DNA from: Prevotella sp.
Lineage (GTDB): Bacteria; Bacteroidota; Bacteroidia; Bacteroidales; Bacteroidaceae
NCBI GenBank assembly: GCA_017483185.1
Contig: JAFULM010000031.1
Location: forward strand, 1-57,776
Direction: 5' to 3'
Length of the DNA: 57,776 bases
Both the position numbers and the translations under genes were made by a program. Shown piece after piece: positions 1 through 57,776 of the stretch; the stretch's first letter is position 1, and each line of letters opens with the position of its first letter. The notes beneath the pieces are model-generated. The model ran no database searches. It was given only the letters and a program-made list of their open reading frames with translations, and was not told where the DNA came from.

Positions 1-104
1 ATGCTGAATCTCTTAACTCTAAGTTGAAAGGCTTTAGAGCACAACTACGCGGTGTGCAGGATTTACCTTTCTTTATGTTCAGAGCGTCCATAATCTTTGG
101 ATAA
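1..104 (+). mobile_element. 3' end of an insertion-sequence transposase (partial)
   Basis: An open frame enters from the left edge (codons from base 3) and stops with TAA at 102-104. The last 33 residues include LKGFRAQLRGVQDLPFF, which resembles the extreme C-terminus of DDE transposases of the ISL3-like group in Bacteroidales, where a FNAKIKxFRxxLRGVxDxxFFLYR pattern is usual. Only this tail is inside the window. The IS end should lie about 105-125, directly against the truncated lipoprotein gene on the other strand. The family is recalled from memory and the terminal repeat cannot be confirmed without the other end. Confidence 0.6.
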
Positions 105-125
105 CATGATTATATTGCCACGGAC

Positions 126-611
126 TTATGCAACTGTGCCGTTTTTCTCCTTTGCAGCCAAAGTCACTGCACTATGAGCATACATCAGATCACTATGTTT
201 CTTACCATCTTTCAATCTGACGACCGATGTCGGCGAAACATTTTCTTTTGAAGGAATGTCATAATCGTTGCTTTCAGCTCCGGCGACTGCATAAACATCA
301 TAAGTTCCTGCTGCAAGTTTAACAACAAGCTGGGTTTCAGACGACCCTATGACTGATTCTTCTACGCATACTCCATTTGAACCGAATACATAAACATGCA
401 CAGGATAGCTTATCTTGGAATCTCCGACTGATTCTGCTCGTGTGCGAACCTGCAATGTACAATTGGCCTCTGCCGGTTTGGGTGCATCAACATTAGTTGA
501 GCCCAGTTCCTCTTCGTCTTCACTATAAACATCTTTGGAACACGAAACGGTCATCAGTGCTGTCGACAGAAGTATCAACAGAGCCGAAATGGTTGTCAGT
601 TTTAATTTCAT
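126..611 (-). pseudogene. Mfa2/FimB-like fimbrial anchor lipoprotein, 3'-truncated
   Basis: The 161-residue product starts with a lipoprotein signal peptide (hydrophobic residues 5-20, lipobox TVSC with Cys24). A beta-rich segment follows, with the pattern VHVYVFGSNG and LAAGTYDVYAVAG, as in the first immunoglobulin-like domain of FimB/Mfa2-type fimbrial anchor proteins of Bacteroidales. Those proteins are normally about 280-330 residues long. This one stops at 126-128, only about 21 bp beyond the end of the transposase tail, so the second half seems to have been removed by the insertion. It would have been exported and attached to the outer membrane. No fimbrillin gene is adjacent. Family assignment is moderate; truncation is well supported by length and context. 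Confidence 0.6.
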
Positions 612-656
612 ATAGAGTTATTTATTGGTGGCTTACAGTTGTTTTTCTAATCTTCA

Positions 657-684
657 CAAAGGTAACAATTATTCTCTATACCAA
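657..684 (-). promoter_or_regulatory. Promoter of the truncated lipoprotein
   Basis: On the minus strand a TACCTTTG (-7 element of the Bacteroidales TAnnTTTG type) lies at 657-664. A TTG (-33 element) lies at 682-684, with a 17-bp spacer. It is about 45 bp upstream of the start codon at 611. The rest of 612-753 shows nothing else recognisable. Confidence 0.55.
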
Positions 685-753
685 AGAATAAATTCAAAAA
701 AAATTACTGCGAAGGTAGCGTTTTAGCACCACTGCAAGCCCAATACCGTATCG

Positions 754-2088
754 CTATTCTGTCTGTGCGGAATCCGGATCTTTCACAACAACCTTTATCT
801 TGGATATACGCCGCTCATCCATTTCCATCACTTCAAACGTGAAGTTGCGATATACAATCTTTTCGTGCAGCTGAGGAAACTCTCCTTTTATATCCAATAG
901 CAGACCTGCTACGGTCTCGGCATCACCTTCAACATCCGCAAAGACATCTTCGTCAATCTTCATCACACGGAAAAAATCGGTCTGCTGCGTTTTTCCTTCA
1001 AAGATAAACGTATTGTTGTTGACACGAACATAGTTTTTCTCTTCCTCATCATACTCATCATTGATCTCCCCTACTATCTCTTCCAAGATATCCTCAAGGG
1101 TGACAATGCCGCTCGTTCCCCCAAACTCATCGACCACCACTGCTATGTGAACCTTATTCTCTTGGAATTCACGCAACAGGTCATCTATCTTTTTCGTTTC
1201 CGGAACAAAATAAGGCGGACGTATCAAAGACTGCCAACGAAACGTCGCCGGTTTACCCAAATGCGGAAGCAAGTCCTTGATATAGAGAATACCGCGAATG
1301 TTATCGATACTGTCCTGATAGACCGGGATGCGCGAATAATTGTTATCAATGATACAACGAAGCACATCCGAAAACTGCGATTTGAAGTCTATATCCACCA
1401 CATCCTGACGGCTCGTCATTATTTCTCGTGCCGTCTCGTCACCGAAACGCACGATTCCCTCAAGCAGATTTTTTTCCTCCTTGATGTCTTCCGTATCCGT
1501 CAGTTCCAACGCCTGTTCCAGATCGTCGACACTTAGCGTATGGCTCTCCTTCTGCATGACCTTACCTGCCAGAACACCGGAACGAATGAGCACGGTGGCC
1601 AATGGATAGAAAACCCTACGACAGAAGAGCAATGCGCCGACTGCCATGCGGCAGAAGCGCAACGGATTTTGTCCACTATAAACCTTTGGCAATATCTCTC
1701 CAAAGAGCAGAAGAACAAAAGTAAGGATGATTGTGATGCAAACAAACTGCAACCAATAGGCCGTTCCGAAATCGATGATATGGCCAAAGAAGTAGTTGCA
1801 GAGCATGATGATGGTCACATTAATCAAGTTGTTTGTGATAAGGATTGTGGCCAACGTGCGTTCGGAATCCCTGCGCAAATCCATTATACACTTGTCACCA
1901 TCGGTCTTTTCCTCCGCAAGTTCGTCCAAATCACCGGGCGAAAGTGAAAATATGGCTATCTCGGAACCCGAAGCGAAACCTGATGCAATCAACAGCAGAG
2001 CCGCCAACATTCCGGAAATAATCACTCCGATGGTGGGAGTCATGAAATGGATTTCTCCCAAAATCTGTTCTATCTCTATCGGTAACAA
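754..2088 (-). CDS. gldE: GldE-like CNNM/CorC-type membrane protein
   Basis: The 444-residue protein has three to four membrane segments in the first about 190 residues (DUF21/CNNM domain, with the GEILPK motif). A pair of CBS domains follows (about 215-335, including TSRQDVV and IVVDEFGGTSGIVTLEDILEE). A CorC/HlyC transporter-associated domain ends it (about 350-435). This is the architecture of gliding-motility-associated GldE and of Mg/Co efflux proteins. In Bacteroidetes gldE typically sits just after ssb, as here (14 bp apart). The start at 2088 is TTG; an ATG 15 codons in (2043) is an alternative, just ahead of the first membrane helix. Many non-gliding Bacteroidales keep this gene, so a role in ion transport or type IX secretion is inferred, not shown. 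Confidence 0.85.
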   Translation of the reverse strand: MLPIEIEQILGEIHFMTPTIGVIISGMLAALLLIASGFASGSEIAIFSLSPGDLDELAEEKTDGDKCIMDLRRDSERTLATILITNNLINVTIIMLCNYFFGHIIDFGTAYWLQFVCITIILTFVLLLFGEILPKVYSGQNPLRFCRMAVGALLFCRRVFYPLATVLIRSGVLAGKVMQKESHTLSVDDLEQALELTDTEDIKEEKNLLEGIVRFGDETAREIMTSRQDVVDIDFKSQFSDVLRCIIDNNYSRIPVYQDSIDNIRGILYIKDLLPHLGKPATFRWQSLIRPPYFVPETKKIDDLLREFQENKVHIAVVVDEFGGTSGIVTLEDILEEIVGEINDEYDEEEKNYVRVNNNTFIFEGKTQQTDFFRVMKIDEDVFADVEGDAETVAGLLLDIKGEFPQLHEKIVYRNFTFEVMEMDERRISKIKVVVKDPDSAQTE

Positions 2089-2102
2089 TTCTTTCTACGA
2101 TT

Positions 2103-2546
2103 TTAAAATGGCAATCCGCCGTTTCCCGTTTGCCCTCCGGTATTTGAGTCTGAACCAATAGAGTCTGTCCGTGACGATTCTACCGTCTGTCCTTGCTGTG
2201 GGACAGCGTTAGAAACCGCTTTCGGGGTTAGCATCTCCATGTTTTCAGCCCATACTTCCGTTACATTGTGCCTTATTCCACGCTTATCGTCATAAGCAGT
2301 GTAACGCAAGCGTCCCTCTATGTACAGTTTGTCTCCTTTGTGAACATACTTCTCCACAACTTCCGCCAAACGCCGCCAAAGGACGACATTATGCCAATCA
2401 GTGCGGTCGGGCACCTGTGTGCCATTCGGCAAAGTATATCCACGCTCTGTCGTTGCTAACGGAAATCGTGCCACAGCTACATTGCGGTCAACATACCTGA
2501 CTTCAGGTTCCTTGCCTACATTGCCTATCAACATCACCTTGTTCAT
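2103..2546 (-). CDS. ssb: Single-stranded DNA-binding protein
   Basis: The protein has 147 residues: an OB fold in residues 1-110 beginning MNKVMLIGNVGKEPEVR and containing TDWHNVVLWRRLAE and YIEGRLRY, then a flexible Gly/Ser/Gln-rich linker. The tail is GGLPF, the short C-terminal peptide that recruits partner proteins (usually DDDIPF-like, here less acidic). It coats single-stranded DNA during replication and repair. It lies 29 bp after an unknown conserved gene and 14 bp before gldE, so the three probably share a transcript. Confidence 0.95.
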   Translation of the reverse strand: MNKVMLIGNVGKEPEVRYVDRNVAVARFPLATTERGYTLPNGTQVPDRTDWHNVVLWRRLAEVVEKYVHKGDKLYIEGRLRYTAYDDKRGIRHNVTEVWAENMEMLTPKAVSNAVPQQGQTVESSRTDSIGSDSNTGGQTGNGGLPF

Positions 2547-2575
2547 CGCGGAAAGTCTGTTAGTTCATCAGTCCT

Positions 2576-3121
2576 TTATTTGCACAGACCGAGAAAACGG
2601 AATCTGAAGTTCTTCCCTTTAGCCGACGGAAACTGACTTCGTGAGTCTACACGTTGGCGCAGATGGTCAACGATCCGATTGTAGCAGTCTATACCCGATT
2701 CAGCCTTGCAGCATGCGACGAAGTGAGTGTCACGATATTGAAACTTACCCGTACCCGGCACTTGCAAAACACGCTTGAAATCTATCGTGCCTTCATACCA
2801 TCCGAACTGATCCTCATTCAATCGTGTCAAAACCGCCGACGTCATATTTCGACGGTCATCAGCCACAACCGGCGTATGGACGGCACGCTTTTCCTTAAAG
2901 TCAAGCATGGTCGCAGCCTCCGTCTTGATTATGATAAAATAAACCCGCGGACGTATTTTATAACGCTTGGGATAATAAACCTCGCTTGCCGCATATTCCC
3001 TTACGTCTGCCTCAAGCATGGGATTCATCCCTATCTCGTCGATGTCGTATAAGAATGCGACAGCCTCATCGACATTATGCACCAATGTCTCTCTATCGAA
3101 ATACCTTAAATATAAATTCAT
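2576..3121 (-). CDS. Conserved Bacteroidales protein of unknown function
   Basis: Start chosen at the ATG at 3121 (MNLYLRYFDRETLVHNVDEA), giving 181 residues. A longer frame continues upstream, but it runs through the tRNA-Gly gene and is not credible. The protein is soluble, with no signal peptide or membrane segment, mixed alpha/beta in character, and has a basic C-terminus. I do not recognise a named domain. It lies between a tRNA cluster and ssb with close spacing on the same strand, suggesting co-transcription with ssb and gldE. The name is therefore left as unknown. Confidence 0.7.
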   Translation of the reverse strand: MNLYLRYFDRETLVHNVDEAVAFLYDIDEIGMNPMLEADVREYAASEVYYPKRYKIRPRVYFIIIKTEAATMLDFKEKRAVHTPVVADDRRNMTSAVLTRLNEDQFGWYEGTIDFKRVLQVPGTGKFQYRDTHFVACCKAESGIDCYNRIVDHLRQRVDSRSQFPSAKGKNFRFRFLGLCK

Positions 3122-3158
3122 CAGAAGTTTTTGTTTTCCAAAATATCGGTAAAAAACG

Positions 3159-3231
3159 AGCGGAAAACGGGACTCGAACCCGCGACCCCAACCTTGGCAA
3201 GGTTGTGCTCTACCAACTGAGCTATTTCCGC
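3159..3231 (-). tRNA. tRNA-Gly (GCC)
   Basis: Minus-strand cloverleaf. The acceptor starts GCGGAAA and its 3' partner ends TTTTCCGC, the D-arm is GCTCAGTTGGTAGAGC, and the anticodon stem-loop is CAACC TTGCCAA GGTTG with anticodon GCC. The T-arm has GGGTTCGAGTCCC. CCA is not encoded. It is identical in sequence to the tRNA at 3494-3566. Confidence 0.97.
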
Positions 3232-3249
3232 AACAAAAAAAATAATGAG

Positions 3250-3333
3250 TGAAGAGGAGGAGACTCGAACTCCCACGTCGCAATTGACACTACCCCCTCA
3301 AAGTAGCGCGTCTACCAATTCCGCCACCTCTCC
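3250..3333 (-). tRNA. tRNA-Leu (GAG)
   Basis: Class II tRNA of about 84 nt with a long variable arm. The acceptor is GGAGAGG/CCTCTTC. The anticodon arm is CTACT TTGAGGG GGTAG, giving anticodon GAG, and the T-loop is GTTCGAGTC. It sits 18 bp from the neighbouring tRNA-Gly on the same strand. Confidence 0.95.
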
Positions 3334-3363
3334 AACACATTAACCATGTTGAATAAAAAAGAG

Positions 3364-3445
3364 TGCCCAAAACAGGACTCGAACCTGCACGCCTCGCGGC
3401 ACACGCACCTGAAACGTGCGCGTCTACCAATTCCGCCACTTGGGC
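3364..3445 (-). tRNA. tRNA-Leu (CAG)
   Basis: Class II tRNA of about 82 nt. The acceptor is GCCCAAG/TTTGGGC and the D-arm is shared with the neighbouring tRNA-Leu(GAG). The anticodon arm is CACGT TTCAGGT GCGTG, giving anticodon CAG, and the variable arm is GC-rich. It is the second of two adjacent leucine isoacceptors. Confidence 0.95.
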
Positions 3446-3493
3446 ATTTTTCACTGAAACCAACTCTCAGCGCCCTTTTTTGTTCAATATGTG

Positions 3494-3566
3494 AGCGGAA
3501 AACGGGACTCGAACCCGCGACCCCAACCTTGGCAAGGTTGTGCTCTACCAACTGAGCTATTTCCGC
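3494..3566 (-). tRNA. tRNA-Gly (GCC), second identical copy
   Basis: Same cloverleaf and same sequence as 3159-3231, anticodon GCC. It is the promoter-proximal member of the minus-strand array Gly-Leu(CAG)-Leu(GAG)-Gly. Confidence 0.97.
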
Positions 3567-3668
3567 GTTCATTCTGTTACCAGAAGCATCTCTCTCGATT
3601 GCGGTTGCAAAGGTACTGCTTTTTTCGTAACTGCCAAAACTTTCGATGACTTTTTTGCGAAAAATCTT

Positions 3669-4823
3669 CTAATCCATGCGATTTTTATAGTCTTCGTAGC
3701 CAAAACGGCGCAAAATTTCCAGTTTTCCGTCTTCATGAAGCATACCGATTGCGGGATGAGTGATGCCGTTAAACGTACATGTTTTTACAGTTGTGTAATG
3801 TATCATATCCTCAAAAACGACCTTATCGCCCGGTTTCAGCGGTCCGTCGAAACACCACGAGCCCATAAAGTCACCCGAAAGACAACTGTTTCCACCGAGT
3901 CGATATGTATTTTCTTCCGTAGCCGCTTCGAGCGGACGCAATTCCGCACCGCGCACAGCCGGGTGATATGGCATCTCCAGGCAGTCGGGCATGTGGCATG
4001 TGAAACTCACATCGAGAATGGCCGTCTTGACGGAATGATCCTCCACGACATCTACAACCGAAGCTACGAGTGGCCCCGTCTGCCAAGCGAAAGCGCTGCC
4101 CGGTTCGAGTATTATGCGCAGATTGGGATAGCGGCGATGCAGACCGTCCATCAGACGGACGAGCAGCTCCACGTCATACCCGTGCCGAGTCATCAGATGA
4201 CCGCCGCCAAGATTGAGCCAACGCAACTTCGGCAGCCAGCGTCCGAACTTCTCCTCTATATGCACGAGCGTCCGTTCCAGCACATCGGAACCGCTCTCAC
4301 AGTGGCAGTGACAGTGAAAACCCTCGATGCCCTCAGGCAGCGTCTCCGGCATACGGTCGGCCGTGATGCCGAAACGTGTGCCGGGAGCGCACGGGTTGTA
4401 GAGCATCGTCTCCACCTCCGAATATTCCGGATTGACCCTCAAGCCGCACGACACCGCCGGATTTATTTCCCGCACACGACGGCCGAAACGTTCATACTGC
4501 GCCAGCGAATTGAACGTGATGTGACTTGAGCAACGCGCTATCGTGTCGATGTCACCGTCGGTATAGGCTGGCGAATATGTATGCGCCGGAGCACCAAACT
4601 CTTCCGCAGCCAAACGCGCTTCACTCAGCGAACTGGCCGTAGTCGAACTGATATATTCACGGAATATCGGGAATGTCTTCCACAGTGCGAACGCCTTGAA
4701 AGCGAGTATTATCTCGATGTCGGCACGACGGGCCACATCGGCTATCAGACTGAGGTTACGCCGCAGCAGACGCTCCTCTATTATATATATAGGTGTAGAG
4801 ATGTTGTCGAATGTATTGCTCAT
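3669..4823 (-). CDS. nspC: Carboxynorspermidine decarboxylase
   Basis: A 384-residue PLP-dependent fold III decarboxylase. Start at ATG 4823 (MSNTFDNISTPIYIIEE); the upstream extension of the frame lacks family similarity. The PLP lysine is K43 in ILAFKAFALWK, the Gly-rich phosphate-binding loop is in WLNLGGGH, and the C-terminal catalytic region has GGNSCLSGDFMGSW with the active-site Cys. It converts carboxyspermidine or carboxynorspermidine to spermidine or norspermidine in the alternative polyamine pathway used by Bacteroidetes. Its partner dehydrogenase is not in the window. It lies 102 bp upstream (in transcription order) of the tRNA array. A decayed copy of its first codons occurs at 5901-5947. 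Confidence 0.93.
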   Translation of the reverse strand: MSNTFDNISTPIYIIEERLLRRNLSLIADVARRADIEIILAFKAFALWKTFPIFREYISSTTASSLSEARLAAEEFGAPAHTYSPAYTDGDIDTIARCSSHITFNSLAQYERFGRRVREINPAVSCGLRVNPEYSEVETMLYNPCAPGTRFGITADRMPETLPEGIEGFHCHCHCESGSDVLERTLVHIEEKFGRWLPKLRWLNLGGGHLMTRHGYDVELLVRLMDGLHRRYPNLRIILEPGSAFAWQTGPLVASVVDVVEDHSVKTAILDVSFTCHMPDCLEMPYHPAVRGAELRPLEAATEENTYRLGGNSCLSGDFMGSWCFDGPLKPGDKVVFEDMIHYTTVKTCTFNGITHPAIGMLHEDGKLEILRRFGYEDYKNRMD

Positions 4824-4853
4824 TGTTATTCTTCGTTGATTACTATACGGCCG

Positions 4854-4861
4854 CAAAGTTA
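4854..4861 (-). promoter_or_regulatory. nspC promoter -7 element
   Basis: Minus-strand TAACTTTG, 30 bp upstream of the nspC ATG, matches the Bacteroidales -7 consensus. A TTG at 4885-4887 is a possible but widely spaced -33 element. Confidence 0.5.
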
Positions 4862-4937
4862 ACACTTTATTTTGGCTTTGACACCAAATGTTTGCATTCA
4901 TTGTCCTATATATTAAAGGATGAAGGTGTTTCTGAAT

Positions 4938-5036
4938 CACACAGTAGGGACAAATTCTTGTATCTATCCTCCTACAACGCATTGAAAATCAGTGATTGTT
5001 TGGCGGACAGATACAAGAATTTGTCCCTACTGTGTG
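4938..5036. repeat. Inverted-repeat element, GTAGGGAC-ended family (copy 1)
   Basis: A 99-bp element. The left arm starts CACACAGTAGGGACAAATTC and the right arm is its near-perfect complement (about 30 bp, one mismatch). The loop contains CGCATTGAAAATCAG and TTTGGCGGACA. The arms and several loop words recur at 56015-56169, which argues for a dispersed element rather than a one-off terminator. It sits upstream of nspC between that gene and a pseudogene. Confidence 0.75.
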
Positions 5037-5082
5037 CATTCTGCGACACTCTCATTCGTTTTTTTTGCAGATTGCGGTTTGT

Positions 5083-5856
5083 TTATTTGTCCGATTGTTC
5101 GTTCTCATTAAACTCCTCGATCCATTCCTTTACTTTTGCTTGCAGCAAAGTCTTATCCGGCAGATAAAGTTGGTAAGCCGAAGCATAGATGCTTCAGTCC
5201 AAGAAATTCCAGTGTGATAGGATTCTTTATGACGTCCGATGGCTTCTCGATTGTTTGTCCCTCCCTTGCCAACCTCATCACTTCGTCTTTGTTACGGCTC
5301 AATGCCAGTCTTTCATAAAGGCAACTCCCAACCTGACGGCTGAGCTGTCGCACACTCCATTGCTGTTCAGTACATTCTATTTCATAAAAACTATGAGCTT
5401 CAGGATTCTCAATACGCATGAGTATAAGATAATGAGACCATGAAAGGGTGAATGTGGGTGCTGAATTTAACAGACACTGTTTGTCATTTTCATCAAGGTC
5501 AGAAATCCGTGACAATGCTGCGGATTTGTTCTCTTTAATTTGACAGACTCTGTTTGTCAAATTGGAATATACTAAAAAAATTGCCGAACTTGTCGCAAGT
5601 TTGAATACGACCAGCCTTCGCCAAACCTGTCCGTCAGACATTTGAAAAGTTCTTTCAGCATCGCCTTTCCGTATTCGGCTCTCGTTTCTCCCTTTTGTTC
5701 ATACTCCACGATATACTGTCCGATATGAAACTTCGTATATACCTCAGCCACGTTTACTGCTGTCACAACACGTTTCCGGGCTTGTGTGATAAGATCTGAA
5801 ACTTTCAGGAACAGGTCGTTCATATTTTGATTGTCTGCTATAATACTTTTTCCCAT
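5083..5856 (-). pseudogene. Decayed YhcG/DUF1016-type nuclease gene
   Basis: Three pieces of one gene are visible. The N-terminal DUF1016 part starts at ATG 5856 (MNDLFLKVSDLITQARKRVV, ending NLRQVRQFF). The next segment continues in a shifted frame (VYSNLTNRVCQIKENKSAAL through ITLEFLGLKH). A short genuine C-terminus (LPDKTLLQAKVKEWIEEF) ends at the stop at 5083. The frame is lost in a run of seven A residues (plus strand 5574-5580); eight would restore it. The PDDEXK nuclease half is missing between the second and third pieces, so there is also an internal deletion. Family members are about 340-380 residues. It is not a close copy of the intact family member at 10329-11462. Confidence 0.75.
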
Positions 5857-5900
5857 AACTCAATCTTCATCAACATTAGCAAACATCTTTTCAAGTTAGG

Positions 5901-6035
5901 CTATATAATATATAAGGTATCAGAACGTTGTCGAGCGTATTGCTCATGGCTTCCTTTTATTATCCGCTTGATTATTATACGCTCGTAATGCGTAATACAT
6001 TATTTCGTCATTGACGCCAAATAATGCTGTTTATT
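5901..6035 (-). pseudogene. Vestige of a second nspC 5' end and promoter region
   Basis: From the minus-strand ATG at 5947 the frame reads MSNTLDNVLIPYILY, against MSNTFDNISTPIYII in the real nspC, and similarity runs upstream through the promoter region (ATTGACGCCAAATAATG versus TTGACACCAAATGTTTG). The coding match ends after about 16 codons. The promoter element has degenerated (no TAnnTTTG). This looks like the relic of a duplicated or recombined nspC junction at the edge of the restriction island. Confidence 0.65.
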
Positions 6036-6308
6036 TGACCGGCGGATGGAAATTAGTTTTTTGTTTAAGAACAAAACATCTTAGGCATTTTCCGATTCGT
6101 GACTGAACAAACTGTGCAGAAATAGGCCGCACTAATTCAGAACTCAAATATAATAACGAGTGCCTGATCCAAAAGAACGGTAGTTCCTTGTCATACAGAA
6201 TTACAGCGTAACAAACATGAGGAACTTATGGGGAAGACAGCCAAAGTACATGAAGTCGCCACACCAAGCACCCCATCCTGTATTGCACAAAGTTAGCTTT
6301 TCATTGGC
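6036..6308. other. Gene-free stretch at the island edge
   Basis: No convincing gene, RNA or repeat is visible here. A short plus-strand open stretch (about 6300-6440) has no start and no recognisable family, and overlaps the tail of the silent hsdS cassette. Confidence 0.4.
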
Positions 6309-6449
6309 TCACTGGGATTGCTGAACGACAGCAGTCCATCCTGCAATGTTGTCGACCCGAAAGCCAATCAGGAAATGGCAGAAATTCTCCGTAGGAAAAA
6401 AACGCAAACGTGGAATGAGACTATAATAGGACAAGATTAAATGGTGTAA

Positions 6450-6463
6450 TAAATCAGAATTTA
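6450..6463 (+). repeat. Inversion site A
   Basis: TAAATCAGAATTTA: 5-bp inverted arms TAAAT/ATTTA around the asymmetric core CAGA. It encodes the C-terminal VNSDL region of the silent half-cassette on the minus strand. About 60 bp beside it are identical to the flank of site C. Confidence 0.75.
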
Positions 6464-7109
6464 CCGATACTTGGCCATTCATCAGGAGAGGCAAAAGTTC
6501 GTTACGCTGTTTTGTGAGTTCTATGTTACAGAATATATTCTTAGTCCATTCTTCAAATAATGGCTTGACAATATTTTTAAATGTGTTTGCAATTTTCAAA
6601 TCTGGAATAATAATTGGCAATTCTTTGAGATATTTGAAATGGCGAGAATACCCTAGATTGGGAATTTGCAATGCACTTACTGCCAAATACAAATAGTATT
6701 GAGATACAGCCTCGTTTGAGGAATATAAAATTTGGGTACCATCAGCTCCTCGTGCAAAATCAAAGTCTAAGAATTTGACCTTTGTGGAGTGGTCGCCAAA
6801 CAAAACCGCAGGATGTCGTGTTAAAAGATGGTCAATTTCATTTGTAAAGCCAACAATATACGAATCACCCTGGTCTATAATTGGATATTTCCCACAAGAA
6901 AGATATTCCTTTGTTTCATACCGTTTTGTTGTAGGATACTTATCTAAAATTTCAGATATCGGCATTGTTGACCACCCTTGCGGGATTTCTCTTCCAAACC
7001 GTTCATTATATACCATTACCTCACCGCTTGATTTATAGGGCTTGCCTTCTTCATTTGGAAAGTCAAACTGCACAAACCAGTAGTCGTAGAGCTGCTTTGC
7101 CATCTTCTC

Positions 7110-7123
7110 TAAATTCTGATTTA
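7110..7123 (-). repeat. Inversion site B
   Basis: Same 14-mer as site A in opposite orientation (plus strand TAAATTCTGATTTA). It lies in the central NQNLE codons of the silent second-half cassette, just left of the recombinase gene. Confidence 0.75.
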
Positions 7124-7165
7124 GCTGTCCTTTATATTATATATAAGAACATAAACATCAGAATT

Positions 7166-8158
7166 ATGAAAGAAAACATCATTCAGGCAATAGTTGCGGA
7201 GATGCAGCGTGACTTGGACTGCCGACAAATGGCACGGCTTAAAGCTGTGCTTGCATCAGAGTTACATAATGTAGAAATAGTCGAAAAAGAAGATTGTTCC
7301 AAACAACAAGCGCAAGAGAATGAGCATCTTCTAAGCTCGTTTATTTCGGCAAAGAAGATAGAGGGGTGCTCAGAGAAGACATTGGCATATTACCGTAATA
7401 CTATTGAACGATTATTACTTACGCTTTCAGTAGCGATTTGTCATATAACAACATCAGATATTCGAGCCTATCTATCCGATTATCAAGAAGAGCACCAATC
7501 CAGTAAAGTGACTATAGACAATATGAGACGCATCTTTTCCAGTTTCTTTGCATGGCTGGAAGATGAAGATTATATTGCCAAAAGTCCTGTTAGGCGCATC
7601 CACAAGGTTAAGACGGATTCGCTTGTAAAAGAGGTTTTGTCCGATGAACAATTGGAGCAACTTCGAGATAGTTGTACCAACAAACGAGACCTTGCTCTTA
7701 TAGACATCCTTTCTTCCACAGGCATCCGTGTGGGTGAATTGGTTAAGTTGAATCGTGAAGATATTGACTTCCATGAACGCCAATGCGTGGTCTTTGGCAA
7801 GGGTAACAAAGAACGTGTAGTTTACTTCAATGCCCGAACTAAACTACATTTGCAGCAATACCTTGATGAACGCACAGATGACAATCCTGCTTTATTCGTT
7901 TCCCTCCATTTACCTAATACACGCTTAACAATTAGCGGTGTGGAAGTTAGAATCCGGGAATTGGGGAAATCCCTTTCTATGCCAAAGGTTCACCCTCATA
8001 AGTTCCGTCGCACTCTTGCAACAATGGCAATCGACAAAGGTATGCCCATTGAACAGGTGCAACGCCTGCTCGGTCATGTCCGCATAGACACAACTCTGCA
8101 CTATGCTATTGTGAACCAAAACAATGTAAAGTTAGCTCATAAGAAATACTTGGGATAA
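7166..8158 (+). CDS. Tyrosine recombinase (site-specific, hsdS-associated)
   Basis: 330 residues; start at ATG 7166 (MKENIIQAIVAEMQRD). An N-terminal SAM-like core-binding domain (about 52-140) is followed by the catalytic domain (155-325). Catalytic residues are visible: Arg188 in STGIRVGELVKL, Lys in FGKGNKER, His278-Arg281 in HPHKFRRTLA, His304 in LLGHVRIDTT and Tyr313. The family (XerD/integrase type) cuts and rejoins short inverted sites. It lies between the silent hsdS cassettes, 7 to 8 codons' length from site B, and is the obvious enzyme for inversion of the four 14-bp sites. Close relatives accompany phase-variable type I systems in Bacteroides. Confidence 0.92.
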   Translation: MKENIIQAIVAEMQRDLDCRQMARLKAVLASELHNVEIVEKEDCSKQQAQENEHLLSSFISAKKIEGCSEKTLAYYRNTIERLLLTLSVAICHITTSDIRAYLSDYQEEHQSSKVTIDNMRRIFSSFFAWLEDEDYIAKSPVRRIHKVKTDSLVKEVLSDEQLEQLRDSCTNKRDLALIDILSSTGIRVGELVKLNREDIDFHERQCVVFGKGNKERVVYFNARTKLHLQQYLDERTDDNPALFVSLHLPNTRLTISGVEVRIRELGKSLSMPKVHPHKFRRTLATMAIDKGMPIEQVQRLLGHVRIDTTLHYAIVNQNNVKLAHKKYLG

Positions 8159-8168
8159 GTAATTGTGC

Positions 8169-8197
8169 TTGATTCTGCTTGAAAATGTGTAACTTTG
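8169..8197 (+). promoter_or_regulatory. Plus-strand promoter of the hsdS N-terminal half-cassette
   Basis: TTG at 8169-8171, an 18-bp spacer, then TAACTTTG at 8190-8197, a very good Bacteroidales promoter, 13 bp before the first ATG of the cassette. The half-gene therefore appears to have its own promoter rather than being fully silent. Confidence 0.6.
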
Positions 8198-8210
8198 CAT
8201 CTAAAACAGG

Positions 8211-8819
8211 ATGCAAATGGATAAACAGAAACTGGGAGATATTGCCACTGTAGAAATTAGTGGGGTTGACAAGAAAACAAAAGACGGCGAACAAGAAATC
8301 CGGCTTTGCAACTTTGTTGATGTCTATTATAACTGGGCTATAACTACAGCTCAGCATGATGGCTTTATGTTTGCGACTGCCCGTCCCAATGAGATTTCCA
8401 AATTCCAATTAAAGAAAGGTCAAGTAGCTTTAACCAAGGATAGTGAGACCCGTGATGACATTGGTATTCCCACTTATATTGCCGATGATTTTAATGATGT
8501 TATCTTGGGGTACCATTGTGCCCTAATTACTCCAAACAAAGATATTTTAGACGGACGTTACCTAAACGCCCTTCTGCATACTGAATATGCAAAGAAATAT
8601 TTCGCTTGTAATGCTTCTGGAAGCGGGCAACGCTATGCGTTATCCGTTGAAGCACTCAATTCATTCCCAATTCCTATCATTCCATTAAGTGGACAAAAGA
8701 GAATTGGCGAAATATTCTCCGCAATAGACAAGAAAATTGAACTCAATCGTCGGATAAATCAGAATTTACCGATACTTGGCCATTCATCAGGAGAGGCAAA
8801 AGTTCGTTACGTTGCTTAG
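8211..8819 (+). pseudogene. hsdS 5' half-cassette (first target-recognition domain, TRD1b)
   Basis: From ATG 8211 (or 8217) the product carries a first recognition domain (MDKQKLGDIATVEI...). The central helix follows (GQKRIGEIFSAIDKKIELNR, then RINQNL). At that point the 14-bp site C is met, and the frame continues only into the antisense of the expressed hsdS end (PILGHSSGEAKVRYVA) before stopping at 8819. Its 3' 77 bp overlap the 3' end of hsdS on the other strand. Inversion between C and D would join it in frame to a complete second half; inversion between B and C would join it to the silent half at 7103. Confidence 0.8.
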
Positions 8820-10023
8820 TGAGAGCATTGATTTCATCAATGTTATTCTTTATACTATCAAATATGGCATCAACCTTATCATGGAATGCATGTAAAATTC
8901 GCTTTGGCGGATAAACCACTTTTATTGAAGCAAATTCATCTTTACTCATATTGGCAAATACATTGCCAGTTTTGGCTTTTGCATTCTCAAAATATAATTT
9001 TAAAGCAAAGTATACAAATTCTCTATTGTATTCATTCTCAAAAACTACAGAATTAATCTGTTGGTTTGTTTGCGATAATTTTGCGACGAATCCCATAACC
9101 CCTATTGTACCAATGCAAGAAACTAAAAGTGAACCAATCGGTAGGTATTTTTTTGTTTGACTTTCTGCACCTTTTGTGGAAAGGGTACGTTTCGAGTTGA
9201 ATATGAATAAATTGCCTCTTATATCATCTATGGTTATAAAAGGAATATCTCCACCAAAATTATTTTCATCGACACATGACGGAGTTTTGCCAGTTATGAT
9301 ATTATTTTCTACGTCGCCAATAGTCATGCCGCACCATCCTTTCGGAATTTCACACTTTAATTTATCATCCCAAACCATTTCGCCACCACTTGATTTATAC
9401 GGCTTGCCCTCTTCATTGGGAAAATCAAACTGCACAAACCAATAATCATAGAGCTGTTTCGCCATCGCCTCTAAATTCTGATTTATCGCTCGGTTAAGTT
9501 CTATTTTGCGGTCAATGGAACGCAATAACTTGCCGATACGTTTTTGCTCCGCCAATTCGGGAATCCACACTGTGCAATCCTTGATTTTATCAGGTGAAGT
9601 GTGACGAATTTTAGTCTGTTGGGCAGCAACACTTAGCTGTTGCTTAACGAGGGCAGAAGATATGAGATAAAATGCGAAATCCTTATCTAATAAGTCTTCA
9701 TTGCAGATAATCTTTGCTACATCTTGGCTTTGTATGTATTTGCCGCTTTCAGGAATAATGGCAGTCGAACCGAGCAAGCCTATTGCCTGTTCAGTCAAAG
9801 GGGTAATAATATCTCCCTCTTCCATTAAAAACTCAGGCTTGAAGTCTCCGACATAATAAAGATTGTCTTTGGACTTGTTCTCCTTAAAGCAGTTGTTCTG
9901 ATAGTCAAAGTTTCCACAAGTCAGACGAATATACTTGCCCTTAGTGGCATAAAACTCGCCACTGAGACTTGCTCCTCTTGTAACATCAAGGATTTCTCCC
10001 AATTTATATTTCGTCAAAATCAT
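8743..10023 (-). CDS. hsdS: Type I restriction-modification specificity subunit (currently complete copy)
   Basis: 426 residues with the standard plan: TRD1 (about 1-150, MILTKYKLGEILDVTRGA), a central conserved helical region (about 155-205, EQKRIGKLLRSIDRKIEL then AMAKQLYDYWF), TRD2 (about 210-385), and a C-terminal conserved region (TKQRNELLPLLMNGQ). HsdS determines the DNA target for both methylation and cleavage by the HsdM and HsdR subunits. The start overlaps the stop of the 99-residue upstream gene by 4 bp, so translation is coupled. The second half is flanked by inversion sites D (middle) and C (end), so this gene is one of several possible chimeras. Confidence 0.93.
   Translation of the reverse strand: MILTKYKLGEILDVTRGASLSGEFYATKGKYIRLTCGNFDYQNNCFKENKSKDNLYYVGDFKPEFLMEEGDIITPLTEQAIGLLGSTAIIPESGKYIQSQDVAKIICNEDLLDKDFAFYLISSALVKQQLSVAAQQTKIRHTSPDKIKDCTVWIPELAEQKRIGKLLRSIDRKIELNRAINQNLEAMAKQLYDYWFVQFDFPNEEGKPYKSSGGEMVWDDKLKCEIPKGWCGMTIGDVENNIITGKTPSCVDENNFGGDIPFITIDDIRGNLFIFNSKRTLSTKGAESQTKKYLPIGSLLVSCIGTIGVMGFVAKLSQTNQQINSVVFENEYNREFVYFALKLYFENAKAKTGNVFANMSKDEFASIKVVYPPKRILHAFHDKVDAIFDSIKNNIDEINALTKQRNELLPLLMNGQVSVNSDLSDD
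8755..8768 (+). repeat. Inversion site C
   Basis: TAAATCAGAATTTA. On the plus strand it codes for NQNL of the half-cassette; on the minus strand for the VNSDLS end of the expressed hsdS. It has the same orientation as site A, with about 60 bp of identical flank. Confidence 0.75.
9472..9485 (-). repeat. Inversion site D
   Basis: Minus-strand TAAATCAGAATTTA within the INQNLEAM codons between the two recognition domains of the expressed hsdS. Inverted relative to sites A and C. Confidence 0.75.
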
Positions 10024-10319
10024 AATAATCTATTTTGATTTTTTAGATATGATTTGGCTTCATGTTCAAAGCAATTCAAAAAGTATTCTTGTCCATTTTT
10101 TACATCTTCTTTATGCTCTGTAGTCCAATATGGATTTTCTTCAACTTCTTTTTTCATCTTAGCTTTTAGCCATTCGACACCATCGTGCAAGTCTTTTTCT
10201 GATATAGAGTAATGATTGCCTAACATTTCATTTATCGCAAATGTAGACAACTGAAAACCACCATTCGCATTCAATCCCATAGTGGTCATATATTCGGTTA
10301 TTTTATCATAATCTATCAT
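10020..10319 (-). CDS. Small conserved protein inside the type I RM operon
   Basis: 99 residues beginning MIDYDKITEYMTTMGLNANG; soluble, acidic, largely helical by composition, with no signal peptide and no family I recognise. It is 9 bp downstream of the YhcG-like gene and overlaps the hsdS start by 4 bp, so it is tightly embedded in the operon and likely expressed. A role in controlling the RM complex is only inference from location; a passenger gene is equally possible. Confidence 0.65.
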   Translation of the reverse strand: MIDYDKITEYMTTMGLNANGGFQLSTFAINEMLGNHYSISEKDLHDGVEWLKAKMKKEVEENPYWTTEHKEDVKNGQEYFLNCFEHEAKSYLKNQNRLL

Positions 10320-10328
10320 ATTTTTCTT

Positions 10329-11462
10329 TCAACTTTTATCTTTATTGCCCAATTTTGCTTCTATCTCTTCAATCGTTGGTATTGTTCCATCCACCTTTTC
10401 AGGATAAAGTTTTGACAATTCGTATTCAGAGATGCCCAATGGAAGATTACTTCCCTCCAATGCGTATTGCGCAAGTAATGAATCCTTTTGACGACAGATG
10501 AGCAAACCGATTGTAGGATTATCTCTTCCCTCTTTCTTGAGGATATGATTGCATGCAACCACATAACCACTTAACTGCCCCAAGTCTTGAAAATCAAACT
10601 CGCCAATCTTAACCTCAATTACCACATAGCATGATAAATTTATGTTGTAGAAAAGCAAGTCAATAAATTTTTCCTTTTGTCCTATCTGAAGTCGGTATTC
10701 TTTGCCAACGTATGCAAATCCCGTACCGAGTTCCAGCAGGAATTGGGATATGTTGGCGAGCAATGCATCTTTGAGAATTTGCTCATTGTAGGGTTTCGTT
10801 ATTCCTGTAAAGGCAAAATTGTAAGGGTCTTTCGTCAGTTCTTGTGCGAGGTCGCTTGCCTCGTCTGGCAATGTACGTGTGAAGTTTGTCAGGGTCTTGC
10901 CCTCTCGTTCATATAGTCCTGAGTCCATAAAGTTGAGAAGCACATCACGACTCCACCCCTCTTTCATTGTCTTTTTTACATAAAAGAAAGCCTTTTCTGG
11001 TTCAGTTCCATATCTGTCAATCAAATAACGATGGTGTCCCCAAGGTATTGAAAAAAGCATCTCTTTCAATTGTCCCACAGGCTGTGGGACAACTCCAGAA
11101 GAGTCTTCCGCAGATTGTGACGCATTTTCATCCTCTAATTGTCCCACAGCTTGTGGGACAACCTTTAGGTGTTGAGAATAAAGCAAATAGAATTTTTTTG
11201 CATAATAGATGTTGGTACGAGAAAGCCCCGTCGAATTCGGATTCTTGAGTTGTAAATCCACAGAGAGATTCTTAATGACACTCTGTCCCCAACGCTCTTC
11301 AACGTGCATTTCTTCTATGTCTCGACCAAGTTCCCAATAATACTTGAGCAATTCTCGGTTTACTCTTACGGCGGCTTTGATTTGACTTTGCCGATAACGC
11401 ACACTAAGATTTTCTACCCACTGGGTATAGTCCTTGTCTATGATGGTCAATCCTTTACTCAT
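10329..11462 (-). CDS. YhcG/DUF1016-family PDDEXK nuclease-like protein
   Basis: 377 residues. The N-terminal DUF1016 helical domain (about 10-180) includes YYWELGRDIEE and RTNIYYAKKFYLLYSQ. The C-terminal PD-(D/E)XK-like domain (about 225-360) includes LELGTGFAYVGKEYRLQIG, EKFIDLLFYNINLSCYVVIE and VKIGEFDFQDLGQL, whose D, E and K residues fit a nuclease core. Members are frequent in type I RM loci and are thought to be accessory nucleases. The gene overlaps hsdM by 8 bp. Two short in-frame palindromes duplicate the peptide VVPQ(A/P)VGQL around residues 100-132. Confidence 0.85.
   Translation of the reverse strand: MSKGLTIIDKDYTQWVENLSVRYRQSQIKAAVRVNRELLKYYWELGRDIEEMHVEERWGQSVIKNLSVDLQLKNPNSTGLSRTNIYYAKKFYLLYSQHLKVVPQAVGQLEDENASQSAEDSSGVVPQPVGQLKEMLFSIPWGHHRYLIDRYGTEPEKAFFYVKKTMKEGWSRDVLLNFMDSGLYEREGKTLTNFTRTLPDEASDLAQELTKDPYNFAFTGITKPYNEQILKDALLANISQFLLELGTGFAYVGKEYRLQIGQKEKFIDLLFYNINLSCYVVIEVKIGEFDFQDLGQLSGYVVACNHILKKEGRDNPTIGLLICRQKDSLLAQYALEGSNLPLGISEYELSKLYPEKVDGTIPTIEEIEAKLGNKDKS
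11070..11092. repeat. In-frame palindrome 1 in the YhcG-like gene
   Basis: Arms TTGTCCCACAG and CTGTGGGACAA around a single base; encodes VPQPVGQ on the minus strand. Confidence 0.7.
11139..11161. repeat. In-frame palindrome 2 in the YhcG-like gene
   Basis: Arms TTGTCCCACA and TGTGGGACAA with a 3-nt centre; encodes VPQAVGQ. It lies 69 bp from palindrome 1, in the same frame. Confidence 0.7.
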
Positions 11463-13116
11463 TGTCGCCTACATTTACGTTGAATTGCAAAGCATTCAAC
11501 TGTTTCATGATTTCTTCTTCCAACCGATGGCTTTCTGCAAATTGTTCGGAAAGGGTTTGCTTATAGTTAGCCATACGTTGGTTAAACTCCTCCTCGGTAA
11601 TATCTACATAATCAATCTTGATGTCGAAATATTGTCCGGCTGAGAGCGAATATCCTTTTTCCTTAATCTCATCGTAGGTAACGGCTACAGAAAAATCATC
11701 TACGGCCTCCTTGCGTTGGAATGTGCCGACAATCTTTTCTATCTCCTCATCGTTTAGACGTACTTTCTTCAATCCGTTGGCATCCTTGTATTCCTCACCC
11801 AATTTGCTGGCATCAATCAGAATTACCTTATCTGTGGTTGCCGACTTGTCGAAGAATAACACACTTACATTCGTACCCGTATTGGCAAATACATTGCTTG
11901 GCATGGAAACACAGCCATATACAATCTTGTCATCTACTATTTTATGAAGTATCTTGTTCTCAATACCACTTTTAGCTGTGATAAATCCGGTTGGGATAAC
12001 AATCGCACCCTTGCCTGTCTTTTTCAGCGAGTTGATAACATGCTGGATAAAGCAAGTATAGATTGCCATTGATTCTTTTTTCTTAGCAGGCACATTAGGC
12101 ACTCCTGCCCAGAAACGTGCTGGCATGGCAGCTATCTTTTCTCTTGTATCCGAGAAATCCATCTTGAAGGGTGGATTGCTGACAACAAAGTCGAATTGGC
12201 GCAGTTGCTGTCCATCATCGCTCTTATGATAAGGATTGACAAGAGTGTCGCCTTGAATGGCATTGTCAAGCGAAGAGACAAGCCCGTTGAGTAACAGATT
12301 AAGTTTCAACATCTTATTACTGCGTTGAGAAATATCCTGCGAGAAGATGGTACAACGGTCTTCACCAATCTGGTGACTAAGTGCCATAAGAAGAGTACCT
12401 GTTCCTGCTGAGGGGTCATAACATTCCATACTATGAAGGTCAGCATTGTCACCCACCAAAAGGCGGGCCATAATCGTGGCAATAGCATGAGGAGTATAGT
12501 ATTCCGCGTACTTACCACCTCCGGCTGTATTGTAGTCCTTTATCAGGTACTCAAATATACTGGAGAAGAAATCGTAGTTTTGGGCAAATGCCTCTTCAAA
12601 AGAGAAGTTCACAAGCTTGTCCACCAAAGCACGAGCGAATGGCGCACGTTGTGCCGTGTCAGTCACAAACGGTGTTAAAGCCTCAAACAAAGGAATCTTT
12701 GTGTTGGCAGTTGTTTGCGTAGAGAAAATATCCGCATTTTGCTCCGCAATGTCTGTCATCGTGGAATCAAAGATTGTATCGAAATCCCCTTTACTTTGCT
12801 GGTTCCAAAGGTTAGCTATCAGGTGATAAGGCTCAAGCATAGGAACATCGGGCGAAATGACACTTTGGATAAGCATACGCTCATCATCCGAAAGGTTCTC
12901 GTATGCCGTTTCCCATTTCACATCCCCTATCAGTTTCTTGGCAATATCGCTTTTGGCGTTTTTCAACTCATAGCCAAACTTGTCGTTCAAGAATTTATAG
13001 AGAAACACCTGAGTGATTATCTTATATTCGTTGCCATCGTTGCCCATACCGTAAGACTGGCATGTCGCTTTCAGTCCGTCAATAAGCTTTAATGTTTTTT
13101 CTTTTATATCTGACAT
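11455..13116 (-). CDS. hsdM: Type I restriction-modification methyltransferase subunit
   Basis: 553 residues. The N-terminal helical HsdM_N domain (about 5-140) is followed by the N6-adenine methyltransferase domain (about 180-490). The AdoMet motif is DPSAGTGTLL (234-243) and the catalytic motif IV is NPPF (314-317), preceded by GKYAEYYTP. It transfers a methyl group from AdoMet to adenine at the site chosen by HsdS. It lies 12 bp after hsdR and overlaps the YhcG-like gene by 8 bp. Length and motifs are intact. Confidence 0.97.
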   Translation of the reverse strand: MSDIKEKTLKLIDGLKATCQSYGMGNDGNEYKIITQVFLYKFLNDKFGYELKNAKSDIAKKLIGDVKWETAYENLSDDERMLIQSVISPDVPMLEPYHLIANLWNQQSKGDFDTIFDSTMTDIAEQNADIFSTQTTANTKIPLFEALTPFVTDTAQRAPFARALVDKLVNFSFEEAFAQNYDFFSSIFEYLIKDYNTAGGGKYAEYYTPHAIATIMARLLVGDNADLHSMECYDPSAGTGTLLMALSHQIGEDRCTIFSQDISQRSNKMLKLNLLLNGLVSSLDNAIQGDTLVNPYHKSDDGQQLRQFDFVVSNPPFKMDFSDTREKIAAMPARFWAGVPNVPAKKKESMAIYTCFIQHVINSLKKTGKGAIVIPTGFITAKSGIENKILHKIVDDKIVYGCVSMPSNVFANTGTNVSVLFFDKSATTDKVILIDASKLGEEYKDANGLKKVRLNDEEIEKIVGTFQRKEAVDDFSVAVTYDEIKEKGYSLSAGQYFDIKIDYVDITEEEFNQRMANYKQTLSEQFAESHRLEEEIMKQLNALQFNVNVGDNE

Positions 13117-13128
13117 AATTCTTTCTTT

Positions 13129-16100
13129 TTAAGCCATGCCGTATGTGGCATTGTATTGGTTGATATATTGTTGTGAAATTCGTTGCTGGATGAACTTATA
13201 ATCGTCCATTTCCGGTTTTATTTGTGGAAAATGATACAAGCACCCATTGATAAGAGCCATTACCGTGCGCCCGAAGTATGCATCTTTTTTCAAAATATCG
13301 TTACGGTCATATACTTTGGCATCCACATCCTCTTTAATAATATTGAGAATGGCTACAATCTCATCATCAAGGAATGAGAACATCGGCTTCTGCCCTTTCT
13401 TTTCTCTTTGTTTGTTGACCTCACGGATACGCTTGTGTACTCGGGCAAACTTCTCATCCCCTTTATATTTCTTTACCAAAGCATTATTTCGTTTTTGCAA
13501 GTCCTGCAAACGGGTTATGATTTCATCCAAAGCCTGAGTCTCTTCGTTGAACTTGGCTATGCTGTCAATCACAAAGCCATGCTCCCTGAAGCGTTCCATA
13601 AAAGCATCACGCAGCGACATAAATTCAGGATCGTCTTGGTCGAAGTTCTGGGTAAACGAAGCAATGGTGCGTTGCCATTTCTCTTTCAGCTCCGCTCCAC
13701 CCGAAATAAGGCGCATTTCTTCCTGTCCAATTTTAGAGAAGGTGAACTCTATATCCATCATTGCCTCATTGATTAGTGTCTTTGTTTCATCACCGATGCT
13801 AAAAGCTTCCTTTTGGTTGATGATGCCAATACGCCTTTGTACTTCGGAAAGCAACTGAGGCAACTTCGTGATTTCAAGTTTAGCGAATTGTTCCTTCATG
13901 TCCTCATCGCCGAAAGTACGCACGAGGTTTGCCATATTTTTCGCAGATTCCAAAGCCTGTTTTAGGTCAAGCAGAACAGCCTTGTCTTCTTCCGTGGAAA
14001 TCTCCGAAGAAAACTCTTCCGCATTATCGTAGGAATAATCGAAGAGGGTCTGGCGTACTTTTTTCATTTGTGCCACAATCTCGTCCTTGTCCTCAATCAC
14101 TTGAGTGAAAGTGTCTGTGGCATTGCCGTCACCAGTCTCATCCACATCGTTAAAACGATTCAACTCTTGCAGATAAGCCTCGTTTGTTTCTTTGAAGTTA
14201 CGTTTAATGTCGGCAAAGTCAATGACAAATCCGTAACGCATTCCGGGATATGGACGATTTACACGGGTAATGGCTTGAAGTAGATTATGGTCTTTCAGCT
14301 TACGACCGAAATACAAACGCTTCAAACGAGGTGCATCAAAACCAGTCAATAGCATGTTGAAGACAATAAGAATATCCACGATCATATTCTTTTTGAAATC
14401 CTTGACTGTCTGTTTTCTCGTTTCCTTGTCATCTGTGTCGTGGAGAATGATTCCGGCTTTCAGTGGTCTATACTTTGACTTGTAATCCACTTCGGGTTCA
14501 CCTACCACAAACGTCCCGTCAGGGAGCTTAATCTTGATAGGCTTTGGTTGGTATTTCTGCCACTCCTCTTGGAATACATCATAAAGCCGTCTTGCTTGTT
14601 CACTTGTTTCGCAGATGATCATACCGCCTAATGTATCGTCTCCTTGTATCTTACGAAACTCTTTCAAGTCCTTCATGATATAGTGAGCCAGCTCGTTCAC
14701 ATAGCTGGGGTGCTCTATGATTTCCGATTTGCGGATGTCTTTCTTTTGCACCAATGTGTCCAGCTTGTCGTACACGTCCGAAAGTCGCTCTTTGTAGGAT
14801 GTTTCTATATCCTCACGAATGATTTTCAGCGTATAACCGTCTGCAATGGACTTGTCATAATAATAGGTATGCAGGTAAGTGCCGAAGACCTTGCAACTTG
14901 CACGTTCCTCTTTTAACAACGGAGTACCCGTGAGGGCTATCTTTATTGCATCAGTGTCCGCATCAAAAAGGTTGGCAAGAAAACATCCACCAGGTTTATA
15001 GCCACGGTGTGCTTCATCGAGAATGAAGATACGTTGCAGATTTGTAGCATAATCATTGATGCGTACTTTTTCCTTATCCTCTGCAAAGCGTTGTATATTC
15101 ACGACTGTAATTTCAGCTTGACCGCTTGTTCCTTGTTGTGCTTGGTTGCTACGGAACTGCTCCATCAGTTCTGCTCTTGTGTTAGCAGTTGAAACCACCA
15201 GCCCACGGGCTTCAAATTCCTGTGTGGCTTGCTCCAACAAATCAAGGCGGTCAACGATAAAATAGAATTTGGCAACCTTATTCTGTTTGGAATAGAAATC
15301 ATTAAGAATATAAGTCAAGTAATAGGATAAAGCGGTCTTGCCACTACCCTGTGTATGCCAAACTACGCCCGATTTTACCCCCTCGGCAAGTTTCTTACGA
15401 ATAGACAACGATGCAAACAACTGCTGGTAACGCATGATATGCTTTTGGTCGGTAGATTCAATTTTGCCGTCCACTTCTCGCTCCATGCGGACGTAAGCGA
15501 TACCATATCTAATGATATACAATAAGCGTTCTGGCGAACACATGGAAGTCAATATACGGTTGGTGGGCGTATTGAAATCGAGGTTCGTTTGATATTCGGG
15601 ACTGGTATGGATTACCTGACAGTTGTAATCAGACAATATTTTCTTTTCCGCTACCCTGTCAATCTCCTTATATGGATAATCATGATGGTATGGAGCAATT
15701 TTCTGGCCGCTTGGGTTTTCCTCACGGAAGCAATTGAATGGAGAATAAGTGCGTGCGCCTGTACAATAGAAAGCCCCTTGTATGGGTACGATACCACCCA
15801 ACGCATCATATTCCATATTATTACTGAAAATCATCAGTTGGGTTATATTGATGAAGCGACGGAACTTCTTATTCGGGAAACGCTCTTTGTTCATCCGTGC
15901 GCTTTCTGCCAGCATACCACCATGATTATTTGGTTTCTTTACTTCTACAAAGCAAAGAGGCAGACCGTTTACAAACAGGGTAATGTCTGGTCGGAACTCG
16001 TCTTGACCGTTCTTGCAAGTAAACTCTGCTGTAAAATGGAAGGTATTGTTTCCGATATTGTCAAAGTCTATCAGTTTTACAGGAGATACGGCTTTAAGGC

Positions 16101-16359
16101 GGTTGTAAAAACCACGTCCAAGGTCATCATCATTCAATTCTTTGCGGATGTCTTTCTGTACTTGTATCCATTCACACTCATGACCAGGGTTCAGCTTTTT
16201 GAATTGTTGCTCAAAAATCGGCAAAAGGATATTTGTGTCACCGTCATAGACCGTGCCATTTTTATCTTCACTCAACTTGCCAAAATATGTATATCCTATT
16301 CGGGTGAGATGAACCATTGCAGGCATCTGTACCCGTGTCGCTTCCGAGAATTGTTTCAT
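13129..16359 (-). CDS. hsdR: Type I restriction endonuclease/translocase subunit
   Basis: 1076 residues. The N-terminal RecB-like nuclease has D125 (RPDITLFVNG) and E139-x-K141 (FVEVKK). The SF2 translocase has Walker A HTQGSGKT (335-342), DEAH at 448-451 (FILDEAHRGY) and motif III ALTGTPLL, followed by the second RecA lobe (TGFDAPRLKRLYFGR) and a long helical C-terminus for complex assembly. ATP-driven translocation leads to cleavage of unmodified DNA away from the recognition site. First gene of the minus-strand operon; full length with no frame breaks. Confidence 0.97.
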   Translation of the reverse strand: MKQFSEATRVQMPAMVHLTRIGYTYFGKLSEDKNGTVYDGDTNILLPIFEQQFKKLNPGHECEWIQVQKDIRKELNDDDLGRGFYNRLKAVSPVKLIDFDNIGNNTFHFTAEFTCKNGQDEFRPDITLFVNGLPLCFVEVKKPNNHGGMLAESARMNKERFPNKKFRRFINITQLMIFSNNMEYDALGGIVPIQGAFYCTGARTYSPFNCFREENPSGQKIAPYHHDYPYKEIDRVAEKKILSDYNCQVIHTSPEYQTNLDFNTPTNRILTSMCSPERLLYIIRYGIAYVRMEREVDGKIESTDQKHIMRYQQLFASLSIRKKLAEGVKSGVVWHTQGSGKTALSYYLTYILNDFYSKQNKVAKFYFIVDRLDLLEQATQEFEARGLVVSTANTRAELMEQFRSNQAQQGTSGQAEITVVNIQRFAEDKEKVRINDYATNLQRIFILDEAHRGYKPGGCFLANLFDADTDAIKIALTGTPLLKEERASCKVFGTYLHTYYYDKSIADGYTLKIIREDIETSYKERLSDVYDKLDTLVQKKDIRKSEIIEHPSYVNELAHYIMKDLKEFRKIQGDDTLGGMIICETSEQARRLYDVFQEEWQKYQPKPIKIKLPDGTFVVGEPEVDYKSKYRPLKAGIILHDTDDKETRKQTVKDFKKNMIVDILIVFNMLLTGFDAPRLKRLYFGRKLKDHNLLQAITRVNRPYPGMRYGFVIDFADIKRNFKETNEAYLQELNRFNDVDETGDGNATDTFTQVIEDKDEIVAQMKKVRQTLFDYSYDNAEEFSSEISTEEDKAVLLDLKQALESAKNMANLVRTFGDEDMKEQFAKLEITKLPQLLSEVQRRIGIINQKEAFSIGDETKTLINEAMMDIEFTFSKIGQEEMRLISGGAELKEKWQRTIASFTQNFDQDDPEFMSLRDAFMERFREHGFVIDSIAKFNEETQALDEIITRLQDLQKRNNALVKKYKGDEKFARVHKRIREVNKQREKKGQKPMFSFLDDEIVAILNIIKEDVDAKVYDRNDILKKDAYFGRTVMALINGCLYHFPQIKPEMDDYKFIQQRISQQYINQYNATYGMA

Positions 16360-16644
16360 TTTACCTGTCTTTTGTCAGTTTTCAAATCCTTTAAGTCCAC
16401 CTACAATATCTCTGTAATCTATTGCAAGGTTTCTAAATTAGGCAGAATCGATTACAATCATAGGCTTTTACATACTAAAATCTTATCGAATTTCTTTGCC
16501 AACCATGTTTAAGAAATGACTTTTTCAGATAAGACAACCTTTATTTCATTCTTTGATACAATTTAATAGTGCAAATATAGTGAATTATATTCGATAATCA
16601 GAATTATTATTGCACTTTTGCGCAACCGACAATAAAGTATAAAC
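16360..16644. promoter_or_regulatory. hsdR leader with promoter; boundary of the RM island
   Basis: AT-rich and gene-free. A minus-strand TATATTTG (-7 element) lies at 16572-16579, giving a leader of about 210 nt before hsdR. The 9-mer ATCAGAATT, the core of the four inversion sites, occurs just upstream at 16597-16605. Base composition shifts abruptly to GC-rich at the btuC end (16645). Confidence 0.5.
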
Positions 16645-17655
16645 CTACCTGCTTTTCACAATCACATAGATGATGACCGGTGCGCCGAGCAACGGTGTCA
16701 CGGCGTTGAGGGGGATGATGCCGCCATCACCGGGCAGGACGCAGAGCACGTTGCACAGCAGGGCGACGACAGCGCCGGTCAGAATTGTGGCCGGCATGAG
16801 GATACGGTGGTCGTCAGTCTTCGTGATCAGACGCGCGACATGGGGAACGGCGAGTCCGATGAAAGCCACGGGACCGCAAAAGGCGGTGACGATGGCCGTG
16901 AGCAGACCGGTGATGACGAGCAGGATGTTTCGCACCCGACGTATGTTGACACCGAGATTTTCGGCATAGCGCTCGCCCAGCAACATGGCGTTGAGCGGTT
17001 TGACCAAAAGCAGGGCCGCTACGAGACCGCAAAGGACTACGGCCGAGAAAGCCGGAATCTGATGCATGGAGACGCCGCCGAAGTGACCGAGCCCCCAGAC
17101 GAGATAAGACTTGACACCCTCGGCCGTGGCGAAGAAGTTGAGCAGAGAGACGGCAGACGACGACAGATAGCCAATCATGATGCCGATGATGAGCAACATC
17201 GTGTTGCTGCGCACGACGGTGGAGAAGAAAAAGATGACGGCCATGACGGCCATCGCACCGGCAAAAGCGGCAAAAAAGATGGCCACAAAACCGCTTAAGG
17301 AGAGCACTCCGGCCGTGACACTGCCGCCAAGAAAGAGTATGACTACGGCCACACCAAGCCCTGCTCCGCTGCTGATACCGAACACCGACGGATCGGCCAG
17401 CGGATTGCGGAAGACTGTCTGAAGCATCAGACCGCTGACGGCAAGTGCTCCGCCGGAGAGCAAAGCGGTGATGGCTTGGGGCAGACGTGAGCCGACGACG
17501 ATGAACCGCCAGCTCTCGCGAACTTCTCCCGTGCTGAAGAGGGCATCGAAAACGTCATGGAGAGGTATCCGGACAGCCCCTACGCAAAGGTTTATGGCAA
17601 AGAGGACTACCGCAAATAAGGCTGCCAACAGGCAGTAGATCACACCTTTATTCAT
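16645..17655 (-). CDS. btuC: BtuC-like FecCD-family ABC transporter permease
   Basis: 336 residues, about ten membrane helices. Characteristic FecCD/BtuC patterns are VGSRLPQAITALLSGGALA, LQTVFRNPLADPSVFGISSG, and near the end CGPVAFIGLAVPHVARLIT (coupling region) with LLGAPVIIYVI. It forms the inner-membrane channel for cobalamin (or another corrinoid or siderophore). The cobalamin riboswitch at the operon start makes cobalamin the likely substrate. It is 31 bp after btuF. No btuD ATPase follows; the restriction island starts instead. Confidence 0.85.
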   Translation of the reverse strand: MNKGVIYCLLAALFAVVLFAINLCVGAVRIPLHDVFDALFSTGEVRESWRFIVVGSRLPQAITALLSGGALAVSGLMLQTVFRNPLADPSVFGISSGAGLGVAVVILFLGGSVTAGVLSLSGFVAIFFAAFAGAMAVMAVIFFFSTVVRSNTMLLIIGIMIGYLSSSAVSLLNFFATAEGVKSYLVWGLGHFGGVSMHQIPAFSAVVLCGLVAALLLVKPLNAMLLGERYAENLGVNIRRVRNILLVITGLLTAIVTAFCGPVAFIGLAVPHVARLITKTDDHRILMPATILTGAVVALLCNVLCVLPGDGGIIPLNAVTPLLGAPVIIYVIVKSR

Positions 17656-17686
17656 TTGTATGCAATATTTTTTTCACGTCCCTCCC

Positions 17687-18814
17687 CTACTCTGTCACTT
17701 TCTGAAAATATCTCATTTCGCCCGGGATTGATATTTCCGGATGGGCGATACGGATGAGATCGGCAAGCAGATAGTCCGGGCGGAAAGGCGTCTCCTCAAA
17801 AAACAATGACGTCTCGACATTGCATCCGTAGCACTGTCGCTCGCGGAACGGACGCAGACGCCCATAGCCGTGATATTCGGAAAAGAGTTCGGCGTAGGTG
17901 ACCGGACGGCGGTAACTGTGACGGAAGAGCCACACGTCAGCGTCACCACACTCGTCGAGCACGGTCTCAAAAGGCAGGGCGAGGCTCCCGCTGTGGCTAT
18001 CGTCAGAGAAAGCATAAGCGAAACCGGCATCCGCCAGCATCGTTCCGAACGTGCTCTGCCCGCCCGGCATATACCATACGGACCCTGTCATCTTGTCTAC
18101 AAGGACCCTGCGGCACGTCGACGAGAGCGCAGCCTTAAACCGAAGCGACTGGTAGCAGCTGTCGACAACGGCAAACAGCGAGTCGGCCTCATCCTCCGCA
18201 CCAAACAGCATACCGAAGAAACGCATCCATTCGGCACGCCCGAGGGCTGTGGCTTCCATATAGTCGGGACACTCGATGATCGGTATGCCCGTCTCTTCCA
18301 ATTTTCCGTAACCGCCACTATTCTCAAACGGCGAGACCAAAACAGCGTCGGGACGGGCGTCTATCAGACGTTCGATGTCCGGATTGAGCGAGCTACCCAC
18401 GTCCACAATACGCCCGGCACGCCGCTCCTGCTGTACGTATGGCAGTTTGGCATACTGTATGTCCGCCATTCCGACGATGGACTTCTGTCGCCGGAGGTTT
18501 ATCGCGAGAGCGGCATGGACGGTCGAGAAAGAGACGGCGCGATGCAACGGCGTGCGAATCACGGTGCCCTCGGGTAGTCCTTCGACCTTTCCGGCACTGC
18601 GCGGCACGAGCACGTATGTGTGGAGCGTGCGTCCGGCGTTCCACGGATCAGCCATGCGCACAACCGTGCATCGGTCATATCGCACGGCTTCTATCAACCC
18701 CGCATATCGGAACGCAACGGTATCGCCCTCCTCAAACGAGACCGTCTGTCTGCCGTTCCCGCAAGACAGGAACAGCAGACAGACGGCGTATATATATATA
18801 ATGTGGCGCATCAT
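17687..18814 (-). CDS. btuF: BtuF-like cobalamin-binding lipoprotein of an ABC transporter
   Basis: 375 residues with a lipoprotein signal (lipobox LFLSC, Cys18). The TroA/BtuF-type substrate-binding fold follows: HRAVSFSTVHAALAINL, LNPDIERLIDARPDAVLVSP in the first lobe, a long linking helix, then MPGGQSTFGTMLADAGFAY in the second lobe. It would capture cobalamin in the periplasm and pass it to BtuC. The ATG overlaps the stop of the upstream surface-protein gene by 4 bp (ATGA), indicating translational coupling. Confidence 0.85.
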   Translation of the reverse strand: MMRHIIYIYAVCLLFLSCGNGRQTVSFEEGDTVAFRYAGLIEAVRYDRCTVVRMADPWNAGRTLHTYVLVPRSAGKVEGLPEGTVIRTPLHRAVSFSTVHAALAINLRRQKSIVGMADIQYAKLPYVQQERRAGRIVDVGSSLNPDIERLIDARPDAVLVSPFENSGGYGKLEETGIPIIECPDYMEATALGRAEWMRFFGMLFGAEDEADSLFAVVDSCYQSLRFKAALSSTCRRVLVDKMTGSVWYMPGGQSTFGTMLADAGFAYAFSDDSHSGSLALPFETVLDECGDADVWLFRHSYRRPVTYAELFSEYHGYGRLRPFRERQCYGCNVETSLFFEETPFRPDYLLADLIRIAHPEISIPGEMRYFQKVTE

Positions 18815-20550
18815 TTCACAAAGACCTTGCGCACCGTACCGTCAGACATGCGGACGATGTTGACACCGCGGCGCGGAGACATCATCTGACGGCCGTCCAA
18901 CGTGTATCGGGCAGAAGGAGTAGCGACAGAAGCGGCGGCCGTGCGGTTGATGATGCCGGCCGTCTCATCCTTCTCTCCGTTGATATTGTCCACGCAGAAG
19001 TAGCCCGGCGTGGTCATTCCCCAGTCGTTGTTGTGGCTGCTCGTCATGGCGAAAGACAATGCTGTCACCTGTCCGAGGGAGGAAAGGTCCACCCACTGCC
19101 AGTAGTCTAAATAGTAGTGAGAAGCCTCGTCGGCAGCACGGTAGTCGGCGAGATATACATCCACGGCGGATGTGGTGCCGTCGGCATGGTGACCGGTGAC
19201 GGTCAATTTGCACCAGTCGCCTGTCTCAAACTTGCCCGTCATGCCGTCGCCGTTCAGATAGGCGTTGACATTGGCTGCGGCGTTGGTCACATACATTCCG
19301 CTGAGCACATCGCCCTCGGGTTTGTTCATCACCTCGACCTTCTCACCATACGTGAACACCACGCCAAAGTTGGCCGACGCGCCGTGACCGTGACCGACCG
19401 CACTGTGATACTGGTCGTCGTATGTCGTGAAGACAACGGATGTCTGGTTGGAAACGGCAAAACCTGACCAGGAAGCCCACGTGGCGTTGTATGTGTTGCT
19501 GAAGCGGAACGAACCGCTCACGAATGTGTTCTGATAGGCCGTCGAGCCATAGCCGCCGTCAATCTCCGTGCCCTTCATGTCGGAGCCGTTCCAGTAGCTT
19601 TCCTCGCCGAGGGCCATTTCCTCAAATGTGGCGGGACGTGTCTCTGAAGCCAAGATGGCTGCGAGGGACTCTTCGAGATGGAGGTCTTCGGCTCCGGAAA
19701 CCTCCGTCGATGTCTCTCCGAGCCAACCGCACTTCTGGTTCATACCATTGTAGACGCGGACGAAATCAATGAAGTCGAGAGCAACGGGATTGCGCTCGCC
19801 GTCCACGGCCCAGCTGATGTCAAAACTGCATCCTTCCGTGTCGGAGTTGGGAACGTTGTCCACATAACCGTAAGCGAAACTGTTGAGCACCCAGTTGGGC
19901 CGCTCTTCCGTTCCCGTATTGTGGCAGTTTGAAGGCAGGAGCGTACCGTCGAACGTCAGCGGACTGTCCATCCACTGCGGAAAATATTCCTGAGCATGGA
20001 ATGAGTTGCGGTCGACCGTGCCGCTCTGGCCGCGGCTGTCCGTCCACGGAATGTTGTTCATCGGGTCGGAAGTGTACGTTATGGAATAATCGTAGACGAC
20101 CTTTCCGACGCTGTCGACGTCAACGCTGCCCGAGAGTTCATACCACGGGTCGTCCGGCAGACCGTTGCCGTTGATATCCTTGGACACCATCACCACGCCC
20201 GGTTCAGCACCGCCCTTGGCGGCATTGCCCGAGATGCTGAAGTCACGGGCTCCCGGCACGTTGGCAATGCTATGATCAAAATGGAACGTAACGTATCCTC
20301 CGTAAGCCCCGAGGGTGATCATGCTGCCCTTGCCACCGGCCAAAGCGGCGGTACACTTGGCCACCATTGCGGCAGCATCGTCGCCTTCCTCATATTTCGG
20401 AAGGACGTTGACAAACTGTCCCGGAGCGGGAACATACTCATCCACAGCAAGGATATACTTGCTGTGAGACTCTCCGTCGGTCATCTGCTGACCGTAACCT
20501 GCCGCCGACATAGTCAATGCGACAGTCAAAGATAGTAAATCTTTTCTCAT
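18811..20550 (-). CDS. Surface DUF4465 protein, BtuH-like cobalamin-uptake component
   Basis: 579 residues with a signal peptide (1-20). The N-terminal half (about 25-300) has the pattern APGQFVNVLPKYEEGDDA, AYGGYVTFHFDHSI and DINGNGLPDDPWYELSGS, common to surface proteins encoded beside Bacteroidales btuB genes. The C-terminal half (about 310-540) fits DUF4465, the BtuH cobalamin-binding fold. The end (YTLDGRQMMSPRRGVNIV...) resembles short C-terminal sorting tails in Prevotella. It likely binds cobalamin at the cell surface. It is the first gene after a cobalamin riboswitch. Function follows from context and family; ligand specificity is not shown. Confidence 0.8.
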   Translation of the reverse strand: MRKDLLSLTVALTMSAAGYGQQMTDGESHSKYILAVDEYVPAPGQFVNVLPKYEEGDDAAAMVAKCTAALAGGKGSMITLGAYGGYVTFHFDHSIANVPGARDFSISGNAAKGGAEPGVVMVSKDINGNGLPDDPWYELSGSVDVDSVGKVVYDYSITYTSDPMNNIPWTDSRGQSGTVDRNSFHAQEYFPQWMDSPLTFDGTLLPSNCHNTGTEERPNWVLNSFAYGYVDNVPNSDTEGCSFDISWAVDGERNPVALDFIDFVRVYNGMNQKCGWLGETSTEVSGAEDLHLEESLAAILASETRPATFEEMALGEESYWNGSDMKGTEIDGGYGSTAYQNTFVSGSFRFSNTYNATWASWSGFAVSNQTSVVFTTYDDQYHSAVGHGHGASANFGVVFTYGEKVEVMNKPEGDVLSGMYVTNAAANVNAYLNGDGMTGKFETGDWCKLTVTGHHADGTTSAVDVYLADYRAADEASHYYLDYWQWVDLSSLGQVTALSFAMTSSHNNDWGMTTPGYFCVDNINGEKDETAGIINRTAAASVATPSARYTLDGRQMMSPRRGVNIVRMSDGTVRKVFVK

Positions 20551-20621
20551 AAATCGGTTTTTTCAAAAAACATCCGTATGTAGGTCCTTCTCAATCTGCT
20601 CCACGAGATTGCGGCGAAGAA

Positions 20622-20778
20622 CATGCAATGGCAGGTCTTCTGACTTTCCGCCCGGACAGAATGTCTTCCCGGTCAAATGACCAGTGACGCATTATTCTGC
20701 CCGAAAAGGGCGGTTCACAGCAGCGGGCCTGTCGGGGATTTTCACCCCGTTCCCTTTTAATCACTCAACGGTGAACCA
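20622..20778 (-). promoter_or_regulatory. Cobalamin riboswitch
   Basis: Reading the minus strand from 20778: GGTTCACC, then GGGAACGGGGTGAAAATCCC, GACAGGCCCGCTGCTGTGA, and later GGAAGACATTCTG with the closing AGTCAGAAGACCTGCC. These are the conserved blocks of the AdoCbl/cobalamin aptamer in order. It ends about 70 bp before the surface-protein start, so it can control translation or termination of the btu operon, switching it off when cobalamin is plentiful. Confidence 0.95.
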
Positions 20779-20790
20779 TATTTGCAGGTG

Positions 20791-20798
20791 CAAAGGTA
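20791..20798 (-). promoter_or_regulatory. Promoter of the riboswitch-controlled btu operon
   Basis: Minus-strand TACCTTTG, about 12 bp before the first conserved base of the riboswitch. Confidence 0.55.
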
Positions 20799-20819
20799 AT
20801 GTTTTTTATTTAAAAAGCG

Positions 20820-21926
20820 TCATAATGACAAGATTTTTATTATTCTGTCAGCCGTCCGTCCGTCCCATCTGTCAGGCAAGGCGCACTTTTTCCATCGTCC
20901 GCCAACCATGTCGGCCACTGCCTCGGAGAGTCTGGTGGCATCTTCGCCGACAAGCACATTGGAACCTACGGTGACTGTCTCGGCATGTTCCGTATAGCTG
21001 TTGAGCGTGATGCAGGGCACACCGTTGAAAGTCGCCTCTTCCGCTACATTGCCCGAGTCCGTGACCACGCCGCAGGCATGGGCGGCCAACCAGCCAAACT
21101 CGAGATAAGGCAGTGAGGAGAGCAGATGGAGACCACCGGATTCCTCCGCCATCAGCTGTTCGACCACGCTACGGGCCTCACCTCTCAACGGAGCGACAAC
21201 AGGAACATCGCCGGCAGCCCTGAGCAAGGCGGTGAGCATCCGACGCAGATTTTCCCTGTCGGCCATCAGGGCGCGACGATTGAGCGTGAAGACGATATAG
21301 CGGCCTTCCTTCAACCCGAGTTCGTCGACAATAGCCGGTCGGCGCAGACGATCGTGATTGAAACGGAGCGTGTCCATCAGGATATTGCCGACCATATAGA
21401 CCTGAGAGAGGTCGGCTCCCTCACGCGAAACGACCGTGCACGCGCCCGAGCCGGCGGTGAAGAGCAGGTCGCTCAGGCCGTCGATGACGAGGCGGTTGAT
21501 CTCTTTCGGCATGGTGATGTCAAACGAACGTGTACCGGCAACGAGGTGGGCCAGCCTGACGCCGCGCTTCTTGGTGACGATGGCCACGGCCATTGTGGAG
21601 GCCAGATCGTCGACGACGATAACGACATCCGTGGCATGGGTGTCAAGGTAGACTTCAAACTCTCCCATCACACGCCCCGTCAGTTCGTTGAGATTGACGC
21701 AGTCGACACCGAGACAGACGTCCGGACGACCTATCTGCAGGTCATCAAATAGCGACTGCTCGAGCGTCGGGTCGTCGGCACGACCTGTATAGACAAGACT
21801 ACAACTCATCTGCGCCCCGGCTTCGCGAGCCTTGGCGACAGCCCGCACGATGGGTGCGACCTTGATGAAGTTGGGGCGTGCGCCCGCCACTATACATATA
21901 TTGCTTATTGGTTTCTTATCCTCCAT
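20820..21926 (-). CDS. UDP-GlcNAc 2-epimerase homologue with altered active site
   Basis: 368 residues with the WecB/GT-B-like fold: IVAGARPNFIKVAPI at the N-terminus, TDSGNVAEEATFNG in the UDP-binding half, and the ending NVLVG. Several normally invariant positions differ: the usual GDT is DDL, the Glu of EAGLR is Val (LVAGTRS), PEE is PKE, and the His of the GHRRE motif is Asn (LNRRAL). The true enzyme converts UDP-GlcNAc to UDP-ManNAc for envelope sugars. With these changes it may have another substrate or no epimerase activity. It is a single gene with its own promoter, upstream of the btu operon but separated by the riboswitch promoter. Confidence 0.75.
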   Translation of the reverse strand: MEDKKPISNICIVAGARPNFIKVAPIVRAVAKAREAGAQMSCSLVYTGRADDPTLEQSLFDDLQIGRPDVCLGVDCVNLNELTGRVMGEFEVYLDTHATDVVIVVDDLASTMAVAIVTKKRGVRLAHLVAGTRSFDITMPKEINRLVIDGLSDLLFTAGSGACTVVSREGADLSQVYMVGNILMDTLRFNHDRLRRPAIVDELGLKEGRYIVFTLNRRALMADRENLRRMLTALLRAAGDVPVVAPLRGEARSVVEQLMAEESGGLHLLSSLPYLEFGWLAAHACGVVTDSGNVAEEATFNGVPCITLNSYTEHAETVTVGSNVLVGEDATRLSEAVADMVGGRWKKCALPDRWDGRTADRIIKILSL

Positions 21927-22016
21927 GTTATTTTCTTTTTTATTCTTCCCGCCGGCATCACAGGCCGCAGTCCGCCACCCGGAAACTTATCGGGCACACC
22001 GGTCATAATCTTGCCG

Positions 22017-22045
22017 CAAAGATAGTGCAAGCGAGCGCAATGCAA
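22017..22045 (-). promoter_or_regulatory. Promoter of the epimerase homologue
   Basis: Minus-strand TTG at 22043-22045, an 18-bp spacer, and TATCTTTG at 22017-22024; about 90 bp upstream of the start codon. Confidence 0.6.
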
Positions 22046-22389
22046 GTTCACTTGCATATTGCCGAGTGCAGCCTATCTTCTGCAAAGATAAATATAAATC
22101 ATGACTATACCACATCCACGGAATGGATTTTTTCCTTTTATCTGAAAAATACGGCCGTTTCAGTGGCAAGACGTTGAAACGTTTGTAATTAAAATTCCGA
22201 ATTTAAGGCCGACGAGAATGGGGACTTTTCAAAAAAAATCGGAGGCGGGCTCAAATATCGCAAGCATGAGCGTATCAAATTTTAGGGGTCGCCGTGAGGT
22301 TATTTTTACAGATTTCGTAACGCCTTTATTTCCAGTGATTTATAAACAGAGGCCATTCCATCGTCTTGCCGTAGAGCCGCGACAGGCGT

Positions 22390-22650
22390 GCCGTAAGGGC
22401 CTTACGGGGTTGCAACGAGGGCCTTACGGCATTACAACGGGGCCGCCGTTGCATCGCAACAACAGCCCCGTTGCGACCCCGGGAGGGCCTTACGGTCGGG
22501 AAACAGCAGTTTTTCGGGACAAAAACAGGCGTCTGAAAATGATGAAAATTTGCGTTCCTGAAAAGCCGCAAGGGCCTTACGGCGTCATGGCGGGGCAAAA
22601 ACCGGCGATTTGACGCATGGCTGGCGGTGGCCGTAAGGGCCTTACGGCTT
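22390..22650. repeat. GC-rich modular palindrome array 1
   Basis: Gene-free stretch with repeated words CCGTAAGGGCCTTACGG, GGGTTGCAACGAGGGCC, CAACGGGGCCGCCGTTGC and GAGGGCCTTACGG, overlapping as nested hairpins, and a final GCCGTAAGGGCCTTACGG copy at about 22631-22648. The same words recur at 38895-39175 and 49350-49463. It lies between divergent promoters. Short frames through it are not convincing genes. Confidence 0.75.
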
Positions 22651-22743
22651 TTCAAACGGTCCGAAAATGAGCAAAAACGGATATTTCGGATGATGCCGTT
22701 TTGTAAAGATTAATGTAGTCCATCCGACATCTGGAGTAACATC

Positions 22744-22879
22744 CCCAAGTAGGGTCGCGACCCGTCGCGACCGCCTCGTTGTCAACCACACAACCAACCG
22801 CACAACCAATCATATATATATAAGTCAACCGGTGAGTTAACCCACGAGACAAGGAGGCGGTCGCGACCCTACTTGTGGG
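22744..22879. repeat. Inverted-repeat element with CAAGTAGGGTCGCGACC arms
   Basis: Left arm CAAGTAGGGTCGCGACC, a 10-bp duplicated GTCGCGACC word, then GCCTCGTTGTC. The right arm from about 22848 is the complement (GACAAGGAGGCGGTCGCGAC, then CCTACTTG). The loop is AT-rich. Its ends share GTAGGG with the elements at 4938 and 56015. Confidence 0.7.
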
Positions 22880-22963
22880 TGATGCATAAAGTCGTATAAC
22901 AGAAACTAAAGGAGAATGTCGTAAATCACGGTCACAAAAGAATGGTTTCTGCCATAAAAACCG

Positions 22964-22971
22964 TAACTTTG
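22964..22971 (+). promoter_or_regulatory. Promoter of the glycosidase cluster
   Basis: TAACTTTG -7 element about 70 bp upstream of the GH95 start; the -33 element is weak. Confidence 0.5.
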
Positions 22972-23040
22972 CAAACACCAATCGGAATTTTGAAAAATTC
23001 ATTCCGAAACCTATCCCGAACAATTCTACTTAATTAAAAT

Positions 23041-25575
23041 ATGAGAAATCTACTAATCGCAGCCACACTGATGCTCTCCGGTATCGCCTCCGTGGCCCGT
23101 ACGCCGATGACTATGTCCTCGGCATCAGTAAACAAATTCACTGCCGTCAGCAAGCCTGCATCCGACAGCCGCAGCCCCTATCTCTTGTGGTTCGACCGCC
23201 CCGCCGACTATTGGGAAGAAGCCCTGCCCATCGGCAACGGACGTGTGGCGGCCATGATATTCGGAGGCACGGACAGTTCGCGCTATCAGCTCAACGAAGA
23301 GACCGTCTCGGCCGGACAGCCGTATTCCAACTACAATCCGAAGGGACTGAAGGCCCTGCCCGAGATGCGCCGCCTGATTTTCGAGGGACGGAGCGACGAG
23401 GCCGAGCGCATCGGCAATGAGTGCATCATCTCTCCCGTCGGCCGTGAGATGCCTTATCAGACCGTGGGCAGTCTCAACATCACATACTCCGGCCGCAGCG
23501 GCAGCATCACCGACTATCGCCGCGAACTGGACATCGACCGTGCCATCGCCACGACAAGCTATAAGGTCGGCGGTGTGGAATATCGTGAGGAAGCCTTCGC
23601 TTCGCTGACCGACGGCCTCATCCGCATACGCATCACGTCGTCAAAGCCGCGCTCCATCAGCTGCCGGCTGACCTACTCGACACCCATGCCGTCGCCCGAG
23701 GTCAGGACCATCGGCCGCGACATGCTGCGCCTCGAAGGTACGACCGAAGGCAAACCGAATGTCGAGGGGCGCGTCCGCTACTGTGCCGACATGAAGGTAG
23801 CCCAGCGTGGCGGAAGCGTCGCCCCGGCCGACACGGCCGTCGCAGTCACGGGAGCATCGGAAGTGACCGTCTATATCGCTATGGCGACCAATTTCACCAA
23901 CTACAAGGAACTGACCGCCGACCCTTACAGCCGCAATGCAGCCACGCTGAAAGCCGCTTCGACGCGCTATGACAAGGCCCGCAACAGCCACATCGACCGC
24001 TACCGGAGCCAATACGACCGCGTGAGCCTCAACCTCGGTGAGAACGCTCAGGCACAGAAGCCCATCGACCGACGCATCCGCGAATATGCAGAGGGCAACG
24101 ACCCTCATCTCGAAGCACTCTATTTCCAGTTCGGCCGCTATCTGCTGATCTCCTGCTCGCAGCCGGGATGTCAGGCTGCCAATCTTCAGGGCAAGTGGAA
24201 CGACAAGACATCGCCGGCATGGTCGTGCAACTATACGACCAACATCAACACCGAGATGAACTACTGGCCGGCCGAGGTGACCAATCTCAGCGAGCTTCAC
24301 GAACCGTTGCTGCGGATGGTCAGCGAGATGAGCGAGAGCGGCGCCGAGACCGCATCGCGGATGTATGGCTGCCGCGGATGGGTGTGCCATCACAACAGTG
24401 ACCTGTGGCGCATCACCGGCGCCCTCGACTACGCCTACTGCGGCATCTGGCCCTCGGGCGGTGCGTGGCTCTGTCAGCATCTGTGGATGCACTATCTCTA
24501 CACCGGCGACCGGAGGTTCCTCGAGCAGGCATATCCCGTCATGCGCGGCGCGGCCGAGTTTTTCGTCGACTTCCTCGTTGAGGACCCGCGCACGGGCTAT
24601 CTCGTCGTCACGCCGTCAAACTCGCCCGAAAACCGTCCGCGCGCCGTCAAGGGTATGCCGAAGGCCAACCTATACGCCGGCATAACGATGGACAACCAAC
24701 TCGTCACCGACCTATTCTCCAATGTCATCGAGGCTGCACGCACGCTTTCCCGCGACAGCGCTTTCGCCGACACGCTGGCCCACCTGCGCCGCCGTCTGCC
24801 GCCGATGCAGGTGGGACGCTACGGTCAGCTGCAGGAGTGGTTTGAGGACTGGGACACACCCACCGACCACCACCGCCACATCTCCCATCTCTGGGGACTC
24901 TATCCCGGCCAGCAGATTTCGCCCTACCGCACACCGGTGCTATTCGAGGCCGCCCGCAACACGCTCATCCAGCGCGGCGACCCGTCCACGGGATGGTCGA
25001 TGGGATGGAAAGTCTGCTTCTGGGCTCGCATGCTCGACGGCGATCATGCCTATCGGCTGATAAAAAACCAGCTGACTTATGTCAGTCCCGAGAACCAAAA
25101 GGGCCAGGGCGGCGGCACCTATCCCAATCTCTTCGACGCTCATCCGCCGTTCCAGATTGACGGCAACTTCGGTTGCACCACCGGCATCGCCGAGATGCTC
25201 ATCCAGAGCCATGACGGTGCGCTCCACCTCCTGCCCGCCCTGCCCTCAGCGTGGCGCGACGGTGAGGTCGGCGGACTCTGCGCGCGTGGCGGATTTGTCG
25301 TCGACCGTATGGTCTGGCGTGACGGCCGACTCGTATCCGCCGTCATCCGCAGCACCATCGGCGGCCGGCTACGCCTACGCTCATACACTCCGCTCAATCT
25401 TCCTACCAAGGCAAAAGGTGACAACCCCAATCCGTTCTACGGCCAGCAGCCGACACTGCGCCCCATGATCAGCGAACAGGCACGCATCACCACCCAGCCG
25501 CTCAGCGAGGTCTATGAATATGACGTCGAGACGACAGCCGGGCAGACAATAACCGTGGAGGTCAAAGGGGAATAA
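23041..25575 (+). CDS. Secreted GH95 alpha-L-fucosidase (or alpha-L-galactosidase)
   Basis: 844 residues with a signal peptide (1-19). An N-terminal beta-sandwich starts [19 protein letters not shown]. The (alpha/alpha)6 barrel holds GH95 signatures: [16 protein letters not shown] with the two catalytic-water Asn residues, TPSNSPEN with the probable general acid Glu, [13 protein letters not shown], and [20 protein letters not shown]95 enzymes remove terminal alpha-1,2-fucose by inversion; a few act on L-galactose. It is exported to the periplasm. First of three glycosidase genes on the same strand. Full family length. Confidence 0.92.
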
Positions 25576-25596
25576 GTAAGACGCTTTTATGGTTTA

Positions 25597-25990
25597 AACG
25601 CAAAGACGCCATGACGCAAAGATTTTTATATCAGAACACAGAGACACGGAGACACAGAGAATAAAAAACTTTGCGTCTTTGCGGCCTTTGCGTTGAAAAT
25701 ACGTCTTTGCATTTAAAACATAAAATCTCTGTGTCTCCGTGTCTCTGTGTTCTAATAAAAAAACTTCGCGTCATAGCTTCTTTGCGGCCTTTGCGTTGAA
25801 AATACGTCTTTGCATTTAAAACATAAAATCTCTGTGTCTCCGTGTCTCTGTGTTCTAATAAAAAAACTTCGCGTCATAGCGTCTTTGCGGCCTTTGCGTT
25901 GAAAATACGTCTTTGCATTTAAAACATAAAATCTCTGTGTCTCCGTGTCTCTGTGTTCTAATAAAAAACTTCGCGTCATAGCGTCTTTGC
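25597..25990. repeat. 103-bp tandem repeat (three copies) plus inverted copy
   Basis: Three direct units of 103 bp start at 25681, 25784 and 25887, each opening GCGGCCTTTGCGTTGAAAAT and carrying TCTGTGTCTCCGTGTCTCTG. At 25597-25680 an inverted, diverged copy (ACACAGAGACACGGAGACAC) faces them. The block separates GH95 from GH106. Frames read through it give only repeat peptides. Related words (CGCCAAGACGCCAAAACGC) occur at 57375-57433. Confidence 0.85.
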
Positions 25991-26024
25991 GTTTGAAATA
26001 AACGATAATAAATAAAACGATAAT

Positions 26025-28511
26025 ATGAGCATAATAAGGAAATATCTGTCAATGGCGGCCGTGCTCATCGCCGGTCTGCCCATCACTGCCGGCGCGCAGA
26101 CGCCATATAAGAATGGTTTTCTCAAACCCACAGACGAAAACCGCCCGCTCATCATCTGGCAGTGGATGGACGGACTCGTCACGAAGGAGGGCATCACCAA
26201 AGACCTTGAGGCGTTCAAGGCAGCTGGGCTGGCCGGAGTTCAGAACTTCCAGATTGGCGGTGACATGCAGAGCCTTGTCGGTGACCCGACATGCGCCATC
26301 GGCAGCGAAAAGTGGAAGACGATGATGCGCTGGGCGATGGAGGAGTGCCGGCGATTAGGACTGAGCTTCGGCACCCACAACTGTCCTGGATGGTCGTCGA
26401 GCGCATACGGCAATGTCACGCCGGAATATTCGATGCAGAAGCTCGTATTCTCCGAGACGCGGCTGACGGCTGAGGATATTCTGAACATAAAGAAAAGGAA
26501 AACGATCCGGCTCTCCCGTCCCGACGTCGACCCGAAATATGATTATTATGAGGACATCGCCGTGCTGGCCATGCCCGCCGATTCGACCGTCGGCAAGGAC
26601 GACATCGTCGACCTGACGCAATATATGGCGGAAGACGGGACCCTGACCGTTACGCGACAGATGGCGGAGACGCTGAAGAGCCGCCCCGCGGTGCTGCGTT
26701 TCGGCCACACGACCAATGGAAAGACCAACGAGGCGCAGTCGCCGGTATCGGGTCAGGGACTGGAATGTGACAAGATGCGCCGTGAAGCCGTGAAACACTT
26801 TTGGGACGGCTATCCGCAGATGCTGATTGACTTGGCCGGTGACATGGCCGGCAAGACGTTCAACCGCATCGAGATTGACAGTTACGAGGCCGGCGGACAG
26901 GACTGGAGCGTCGTTCTGCCCGACGAGTTCCGTTCGCGCAAGGGCTACAGCCTCACGCCCTATCTGCCCTCTATCGTCGGACGCGCCATAATCGGCAGCA
27001 AGGAAGAAGACGCGCGATTCAAAAAGGATTTCACCGACGTGCTGACGTCGCTCTTTGCCGAAAACTACTACGGCTACATGGCCGAGCTGGCCGAACGCAC
27101 GCCGGGCATGAAGCTGATGATAGAGCCTTACGGCACGGGCGGACAGAAGCCGTTCCGCGTGCTCGACATCTACAAGATTCTGAAAGAGTCGCCCAACGCC
27201 ATCGTCGCCACCGAATTCTGGGTTGAGCCCAACTGGGGATGGAAGGACATGGCCGGACATGAGAAGGTGATGCGCAACACGCAGCGCCCCATGCTTGTGG
27301 CCGAAGCATTCACATGCTGGCCGCTCCACGCATGGCAGGACGACCCGCAGACGCTAAAGCCTGTGTGCGACCGTGCTTTCTGCACCGGCGTCAACCGGAT
27401 GATGCTCCACGCCGGCGCGGCCAATCCTTGGCCGGACATTGAACCGGGAATGTCGTTCGGCAAGTGGGGAACGCAGTTTGTGCCCGGGCAGACCTGGTGG
27501 AAGGCTGGCGGCGCACGCGCGCTGTTCGACTATATGGCGCGGTGCCAGTCGCTGTTGCAGCGCGGCGTGCCGGCCAAGGACCAGCTCCGTCTGACGGACC
27601 GCTTCAAGACCTACCGCCGCACGGACGGCGCCAACGACATCATTTTCATCTGCAATCCGACTGACCGTACGGTGGCCGACACGCTCCGCTTGGCCGAATT
27701 CATCGGGAACCGCAGCGTGGAATTGTGGGACCCGTACTCCGTCACGATGGCCGCACAGCAGCAGAAAGACAGCATCGTCGTCACGATTGAACCGAACGGT
27801 TCGCGCTTCCTCGTCATCTGCGGTCTGCAACCCATGACACCGACTGCCGATATGTATGCAGCAGGAACCAATCCGTCAGAAAACGCACTGCTCACCCGGC
27901 GCAGCGACACTCCCGCTACATCCGTAAATCTCAGCAAGGGCTGGACTCTCTCCTTCCCGACATCGACTGACGGTCCGACGACCGTCACGACCGATACGCT
28001 CTGCGACTGGACGACATCTGCGATGGACGAACTCCGCTATTTCTCCGGCACGGCCACCTACACCCGCACCGTGACGCTGAAGAAGAAGCAGATGAACGGA
28101 CGGCGCGCCGTGCTCAATCTCGGTGACGTCAAGAACATGGCAGCCGTGCGTGTCAACGGAAAGACATTCCCCGTTATGTGGAAGGCTCCGTTCCTGCTCG
28201 ACGTCACGGCGGCTCTGCAAAAGGGCGTCAACACGATAGAGATAGACGTGACCAATCTTTGGCCCAACCGCATGATAGGAGACGAGCATGAACCGGACGA
28301 CATCGAATGGTCGGAGCCGTTCCAATATACATACGCGCCGGGCTCGCCCGTTGCCGGATGCTTCATGAAGTCTATTCCCGACTGGCTGCGCGACGGGACA
28401 CCACGTCCGTCGAAGGGCCGCAAGACCGTGGGTTGCTTCAAGTTCTTCAACGCCGACTCGCCGCTGCTCCCGTCGGGACTGATGGGGCCCGTCGAACTGA
28501 TATTTGAATGA
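26025..28511 (+). CDS. Secreted GH106-type alpha-L-rhamnosidase
   Basis: 828 residues with a signal peptide (1-25, ending TAGAQ). The TIM-barrel region starts RPLIIWQWMDGLVTKEGITK and LGLSFGTHNCPGWSSS, then has RIEIDSYEAGGQDWS and VATEFWVEPNWGW, as in GH106. A C-terminal beta-sandwich (about 650-800, FSGTATYTRTVTLKKK, VRVNGKTFPVMWKAPF) is the galactose-binding-like domain these enzymes carry. It should release terminal alpha-L-rhamnose from plant or bacterial glycans. It lies 24 bp upstream of the GH29 gene, so the two are one transcript. Confidence 0.85.
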   Translation: MSIIRKYLSMAAVLIAGLPITAGAQTPYKNGFLKPTDENRPLIIWQWMDGLVTKEGITKDLEAFKAAGLAGVQNFQIGGDMQSLVGDPTCAIGSEKWKTMMRWAMEECRRLGLSFGTHNCPGWSSSAYGNVTPEYSMQKLVFSETRLTAEDILNIKKRKTIRLSRPDVDPKYDYYEDIAVLAMPADSTVGKDDIVDLTQYMAEDGTLTVTRQMAETLKSRPAVLRFGHTTNGKTNEAQSPVSGQGLECDKMRREAVKHFWDGYPQMLIDLAGDMAGKTFNRIEIDSYEAGGQDWSVVLPDEFRSRKGYSLTPYLPSIVGRAIIGSKEEDARFKKDFTDVLTSLFAENYYGYMAELAERTPGMKLMIEPYGTGGQKPFRVLDIYKILKESPNAIVATEFWVEPNWGWKDMAGHEKVMRNTQRPMLVAEAFTCWPLHAWQDDPQTLKPVCDRAFCTGVNRMMLHAGAANPWPDIEPGMSFGKWGTQFVPGQTWWKAGGARALFDYMARCQSLLQRGVPAKDQLRLTDRFKTYRRTDGANDIIFICNPTDRTVADTLRLAEFIGNRSVELWDPYSVTMAAQQQKDSIVVTIEPNGSRFLVICGLQPMTPTADMYAAGTNPSENALLTRRSDTPATSVNLSKGWTLSFPTSTDGPTTVTTDTLCDWTTSAMDELRYFSGTATYTRTVTLKKKQMNGRRAVLNLGDVKNMAAVRVNGKTFPVMWKAPFLLDVTAALQKGVNTIEIDVTNLWPNRMIGDEHEPDDIEWSEPFQYTYAPGSPVAGCFMKSIPDWLRDGTPRPSKGRKTVGCFKFFNADSPLLPSGLMGPVELIFE

Positions 28512-28535
28512 CATCACCAACATCTATATAATATA

Positions 28536-30209
28536 ATGTATAAGACTATCCGCAACGTAACAGTTGCCACAGCCTTATTGATTGCCTCAACGGCCGTCAA
28601 GGCACAGGAGTATCAAGTGAAAGTAAGCGAGGCGCAGGAGCCAATGGAGAATGGCGTGTATGAACCGACATGGGAGTCGCTGCGCCAATACGAGACGCCG
28701 GAATGGTTCCGTAACGCCAAGTTCGGCATCTGGGCTCATTGGGGACCGCAGTGTGTCGAAGGCTCGGGCGACTGGATGGCCCGCGAGATGTACATGGAAG
28801 GTACTGGCAAGTATAACTACCACCTCAAGCACTACGGCCACCCGTCGGAGTTCGGCTTCAAAGATGTGCTGCCGCTGTTCAAGGCGGAGAAGTGGGAACC
28901 GGAAAAGCTCGTGCGGTTCTACAAGGAGATTGGCGCCGAATACTTTTTCGTGCTCGGCAACCATCACGATAACTTCGACCTCTGGGACAGCCCTTATCAG
29001 GAATGGAACTCCATGAACATCGGACCGCGGCGTGACATCCTCGCCGAATGGGCTGCGGCAACGAAGAAGGCGGGGTTGCCTTTCGGCATATCGTTCCACG
29101 CCGACCACGCATGGATGTGGTATGAACCGGCACGGCGCTTCGACCTGAAAGGAGAGAAACGCGGTGTGAAATATGACGGATGGCTGACGAAGGAGGACGG
29201 CTACCGCCCCAACGCCGACGGCACGGAGAAGTGGTGGAAAGGTCTCGACCCGCAGAAACTCTACGCCCAAGACCACGACATGAGCGACAAGATGTGGGAC
29301 AACAAAGGAATACACAGTCAGTGGGGATGGGGCAACGGTGCCGTGATACCGACGGAGGAATATATCACCAACTTCTACAACCGCACGCTCGATGCCATCA
29401 ACCGCTATTCGCCCGACTTGATATACTTTGACGTCACCGTCCTGCCATTCTATCCGGTGAGCGACGCGGGAATGAAGATTACAGCCCACATGTACAACCG
29501 CCATCTGAAAACAAAAACCGCGACACGGCCCCGCAACGGTGGCAAGCCCGACCCGGGAGTGGTGTTCGGCAAGATTCTTACCGACGAACAGAAGGAGGCC
29601 CTCGTATGGGATGTGGAACGCGGAGCGCCCAACAGGAGTATGGAACGGCCGTGGCAGTGCTGCAACTGTCTCGGCGACTGGCACTACAACAATTCGACGT
29701 ACGAACGGAACCGCTATAAGTCGGCCGCAACGGTGGTGAAACTGCTTGTCGACATCGTGAGCAAGAACGGCAACATGTTGCTCAACGTGCCACTCAGGGC
29801 CGACGGAACGTTCGACGAGAAGGAAGAAGCCATACTCCGTGAGTTCGGTGCGTGGATGAAAGTCAACAAGGAAAGCATCGTCGGCACCCGGCCGTGGCGC
29901 GTCTTCGGTGAAGGCCCCATCGCCGACAGCGACATCGCCATCAAGGCCCAGGGCTTCAACGACGGCCAATACACCAAAGCCGGAGCCGACGAAATCCGCT
30001 TCACCGCCAAGGATAACGTCATCTACGCCACGGCCCTCGCATGGCCCGACGACATGACGGTGAGCATCCGCAGCCTTGCCGGCGAGAAAATAAAGTCAAT
30101 AGAACTGCTCGGCTACGGCAAGGTGAAATTCTCGCAGTCCGGCAGCAAGCTCACCGTAACACTGCCGAAGAAGGTCAACACGATTGCTCCGGTGCTGAAA
30201 ATAAGATAA
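28536..30209 (+). CDS. Secreted GH29 alpha-L-fucosidase
   Basis: 557 residues with a signal peptide (1-23). GH29 signatures are KFGIWAHWGPQCV, EYFFVLGNHHDNFDLWDS, and SPDLIYFDVTVLPF carrying the likely Asp nucleophile. Then NWHY-like segments and a C-terminal beta-sandwich (about 465-557). It is a retaining fucosidase acting on alpha-1,3/1,4/1,6-linked fucose, complementing the GH95 enzyme's usual alpha-1,2 preference. It is the last gene of the cluster; a long hairpin follows at 30271. Confidence 0.92.
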   Translation: MYKTIRNVTVATALLIASTAVKAQEYQVKVSEAQEPMENGVYEPTWESLRQYETPEWFRNAKFGIWAHWGPQCVEGSGDWMAREMYMEGTGKYNYHLKHYGHPSEFGFKDVLPLFKAEKWEPEKLVRFYKEIGAEYFFVLGNHHDNFDLWDSPYQEWNSMNIGPRRDILAEWAAATKKAGLPFGISFHADHAWMWYEPARRFDLKGEKRGVKYDGWLTKEDGYRPNADGTEKWWKGLDPQKLYAQDHDMSDKMWDNKGIHSQWGWGNGAVIPTEEYITNFYNRTLDAINRYSPDLIYFDVTVLPFYPVSDAGMKITAHMYNRHLKTKTATRPRNGGKPDPGVVFGKILTDEQKEALVWDVERGAPNRSMERPWQCCNCLGDWHYNNSTYERNRYKSAATVVKLLVDIVSKNGNMLLNVPLRADGTFDEKEEAILREFGAWMKVNKESIVGTRPWRVFGEGPIADSDIAIKAQGFNDGQYTKAGADEIRFTAKDNVIYATALAWPDDMTVSIRSLAGEKIKSIELLGYGKVKFSQSGSKLTVTLPKKVNTIAPVLKIR

Positions 30210-30270
30210 CATAGAGCACATTGAAGCACCAGAACGTGTTGTGCGATCCATTCACAAGTTGTCCTTAGGC

Positions 30271-30343
30271 TTCTGTTCCAAACCTTAAAACGAAATGTTC
30301 GTACTTCCTGTACGAACATTTCGTTTTAAGGTTTGGAACAGAA
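30271..30343. terminator. Perfect 34-bp-arm hairpin between convergent genes
   Basis: The arm begins TTCTGTTCCAAACCTTAAAA and its exact complement ends at 30343, with a 5-nt loop. It lies between GH29 (plus) and the amtB remnant (minus), where a bidirectional terminator is expected. The length is far beyond a normal terminator, so it may be a mobile palindrome used as one. Confidence 0.65.
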
Positions 30344-30350
30344 CGGCTCT

Positions 30351-31131
30351 TTATCCAAAGGCCTTTCTATTCGTTATATCATGATCACATCCGGCCGTTA
30401 TGCCGACCAGTCCGGCGAGGATTCCGTTGAGCGTGAGTGACAGCGAGGGCTTTCCGTAGCGCACCCAGGAGAAGAAGAGCGTGGCCAGACCGCCGGTACA
30501 GGCGGCCATATTGGTCGTCGCGAAGGTGTGAGAGATTGCCACGCGGTTGTCTTCACCGAAGGCGGCAAGCTGCGAACCGGGATTAAATCCGAACCATCCG
30601 AACCACAGGATGAACACGCCGAGGGCGGCGAAAGTGAGGCTATGGCCGGGAATAGATAATATACATCGAGAACTTCGTGCGCTCGGCCATCGCACCGGAC
30701 ACGATGGTGGCCGCCGTGGCGCAGAAGACGGTCTGGAACATTAGGAATCCCTCTATCGGGAGACCGGCCGGAGCTGCCAGGAAGTCGAGACTGCCCCACT
30801 CCGGCATGCCCATGAAGCCCGCACCGCCGGCTTCCCACATCACTCCGAAGCCTATCAGCCAGAAGCAGAAGGAACCGAGGGTGAAGTCAACAAAATTCTT
30901 GAACAGGATGTTGGCCGTGTTCTTCGTGCGGGAGAAACCTACCTCGCAGAGCGCAAAGCCGGGCTGCATGAAGAAGACGAGCATGGCTGCGAGCAGCATC
31001 CACACGGTGTTGATGGAGATTTCGATCTCACGTGCAAGCGTTTCGACGGTAGTGTCGGCAGCAAATGATGCCATAGGCATAGCCAGCGCAAGGGCCACCA
31101 GCGCCACCTTATATATATAAGTATGTTTCAT
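30351..31131 (-). pseudogene. amtB: Broken ammonium transporter gene
   Basis: The minus-strand frame from 31131 encodes a signal peptide and the first helices of an Amt protein ([33 protein letters not shown]) and stops after 163 residues near 30640. The next frame resumes with [20 protein letters not shown] and [10 protein letters not shown] and ends [17 protein letters not shown]. Compared with a normal Amt (about 400-480 residues), roughly 60-75 residues at the junction and the whole C-terminal third are missing, with a frame change. It should be inactive. It lies downstream of an intact P-II gene. Confidence 0.85.
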
Positions 31132-31158
31132 ATTGATTGTCGTTTGTGTTATTGATGA

Positions 31159-31509
31159 TTATTTCTCCTGTTCTGCGTTGTAAAGGGAGATGTCCCCGCG
31201 CTCTCCGGTACGGATGCGTATGGCGTCCTCAACGGGAATAACGAAGATGCGGCCGTCACCTATCTCACCCGTACGGGCGGCGGCAACGATAGCCTCGATG
31301 GTCTTTTCGACATTCAGGTTTCTCACTACGACGCTGATCAGCACACGCTCGATACAGCTCGTGTCATACTTCACTCCACGGTAGATGCGCGCCTGACGCA
31401 TTTTCCCGACGCCGCGCACGTCATAATAGGAGAACCACTCGATGTCGAGCAGCGCGTCCTTCACTTCCTCGAACTTTGTCTTGCGAATAATCGCCTCAAT
31501 CTTTTTCAT
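31159..31509 (-). CDS. glnB: Nitrogen regulatory protein P-II
   Basis: 116 residues, intact. The N-terminus is MKKIEAIIRKTKFEEVKDAL. The T-loop region includes RIYRGVKYD with the usual Tyr, and the C-terminal signature TGEIGDGRIFVIPVEDAIRI is the ATP/2-oxoglutarate site. P-II trimers sense 2-oxoglutarate and energy status and plug ammonium channels. Here its genetic partner amtB, 27 bp downstream, is broken, so the protein may be a relic or control something else. Confidence 0.93.
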   Translation of the reverse strand: MKKIEAIIRKTKFEEVKDALLDIEWFSYYDVRGVGKMRQARIYRGVKYDTSCIERVLISVVVRNLNVEKTIEAIVAAARTGEIGDGRIFVIPVEDAIRIRTGERGDISLYNAEQEK

Positions 31510-31581
31510 ATCTCATTTGTGTTTGTTGTTGTTCTCTATACACCGGACGGATCATCAAACCGCCGGGTGATAAATGTCCGG

Positions 31582-31861
31582 TCAGAGTGACAGGCCGAAC
31601 GTCATATACATCTGTCCGCTGCAAGGGTTGGCCGTCAAGGAAGCGAACAGCGGCATGGAGAACGCTTCGGTCACTTTCACATCCTTCTTCACTCCTACAG
31701 TAACATTGGTGACGGCAAATCCGCCGACCGGCTCACCGGCGCTGTCCGTATATGTTGCCGCCGACTTGAACGGAACGCAGCCCGCCGCCCTCCACGACAG
31801 TCCGCCGAGCCGGAACGGAGCAGTTATCTCCAGATAGGAGGAATTTTACTAATCCGTTCAT
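31582..31861 (-). pseudogene. Remnant of a TorF-like outer-membrane porin gene
   Basis: The minus-strand ATG at 31861 (MNGLVKFL) is quickly out of frame. A second frame, open from 31845 to the stop at 31582, reads SSYLEITAPFRLGGLSW and later FAVTNVTVGVKKDVKVTE, ending GQMYMTFGLSL, the strand pattern and terminal Phe-x-Leu of an outer-membrane beta-barrel. TorF-family porins (about 240 residues) normally precede P-II and amt genes in Bacteroidales. About two thirds of the gene is missing between the start and the C-terminus. Confidence 0.6.
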
Positions 31862-32024
31862 AATACCTAATTGTGTTTGTGTTATATTCTTATGTCCTTG
31901 CTGTCCCAGTGTGTTATTGTGTCATACGATTTACAATCACTTTGTAATCACAATGCAAAATTACGTGATAGTTTCTTTTTGCTTTTTATCCTATCTTGAT
32001 GCAGTATCACCTGATTGACAAGTG

Positions 32025-32032
32025 CAAAGATA
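32025..32032 (-). promoter_or_regulatory. Promoter of the former torF-glnB-amtB operon
   Basis: Minus-strand TATCTTTG, about 165 bp upstream of the porin remnant start. Nothing else is seen in 31862-32072. Confidence 0.4.
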
Positions 32033-32072
32033 GCGGTAAAGGACAAGCTGAACAATACCCAATAATGAGGTT

Positions 32073-32675
32073 TTATCCAATCACGAACATGAACGAATAA
32101 TATAATTGGATTAACAGTATATAAAGAAAGAAGATTGGAGCGGCGATGGATATACCGCAAAAGAGCGAGCGGTAGACGTCGGTTACGGTGCGGAAGCGAC
32201 CGGAGACAATGCCGTAGACGACCGACACGAGACACACGCCAAACGAAAGGACGGGAATGAGGGAGGCGCTGAACGGCGATGGAAAGAGATCGCCGGTGAC
32301 ACTCAGCAGGACGGCGTGGGGCATGAGGGTCAGCCACGCCAAGACAGCGATATAGACAACAGACAGGCTGGCAACAGATGCAAAAGCGATGCGCTCACGA
32401 TATTGCAACAAGGCGTGGCGGCGGAAGACACGCGATATGCCGCAGGAACTGGCACATCCCCAAGCCACCGAAAGCAACAGCAGACAGGCTAAGGGACGTC
32501 CGGCTATCATGTCCGTATAACGGCCAAGCAGCCAGCGCACTCCCTCACTGCCCAAGAGACTGCGCAGTCCGCTATCGGGAAAAACGACACTAAGCATCCA
32601 CGACGCCGGCAGGAGACACAATTCGAGGATGGCGAGCGACAGGGCTGCGATGGCAAAGGGTTTTGTTTTCATCAA
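32073..32675 (-). CDS. Multi-pass membrane protein, possibly AbgT-like
   Basis: 200 residues (start MMKTKPFAIAALSLAILELC) with about five hydrophobic helices. The segment GSEGVRWLLGRYTDMI and the general layout recall the N-terminal part of AbgT/YfcC-type transporters, which are longer. It could be a short family member or a distinct membrane protein. It begins 30 bp after the response-regulator gene on the same strand and is probably in its operon. Function unknown. Confidence 0.5.
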   Translation of the reverse strand: MMKTKPFAIAALSLAILELCLLPASWMLSVVFPDSGLRSLLGSEGVRWLLGRYTDMIAGRPLACLLLLSVAWGCASSCGISRVFRRHALLQYRERIAFASVASLSVVYIAVLAWLTLMPHAVLLSVTGDLFPSPFSASLIPVLSFGVCLVSVVYGIVSGRFRTVTDVYRSLFCGISIAAPIFFLYILLIQLYYSFMFVIG

Positions 32676-32705
32676 TACTGGGATTTTGTCATATCATCAG
32701 ATGGT

Positions 32706-33431
32706 TCATTCGTCGTCGGGACAAAGGTTGTCGATGTCGAGTATGCGAAGCTCGAGAGCACGCACGACAAGCCGCGTGGCATTGATACCCATACCTCCGT
32801 TGCCATCCGGGAAAAGCTTTTGGATGAGCTCGTTCTGCCGCTTCTCAAGGCTCTTGACCCCGAAGGGCATACCACGCAGATTGGTTATCTGCTCCTTTGT
32901 ATATCCGAGAGCAAGGTGGCGGAGGAAGCGCTCGTCATAGTCATCAATCTCATAGTTGACAAAGGCCTCCTGTGACGCTACGCGACTGCCTACGCTTTGG
33001 CGGAAGCGATCGACTATCTTCTGGAGTATCGGCTGGTTGAAGACCATGCGCTTGCCCTCCATCACGCTGCGCACATCACCGCGCGTGAGAAGTTCGCCGC
33101 TTTTGAGAATGATGCCGTCAGCCCCCGCATCGAGAACATCAACCCAGAGTTTTTCGTTCAATGTCTCGCCCGTAAAGATGAGAACCCTCACCGACGGATG
33201 AACCTCTTTGGTCTGACGGCAAATCTCCACCCCGATAGTTGTCGATCCGCCGAGGCCGAGGTCCAACAAGACGAGGTCGGGCCGCTGTTGTTTCATCAGC
33301 GCCCAATAGGCAGCCTCATTGCTTGCCGTGCCGATGATTTCGGCCTCAGGGATGTCACTGCGTATGATGCCTTCCGTGCCTTTCAGTTCCAACGGCACGT
33401 CTTCCACAATTATTACTTTAAACTTTTCCAT
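32706..33431 (-). CDS. Response regulator with helix-turn-helix output
   Basis: 241 residues. The receiver domain (1-125) has the acidic pair in VIIVEDV, the phospho-Asp in LVLLDLGLGG, Thr in LIFTGE and Lys in GIILKSGE. The output domain (about 165-241) looks LuxR-like: FLRHLALGYTKEQITNL followed by VKSLEKRQNELIQKLF. It lies 38 bp downstream of the large sensor kinase and is its probable partner. Confidence 0.88.
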   Translation of the reverse strand: MEKFKVIIVEDVPLELKGTEGIIRSDIPEAEIIGTASNEAAYWALMKQQRPDLVLLDLGLGGSTTIGVEICRQTKEVHPSVRVLIFTGETLNEKLWVDVLDAGADGIILKSGELLTRGDVRSVMEGKRMVFNQPILQKIVDRFRQSVGSRVASQEAFVNYEIDDYDERFLRHLALGYTKEQITNLRGMPFGVKSLEKRQNELIQKLFPDGNGGMGINATRLVVRALELRILDIDNLCPDDE

Positions 33432-33469
33432 TGTCTTTATGTTTTATTTCGTCCCTACCCGCCCACACT

Positions 33470-36400
33470 CTATTGTGATATATGACATGCGGCGGCACGG
33501 GGCAGCGTTATCTTTATGTTCCCTCCGTCGGCACGTATGCCGCAACCATAGCGGTGGGTAGCGTCTGAATGGTCGCGCACAATCTGTCGGCAGAGCTGGT
33601 ATGGGATGGTGTCGACGGAGGGGATAAATGGGTCTTGGACTTCCGGCAGAATGGCGTCATGTCGCGGCATGGGCACGGTGAACGTCAGATAACGGTCGGA
33701 CGACGCCTCGACTGTGATGCCGTCAAGCGGTCGGCCGGCGACGCGTCGGAGCAATTCAAAGAGATATTCGAGCAGATTGCGGTCGCCGGCGACATAGAGT
33801 CCCTGCCCCGCGCCACCCGTAAGCTCTTCCACCGGAATGGCCGCAATATGTAGACGGACACGCTCGGTCTGGCGCAGGGCCTGCTCGGTGAGTATGGAGT
33901 AGATGTCACGATAGTAGGCGACGAGTTCTTCCAAGGCCTGCAAATCGGCATTGGCGCCATCCGCCAGTTGGACGATGCGGTTGGGATAATACATCGTCTC
34001 GTGCTTCAACGTCGAGAGACAGTTGTCCACGACGGAGTTGGTGACATGCAGATTGCCCTCCTCATACTCCGCCCGGCGGCACTCGTCGGCAGCGAGTTCG
34101 ATGCTGACGGACTGGCGGCGGTGTGTCAAGATGGCCTCACGCAGAGCCTGAAGGATGTTGTCCACGACGGCTTGCAGGTCGGCGGGATATTGCTCATGCG
34201 TGAGCGGTTCGATGCGGCGGAGCTTTTCCGACGGAGTGTCGTCGCTGAGGAGGATGTCGTCAAACATACGTATGCGCTCGACACAGAAGCGGAAATAGAG
34301 CCGGTGACGATAGTAGAGGAGATAGTAGGCTGGCGGAATGATGATCAAGAGGAGCACCAAGAGAATGATAGCGATGGTCTTGTCTGTCTGCGACTGCTGC
34401 ATCACACGACAATATTCGGCCAGCGTATTGTCGGCGGAAAGTTCCTTGAAGAGCTGCGTATATACCTTATTGTTGTATGCGTAGAGTTGCCAGCGATGGA
34501 GCGCAAGTGCCGCCACGGCACTCTCGTTGCGCATATCGAGGATAATATTATAATGTGTCGGCAGACTGTCGCGCAACCAATGGATTTCCGGCGGCGTCGC
34601 AGACGTGCTCCCGTCGGCCGTCATCAGCAGTTTTCCGCCGGGACACTGAGTCAGATAATGACGGTTGAGATACGTCCGGCAGGAGTCGGCGAAGACAAGA
34701 GTACGCTCGTATGTGCCCGCGATATTGGAAAAATAGGCACTGTCGGCGTAAGCCTTGGCTCGCGGGAGATTGCCTTCGGGCATTGAGTCGCTCCCCCGTG
34801 AGGCCGCTGAGGACACGTTTGATGCTCCGAGAGCGGCCATGAAAATGAGCAACGAGCGCATAGCGGCACGCGGCAGGCGGAAGAAGAAACGGCTGCCGAT
34901 GCCCTTGCGGCTCTCCGCCGACAACAGACAGACGGAGAAGATGCGGCTCAACTTGTGATAACGGTCGATGATGCCGCGGCAGTTCATGAGCCCGAAACCG
35001 TGGCCGTCGTATATCTTATGCTCGAAGATGCGGGCCAGTTCGTCGTCGGTGAGGCCGCGACCGGTGTCCTCCACCGACACTTCGACATAGTCGTCTGTCT
35101 GCCGCGCACTCACGGTGACATGGCCACCGGAGGGCGTAAACTTGCGGGCGTTGTCTGCCAGCGTGTTTATCATGAAGAGTGTAAGCACGCGGTCGGCCTT
35201 GACAGCGGCGTCGGTGGACAGCACTTCCAACTCCACGCCATTCATGCGGAAACCCGTCTTGCCCTTGGCGACGATGTCGAATAGCGGCTGCAAGGCAAAA
35301 CTCTCTATGTGAAGGTCTATCCGTCCCTGTCTCATCTGTATCCACCGGGTGAGGATATCGTTATATTCGTTGATCTTTGAAGCCAGTTCGGAGATATAGG
35401 CGTAACGCTCCGAACGTTTCGTGTCATCCTCCCGACGCGACGAGAGCATCGCCACCTCGTTGATGATACGGTCTATCAGGGGGACAACGCTGCAGGCCAA
35501 AGAAACCTTCGCACGGTTCTCCATACTGCGACGCTCGCCCTGCCGTATGCGCGTCATGCTGAGTGCGTATGCCTCATTGATGGTCTCCATGCGGTCAGCG
35601 ACGGCTTCCGAATGTCTCCGGTCTGCCTCCTGCCACTCCCGCAGAGGCCGGAGCAGGTCGTCCATTGCAGCTCCCGCACGCCGACGGCGATTGAGATGGA
35701 AGAACAGTAAGAGCACGCCGACGAGCATGAGAATGGCTATCAGCACTGCGCCTATCATGACATTGAGCTGCGACGAGGCCATGTCGAGCATGTCGGCACG
35801 CGACTCGAGGTATCTGTCCTGGCGCGTCTGCTCCTGCAGGTCGATGTAGACGTTGCGGTTGTAGTCGCTCGCCGGCTTGTCGTCAAGGGCCGAATAGACC
35901 ACACTCAACTGTTCGCGTATGCTGGCGACAAGGTCCGGGGCCTGCCCGATGATGCTGTCGGCGAGAGCCGTCTGAAGTGTGGACAAAGCCCGGGTATAGT
36001 CTCCTGACGCAAAAAAACAGGAGGCGAGAGTGCGCCGTGCGCCCGCCGTCTGATAGACATCGCCGTAGTCTTGGAATATTTCGAGCGAGCGGCGGGCCAT
36101 CCATTCGGGCACATCGGCAGTCGCGACGCTATCGGGCAGGAACATCCGGAGGGCTCGGGTGTTTTCCTCAAGAAAGGCCTCCCCATCGTCCAGTCCGATG
36201 ATGAGGCCGGCCATAGCCCCGAGACTGTTGGCCACAAAGAAGTCGTAGCCGTGGCGTGAGGCCGTGAAAAGACATTCAAGAAGTGCCGAAAACTCGCGGT
36301 GACTTATCTCCGACGATGTCCCGCCGGTCAATATGCCGCCACTTCCGATGTTATAGAGATAGTTGATATATTGCGCCGTGTCCCGGCGTATGGGGCCGTC

Positions 36401-37000
36401 TGGATCGATATCGGCTAAAGCGACGGCCGACTTGTCTTCCAGTCCGACATAATAGTAGTAGGTGGAGTTGACAATGGCAAACTCCGTCTCGGCGTAGATC
36501 ATGCGCCGCTCCATCCTGTCGGACAGTCCGCCACGCTCTTCGGCGATGCGGCGGAGGCGCGACTTGGCCCGTTCGCAGTAGTCATAAAAAGCCTTGTTGC
36601 GCGACATACGCTGGCAGAGACGCATCTGAAGGACGTCGCTCACGAGGAGTTCGACCTGATTGTCCGTGGCCGCAGATGCCTCTTCGAGATAACGCCCGGC
36701 TCCGTCGTAGTCCATGCGGGCAATGCTGACGAAAGCCAGATTGTTGAGTGCTTCGGCTCGTCCGCTGCCGTAGTGGGCGGCGAGAGCGTATGCGCGTGAG
36801 GCGCAGGCCTCGGTTGAATCAAGATTGCGGTAGTGATAGGCGTATGACAAAGTGTTCAGCTCGTCCACCCGCTGCCTATCTGTCTGTGAACAGGCTGAAA
36901 AAAACAAAAGGCTCCAAAGGCATGCTATGATGCCGATGGAACCTTTCGTGATTATTCTATTATCCGCGTGCCTTAGCAATGTAACCCAATGCCTCCACAC
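33470..37000 (-). CDS. Very large sensor kinase-like protein (DUF5112/DUF5113 type)
   Basis: 1176 residues. Lipoprotein-like start (LFFSAC near residue 37), then a TPR-like helical sensor region (about 40-400), a membrane helix (about 412-435) and a dimerisation-type coiled region. An ATPase domain follows, with N box [19 protein letters not shown]1 VEDTGRGL and G2 GHGFGLMNC (about 630-725). A second membrane/signal segment ([15 protein letters not shown]), another sensor stretch, another helix ([17 protein letters not shown]) and a C-terminal region like a degenerate second kinase core complete it. The first dimerisation helix ([16 protein letters not shown]) has no obvious phosphoacceptor His. 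The start overlaps kdgA by 41 bp and gives a long N-region, so the true start is uncertain. Confidence 0.8.
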
Positions 37001-37628
37001 ACTTGTCGGTGATAGCCTGCCAGTTTTCGGCTGCTATGACGTCTTTCGGGAACAGTTTTGAGCCCATTCCTACGCAGTAGACACCGGCCTTGATCCACGA
37101 TGTGAGGTTGGCCTCATCGGGAGAAACACCACCGGTAACCATCAGCTTGGACCAAGGCATGGGAGCCATGAGACCCTTGACGAGATTCGGACCGAGCACG
37201 TCGCCGGGGAAAATCTTGCACAGGTCGCATCCGGTCTCCTGAGCAGCACCTACCTCAGAAACGCTGCCGCATCCCGGTGTGTAAGCCACGAGACGACGGT
37301 TGCAGATCTTGGAGATTTCGGGGTTGAACAGCGGGCCGACCACGAAGCATGCACCGAGCTGGATGTAGAGGGCTGCAGTGGCGGGGTCAACGACCGAGCC
37401 GACACCGAGAGCAAGTTCGGGGCACTCCTTTGCAGCAAACTTAACGACCTCCTCAAACACCTCGTGAGCGAAATCGCCACGGTTGGTAAACTCGAAAGCG
37501 CGCACGCCGCCATCATAGCAAGCCTTCACCACTTTCTTGGCAACCTCAGCGTCCTTGTGATAGAACACGGGCACCATACCTGTCTGGCCGATTTTGGCCA
37601 ACACGGCTATTTTATCAAACTTTGCCAT
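36960..37628 (-). CDS. kdgA: KDPG/KHG aldolase
   Basis: 222 residues of a class I aldolase TIM barrel. Catalytic Glu is in [11 protein letters not shown] and the Schiff-base Lys in [10 protein letters not shown]; the phosphate-binding segment is [10 protein letters not shown]. It splits 2-keto-3-deoxy-6-phosphogluconate into pyruvate and glyceraldehyde-3-phosphate, the last step of hexuronate catabolism. It lies 32 bp after kdgK and overlaps the sensor kinase gene, so the sugar-acid genes and the two-component genes form one run. Confidence 0.93.
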
Positions 37629-37660
37629 TTGTCTTTATCTAATATTTAAATAATGTGTCA

Positions 37661-38683
37661 TTAACGCTGTACACGTCCGTTGGCGTTACCTCCGGCCAGA
37701 GCCTCAACCTCAGCGACAGTGACGAGGTTGTAGTCGCCGTTGATGGTGTGCTTCAGAGCCGATGCTGCCACTGCAAACTCGAGAGCCTCGCCCTGTGTCG
37801 GCTTTGTGAGCAGACCGTGAATCAAGCCGCCGGAGAAAGAGTCGCCGCCACCGACGCGGTCGATGATGGGATTGATCTCGTAGCGCTTGCTCTGATAGAA
37901 CTCCTTGCCGTCGTAGATGAGTGCCTTCCAGCCGTTGAACGTAGCGGAGAAGCTCTCACGCAGAGTGGAAACGACATACTTGAATCCGAACTCTTCCTTC
38001 ATCTGCTTGAAGATGCCCTCATATCCGGCTGCGTCTGTCTGTCCGCCCTCGACGTCAGCGTCGGGCTTGAATCCGAGACAGAGCTCAGCGTCCTCCTCGT
38101 TGCCGATGCAGACATCGACATACTTCATCAGCGGGCGCATGATAGAGATAGCCTTTTCCGATGTCCAAAGCTTCTTGCGGAAGTTCAGGTCGACAGAAAC
38201 GGTGACGCCGTGACGCTTTGCAGCCTCGCAAGCCAGACGGGTCAGCTCGGCAGCCTTGTCGGAAACGGCGGGCGTGATGCCAGACCAGTGGAACCAGTCG
38301 GCACCCTCCATGATAGCATCGAAGTCGAAATCTGAAGGATCAGCCTCGGCGATGGCACTGTGGGCACGGTCGTAGATGACCTTTGAAGGACGCATCGAAG
38401 CGCCTGTCTCAGCATAGTAGAGACCGACACGGTCACCGCCACGGGCGATGAACTGGGTGTTGACACCATAACGACGCAGAGAGTTGACTGCTATCTGACC
38501 AATCTCGTGAGAAGGCAGCTTGCTTACGAAATAAGCGTCGTGTCCGTAGTTTGCGCAGCTGATAGCCACATTAGCCTCACCACCACCGGGGATGATGCGG
38601 AATGAATCTGTCTGGATGAAACGGTCGTTGCCGTTGGGGGAAAGGCGGAGCATAATCTCGCCCAATGTTACCACTTTAGCCAT
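37661..38683 (-). CDS. kdgK: 2-keto-3-deoxygluconate kinase (PfkB family)
   Basis: 340 residues. N-terminal MLRLSPNGNDRF and GGGEANVAISCANYG form the sugar site; IIDRVGGGDSFSGGLIHG holds the catalytic Asp and anion hole. It phosphorylates KDG to KDPG, feeding the aldolase encoded next. First gene of a five-gene minus-strand run (kdgK, kdgA, kinase, regulator, membrane protein). Confidence 0.93.
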   Translation of the reverse strand: MAKVVTLGEIMLRLSPNGNDRFIQTDSFRIIPGGGEANVAISCANYGHDAYFVSKLPSHEIGQIAVNSLRRYGVNTQFIARGGDRVGLYYAETGASMRPSKVIYDRAHSAIAEADPSDFDFDAIMEGADWFHWSGITPAVSDKAAELTRLACEAAKRHGVTVSVDLNFRKKLWTSEKAISIMRPLMKYVDVCIGNEEDAELCLGFKPDADVEGGQTDAAGYEGIFKQMKEEFGFKYVVSTLRESFSATFNGWKALIYDGKEFYQSKRYEINPIIDRVGGGDSFSGGLIHGLLTKPTQGEALEFAVAASALKHTINGDYNLVTVAEVEALAGGNANGRVQR

Positions 38684-38735
38684 GATAAGTAATATTTTAT
38701 TATTGTTTATAGATAGATTTATCAGTTTGTGACTA

Positions 38736-38743
38736 CAAAAATA
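38736..38743 (-). promoter_or_regulatory. kdgK promoter -7 element
   Basis: Minus-strand TATTTTTG, 53 bp upstream of the kdgK start; the same octamer precedes the lacI gene at 40415. Confidence 0.45.
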
Positions 38744-38894
38744 CCATTATTTTCCCAAATGGCGAAACAAAATGAGCAAAATCTTTATTTGCGGACGGAA
38801 ATTTGAATACGACGGAATACTTTTTCAATCCTCCGCGATGTCTATAATCTTTACAAAACTGTCTCCGCAAAAGTCGTCGGTTTTTGCCGTTTTC

Positions 38895-39175
38895 CGGCCT
38901 CAGGAGGCCCTTACGGGTATCTTTCCGGCCCGTTTTCAACACAAAAAATGTCGCGTCCGGACGCCGCCACACGCCCGGGAGGGCCTCCCGAGGTGTCCTA
39001 AAGCAGAGATTTTCCTCACTTTTTGATTGCCATTTTCGGTCCAAAACGCGACCGTTTGCTTGCCGTAAGGCCCTCCCGAGGGCGCAACGGGGCCGCCGTC
39101 ATCATGCAACGGCGGCCCCGTTGCAATGCAACAAGGCCCTTACGGCAGACCAACGGGGCCCTTACGGCAAGGTCA
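38895..39175. repeat. GC-rich modular palindrome array 2
   Basis: Contains CCTCAGGAGGCCCTTACGGG, GGGAGGGCCTCCCGAGG, GCCGTAAGGCCCTCCCGAGG, CAACGGGGCCGCCGTC, GGCGGCCCCGTTGCAATGC and two copies of GGCCCTTACGGC. Same vocabulary as arrays at 22390 and 49350. The remaining sequence from 39176 to 39486 shows no gene. Confidence 0.75.
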
Positions 39176-39486
39176 TAGCAGCCCGACGGCGAGACAACGG
39201 AAAAGCCGCGATTCTTAAGTGGCTGCGAATCAATAGGTTGGAAAATCAGCGGATATAAAGCGGATAAATATCCGAAAAATTACACACGCCATATTTCGAA
39301 TATTTGAAACCACTGGAGATTTATTTTGAAAAGTGCCCACTCTCAGAGGCTTAAAATTCAGAAAAAGTTTTACTTACATGGAGGTCAAGATCATGGTATG
39401 TCATCATGCAAGCGAGGAAAAGATGGTCTGGCGGGAAAATGTGTTGGGGACAACTTTTTTCTATTGCAGAAAATTATATATGAAAA

Positions 39487-39530
39487 GATGGCGTATAAAA
39501 ACGCAAATGCAACATTTTCATACGCCATCG
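39487..39530 (-). terminator. Hairpin after the antitoxin gene
   Basis: Arms GATGGCGTAT and ATACGCCATC, followed on the minus strand by a T-rich CTTTTCAT; 35 bp beyond the higA stop. Confidence 0.45.
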
Positions 39531-39564
39531 TTGAGATTGGAGCTTCTTAAAAGCCTGCTCTATC

Positions 39565-39876
39565 TCACCACAAGGCTATTTTGCCAACACCGGTCATTTC
39601 AAGAGAAGCTCCGATACCCATAGCCTTAAAAGCCTTTGCTATGGTAGCAAAAGTCAGGTTGTGGCCGTTCTCTATCCGTGAGACCTGAGCTCGTTTGACG
39701 CCAATCATCTCACCGAGTTGCTCCTGTGTGAGCTTTTTCGATAGCCGTGCCTTTTTGATGGCATCCCCCATCAGGAACGAGTTCATCTCTGTCTCATAGT
39801 TGTCACGTTCCGGAGTGCCTTTGCATCCCAAAACCCTATCAAGCGCTTCTTCCTCCGTATAAAATTTCATTGTCAT
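39565..39876 (-). CDS. higA: HigA-like antitoxin (Xre helix-turn-helix)
   Basis: 103 residues. The HTH is in residues 38-90: LTQEQLGEMIGVKRAQVSRI followed by GHNLTFATIAKAFKAMG. The N-terminal part (FYTEEEALDRVLGCKG) is typical of antitoxins paired with Gp49-like toxins. It would bind and neutralise the upstream toxin and repress the pair's promoter. Overlaps the toxin stop by 4 bp. Confidence 0.85.
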   Translation of the reverse strand: MTMKFYTEEEALDRVLGCKGTPERDNYETEMNSFLMGDAIKKARLSKKLTQEQLGEMIGVKRAQVSRIENGHNLTFATIAKAFKAMGIGASLEMTGVGKIALW

Positions 39877-40226
39877 GCTTTCTTGTTTTTTGAGTTAAAA
39901 TAGTCTTTTCTTATCGCTTCCGCCTTCTCGATTTCTTTCGGTGGCGTCTTTTGTGTCTTCTTTATTATTCCATGAGTAGTCAAGACAATTGCATCTTTGT
40001 CAGTGTCCCAGAACGCGAATATCCGATACTGGATACCATCATATAGAGTGCGGAACTCCCATATACCATCCGTATCATCCAGTTTCTTGAATATATTCTT
40101 ATCTATGACGAACTTACTCTTGTTAATGTTATACATTATCTTCACCCTGACCTTGCTTTTCAGCCCGTTAAGGAATGAGATGACATCATCTGAGTATATT
40201 ATCTTGAACTTCGGTTTTTGTTCCAT
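39873..40226 (-). CDS. higB: HigB/Gp49-like toxin
   Basis: Start at ATG 40226 (MEQKPKFKIIYSDDVISF), 117 residues. The RelE-like fold has KIMYNINKSK, GIWEFRTLYDGIQYRIFAFW and TTHGIIKKTQKTPPKEIEKA, the usual core of ribosome-dependent mRNA endonuclease toxins. The toxin-first gene order, as here, is the HigBA arrangement. Confidence 0.88.
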   Translation of the reverse strand: MEQKPKFKIIYSDDVISFLNGLKSKVRVKIMYNINKSKFVIDKNIFKKLDDTDGIWEFRTLYDGIQYRIFAFWDTDKDAIVLTTHGIIKKTQKTPPKEIEKAEAIRKDYFNSKNKKA

Positions 40227-40245
40227 AATCGTACTTCTTTCGCTG

Positions 40246-40253
40246 CAAAGATA
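40246..40253 (-). promoter_or_regulatory. higBA promoter -7 element
   Basis: Minus-strand TATCTTTG, 20 bp upstream of the toxin start. Confidence 0.5.
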
Positions 40254-40414
40254 CACAAATGTTTCTATATATGTAACATTAAACCACCTCTTTTTTGTCC
40301 TGCTTGAAGTTTATCAATGTCCAAATCTGCGTGGATTGCATCTAAATTCGTGTCACATCAACAATATCTTGAAAAATATTGGGGCGCGATTTCTCGCAAT
40401 TCAATAATTATTGG

Positions 40415-40422
40415 TATTTTTG
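40415..40422 (+). promoter_or_regulatory. lacI-family gene promoter -7 element
   Basis: TATTTTTG, 45 bp upstream of the regulator start. No clear palindromic operator could be recognised by eye. Confidence 0.45.
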
Positions 40423-40466
40423 CAGGAAAAACTATTAAATTAGTGATTAACCATTAAAACAAGTGA

Positions 40467-41534
40467 ATGGCGACTGATAAAATCAGAATTAAGGATATAG
40501 CAAGACTTTCAGGAGTGTCTGTCGGAACAGTGGACAGAGTGTTGCACGACCGCCCCAACGTGTCGAAGGCAGCAAGGGAAAAGGTGGAAAAGGCGCTCAA
40601 GGAGATGGATTACCGTCCGAACATGTATGCCAGCGCGTTGGCCTACAACAAGTCCTACAACTTCTACTGTATCATACCGAAACACGAGTCGGAAGCCTAT
40701 TGGGAGGAAATCGAAGAGGGAGCGATGAATGCATGCGAGCGGCGGCGCGACTTCCACGTCAACGTGAAGATGATGTACTACAAGCGATTCAACACGGAGA
40801 CATTCAAACAAGTCACGGAACAGTGTCTGAAGGAAAACCCCGACGGCGTCATCATCGTACCGTCGACATTGGACGCCACCCGCAAATTCACCGACGAACT
40901 CCATGACCGTGATATTCCGTTCATCCTGCTGGACTCCTATATGCCGGACCTGAAACCGCTGTCATTCTACGGTCAGGACTCGTTCTGCAGCGGATATTTT
41001 GCCGGACGCATGCTCATGCTCATCGCGTCCAAGGAAAAGGAAATCATGCTCATGAAGCAGATGAAAAACGGCAACGTGGCCAGCAAGCAGCAGGAAAACC
41101 GCGAGACCGGATTCCGCCACTACATGCGCGACCACTTCCCACACATCACCATCTGCGAGGTAAATCTGCCGCTGGACGAAGGAAGAGACAAATATGACAA
41201 AATACTTGAGACCTTCTTCAAGGAACACCCTCAAGTCCATCACTGCATAACGTTCAACTCCAAAGCCCACATTGTCGGCGGATTTCTCCAACGGAGCAAC
41301 CGAAGGAACGTCCAGATAATGGGATATGACATGGTGACGAAAAATGCGGAGTGCCTCAAACAAGGCTCTATCTCGTTTCTAATCGCACAACACGCATTCA
41401 TGCAGGGATTCTCCTGCGTGGCAACACTGTTTGACGCCATCGTGCTCAAGAAGGAAGTGACACCGGTCAACTATATGCCGATAGAGATTCTGACAAAAGA
41501 GAACATCGACTTCTACCGACGGACGCAACTCTGA
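40467..41534 (+). CDS. LacI-family transcriptional regulator
   Basis: 355 residues. The N-terminal LacI HTH is IRIKDIARLSGVSVGTVDRV and LHDRPNVSKAAREKVEKAL. The periplasmic-binding-protein-like ligand domain (about 60-340) includes the dimer-interface pattern DIPFILLDSYMPDL and TFNSKAHIVGGFLQ. It directly precedes altronate dehydratase, so it is the likely sensor for the uronate pathway genes on both sides. Ligand unknown. Confidence 0.9.
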   Translation: MATDKIRIKDIARLSGVSVGTVDRVLHDRPNVSKAAREKVEKALKEMDYRPNMYASALAYNKSYNFYCIIPKHESEAYWEEIEEGAMNACERRRDFHVNVKMMYYKRFNTETFKQVTEQCLKENPDGVIIVPSTLDATRKFTDELHDRDIPFILLDSYMPDLKPLSFYGQDSFCSGYFAGRMLMLIASKEKEIMLMKQMKNGNVASKQQENRETGFRHYMRDHFPHITICEVNLPLDEGRDKYDKILETFFKEHPQVHHCITFNSKAHIVGGFLQRSNRRNVQIMGYDMVTKNAECLKQGSISFLIAQHAFMQGFSCVATLFDAIVLKKEVTPVNYMPIEILTKENIDFYRRTQL

Positions 41535-41619
41535 AAAAGGGACGCAAAGGAACGGACATAACGGGACGGAAGCAAGGACAAGGCATTGGGGATTTATCAC
41601 GTGACAAAGCATTTGGCTT

Positions 41620-41672
41620 AACTCCTTAACTCCCTTCTAACTCCTGAACTCCCTTCTAACTCCTTAACTCCC
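41620..41672. repeat. 19-bp direct repeat, nearly three copies
   Basis: Unit AACTCCTTAACTCCCTTCT repeated with one change; the complementary word AAGGAGTTAAGGGAGG occurs at 56005-56020. It lies in the lacI-uxaA gap. Confidence 0.65.
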
Positions 41673-41716
41673 CAAGAATAAGATTCATTCAAATAAAAAC
41701 AAAATAACTACTGATT

Positions 41717-43210
41717 ATGGAACAGACTTTCATTAAGATCAATCCGGCCGACACCGTCGTCGTCTGCCTTCAGCCGAAGAGCAAGGGCGAGACAATCGAA
41801 GTGGACGGCAAGACCATCACAATCAATCAGGACACTCCTGCCGGTCACAAAATCCTCATCACTGATACGGAGGAAGGTCGCGACATCATAAAATACGGCT
41901 ATCCCATCGGTCACGCACGCCAAAATCTCAAGGCCGGCGACTGGGTGAACGAAAACAACCTGAAGACAAATCTGGCAGGAACACTGGAATATACATACAA
42001 TCCCGTCAACGAACAGCTGACCATCAAGAACGAAAAGCGCACCTTCCGCGGATATGTCCGCGCCAACGGGGAGGTGGGCATCCGCAACGAGGTGTGGATT
42101 GTCCCCACCGTGGGATGCGTCAACGGCATTGCAGAACGACTCGCCGAAGAACTGAAAAAGGAGACCGGATGTGAAGGCATCGACGCCATCTACGCATGGC
42201 ACCACAACTACGGATGCTCTCAGCTGAGCGGAGACCACGAAAACACACGCAAGGTTCTGCGCGACATCGTGCTCCACCCCAATGCCGGCGCCGTGCTCGT
42301 GCTCGGTCTCGGATGCGAAAACAATCAGCCGGAACTGTTTGAGCAGTTGCTCGGTGACTACGACAAGGAGCGCATCAAGTTCCTCGTCACTCAGAAAGTG
42401 GATGGCGACGAAGTGGAAGCCGGCATGCAGATACTCCGCGAACTGTACGCCAAGGCAAAGAAAGACAGCCGCGAGGATGTCCCCGTCAGCAAACTGCGCG
42501 TGGGTCTGAAATGCGGCGGAAGCGACGGATTCAGCGGTATCACGGCCAACCCGCTCGTCGGCGAGTTCTCCGACTGGCTTGTGGCACAGGGCGGAACGTC
42601 CATACTGACAGAGGTACCGGAGATGTTTGGCGCCGAAACGATACTGATGAACCGCTGCGAGACAAGCGAACTGTTTGACAAGACGGTCAGCATGATCAAC
42701 AACTTCAAGGAGTATTTCCTCAGCCACGGCGAACCTGTCGGCGAAAATCCGTCACCGGGCAACAAGGCCGGAGGTATATCCACGCTGGAGGACAAGGCCC
42801 TCGGATGCACACAGAAGTGCGGCCGCGCACCGGTCAGCGGTGTGCTGGAATATGGCGACCGACTGGAGACAACCGGCCTCAACCTGCTCTCCGCTCCCGG
42901 CAACGACCTCGTGGCAGCCACGGCTTTGGCTTCTGCCGGATGTCAGATAGTGCTCTTCACCACCGGCCGCGGAACACCATTCGGCACGTTCGTGCCCACG
43001 ATGAAGATTGCGACAAACCCCACTTTGGCCGCACGCAAGCCAAACTGGATCGACTTCAGCGCCGGACAGCTCATCGAGGGACGCACGATGCAAGAGCTCG
43101 TTCCTGAGTTTATCGACAAAATCCTGGCCGTGGCAAGCGGCGAGAAAGCTCGCAACGAGGTCAACGGCTATCGCGAGATTGCCATCTTCAAGAATGGAGT
43201 GACACTGTAA
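41717..43210 (+). CDS. uxaA: Altronate dehydratase
   Basis: 497 residues. An N-terminal SAF domain (about 1-100) is followed by the catalytic UxaA domain: TFRGYVRANGEVGIRNEVW, AWHHNYGCSQLSGDHENT, LKCGGSDGFSGITANP, GCTQKCGRAPVSG. It is an Fe/Mn-dependent enzyme that dehydrates D-altronate (from galacturonate) to KDG, the substrate of KdgK encoded 3 kb away on the other strand. UxaB/UxaC for the upper steps are not in the window. Confidence 0.93.
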   Translation: MEQTFIKINPADTVVVCLQPKSKGETIEVDGKTITINQDTPAGHKILITDTEEGRDIIKYGYPIGHARQNLKAGDWVNENNLKTNLAGTLEYTYNPVNEQLTIKNEKRTFRGYVRANGEVGIRNEVWIVPTVGCVNGIAERLAEELKKETGCEGIDAIYAWHHNYGCSQLSGDHENTRKVLRDIVLHPNAGAVLVLGLGCENNQPELFEQLLGDYDKERIKFLVTQKVDGDEVEAGMQILRELYAKAKKDSREDVPVSKLRVGLKCGGSDGFSGITANPLVGEFSDWLVAQGGTSILTEVPEMFGAETILMNRCETSELFDKTVSMINNFKEYFLSHGEPVGENPSPGNKAGGISTLEDKALGCTQKCGRAPVSGVLEYGDRLETTGLNLLSAPGNDLVAATALASAGCQIVLFTTGRGTPFGTFVPTMKIATNPTLAARKPNWIDFSAGQLIEGRTMQELVPEFIDKILAVASGEKARNEVNGYREIAIFKNGVTL

Positions 43211-43225
43211 GTAGGCTCTTGGCTC

Positions 43226-43315
43226 TAAACGTTAAACTTGTAACCTTGTGATTTGCATGCAGCGCTGACAACGAACGGCGCATCATGCACACATAAGGTT
43301 ACAAGTTTAGCGTTT
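43226..43315. repeat. Inverted repeat in the uxaA-transporter gap
   Basis: Arms TAAACGTTAAACTTGTAACC and GGTTACAAGTTTAGCGTTTA with small mismatches and a loop of about 38 bp; a partial third copy (AAAGTTACAAGTTTAAAG) follows at 43341. Confidence 0.65.
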
Positions 43316-43372
43316 AAAATCCAGGCCGCAGCGGTATTCATAAAGTTACAAGTTTAAAGTAAAAAGTAAAAA

Positions 43373-44647
43373 ATGTCCAAAGGTCTCATCGCACTCAGCC
43401 CGCTGCTGGTGTTCATCGGTCTGTATCTCGTCACCTCAATCATCGCAGGCGACTTCTACAAGGTGCCCATCACCGTGGCGTTCATGATTTCGTCGGTATA
43501 TGCCGTCGTCATCAGCGGAGGTATGCCGCTGCACAAACGCATCGACACCTTCAACCGCGGAGCCGGCACGGAAAACATGATGCTGATGCTTTGGATCTTT
43601 GTCTTGGCCGGAGCCTTCGCCAACAGTGCGAAGGTGATGGGCTGCATCGACGCCACCGTCAATCTCACATTGACACTACTGCCCGGCAATATGCTCTTGG
43701 CAGGACTCTTTTTGGCCGCCTGTTTCATATCTTTAGCCGTCGGGACGAGCGTCGGAACAATCGTCGCACTGACCCCGATAGCCGCCGGCATCGCCCACTC
43801 GACCGGAACAAGCGTACCGATGATGACGGCCGTAGTGGTCGGAGGCTCGTTTTTCGGCGACAATCTGTCGTTCATTTCCGACACGACAATAGTCGCCACG
43901 TCGACACAAGGATGCAAGCTGAGCGACAAATTCCGCGTCAATTCCTATCTTGCCATGCCCGCTGCCGCCATAATACTGATGCTCTACATCTTCATGGGAC
44001 AAGGCATGACATCTCCGCAGACCATCCCCGATGTCGAGTATATAAAGGTATTGCCATATATCACCGTGCTCATCATAGCCATAACGGGTATGAATGTCAT
44101 GGCCGTGCTCACCATCGGATTGGCTCTGACCGGCCTGATTGGCATCACGAGCGGCACGTTTGACATGTTCGGATGGTTCGGAGCGATGGGAGACGGTATC
44201 CTCAACATGGGCGAACTGATCATAATAACAATGATGGCTGGAGGAATGCTCGAACTGATAAAGGCCAACGGAGGCATCGACTATGTCATCACAACCATGA
44301 CACGCCACGTCAAGGACAAACGCGGAGCCGAACTCTCTATCGCCACTCTGGTCACTCTGGTTGACATCTGCACGGCAAACAACACTGTCGCCATAATCAC
44401 CGTGGGAGGCATCGCCAAACAGATTGCCGACCGCTTCGGAGTGGACCGCCGCAAGAGCGCAAGCATCCTGGACACAATGTCATGCTGCATGCAGGGCATA
44501 ATACCATACGGAGCACAGATACTGATGGCAGCCGGACTGGCTTCGCTCAATCCCGTGAGCATCATTCCGTATCTGTATTATCCGTTCTGCATCGGCATAA
44601 TAGCCATTCTCGCCATTATATTCAGATATCCGAAAAGATATTCTTAA
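43373..44647 (+). CDS. NhaC-type Na+/H+ antiporter family protein
   Basis: 424 residues and about eleven membrane helices. Typical antiporter segments are VGTSVGTIVALTPIA, GGSFFGDNLSFISDTTI and the C-terminal ILDTMSCCMQGIIPYGAQIL. Relatives exchange Na+ for H+ or carry organic acids. The position after uxaA permits a role in uronate transport or in balancing Na+ from symport; this is inference. Confidence 0.85.
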   Translation: MSKGLIALSPLLVFIGLYLVTSIIAGDFYKVPITVAFMISSVYAVVISGGMPLHKRIDTFNRGAGTENMMLMLWIFVLAGAFANSAKVMGCIDATVNLTLTLLPGNMLLAGLFLAACFISLAVGTSVGTIVALTPIAAGIAHSTGTSVPMMTAVVVGGSFFGDNLSFISDTTIVATSTQGCKLSDKFRVNSYLAMPAAAIILMLYIFMGQGMTSPQTIPDVEYIKVLPYITVLIIAITGMNVMAVLTIGLALTGLIGITSGTFDMFGWFGAMGDGILNMGELIIITMMAGGMLELIKANGGIDYVITTMTRHVKDKRGAELSIATLVTLVDICTANNTVAIITVGGIAKQIADRFGVDRRKSASILDTMSCCMQGIIPYGAQILMAAGLASLNPVSIIPYLYYPFCIGIIAILAIIFRYPKRYS

Positions 44648-44707
44648 GTGGAAAATGCCGCTACAACATCATACAAAAGCATGAACAACTGACAAAACGA
44701 GACCACA

Positions 44708-45817
44708 ATGGACGTAGTACAGCGCAACTTCTTCCGTCTGCTGCGCAGCGGAACATTCGGAGGACATGAGCCGGTCGAACCCATGTCGGCATACAAGTGG
44801 AACCGTCTCTACCAGATGGCACTCATGCACGGCGTGGCCGCCCTGACGGCCGACGGCATCGAACGTCATCGGAAGGACTTCTTTCTCACACTGTCCGACG
44901 AACAGAAACGAATATGGCAGAAAGCCATTGAAGACACCGAAACGGCCAACTGCAAGATAAACACGTGTGCTGCCGAACTGTTGGGAACACTGAACAAGGA
45001 GCAGTTGCGCCCGATTCTACTCAAAGGCCAGGCTATGGCGGCGCTCTATGAGAATCCGTTGCATCGAACAATCGGAGACATCGACATCTTCTTTCCCTAC
45101 TCCACACAAGGACGCAAAGCTGACCAATGGGCTCGCAGTCATGGCACGGAGCAACCGGCCGAGGAACGCGACAGGATGAAGTACTTGTGGAACGGTATCA
45201 ATATCGAGCATCACCACCGCATGCAGCGTCTCACCAATCCAAGACTTAACCGCCGACTGCAAAACATCATCAGCAGCGAGATAAACTGCTGCGACTCGTC
45301 TTACGTAACCATCGAAGGCACAAAAGTCGAGACGCTGCCGCCAACATTAAATCTGCTTTACATCATTACCCGCATCGTCCGCTACATCCTCAACGAAGGC
45401 ATCAGCCTCAAACAAATCATCGATCTCGGCATGTTCCTACGCAAGGACGGGGATAAAGTGGATTTCGTAAAGTTGCAATCGTGGTTAGACCGGCTTCGGA
45501 TGCAATGGATGGCGCGTCTGATTGGCGGCCTGTTAGTGCGCATCTTCAGTTTCACGGAAGACGAAATCCCCTTCATGAACGGCCATTCGGACCCAAGCGT
45601 GGACAGCGTCATAACTGACGTACTGCGTCTGTCGGCAACGCACAACGACAACTGGTATTTCACTCAGGGCAAAAACATATTCGTCCGCACGAGCGACTCC
45701 AACGCCATGATATGGCAGATGCGTCACAGCGCAAAATACTTGAAATACTATCCGACCGAGACCGTGACCAACTTCTTTGCCACCTTCGCCAACTCGCTGT
45801 CGAGGATTGAGGAATAA
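44708..45817 (+). CDS. Nucleotidyltransferase-fold protein of unknown target
   Basis: 369 residues. The central motif ILLKGQAMAALYENPLHRTI followed by GDIDIFF gives the paired acidic residues of the uncharacterised nucleotidyltransferase family (NTP_transf_5/PF14907 type). The C-terminal half is helical. Members often occur near surface-polysaccharide or radical-SAM peptide genes. Here it follows the transporter by 60 bp, so co-transcription is possible without a clear functional link. Confidence 0.75.
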   Translation: MDVVQRNFFRLLRSGTFGGHEPVEPMSAYKWNRLYQMALMHGVAALTADGIERHRKDFFLTLSDEQKRIWQKAIEDTETANCKINTCAAELLGTLNKEQLRPILLKGQAMAALYENPLHRTIGDIDIFFPYSTQGRKADQWARSHGTEQPAEERDRMKYLWNGINIEHHHRMQRLTNPRLNRRLQNIISSEINCCDSSYVTIEGTKVETLPPTLNLLYIITRIVRYILNEGISLKQIIDLGMFLRKDGDKVDFVKLQSWLDRLRMQWMARLIGGLLVRIFSFTEDEIPFMNGHSDPSVDSVITDVLRLSATHNDNWYFTQGKNIFVRTSDSNAMIWQMRHSAKYLKYYPTETVTNFFATFANSLSRIEE

Positions 45818-45839
45818 AAACGTGTACTATCAAAACGAC

Positions 45840-45880
45840 AATCCCCGGAAATCAATCGCGTTGTCTGATTTCCGGGGATT
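45840..45880. terminator. Bidirectional hairpin terminator
   Basis: Arms AATCCCCGGAAATCA and TGATTTCCGGGGATT between convergent genes, 22 bp after the upstream stop and 33 bp from the next one. Confidence 0.75.
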
Positions 45881-45913
45881 ATCGTCAGGCGTCATTCGAA
45901 CAGACACCGGCCG

Positions 45914-47041
45914 TCAGGGCACGATTTTCTTCATGTTCAGATCGCTGATCTTATGCTCAGGCGAGACACCGGCCACCACGTTGTAGGTGCTGAAAGTCTC
46001 TTTGCTTGTGTCATTGCGCGTGATGCGATGGTCGACTGAGAATGTGACGGTATATTTGTAACGGCCGTCGCCTGCGTCTGTCTTTTCTATTTTCCAATCG
46101 TTGTTCAGGGAGAAGGTCATGCCAGTAATGTCGTCCGGAGCATGGAGTTTTTTCATATATGTCATGACATCCGTCTTAGTGGCATTCTCCTTGTGAAGGA
46201 AACTGCCGAGCACGCCGCTGAGTGTTTCGGTGAGGGAAGCCTCCTCATTGTTGGCCAAAGCCGTGAAATAGTTGCCGAAAAGACTGCTTATCATCTGACG
46301 GTCGTCGTCCGTAACGCGGCGTGCATCCGACTTTTCAAACATGATACGGGCCTCGTCAAGATGGAGTCCGTTGTCGAGATGGCCGTCGATGTATGCCTGA
46401 TAAGCCTCGGGAGTGTCGGCCGCCGTGGCGGCGAGCCAGTCGAGTGAGTCAATCTTCAGACGCGCTTCGGTCACATGGATGCTTCCGGGATGCAGCTGGA
46501 TGTAACGCTCCAGTGCGGTCTTTGATCCACTGCGCACGGCGTTGCCCCATTCGGTGTCGACCTTACGGAGCTGTTCGAGATGGGCCGCGATGGAGTCACG
46601 ATGCTCCTGCGGAGCTTCGGTATAGACATCAAGAAAATTCTGGAGCACGGCCGGCTCGCTGCTGGCCATAGCGTTTTCGTAAGCATCCATTTCGTTCTTG
46701 TCCTGCGTCGTCTTATAGAAATAAAGGCTGACGAACACGGCAAGCAGAGCCACGACAAAAGACACGATCAGAACGACGTATGTCCTCTTCATTCCACCCT
46801 TTGCCGGTGACGTCTCCTGCTCTGCCGTCACCTCCGGCCGGGGTGTCACCGGTTGCGGCTTCACCTCGGGAATGTTCAGCGGATGATGACAGTTGGGACA
46901 CTCATCACTATCATTAAACACAACGTCTCCACACTCGGGGCATTTTGTGATCTTGCCTGCAATCTCTATCCCACAGCTGGGACAAGTCTTTGCCTGATCG
47001 CTGACCTGATGGCCACATTCCGGACACTTTATTATCGCCAT
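45914..47041 (-). CDS. Zinc-ribbon membrane protein
   Basis: Start at ATG 47041 (MAIIKCPECGHQVSDQAKTC), 375 residues. Three CxxC-type ribbon knuckles lie in the first 55 residues (CPECGH, CPSCG, CPECGD, CPNCHHP), then a Pro-rich linker, one membrane helix (about 88-112) and an extracytoplasmic helical plus beta region. No enzyme motif. It follows the GH25 gene with a single base between stop and start, so they are coupled. Role unknown. Confidence 0.75.
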   Translation of the reverse strand: MAIIKCPECGHQVSDQAKTCPSCGIEIAGKITKCPECGDVVFNDSDECPNCHHPLNIPEVKPQPVTPRPEVTAEQETSPAKGGMKRTYVVLIVSFVVALLAVFVSLYFYKTTQDKNEMDAYENAMASSEPAVLQNFLDVYTEAPQEHRDSIAAHLEQLRKVDTEWGNAVRSGSKTALERYIQLHPGSIHVTEARLKIDSLDWLAATAADTPEAYQAYIDGHLDNGLHLDEARIMFEKSDARRVTDDDRQMISSLFGNYFTALANNEEASLTETLSGVLGSFLHKENATKTDVMTYMKKLHAPDDITGMTFSLNNDWKIEKTDAGDGRYKYTVTFSVDHRITRNDTSKETFSTYNVVAGVSPEHKISDLNMKKIVP

Positions 47042-47042
47042 A

Positions 47043-47786
47043 TCAATATCTGTTTTCTGTTTTTTGTTTTTCCGTTTTCTTATCTTCTTCACCGATGTCG
47101 TGACGGAAGCGTATCTCCCTCAACCCGTGACGTCCCATGAACCGACTCTTGTCGACATAACCGACCACGCCGTCGATATGGCCCTTACACGTGTACTGCC
47201 ACATCGTGAAGTCGCGGTCGTCCGCCAGGACCGGCACACGATCGGTGTATTGGGCTATCATGAGACGGTAGTCGTCGATTTTGCCGCAAAGATGCTTGTT
47301 GTAGAAATTGGTGTAAGTATAGAGCAAGGGCTTCTGGCCGTATGCCTCTTCCACAAGCCGAAGAAACTTGAACAGCGAGTCACAAAACTCCTCCGTCCCA
47401 TATCCGCCGGCGGTCTCGATGTCTATCATGGGGAGCAAGTCCTGCTCTTCCGGCAGACACTGGGTCATGAAGTTCTCCAACTGTTGCTGCTGGTCGGTCT
47501 TCGGACGATAGAAGTGGTAGCTGCCGACTTTGAGACCGTATCGTTTGGCCAGCTCTATGTTCTGTTCATATTTATGGTCAATCCTGTCACCGCCCTCTGT
47601 CGCCTTGAGATAGACGTAGGCCGTCTTGGCATTTTCTCCGACAGCCTGCCAGAACACATCGCCTTGATAGTGGCTGAGGTCTATGCCGTGGACATGGGTG
47701 CAGGTGTCCTCACATTGCTCAAAAAACTCCTGTGCCCCTGCACATAACGGTAGAAAGATTGAAATAATCAAAATCAAGTTTCTCAT
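47043..47786 (-). CDS. Secreted GH25 muramidase
   Basis: 247 residues with a signal peptide (1-19). GH25 lysozyme pattern: HGIDLSHYQGDVFWQAV, AYVYLKATEGG, VGSYHFYRP, and the catalytic DxE in LLPMIDIET; then YTNFYNKHL and TMWQYTCKG. It hydrolyses the glycan strands of peptidoglycan. The C-terminal 20 residues are Lys/Glu-rich and non-domain. Confidence 0.92.
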   Translation of the reverse strand: MRNLILIISIFLPLCAGAQEFFEQCEDTCTHVHGIDLSHYQGDVFWQAVGENAKTAYVYLKATEGGDRIDHKYEQNIELAKRYGLKVGSYHFYRPKTDQQQQLENFMTQCLPEEQDLLPMIDIETAGGYGTEEFCDSLFKFLRLVEEAYGQKPLLYTYTNFYNKHLCGKIDDYRLMIAQYTDRVPVLADDRDFTMWQYTCKGHIDGVVGYVDKSRFMGRHGLREIRFRHDIGEEDKKTEKQKTENRY

Positions 47787-47808
47787 TACTCTGCAATGAA
47801 TTTAGGCG

Positions 47809-47846
47809 CAAAGGTACAAACTATTAATAGAAAAAGTGTAACTTTG
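47809..47846. promoter_or_regulatory. Divergent promoters for the GH25 and protease genes
   Basis: Minus-strand TACCTTTG at 47809-47816 lies 23 bp before the GH25 start. Plus-strand TAACTTTG at 47839-47846 lies 20 bp before the protease start. Confidence 0.55.
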
Positions 47847-47865
47847 TCCCAAAATAATTACACAG

Positions 47866-49116
47866 ATGAAGCATTTACTTGTTATGCTCGCCGCCGTGAC
47901 ATTAGTGCTCGGATGCAACAGCGAAGATGAAGATACTTTCACCCCGGACCCGGTCACACCCCGTACGCCACACACGGTGATGGTCTATATGACAGCCGAA
48001 AACAATCTCTCGGGCAATGCCAACAGTGACATCAAGGAAATGATACGCGCGTCGGCCGACATTCCCGACGGCTCAAATCTCGTGGTCTTTGTCGACAGAG
48101 CGAGCACTACCGAGCTGCCGTTTGTCGCCACCATCAGCAACGGAGAGATTGTCAAGGACAACAGATTCAGCCCGGAAGAGGACTTCATCTCAACAGATCC
48201 GAAACGGATGCGGAAAACGCTCAGATGGATGATGGACCACTATCCGGCCGAAGACTACGGGCTGGTCTTGTGGGGGCACAGCAGCGGATGGTTAATCAGC
48301 ACTGACTCCATAGCCACCGACGACGCGCCGGCGGGCAAGATGCACAGGGCTTACGGATGGGACACGGGCAACAACAGCCAAGGCGGCACCGGCAAGTGGA
48401 TCAACATCCCGACCCTGGCCGACGTGTTGGAGAGTCTGCCCCACAAACTGAAATTCATCTTTGCCGACTGCTGCAACTTCCAGACGGCAGAGACAGCCTT
48501 CGAGTTGCGCCATGCCGCAGACTACATCATAGCCTCACCGGCCGAGACACCTGCCTGCGGAGCACCCTACGACCAACTGATTGTTCCGCTGTTCGACGAC
48601 AAAGAAGACTTCTACAAAAGCATCGCCGACACATACAACGCCATGACAGTCAACCGCGACGAGCGTGTCCCGATGGCCGTCGTGCGCACGTCGGAGATGG
48701 AGCGTCTGGCCGTGGCGACAAAGTACGTCGTCAGACTGATGGCAGCCAGAAAGCAGACCGTCACGGACGGTGTCATATACTACCGGACGCACACGACCCA
48801 CAGCAGCCTAAAAATCATGTTTGACGCCAACGATATCATCCGGAAAAACATCGGAGACGAACATCCGGAAGCGTATCAGCAATGGAAATCGGCTTTCGAC
48901 AACGCCGTCATATACCGAGCCACAAGCACAAAATGGCTGACGGCCTACCCCATCGACTTCGGATTTGACGCAACCGGAGAGTATTACGGCGGCATGAGCA
49001 TGTTCGTCCCACTGGACGTCTATGACACACCGGGATGCAGCTACAATCAGGACATCCGCCGGACGGAATGGTACTGGGCCGCAGGTTTTGACAATCATTA
49101 CGCAGGTTCGGAATAA
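47866..49116 (+). CDS. Clostripain-like (C11 family) cysteine protease lipoprotein
   Basis: 416 residues with a lipoprotein signal (VLGC, Cys17). The catalytic His138 is in VLWGHSSG and Cys202 or Cys203 in FADCCNFQTAE, in the caspase-like fold of peptidase C11. The N-terminus of the mature protein contains HTVMVYMTAENNLS. Such Bacteroidales proteases cleave after basic residues and may self-process. Surface or periplasmic location is expected from the lipid anchor. Confidence 0.9.
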   Translation: MKHLLVMLAAVTLVLGCNSEDEDTFTPDPVTPRTPHTVMVYMTAENNLSGNANSDIKEMIRASADIPDGSNLVVFVDRASTTELPFVATISNGEIVKDNRFSPEEDFISTDPKRMRKTLRWMMDHYPAEDYGLVLWGHSSGWLISTDSIATDDAPAGKMHRAYGWDTGNNSQGGTGKWINIPTLADVLESLPHKLKFIFADCCNFQTAETAFELRHAADYIIASPAETPACGAPYDQLIVPLFDDKEDFYKSIADTYNAMTVNRDERVPMAVVRTSEMERLAVATKYVVRLMAARKQTVTDGVIYYRTHTTHSSLKIMFDANDIIRKNIGDEHPEAYQQWKSAFDNAVIYRATSTKWLTAYPIDFGFDATGEYYGGMSMFVPLDVYDTPGCSYNQDIRRTEWYWAAGFDNHYAGSE

Positions 49117-49204
49117 CGGATGGTTCGTCAGGCATCTGAGTGATGTCTTACGCAACGGCCCCATTGGGATGTTTTTAAGTGAGGGAGGGAAATTGCGATG
49201 AAGC

Positions 49205-49240
49205 GTAGCGAAAAATCTGTCCCTACCGTGTGTCTCAACA
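49205..49240 (-). repeat. Partial GTAGGGAC-family element end
   Basis: The minus strand reads GGTAGGGACAGATTTTTCGC, matching the core of the element at 49709 (GGTAGGGACATATTTTTCGC) in opposite orientation about 510 bp away. Confidence 0.5.
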
Positions 49241-49349
49241 TTCTCACCTTCACCTTTTTGTAAACATTGTTACTAAAAAAATCAGGACAAACAAAAATGT
49301 GAGTTTTTAGCCTCCAAAATGCCTCAAAATCATGTTCACGAAGCGACGG

Positions 49350-49463
49350 TCATGCCGTAAGGGCCCCGCGAGGTTGCAACGGGGCCGCCGCGAGGTTGCA
49401 ACGAGCGCCCCGTTGCACTCCAACGGGCATGCCGTTGCGACTCAACGGGGCCCTTACGGCAGC
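49350..49463. repeat. GC-rich modular palindrome array 3
   Basis: Words GCCGTAAGGGCCCC, GCGAGGTTGCAACGGGGCCG (with a second GCGAGGTTGCAACG), CAACGGGCATGCCGTTGC and CAACGGGGCCCTTACGGC. Same word set as arrays 1 and 2. It lies between the protease and glnS genes. Confidence 0.75.
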
Positions 49464-49464
49464 G

Positions 49465-49501
49465 AAAAAGCAGCGTTTTTGACCAAAAAACGCTGCTTTT
49501 T
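49465..49501. terminator. Hairpin with A/T-flanked arms
   Basis: AAAAAGCAGCGTTTTT pairs with AAAAACGCTGCTTTTT; the T-run on the plus strand fits an intrinsic terminator, though it is about 350 bp after the protease gene. Confidence 0.5.
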
Positions 49502-49708
49502 GGCGTCAAAAAGTTGCACAAATCGCGAGCTTTTCCGATAACCGTCTCGCTGTCAGCCGATTGTGATTGCACGCGCTATTTTGCGATATTTGCAACCGTC
49601 GGACAGTTTCGTGGAAAAGAATGGCAAAATGAAGGCGTTTAGAGGCCTTTTTTAACACTTTTTGTCCGCAATTTTCCGAATTTATTTCAAGACCCGCTCC
49701 CCATGTGG

Positions 49709-49787
49709 GTGTATCAAAATGACCACATGATGCTTGGTAGGGACATATTTTTCGCTACCGTGTGTTTCTCCCGCATTTTGATACATC
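49709..49787. repeat. GTAGGGAC-family element (copy with outer GTGTATCAAAATG arms)
   Basis: Outer arms GTGTATCAAAATG and CATTTTGATACATC enclose GGTAGGGACATATTTTTCGC. The element at 56015 has matching outer arms (GTGTCAAAATG/CATTTTGACAC). The rest of 49502-49899 is without features. Confidence 0.6.
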
Positions 49788-49899
49788 CTCAGTTCTGCTG
49801 CGCCCTCAATAAGGAATGTACCAATAGCCGCCCGACTCAATTATTATAGAAGAAAAACAAAAAACCAAGTCATATAATAATGTATTAGGAATTAATTTA

Positions 49900-49907
49900 T
49901 TACCTTT
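49900..49907 (+). promoter_or_regulatory. glnS promoter -7 element
   Basis: TACCTTTG, 36 bp upstream of the glnS start. Confidence 0.55.
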
Positions 49908-49942
49908 GCAACCACAAAAACAAAATAACAGCAACAACGATT

Positions 49943-51658
49943 ATGGTAGAGAAGAACTGTACTGAAAACGAAGAAAAAAAGAGTTTGAGTTTCGTTGAGC
50001 AAATGGTCGAAGCCGACCTCGCCGAAGGAAAGAACGGCAGCCGACTCCAGACCCGCTTTCCGCCGGAGCCTAACGGCTATCTGCACATCGGACATGCCAA
50101 GGCCATCTGCATGGACTTCGGCGTAGCCGAAAACAATGGAGGCGTATGCAATCTCCGCTTCGACGACACGAACCCTTCCAAGGAAGACACCGAATATGTA
50201 GACTCCATCCTGAACGACATCCAATGGCTTGGCTTCAAGTGGGGCAACCTCTATTATGCTTCCGACTATTTCCAGCAGTTGTGGGACTTTGCCGTATGGA
50301 TGATAAAGAAAGGTCTGGCATACGTCGACGAACAGACTTCGGAACAGATTGCCGCTCAGAAAGGCACTCCGACGACGCCGGGCACGGCCAGCCCCTATCG
50401 CGACCGCCCCGTCGAGGAAAACCTGAGACTCTTCGAACTGATGAACACGGCCGAAGCCGTGGAAGGCTCAATGGTGCTGCGCGCCAAGCTGGACATGGCC
50501 AACCCCAACATGCACTTCCGTGACCCGGTGATGTATCGCATCATACACACGCCGCATCACCGCACGGGAACAAAATGGCACGCCTATCCCATGTACGACT
50601 TCGCACACGGCCAAAGCGACTATTTCGAGGGCGTCACCCACTCCATTTGCACACTGGAGTTTGTCCCCCACCGCCCGCTCTACGACAAGTTCGTGGACCT
50701 GCTGAAAGAATATGAAGCCGAGACGGACAAGGCGACCGACTATCGTCCGAGACAGATAGAGTTCAACCGCCTCAACCTGACATACACCGTGATGAGCAAG
50801 CGCAAGCTTCACACCCTCGTCGACGAACACCTCGTCAGCGGCTGGGACGATCCGCGCATGCCGACCATTTGTGGTATGCGTCGCCGCGGCTATTCGGCCA
50901 GAAGCATCCGCAACTTCATCCGCTCGATCGGCTACACCAAGTTTGACGCCCTCAACGACTACGCCCTGCTGGAAGCCGCCGTGCGCGACGACCTCAACGC
51001 GCGTTCCTGCCGCGTCTCGGCCGTGCTCAACCCCGTGAAACTGATCATCACCAACTATCCCGAGGGACAGACCGAGGAGATGGAAGCCATCAACAACCCG
51101 GAGAACGAGACCGACGGCACACACACCATCACCTTCAGCCGCGAACTGTGGATAGAGCGTGACGACTTCATGGAGGACGCCCCGAAGAAGTTCTTCCGCA
51201 TGACCCCCGGCAAGGAGGTGCGTCTGAAGAACGCATATATAGTAATGTGCACGGGATGTAAGAAAAACGCAGACGGCGAAATCGAGGAAATCTACGCCGA
51301 ATATGACCCGCAGAGCAAAAGCGGAATGGATGGAGCCAACCGCAAGGTGAAAGGCACACTCCACTGGTTGAGCGCCTCCCACTGTCTCCCGGCAGAGGTC
51401 AGACTCTACGACCGCCTGTTCAACGTGGAAAACCCGTCGGCCGACGAGAGAGACTTCCGCGAACTGTTGAACCCCGACTCGCTCACAGTCTTGACAAACT
51501 GCTACGTGGAGAAGTATCTCACGGAGAAGAAGCCGGGCGACTTCCTGCAATTCCAGCGCATCGGATATTTCACGATGGACAAGGACTCGACTGCCGAAAA
51601 GATGGTTTTCAACCGCACAGTCGGACTGAAGGACACTTGGGCTAAGATAAACAAATAA
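49943..51658 (+). CDS. glnS: Glutaminyl-tRNA synthetase
   Basis: 571 residues. Class I signature HIGH at 48-51 (PPEPNGYLHIGHAKA), the KMSKS-equivalent VMSKRK near residue 287, and GlnRS-specific NGGVCNLRFDDTNP; the C-terminal anticodon-binding beta-barrels run from about 350. Charges tRNA-Gln directly. Its TAA overlaps the ATG of the TPR gene by one base, so translation is coupled. Confidence 0.97.
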   Translation: MVEKNCTENEEKKSLSFVEQMVEADLAEGKNGSRLQTRFPPEPNGYLHIGHAKAICMDFGVAENNGGVCNLRFDDTNPSKEDTEYVDSILNDIQWLGFKWGNLYYASDYFQQLWDFAVWMIKKGLAYVDEQTSEQIAAQKGTPTTPGTASPYRDRPVEENLRLFELMNTAEAVEGSMVLRAKLDMANPNMHFRDPVMYRIIHTPHHRTGTKWHAYPMYDFAHGQSDYFEGVTHSICTLEFVPHRPLYDKFVDLLKEYEAETDKATDYRPRQIEFNRLNLTYTVMSKRKLHTLVDEHLVSGWDDPRMPTICGMRRRGYSARSIRNFIRSIGYTKFDALNDYALLEAAVRDDLNARSCRVSAVLNPVKLIITNYPEGQTEEMEAINNPENETDGTHTITFSRELWIERDDFMEDAPKKFFRMTPGKEVRLKNAYIVMCTGCKKNADGEIEEIYAEYDPQSKSGMDGANRKVKGTLHWLSASHCLPAEVRLYDRLFNVENPSADERDFRELLNPDSLTVLTNCYVEKYLTEKKPGDFLQFQRIGYFTMDKDSTAEKMVFNRTVGLKDTWAKINK

Positions 51659-53085
51659 TGCAGACCGGTGACAAGTATTTCGACAGCAAGTCTTTCCACG
51701 ACTTGCTGTCATCATACGAGAAGTCTGTCAGAGAGGGACAACCAATATTCTTGGATGTGGACGATCTGGCAGACATCGCCGACTATTACAGCCTCATCGG
51801 AGAAAAGAGTAATGCAAGCGCGGTCATCGACTTCGCGCGAAACATGTATCCCGGCTCCGCACCACCACTCGTGTTTCAGGCACGTGAGGCGCTGGCTGAC
51901 GAGGATTTTGAGAAGGCAGAGGAACTTGCCGAAGAAATCATTGACAAGGATGACCCGGACTACAAATATCTCAAAGCTGAAATCCTCATAGCGCAAAACG
52001 AAACGGAAGAGGCAGACAACTATCTGCGGGAATACTTCCGGACTGTCGAACCGGACGAATATGAGGACTTTGTCCTCGATGTCGCCAACATCTATGTCGA
52101 CTATGGCGTCAACGACAAAGCCTACGAATGGATGATGCGCACCGGCAACTGCAAGCGTGACGAATATAAGGAACTGATGGCAAGAGTGCTCTTCGGCCTG
52201 GGAGAATTTGACAGAAGCGCCAAGATATTTGACGAACTGATAGACAAGGACCCTTATTCAAAAAGATATTGGAACGCGCTCGCCAGCGCACAGTTTATGA
52301 ATGAGGACTTTGACGAAGCTGTGGCAAGCAGCGAATATGCCATCGCCATCGACCCGGAAGACACTGACGGACTGTTGGCCAAAGCCAACAGCCTGTACAG
52401 ACTGAACAGGTATGAAGATGCTCTGACGTATTACGAAAGATACTGCCGGCTGATGCCGGAGGATGAAGTCGGATTGCTCAGCAGCGGAACATGTCTCGTA
52501 AACCTGTCCCGATATGAAGAAGCCATAGAAAAGCTGGAAAACGCGCTCGATGTCGCGCCCGAAGACTCCCAATATAAAGTACAGATATATCAGGAAATGG
52601 CGTTCGCATACAGTTCCATGAAAAATCCGAAGAAAGCGTTGGACTGTATAGACAAAGCCGACCGTTATGACTGCGACCATACGGACATGGATGTTTTGCG
52701 CGGCCATATCCTGTTGGAGAACGGAATGCTCGAAGAGGCAGACAAGGTTTTCCAGAAAGCCATCATCACCTCCGACAGCGCCCCGAACATACTCCTGCGC
52801 ATCATGGTCTCACTGTATGACAACAAGTATGTCGAGACTTCATATAACATGTTCAAACGATTCTTTGAGATAACGGACGAGGACTTTGACGAAGGCTATT
52901 CGTATATGGCACTATGCTGTTGGGACCTGAAACGGACGGAAGAATTTCTCCACTATCTTAAAATCGCCGTTGAACGCAATCCCAAGGAGGTCCGGTCTGT
53001 CTTAGGACATATATTCCCTAAAGAGATGAAGGTGGAAGACTATTATAATTACATTCATAAAAAAATTAACGACAAAGAACAATGA
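51658..53085 (+). CDS. Tetratricopeptide-repeat protein
   Basis: 475 residues of TPR-type helical pairs from about residue 60 to 440. Visible units are LEEYLIDK-like starts, AKIFDELIDKDPYSKRYWNA, EAVASSEYAIAIDPEDTDGL and EEAIEKLENALDVAPEDSQ. No signal peptide, so cytosolic. TPR arrays bind partner proteins; the partner is unknown. It is coupled to glnS upstream and to the DedA gene downstream (4-bp overlap). Confidence 0.85.
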   Translation: MQTGDKYFDSKSFHDLLSSYEKSVREGQPIFLDVDDLADIADYYSLIGEKSNASAVIDFARNMYPGSAPPLVFQAREALADEDFEKAEELAEEIIDKDDPDYKYLKAEILIAQNETEEADNYLREYFRTVEPDEYEDFVLDVANIYVDYGVNDKAYEWMMRTGNCKRDEYKELMARVLFGLGEFDRSAKIFDELIDKDPYSKRYWNALASAQFMNEDFDEAVASSEYAIAIDPEDTDGLLAKANSLYRLNRYEDALTYYERYCRLMPEDEVGLLSSGTCLVNLSRYEEAIEKLENALDVAPEDSQYKVQIYQEMAFAYSSMKNPKKALDCIDKADRYDCDHTDMDVLRGHILLENGMLEEADKVFQKAIITSDSAPNILLRIMVSLYDNKYVETSYNMFKRFFEITDEDFDEGYSYMALCCWDLKRTEEFLHYLKIAVERNPKEVRSVLGHIFPKEMKVEDYYNYIHKKINDKEQ

Positions 53086-53717
53086 ACATTCTGTACAGCC
53101 TCCTTGACAACCTCAACTACGGCACAATACTACTCCTGATGCTCATCGAGAGCACATTCATACCGTTTCCGTCGGAAGTGGTTGTGCCTCCGGCAGCCTA
53201 CAACGCCGCAGCCGGAGAGCTGAACGTATTCCTCGTCGTCCTGTTCGCCACCATCGGAGCCGACCTTGGCGCAGCCATAAACTACGGACTGGCCTATTAT
53301 CTCGGCCGCCCGTTCATCTACAGATTTGCAAACAGCAGATGGGGGAAGCTCTGTCTGCTCAACCAACAGAAGATAGAAAAGAGCGAAAAGTTCTTTACCG
53401 ATCATGGCGTCACGGCAACGCTCGTGGGGCGCGTCCTGCCCGCTATCAGACAGCTTATCTCCATCCCGGCCGGACTGGCAAAGATGAACTTCGCCAAATT
53501 CATCCTCTACACGACTATCGGAGCGGGCGTATGGAACGGTATCCTGGCCACAATGGGATGGTATCTGCACTCCTTCGTTCCAAAGAACCAGCTTGACGAC
53601 AAGATCACCGAATATTCGGAATACATCAAGATCTTCATTATCTCAGCCGTACTGCTGGTCTGCGCCTATTTCATAATACGGGCCATAATAAAAAAGAGGA
53701 AAACAACTATCGGCTGA
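53082..53717 (+). CDS. DedA-family membrane protein
   Basis: 211 residues and about four to five membrane helices. DedA/VTT motifs are ESTFIPFPSEVVVPPA and GRVLPAIRQLISIPAGLAKM, plus GAGVWNGILATMGWYL. DedA proteins act in phospholipid (undecaprenyl-phosphate or PE) flipping and envelope homeostasis. It closes the glnS-TPR-dedA run; manC follows after 71 bp. Confidence 0.92.
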   Translation: MNILYSLLDNLNYGTILLLMLIESTFIPFPSEVVVPPAAYNAAAGELNVFLVVLFATIGADLGAAINYGLAYYLGRPFIYRFANSRWGKLCLLNQQKIEKSEKFFTDHGVTATLVGRVLPAIRQLISIPAGLAKMNFAKFILYTTIGAGVWNGILATMGWYLHSFVPKNQLDDKITEYSEYIKIFIISAVLLVCAYFIIRAIIKKRKTTIG

Positions 53718-53788
53718 TTGCCGAATTGCAGCACTTCGAATGAAGGACAGCTATATCATTGGTTCATAAAAGTAAAAATCAAACGACT

Positions 53789-54859
53789 ATGACAGGAAAA
53801 AATAATCATCTGGTAATAATGGCCGGCGGCGTAGGAAGCCGCTTCTGGCCCATGAGCACTTCTGAACGGCCCAAGCAGTTCATCGACGTTCTCGGAGTTG
53901 GTAAATCACTGTTGCAACTGACAGTGGAACGGTTTGACGGAATCTGCGCCCCCGAAAACATTTGGGTCGTGACAAACCACAACTATGTGGACATCGTGAA
54001 AGAACAGCTGCCGGAAATACCTGCCGGAAATATTCTGTGTGAGCCTTGCCGACGCAACACGGCTCCCTGCATAGCATACGTCAGCTGGAAAATAAAGTCA
54101 AAAGACCCGAAAGCCAACATCGTCGTATCACCGAGCGACCATATCGTCACCAATGTCGCAGAATTCGGACGGGTGATAAACGAATGTCTGCGCTTCACCG
54201 GCGAAACAGATTCCATCGTCACGCTCGGCATCAAGCCGTCGCGCCCGGAAACCGGCTACGGATACATACAGGCAGATCTGTCCACAAGTTCACTGCGCAA
54301 CAAAAACATATATCGCGTGGACTCGTTCCGCGAGAAGCCGGACCTGGAGACAGCAAAGCAATACATACAAAAGAACTATTACTTCTGGAATGCCGGCATA
54401 TTCATCTGGAACGTAAGCACGATTGTCAATGCGTTCAGAGTTTACCAGCCGACAATGGCAAAGATATTCGAGTCACTCAAGCCCGTGTACGGAACCGACC
54501 GGGAGCAGGAAGAGATCAATCGTCTGTTTCCCGAATGTGAGAATATCTCCGTCGACTACGCCATCATGGAGAAAGCTGAGGAAATATTTGTCTGCCCGTC
54601 AGATTTCGGATGGAGCGATCTCGGCACGTGGGGCTCGCTGCTCACACAGACCAAGAAAGACCTGTACGGCAACAGCCGTATCGGCAATGACATCAATCTC
54701 TTTGAGACCCACAACTGTATGATACACACCACACAGGAGAAGAAAGTCGTCATACAGGGACTTGACGGATATATCGTAGCGGAAAACAACGATACGCTGC
54801 TCATCTGCAAACTGTCAGAAGAACAGCGCATCAAGCAATTCTCGGGTCAAGACAAATAA
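53789..54859 (+). CDS. manC: Mannose-1-phosphate guanylyltransferase
   Basis: Start ATG 53789 (MTGKNNHLVIMAGGVGSRFW), 356 residues. The nucleotidyltransferase signature MAGGVGSRFWPMSTSERPKQ is followed by KPSRPETGYGYIQ, FREKPDLE, NAGIFIWN and PSDFGWSDLGTWGSL. It is the single-domain form without a phosphomannose isomerase fusion. Makes GDP-mannose from mannose-1-phosphate and GTP, the substrate for Gmd encoded next. Confidence 0.95.
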   Translation: MTGKNNHLVIMAGGVGSRFWPMSTSERPKQFIDVLGVGKSLLQLTVERFDGICAPENIWVVTNHNYVDIVKEQLPEIPAGNILCEPCRRNTAPCIAYVSWKIKSKDPKANIVVSPSDHIVTNVAEFGRVINECLRFTGETDSIVTLGIKPSRPETGYGYIQADLSTSSLRNKNIYRVDSFREKPDLETAKQYIQKNYYFWNAGIFIWNVSTIVNAFRVYQPTMAKIFESLKPVYGTDREQEEINRLFPECENISVDYAIMEKAEEIFVCPSDFGWSDLGTWGSLLTQTKKDLYGNSRIGNDINLFETHNCMIHTTQEKKVVIQGLDGYIVAENNDTLLICKLSEEQRIKQFSGQDK

Positions 54860-54900
54860 ACACAAGTATTCAACACTACATCATTTATTAGAAAACAAAT

Positions 54901-55995
54901 ATGGAAAGAAAAGTTGCTTTAATCACTGGAGTCACAGGACAAGACGGATCATATCTGTCCGAATTCCTCATCGAAAAGGGGTATGACGTCCACGGCATAA
55001 TCCGCCGCAGTTCGGTGGACTTCCGCGAACGCATCGCACATCTCGAAGGTAATCCGCAGTTCCACCTCCACTACGCAGATATGGGAGACTCCATGTCGCT
55101 TGTGAAGGTTGTAGACAAGGTCCAACCGACTGAGATATATAATCTCGCGGCACAAAGCCACGTTCAGGTTTCGTTCGACTCCCCCGAATTTACTGCAGAC
55201 GTTGACGCCACAGGTGTGCTCCGCATATTGGAAGCTGTACGCGCCAACCATTTGGAACAGTCCTGCCGCATTTATCAGGCTTCCACGTCCGAACTTTATG
55301 GCAAGGTCGAGGAGGTTCCCCAGAATGAGAAAACTCCTTTCCATCCATATTCACCATACGCCGTTGCCAAGCTCTACGGCTTCTGGATCATCAAGGAGTA
55401 TCGTGAGGCATACAACATGTTCTGCTGCTCCGGCATCCTCTTCAACCATGAGTCAGAGCGCCGCGGCGAGACTTTCGTAACCCGCAAGATTACCCTTGCT
55501 GCCGCACGCATCGCACAGGGCAAGCAGGAGAAGCTCTATCTCGGAAACCTCTCCTCGCTCCGCGACTGGGGATATGCCAAGGATTATGTCGAGTGTATGT
55601 GGCTCATTCTGCAGCACGACACCCCCGAGGACTTCGTTATCGCAACCGGTGTTCAGCACTCTGTACGCGAGTTCTGTCAATATGCTTTCCGCGCTGCCGG
55701 CATCGAGATTGAATTCAAGGGAGAAGGCATGGACGAGAAAGGTTATGACAAGAAGACCGGCAAGTGTCTCATCGAGGTGTCACCGGACTTCTATCGCCCC
55801 ACTGACGTTGTCAATCTCTGGGGTGACCCGAGCAAGGCAAAGAAAGAATTAGGCTGGAACCCGCAGAAGACCACATTCGAAGAGCTTGTCAACATCATGG
55901 TAAAGCACGACATGCAGAAGGTCGCAGCCGACCACGTGGCAAGCGTCATGCGCACCAACCTCGCTGAATATCTGGAGAAAGGAGTCGTGAAGTAA
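54901..55995 (+). CDS. gmd: GDP-mannose 4,6-dehydratase
   Basis: 364 residues, extended SDR. NAD(P)-binding [14 protein letters not shown], substrate segment [17 protein letters not shown], catalytic YxxxK in [11 protein letters not shown], and [17 protein letters not shown]. Converts GDP-mannose to GDP-4-keto-6-deoxymannose. It lies 41 bp after manC. Confidence 0.97.
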
Positions 55996-56014
55996 TTTCT
56001 TTTTAAGGAGTTAA

Positions 56015-56169
56015 GGGAGGCTGTGTCAAAATGCAACGGAAGCAACTTGTAGGAACATATTCTTGTATTTGTCTGTTCGTAACGTATTGATATTCAACGT
56101 TTGTTTTGCGGACAAATACAAGAATATGTCCCTAACAAGCGCCATGTAGCCATTTTGACACACCCTCCC
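56015..56169. repeat. GTAGGGAC-ended inverted-repeat element (copy 2, nested arms)
   Basis: Outer arms GGGAGGCTGTGTCAAAATG and CATTTTGACACACCCTCCC; inner arms TTGTAGGAACATATTCTTGT and ACAAGAATATGTCCCTAACA; loop CGTATTGATATTCAACG and TTTTGCGGACA, matching copy 1 at 4938-5036. It separates gmd from fcl. Confidence 0.75.
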
Positions 56170-56187
56170 CTTTATTTATAAAAACTC

Positions 56188-57357
56188 ATGTTAGACAAAA
56201 ACAGTAAGATTTATATTGCCGGCCATCGCGGACTCGTCGGTTCTGCAATATGGAATAATCTAAAGCAACGCGGCTACAATAATCTCGTCGGCCGCACACA
56301 TAGCGAGCTCGACCTCACGGATCAGGTTGCCGTCAAACGTTTCTTCGACGAAGAACGGCCCGACGCCGTTGTCCTCGCCGCTGCCTTTGTCGGCGGCATC
56401 ATGGCCAATTTCCTCTACCGCGCCGACTTCATCATGCAGAACATGATGATGCAGTGCAACGTCATCGGCAACGCCTATTCCCACGGCGTCAAGAAGCTGC
56501 TCTTCCTCGGCTCTACATGCATATATCCGAAAGATGCGCCGCAGCCGATGAAGGAGGACGTCCTGCTCACATCACCGCTGGAATACAGCAACGAGGAGTA
56601 TGCCATCGCGAAGATTGCGGGTCTGAAGATGTGCGAGAGCTACAATCTGCAGTACGGTACGAACTATATCGCCGTCATGCCGACCAATCTCTACGGCCCC
56701 AACGACAACTTCCATCTGGAGAACAGCCACGTCATGCCGGCCATGATGCGCAAGGTCTATCTTGCCAAACTCATACACGACGGCAATTGGGATGCCATCC
56801 GCACGGACATGAACAAGCGTCCCGTTGAGGGCGTGACAGGAGCGAACGGCAACGACGAGATTCTCGCCGTGCTCGCAAAGTATGGCATCAGCGACAACAA
56901 GGTCGTCCTTTGGGGCACCGGCACACCGCTCCGCGAATTCCTCTGGAGCGAGGATATGGCCGACGCCAGCGTCCACGTGCTGCTCAACGTCGACTTCAAG
57001 GACATCATCGGAATCGAGAAATACTCGTCAGTGTTCTACGGCAAGACGACCACCGGAGCCGTCGACCGCAACAACAGCGATGGCCGCGGCGGTGCAATCC
57101 CGTCACTCGGCGAGATCCGCAACTGCCACATCAACGTCGGAACGGGCAAGGAGCTCACCATCCGCGAACTGTCCGAGCTGGTCGTAAAGACCGTAGGCTT
57201 TGAGGGAACGGTGGAGTTCGACGCTTCCAAGCCCGACGGAACGCCGCGTAAGCTCATCGACGTGGAGAAGCTCCATTCGCTCGGATGGACTCACAAGGTC
57301 GAGATTGAGGACGGCGTTCAGAAACTCTTCGACTGGTATCGGGACAGCCTCCGCTGA
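56188..57357 (+). CDS. fcl: GDP-L-fucose synthase
   Basis: 389 residues, extended SDR. NADP site YIAGHRGLVGSAIWNNL, AAFVGGIMANF, catalytic SSTCIYP-like GSTCIYPKDAPQPM, and Tyr-x-x-x-Lys in EEYAIAKIAG. It is longer than the usual about 320 residues; a roughly 60-residue insertion (about 275-315, KYSSVFYGKTTTGAVDRNN) is common to Bacteroidetes versions. Epimerises and reduces the Gmd product to GDP-L-fucose. Confidence 0.95.
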   Translation: MLDKNSKIYIAGHRGLVGSAIWNNLKQRGYNNLVGRTHSELDLTDQVAVKRFFDEERPDAVVLAAAFVGGIMANFLYRADFIMQNMMMQCNVIGNAYSHGVKKLLFLGSTCIYPKDAPQPMKEDVLLTSPLEYSNEEYAIAKIAGLKMCESYNLQYGTNYIAVMPTNLYGPNDNFHLENSHVMPAMMRKVYLAKLIHDGNWDAIRTDMNKRPVEGVTGANGNDEILAVLAKYGISDNKVVLWGTGTPLREFLWSEDMADASVHVLLNVDFKDIIGIEKYSSVFYGKTTTGAVDRNNSDGRGGAIPSLGEIRNCHINVGTGKELTIRELSELVVKTVGFEGTVEFDASKPDGTPRKLIDVEKLHSLGWTHKVEIEDGVQKLFDWYRDSLR

Positions 57358-57374
57358 TCTTCGACGTATATAAA

Positions 57375-57433
57375 CGCCAAGACGCCAAAACGCAAAGCAT
57401 TATGATACTTTGCGTTTTGGCGTCTTGGCATTT
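57375..57433. repeat. Hairpin after fcl
   Basis: Arms AACGCCAAGACGCCAAAACG and CGTTTTGGCGTCTTGGCATT around CATTATGATA. It could terminate the GDP-fucose genes; the words resemble the 25.6-kb repeat block. Confidence 0.7.
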
Positions 57434-57468
57434 AATTACGATATCTCGCACCTACTCATTTACAAATT

Positions 57469-57627
57469 TCATTCTGTCTCCTTCTCGTTGAAGTGATATT
57501 TTGATACGCAGTATGCGACGTCACTTATCAGCAGCAGTCCTTCGAGCAGGTCACGCTCAATGTCGGCATAGACCGAGGCCACGGTGCCGCGGTCGTAGTG
57601 GACCGAGACCACCGTCTCCGGCTCCTT
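57469..57627 (-). pseudogene. C-terminal gene fragment, unknown
   Basis: The minus-strand frame opens after a stop at about 57630 and reads IKEPETVVSVHYDRGTVASV and ADIERDLLEGLLLISDVAY before TGA at 57469-57471. It looks like the genuine end of a protein whose 5' part is missing. The family was not recognised. Confidence 0.4.
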
Positions 57628-57639
57628 TATATAAGACTA

Positions 57640-57724
57640 TTACTGTCCGCTAAACCATAAAACATCTTGTCCAACCTCTTGAAACATAGAAGTTGGACTT
57701 ATTTGTATGCGTGGACAAGCCCCC
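57640..57724. other. Nested hairpins, possible insertion-sequence end
   Basis: GTCCAAC pairs with GTTGGAC and, outside it, CTTGTCC with GGACAAG, between two gene fragments. This could be the terminal region of an IS whose bulk lies outside the window. Confidence 0.3.
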
Positions 57725-57776
57725 TTAGTCTATTTCCTCCCCTTCCGGAGGTGGATTTGTTGCCTCTACCAGCATT
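57725..57776 (-). CDS. C-terminal end of a gene entering from the right (partial)
   Basis: Minus-strand codons MLVEATNPPPEGEEID then TAA (57725-57727). Too short to identify. Confidence 0.3.
   Translation of the reverse strand, partial: MLVEATNPPPEGEEID

Follow-up and report, generated by a model that had tools for sequence, protein, structure and literature searches.

The window, the whole stretch of 57,776 nucleotides from a Prevotella sp. genome that we analyzed, very probably carries, within a type I restriction-modification operon, a four-site hsdS shufflon that matches SsuCC20p of Streptococcus suis in kind. The direct evidence comprises the sites and genes themselves, open combined reading frames, constraint on the DNA at the level of the sites, matching of the site cores and natural alternative arrangements in relatives. 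The operon has the order hsdR-hsdM-YhcG-hsdS, with hsdR, hsdM and a two-domain hsdS all present (Table 1). A preliminary description, made from the sequence alone, had recognized one complete hsdS, one 5′ half and one 3′ half together with a tyrosine recombinase; Pfam Methylase_S matches confirmed the three hsdS parts, and the recombinase was confirmed by its own families (Table 1). The window contains four TRD halves, and each TRD2 cassette has sites on both sides.

Table 1. Sites, cassettes and genes of the hsdS locus, in window coordinates
Feature	Position	Strand	Remarks
Site 1	6450..6463	+	C-terminal joint of TRD2b, inverted sense; core CAGA
Cassette A (TRD2b, hsdS 3′ half)	6464..7109	-	ORF 6309-7103(-), Methylase_S; no TRD1 joined in present arrangement
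Site 2	7110..7123	-	Centre joint of TRD2b; recombinase ATG 42 bp further on
XerA-like tyrosine recombinase, 330 aa	7166..8158	+	PF00589, PF13495; NF040815 above cut-off
TRD1b (hsdS 5′ half), 202 aa in present arrangement	8211..8819	+	Methylase_S
Complete hsdS (TRD1a-TRD2a), 426 aa	8743..10023	-	Methylase_S (two stretches)
Site 3	8755..8768	+	Centre joint of TRD1b (+) and C-terminal joint of TRD2a (-)
Cassette C (TRD2a)	8769..9471	-	Common to two converging 5′ halves
Site 4	9472..9485	-	Centre joint of complete hsdS
99-aa protein	10020..10319	-	No Pfam or PADLOC family at E 0.001
YhcG/DUF1016 PDDEXK nuclease, 377 aa	10329..11462	-	
hsdM, 553 aa	11455..13116	-	N6_Mtase; TIGR00497 below curated cut-off
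hsdR, 1076 aa	13129..16359	-	

The sites are four exact copies of TAAATCAGAATTTA, each at a joint of HsdS, as first described. Their layout is TAAAT-CAGA-ATTTA, with a single core and an orientation that alternates along the locus. They are the only copies in the genome (2 forward and 2 reverse, 0 outside the locus; 2.47 Mb in 61 contigs, 74.7% complete), and the reversed 14-mer, used as a control, gave 0 copies in the same 74.7%-complete genome. With up to 2 mismatches allowed, the window has 5 matches against 0.52 expected, and none of 100 shuffles gave 5. Only 14 bases are common to all four sites (15 to sites 1 and 4, 16 to sites 3 and 4), and the DNA contacted by the recombinase probably exceeds 14 bp. 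The peptide read on the coding strand is INQNL at the centre sites and VNSDL at the C-terminal sites, and the sites flanking each TRD2 are therefore inverted. The site at 8755 has two roles, as the centre of the plus-strand 5′ half and as the C-terminus of the minus-strand hsdS. In the search of related genomes proposed in the preliminary description, 8 of 150 same-genus genomes have the 14-mer, in 5 of the 8 as a single copy, and these single-copy genomes barely exceed the reversed control, which gave two single copies in the same 150 genomes.

Simulating inversions on the window sequence yielded 16 states. All four TRD1a/b × TRD2a/b genes arise as open reading frames, and a complete hsdS can form at both 5′ halves. 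The earlier proposal that inversions give these combinations thus stands in simulation and is supported by alternative arrangements in relatives, except that TRD1a-TRD2b takes more than one inversion (two for a complete gene, three for one with a normal stop). Exactly one complete HsdS is present in all 8 states in which the recombinase segment is unflipped. In states with this segment flipped, the TRD1a-TRD2 frame continues into that of the recombinase (767 or 748 aa), and the number of complete HsdS may be zero, one or two, so that these states fall outside a simple logic of one at a time.

In the mechanism that we propose from the window sequence and its relatives, the resident recombinase probably flips DNA pieces and so changes the recognized sequence. 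It would invert the DNA between opposed TAAAT-CAGA-ATTTA sites, and we infer that it acts on all four of them. TRD1a, which follows hsdM, and TRD1b, which follows the recombinase, would face each other across one invertible 3′ cassette, and a flip of this cassette would pass TRD2 from one 5′ half to the other, so that one complete HsdS would be made at a time, with both 5′ halves presumably expressed. The stored TRD2b could be swapped in if the whole block and single segments were inverted, and four specificities would result.

Relatives show such arrangements. A recombinase match is present at 101 loci; at 40 of these, the recombinase has two same-core sites on either side, and the orientation alternates in 38 of the 40 (the exceptions are L022 and L107). 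Within these 38 loci, which were selected for alternating orientation, slot A is + in 13, - in 15 and undetermined in 10, and slot C is + in 15, - in 19 and undetermined in 4 (the copies L100, L102 and L023 are omitted from this tally of states). The same TRD2 cassette occurs in other slots and orientations among relatives, with the sites as break points. For instance, L078 and L079 carry the same cassette in different slots (96.7% over 735 nt), as do L033 and L037 (91.3% over 746 nt), and the flanks are colinear in both pairs. The same-genus genome G029 (L125), which matches the window at 82-87% in five stretches spanning TRD1b to hsdM, shows an alternative state, with TRD2 on TRD1b (420 aa) and TRD1a as a 195-aa half. 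Homologous recombination after gene transfer could exchange cassettes among relatives as well.

Sites 1 and 3, and likewise sites 2 and 4, are direct repeats, so deletions are also possible, including loss of the recombinase. This geometry would suit a locus in which cassettes are mainly excised and reinserted between same-orientation sites (1 with 3, 2 with 4), as in the pneumococcal tvr, and recombinases at 62-64% identity do adjoin loci with only direct sites per core type. However, those loci have two core types, each in one orientation, whereas the window has one alternating core, as do the 38 loci above (not L022 and L107), and excising the middle would lose the recombinase. We therefore regard excision as the main mode as very unlikely, and inversion between opposed sites as the preferred reading.

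To compare cores, we used 42 loci, mostly of Bacteroidota, in which the arms TAAAT/ATTTA were required to match. The 4-bp core is equal at the centre site and the inverted C-terminal site in 41 of the 42 loci (40 of 41 once L023, which duplicates L024, is removed), and it varies between loci. Shuffled partners gave a mean of 9.9 core matches and a maximum of 22 in 10,000, although this permutation overstates independence because the loci are related. The input was 63 of 81 centre matches, 62 of which have equal cores (the exception is L088), subsequently reduced to one pair per locus; the other 18 were left out because arm-matched letters were missing at one or both joints. Among these 18, L084, L093 and L098 have unequal cores and are thus evidence against a universal core match, and L067 has one equal core. 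The comparison agrees with the layout of 5-bp arms and 4-bp core given in the preliminary description, with constant arms and a variable core.

The arms are also constrained at synonymous bases. Across 53 loci, the arm codons are TTA for Leu in 53 of 53 and ATA for Ile in 35 of 35, and the arm third bases are A in 53, T in 48, T in 53 and A in 53, unlike the Ile and Leu codons beside the site, which are mixed. These data bear on the view that the 14-mers are a mere trace of conserved protein sequence and gene duplication and not recombination sites. INxNL is indeed a conserved peptide, and two site pairs lie inside longer duplicated stretches (centre sites 2 and 4 in one of 140 nt, 81% alike; sites 1 and 3 in one of 79 nt, 91% alike). 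Yet the centre and C-terminal joints are non-homologous and encode different peptides while having 14 bp in common, inverted; moreover, the synonymous bases are fixed or nearly so, and the cores vary from locus to locus while agreeing inside 41 of 42. Tests of the synonymous bases and of core matching rule out protein conservation as the sole source of the repeats, and a trace of protein and duplication is an extremely improbable account of the 14-mers.

With the 14-mers read as recombination sites, the comparison suggests that the core determines which sites recombine. Tentatively, one widespread recombinase family may read the constant arms TAAAT/ATTTA, with the 4-bp core possibly serving as a free address that sets the partners and, via orientation, inversion or excision. 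In one-core loci, centre and tail sites would then pair and invert. The tvr-like relatives (L077, L088, L091, L092, L093, L098 and L103) carry two different cores, each in direct orientation: the centre has GATA and the other sites GAGA or GGGA, or CATA is combined with GAGA. Since the second core differs, a centre site would join only another centre site, and a tail site only another tail site. If such a code exists, several shufflons in one cell could remain separate, and changes of 1-2 core bases could make a locus translocate instead of invert. On the recombinase tree the cores are clustered (26 changes vs a shuffled mean of 65.9), so that the core has not descended independently of the recombinase; CAGA takes one change (13 rows, with a branch support of only 19) and GATA twelve (23 rows). 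What is new here is a simple four-letter core-matching rule for joinable pieces, which the comparison of dozens of relatives suggests. In the passages covered by a literature search, no paper states the core rule, and a search with the site letters returned nothing relevant.

The recombinase of the window is full length and shares 91-94% identity with homologues from several other records. Its blocks TGIRVGEL, HPHKFRR and LLGHVRIDTTLHY align with XerA, and we take the catalytic residues to sit in them. A broken DUF1016 gene (5153-5856) adjoins the locus and indicates some decay in the area, as might be expected of a locked relic that inherited the architecture while the recombinase or its expression was lost in this strain and switching ended. 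Given the intact recombinase with its conserved blocks, the four perfect sites and the four open combined frames, we consider such a relic very unlikely and a working shufflon the better reading. Not all homologues accompany sites: L161, the second recombinase copy of G230, has none within the 18 kb examined, and paired sites were not found in the stretches examined, some incomplete, around L111 and L113-L118. Plasmid and phage collections gave partial matches only.

SsuCC20p is the closest proven system. In the parts of PMC10790761 that describe it, it has 14-bp repeats (TAAATCATCATTTA), four TRDs and recombinase-dependent switching, a single allele is kept in recombinase mutants, both hsdS positions are transcribed, and two m6A profiles are reported in one culture. 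Sites of 14 bp are thus not unusual, although the preliminary description had called those of the window very compact. In both systems the inverted sites are 14 bp long and have the arms TAAAT/ATTTA, two of the four TRDs are flanked by sites, the recombinase is resident (65% amino acid identity between the window and L068, S. suis 10581), and a complete hsdS is possible after hsdM and after the recombinase. They differ in the core (CATC vs CAGA in the window) and in HsdM (only 27% identity to that of L068), and the window has an hsdR-hsdM-YhcG-hsdS operon in a Bacteroidota genome. The kind of switch is therefore already known, and the locus differs from SsuCC20p in its core and restriction-modification genes.

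Other systems are less alike. The SpnIII (cod) locus of S. pneumoniae with CreX (PsrA) also inverts hsdS halves by a tyrosine recombinase at a short repeat, and has further repeats of 85 and 298/333 bp whose recombination is in part independent of this enzyme (PMC7096588, PMC4948785, PMC6620402). Its 15-bp repeat is CTCTT followed by ATTATGGGAA (PMC6620402), whereas the window sites are not of this type, and no SpnIII-like long exact inverted repeats were found in 5000-11500. The SpnIV/tvr locus of S. pneumoniae shares recombinase-driven shuffling of hsdS halves and has two repeat types with a common core, but it works through direct repeats, excision and reintegration (PMC6265443), in contrast to the one core of alternating orientation in the window. 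Shufflon BB of Bacteroides fragilis is likewise a Bacteroidota type I shufflon with an adjoining tyrosine integrase, but uses a 38-bp repeat among four sets and eight combinations (PMC3090145). In Prevotella intermedia, probably of the same broad group of bacteria as the host of the window, hsdS inversion comes with several type I motifs in one culture; the passages of PMC5608340 on it do not give the sites, and the word recombinase is absent from its text. Inverton group 145 of a defined gut community, called from sequencing reads, comprises 20 invertons (9 in Bacteroidota, 10 in Firmicutes_A) with repeats conserved across phyla and enrichment for hsdS overlap and nearby tyrosine recombinases (PMC11892184). 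We would guess that its repeat motif is TAAAT-N4-ATTTA.

With such a locus, methylation and restriction specificity are likely to change in a heritable yet reversible way. We infer that the methylation of the cells changes, and such a change would have consequences for phage defence and gene uptake and perhaps for gene regulation. More broadly, the comparison yields a searchable site grammar, in which the arms are constant and the core is matched, that predicts which sites can recombine and would detect switches missed by a survey which, as described in part of PMC7394358, required exact repeats of at least 20 bp. It also extends beyond streptococci the kind of SsuCC20p, which PMC10790761, in the passages concerned, describes as restricted to them.

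A further observation concerns the start of the recombinase gene, whose frame in the window is open upstream through site 2. Among 37 leaders shorter than 76 nt, the length is divisible by three in 17, and 15 of these 17 are open in the site frame vs 5.0 expected from shuffles; in the other two length classes, 8 of 11 and 1 of 9 are open vs 2.5 and 2.4 expected. As the enrichment for a frame choice is not clear and the loci are related, a recombinase-HsdS fusion as a designed feature was dropped. A single ORF joins TRD2 and the recombinase in L024 (584 aa) and L043 (572 aa).

The preliminary description had placed four exact copies of TAAATCAGAATTTA around a complete hsdS, an extra 5' half and an extra 3' half, with a recombinase between the halves, and the gene map bears out both the copies and the arrangement. 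The source genome assembly (2.47 Mb, 61 contigs, 74.7% complete) holds no further copies of the 14-mer and no match to its reversed control.

Sites and genes in the window, with positions and strands
Feature	Position	Strand	Remark
Second DUF1016 gene, broken	5153-5856	-	Left of the shufflon
Second hsdS 3' half	6309-7103	-	
Site 1	6450	+	
Site 2	7110	-	
XerA-like tyrosine recombinase	7166-8158	+	Between second 3' half and second 5' half
Second hsdS 5' half	8211-8819	+	
Site 3	8755	+	
Site 4	9472	-	
Operon hsdR-hsdM-YhcG/DUF1016-99 aa-hsdS	16359 to 8743	-	
DUF1016 gene, intact	10329-11462		
23-nt palindrome, two copies	11070-11092, 11139-11161		Inside the intact DUF1016 gene

The G+C content is 37-44% across positions ~5000-16500 (1-kb windows), against 55-58% to the right and 42-53% to the left, which would fit a horizontal gain of this region. 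The broken DUF1016 gene consists of two overlapping pieces in different frames, unlike the intact copy. The palindrome in the latter (TTGTCCCACA-N3-TGTGGGACAA) has no other copy in the source assembly at up to one mismatch; the VPQxVGQL peptide that it encodes is likewise doubled in L125, a locus of the same genus.

Read along the coding strand, the HsdS joints are xTA AAT CAG AAT TTA (INQNL) at the centre and xTA AAT TCT GAT TTA (VNSDL) at the C-terminal end. Because the C-terminal 14 bp are those of the centre joint inverted, every TRD2 (3' cassette) has inverted sites on both sides. The + strand 5' half has its centre at site 3, where the - strand hsdS also has its C-terminus; the two 5' halves, TRD1a (after hsdM) and TRD1b (after the recombinase), thus converge on a single cassette.

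Simulated inversions of the window sequence reach 16 states and produce the four proposed combinations, with complete HsdS of 426 aa (TRD1a-2a), 428 aa (TRD1b-2a), 409 aa (TRD1b-2b) and 407 aa (TRD1a-2b). In each of the eight simulated states that leave the recombinase segment unflipped, exactly one HsdS is complete, and the unused 5' half measures 200-203 aa. One simulated inversion suffices to bring TRD2a to TRD1b; two give a complete TRD1a-2b whose ORF continues into the recombinase, and three are needed for TRD1a-2b with a normal stop. Once the segment is flipped, the simulation gives two, one or zero complete HsdS, and TRD1a-TRD2, where formed, runs in frame into the recombinase. For SsuCC20p of S. 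suis, the excerpts of PMC10790761 report that no assembly was found to carry two complete hsdS, truncated hsdS alone, or the recombinase in inverted orientation.

Among leaders with a length divisible by three, the site frame is open in 15 of 17, compared with 5.0 expected; chance, relatedness and an orientation-dependent fused protein are possible readings. In the window, the recombinase frame stays open upstream across site 2 (6965-8158). TRD2 and recombinase form a single continuous ORF in L024 (5239-6993, 584 aa) and L043 (5275-6993, 572 aa), both recombinase-bearing loci of other records.

A recombinase relative is encoded in at least 552 of at least 585 candidate stretches from species genomes, and 80 loci were retained from this search (L023 and L024 are identical across 8,521 bases). 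The search for the 14-mer that had been proposed found exact copies in 14 of the 80, including Bacteroides, Phocaeicola, Parabacteroides, Leyella and Prevotella records, and in 8 of 150 same-genus genomes sampled from a larger group (three with at least four copies, five with one). Within the family, 36 of 399 genomes have a recombinase match at E 1e-90. Of 101 recombinase-matched loci, 90 show one or more site-like matches.

Centre sites are mostly TAAAT-NNNN-ATTTA, a minority having one altered arm base, and cores include CAGA, GATA, CATA, CGCA, CGGA, CATC and others; the four-base core is defined by locus comparison, not cleavage mapping. Arm-matched centre and C-terminal sites accompany 63 of 81 centre hits, with equal cores in 62. 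Taking one pair per locus, the cores agree in 41 of 42 loci (three of the 42 recorded as Firmicutes: L061, L068 and L072), which upholds the claimed layout of 5-bp arms and a 4-bp core. Permuted partners gave a mean of 9.9 matches and a maximum of 22 (10,000 permutations), a comparison that overstates the independent cases because loci share descent and one is a copy. The pairs compared involve seven different cores, and centre and C-terminal joints lack homology to each other. Across 53 loci the arm codons show little or no variation at their third positions (A 53, T 48, T 53, A 53), while the third position of the core codon varies (T in 29 of 53), as do the Ile and Leu codons alongside the site; this near-invariance is a constraint on the DNA beyond that on the protein alone.

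Seven loci (L077, L088, L091, L092, L093, L098, L103) with recombinases of 62-64% identity have two core types, each in a single orientation: GATA/CATA sites at INDNL/INHNL joints, and TCTC/TCCC sites (reverse complements GAGA, GGGA) outside them. In L084, L088, L093 and L098, one TCTC/TCCC site lies no more than ~15 nt behind the end of a TRD2 match. They resemble the pneumococcal tvr locus, for which excerpts of PMC6265443 describe midpoint and tail-end direct repeats. Because the arms are the same while cores and orientation differ between two-core and one-core loci, sequence comparison suggests that the core may pick the recombination partners. We found no statement of a core-matching rule in the excerpts of the shufflon literature.

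Same-core sites, two on each side of the recombinase, occur in 40 of the 101 loci and alternate in orientation in 38. Among these 38, slot A is + in 13, - in 15 and not determined in 10, and slot C + in 15, - in 19 and not determined in 4; where determined, such near-even orientations are what a freely flipping cassette would be expected to give. L022 (1407-8487) has an enlarged shufflon whose six sites fall into two groups of three, ~6.1 kb apart, and in L044 the recombinase lies beyond cassette A, outside the shuffled block. Paired TAAAT-N4-ATTTA sites were absent from the stretches examined of L111, L113-L118 and L161 (recombinases ~60-64% identity); all but L161 lie on viral-collection contigs, where the recombinases may have another job.

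Relatives also carry alternative arrangements. L125 matches the window in DNA (99-aa gene and YhcG 87%, hsdM 85%, recombinase 83%, TRD1b 83%, TRD1a 82%), and its complete HsdS begins at TRD1b (420 aa), TRD1a being a 195-aa half ending in INQNLPILDRSYNYRS. In L020, TRD1a (92% aa) and TRD1b (88% aa) are both retained, with the C cassette attached to TRD1b. Two pairs, L078/L079 (96.7% over 735 nt) and L033/L037 (91.3% over 746 nt), share a cassette that occupies slot C in one member and lies inverted in slot A of its partner, recombinase and flanks being colinear within each pair. The cassette of L125 resembles the one in slot A of L025, with 94.9% over 1,493 nt, and part of the one in slot A of L020, with 93.2% over 867 nt. 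Some of the spread of cassettes among loci could stem from homologous exchange. In L125 (5397-6167) and in slot A of L025, the invertible TRD2 cassette also includes a further gene (DUF2971, 256 aa), which would flip along with TRD2.

The window system is very probably a further case of a known kind of hsdS shufflon, since SsuCC20p, the closest proven one, shares its arms, TRD number and resident recombinase (excerpts of PMC10790761), although core (CAGA here), HsdM and host group differ. The same excerpts report a single allele retained in recombinase mutants and transcription of the hsdS after the recombinase. The pneumococcal CreX repeat is a different sequence (excerpts of PMC6620402), and Bacteroides fragilis shufflon BB has a 38-bp repeat (excerpts of PMC3090145), compared with 14 bp here. 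A published survey, as excerpted in PMC7394358, required exact inverted repeats of at least 20 bp and, judging by the repeats listed for 5000-11500, would miss this locus.
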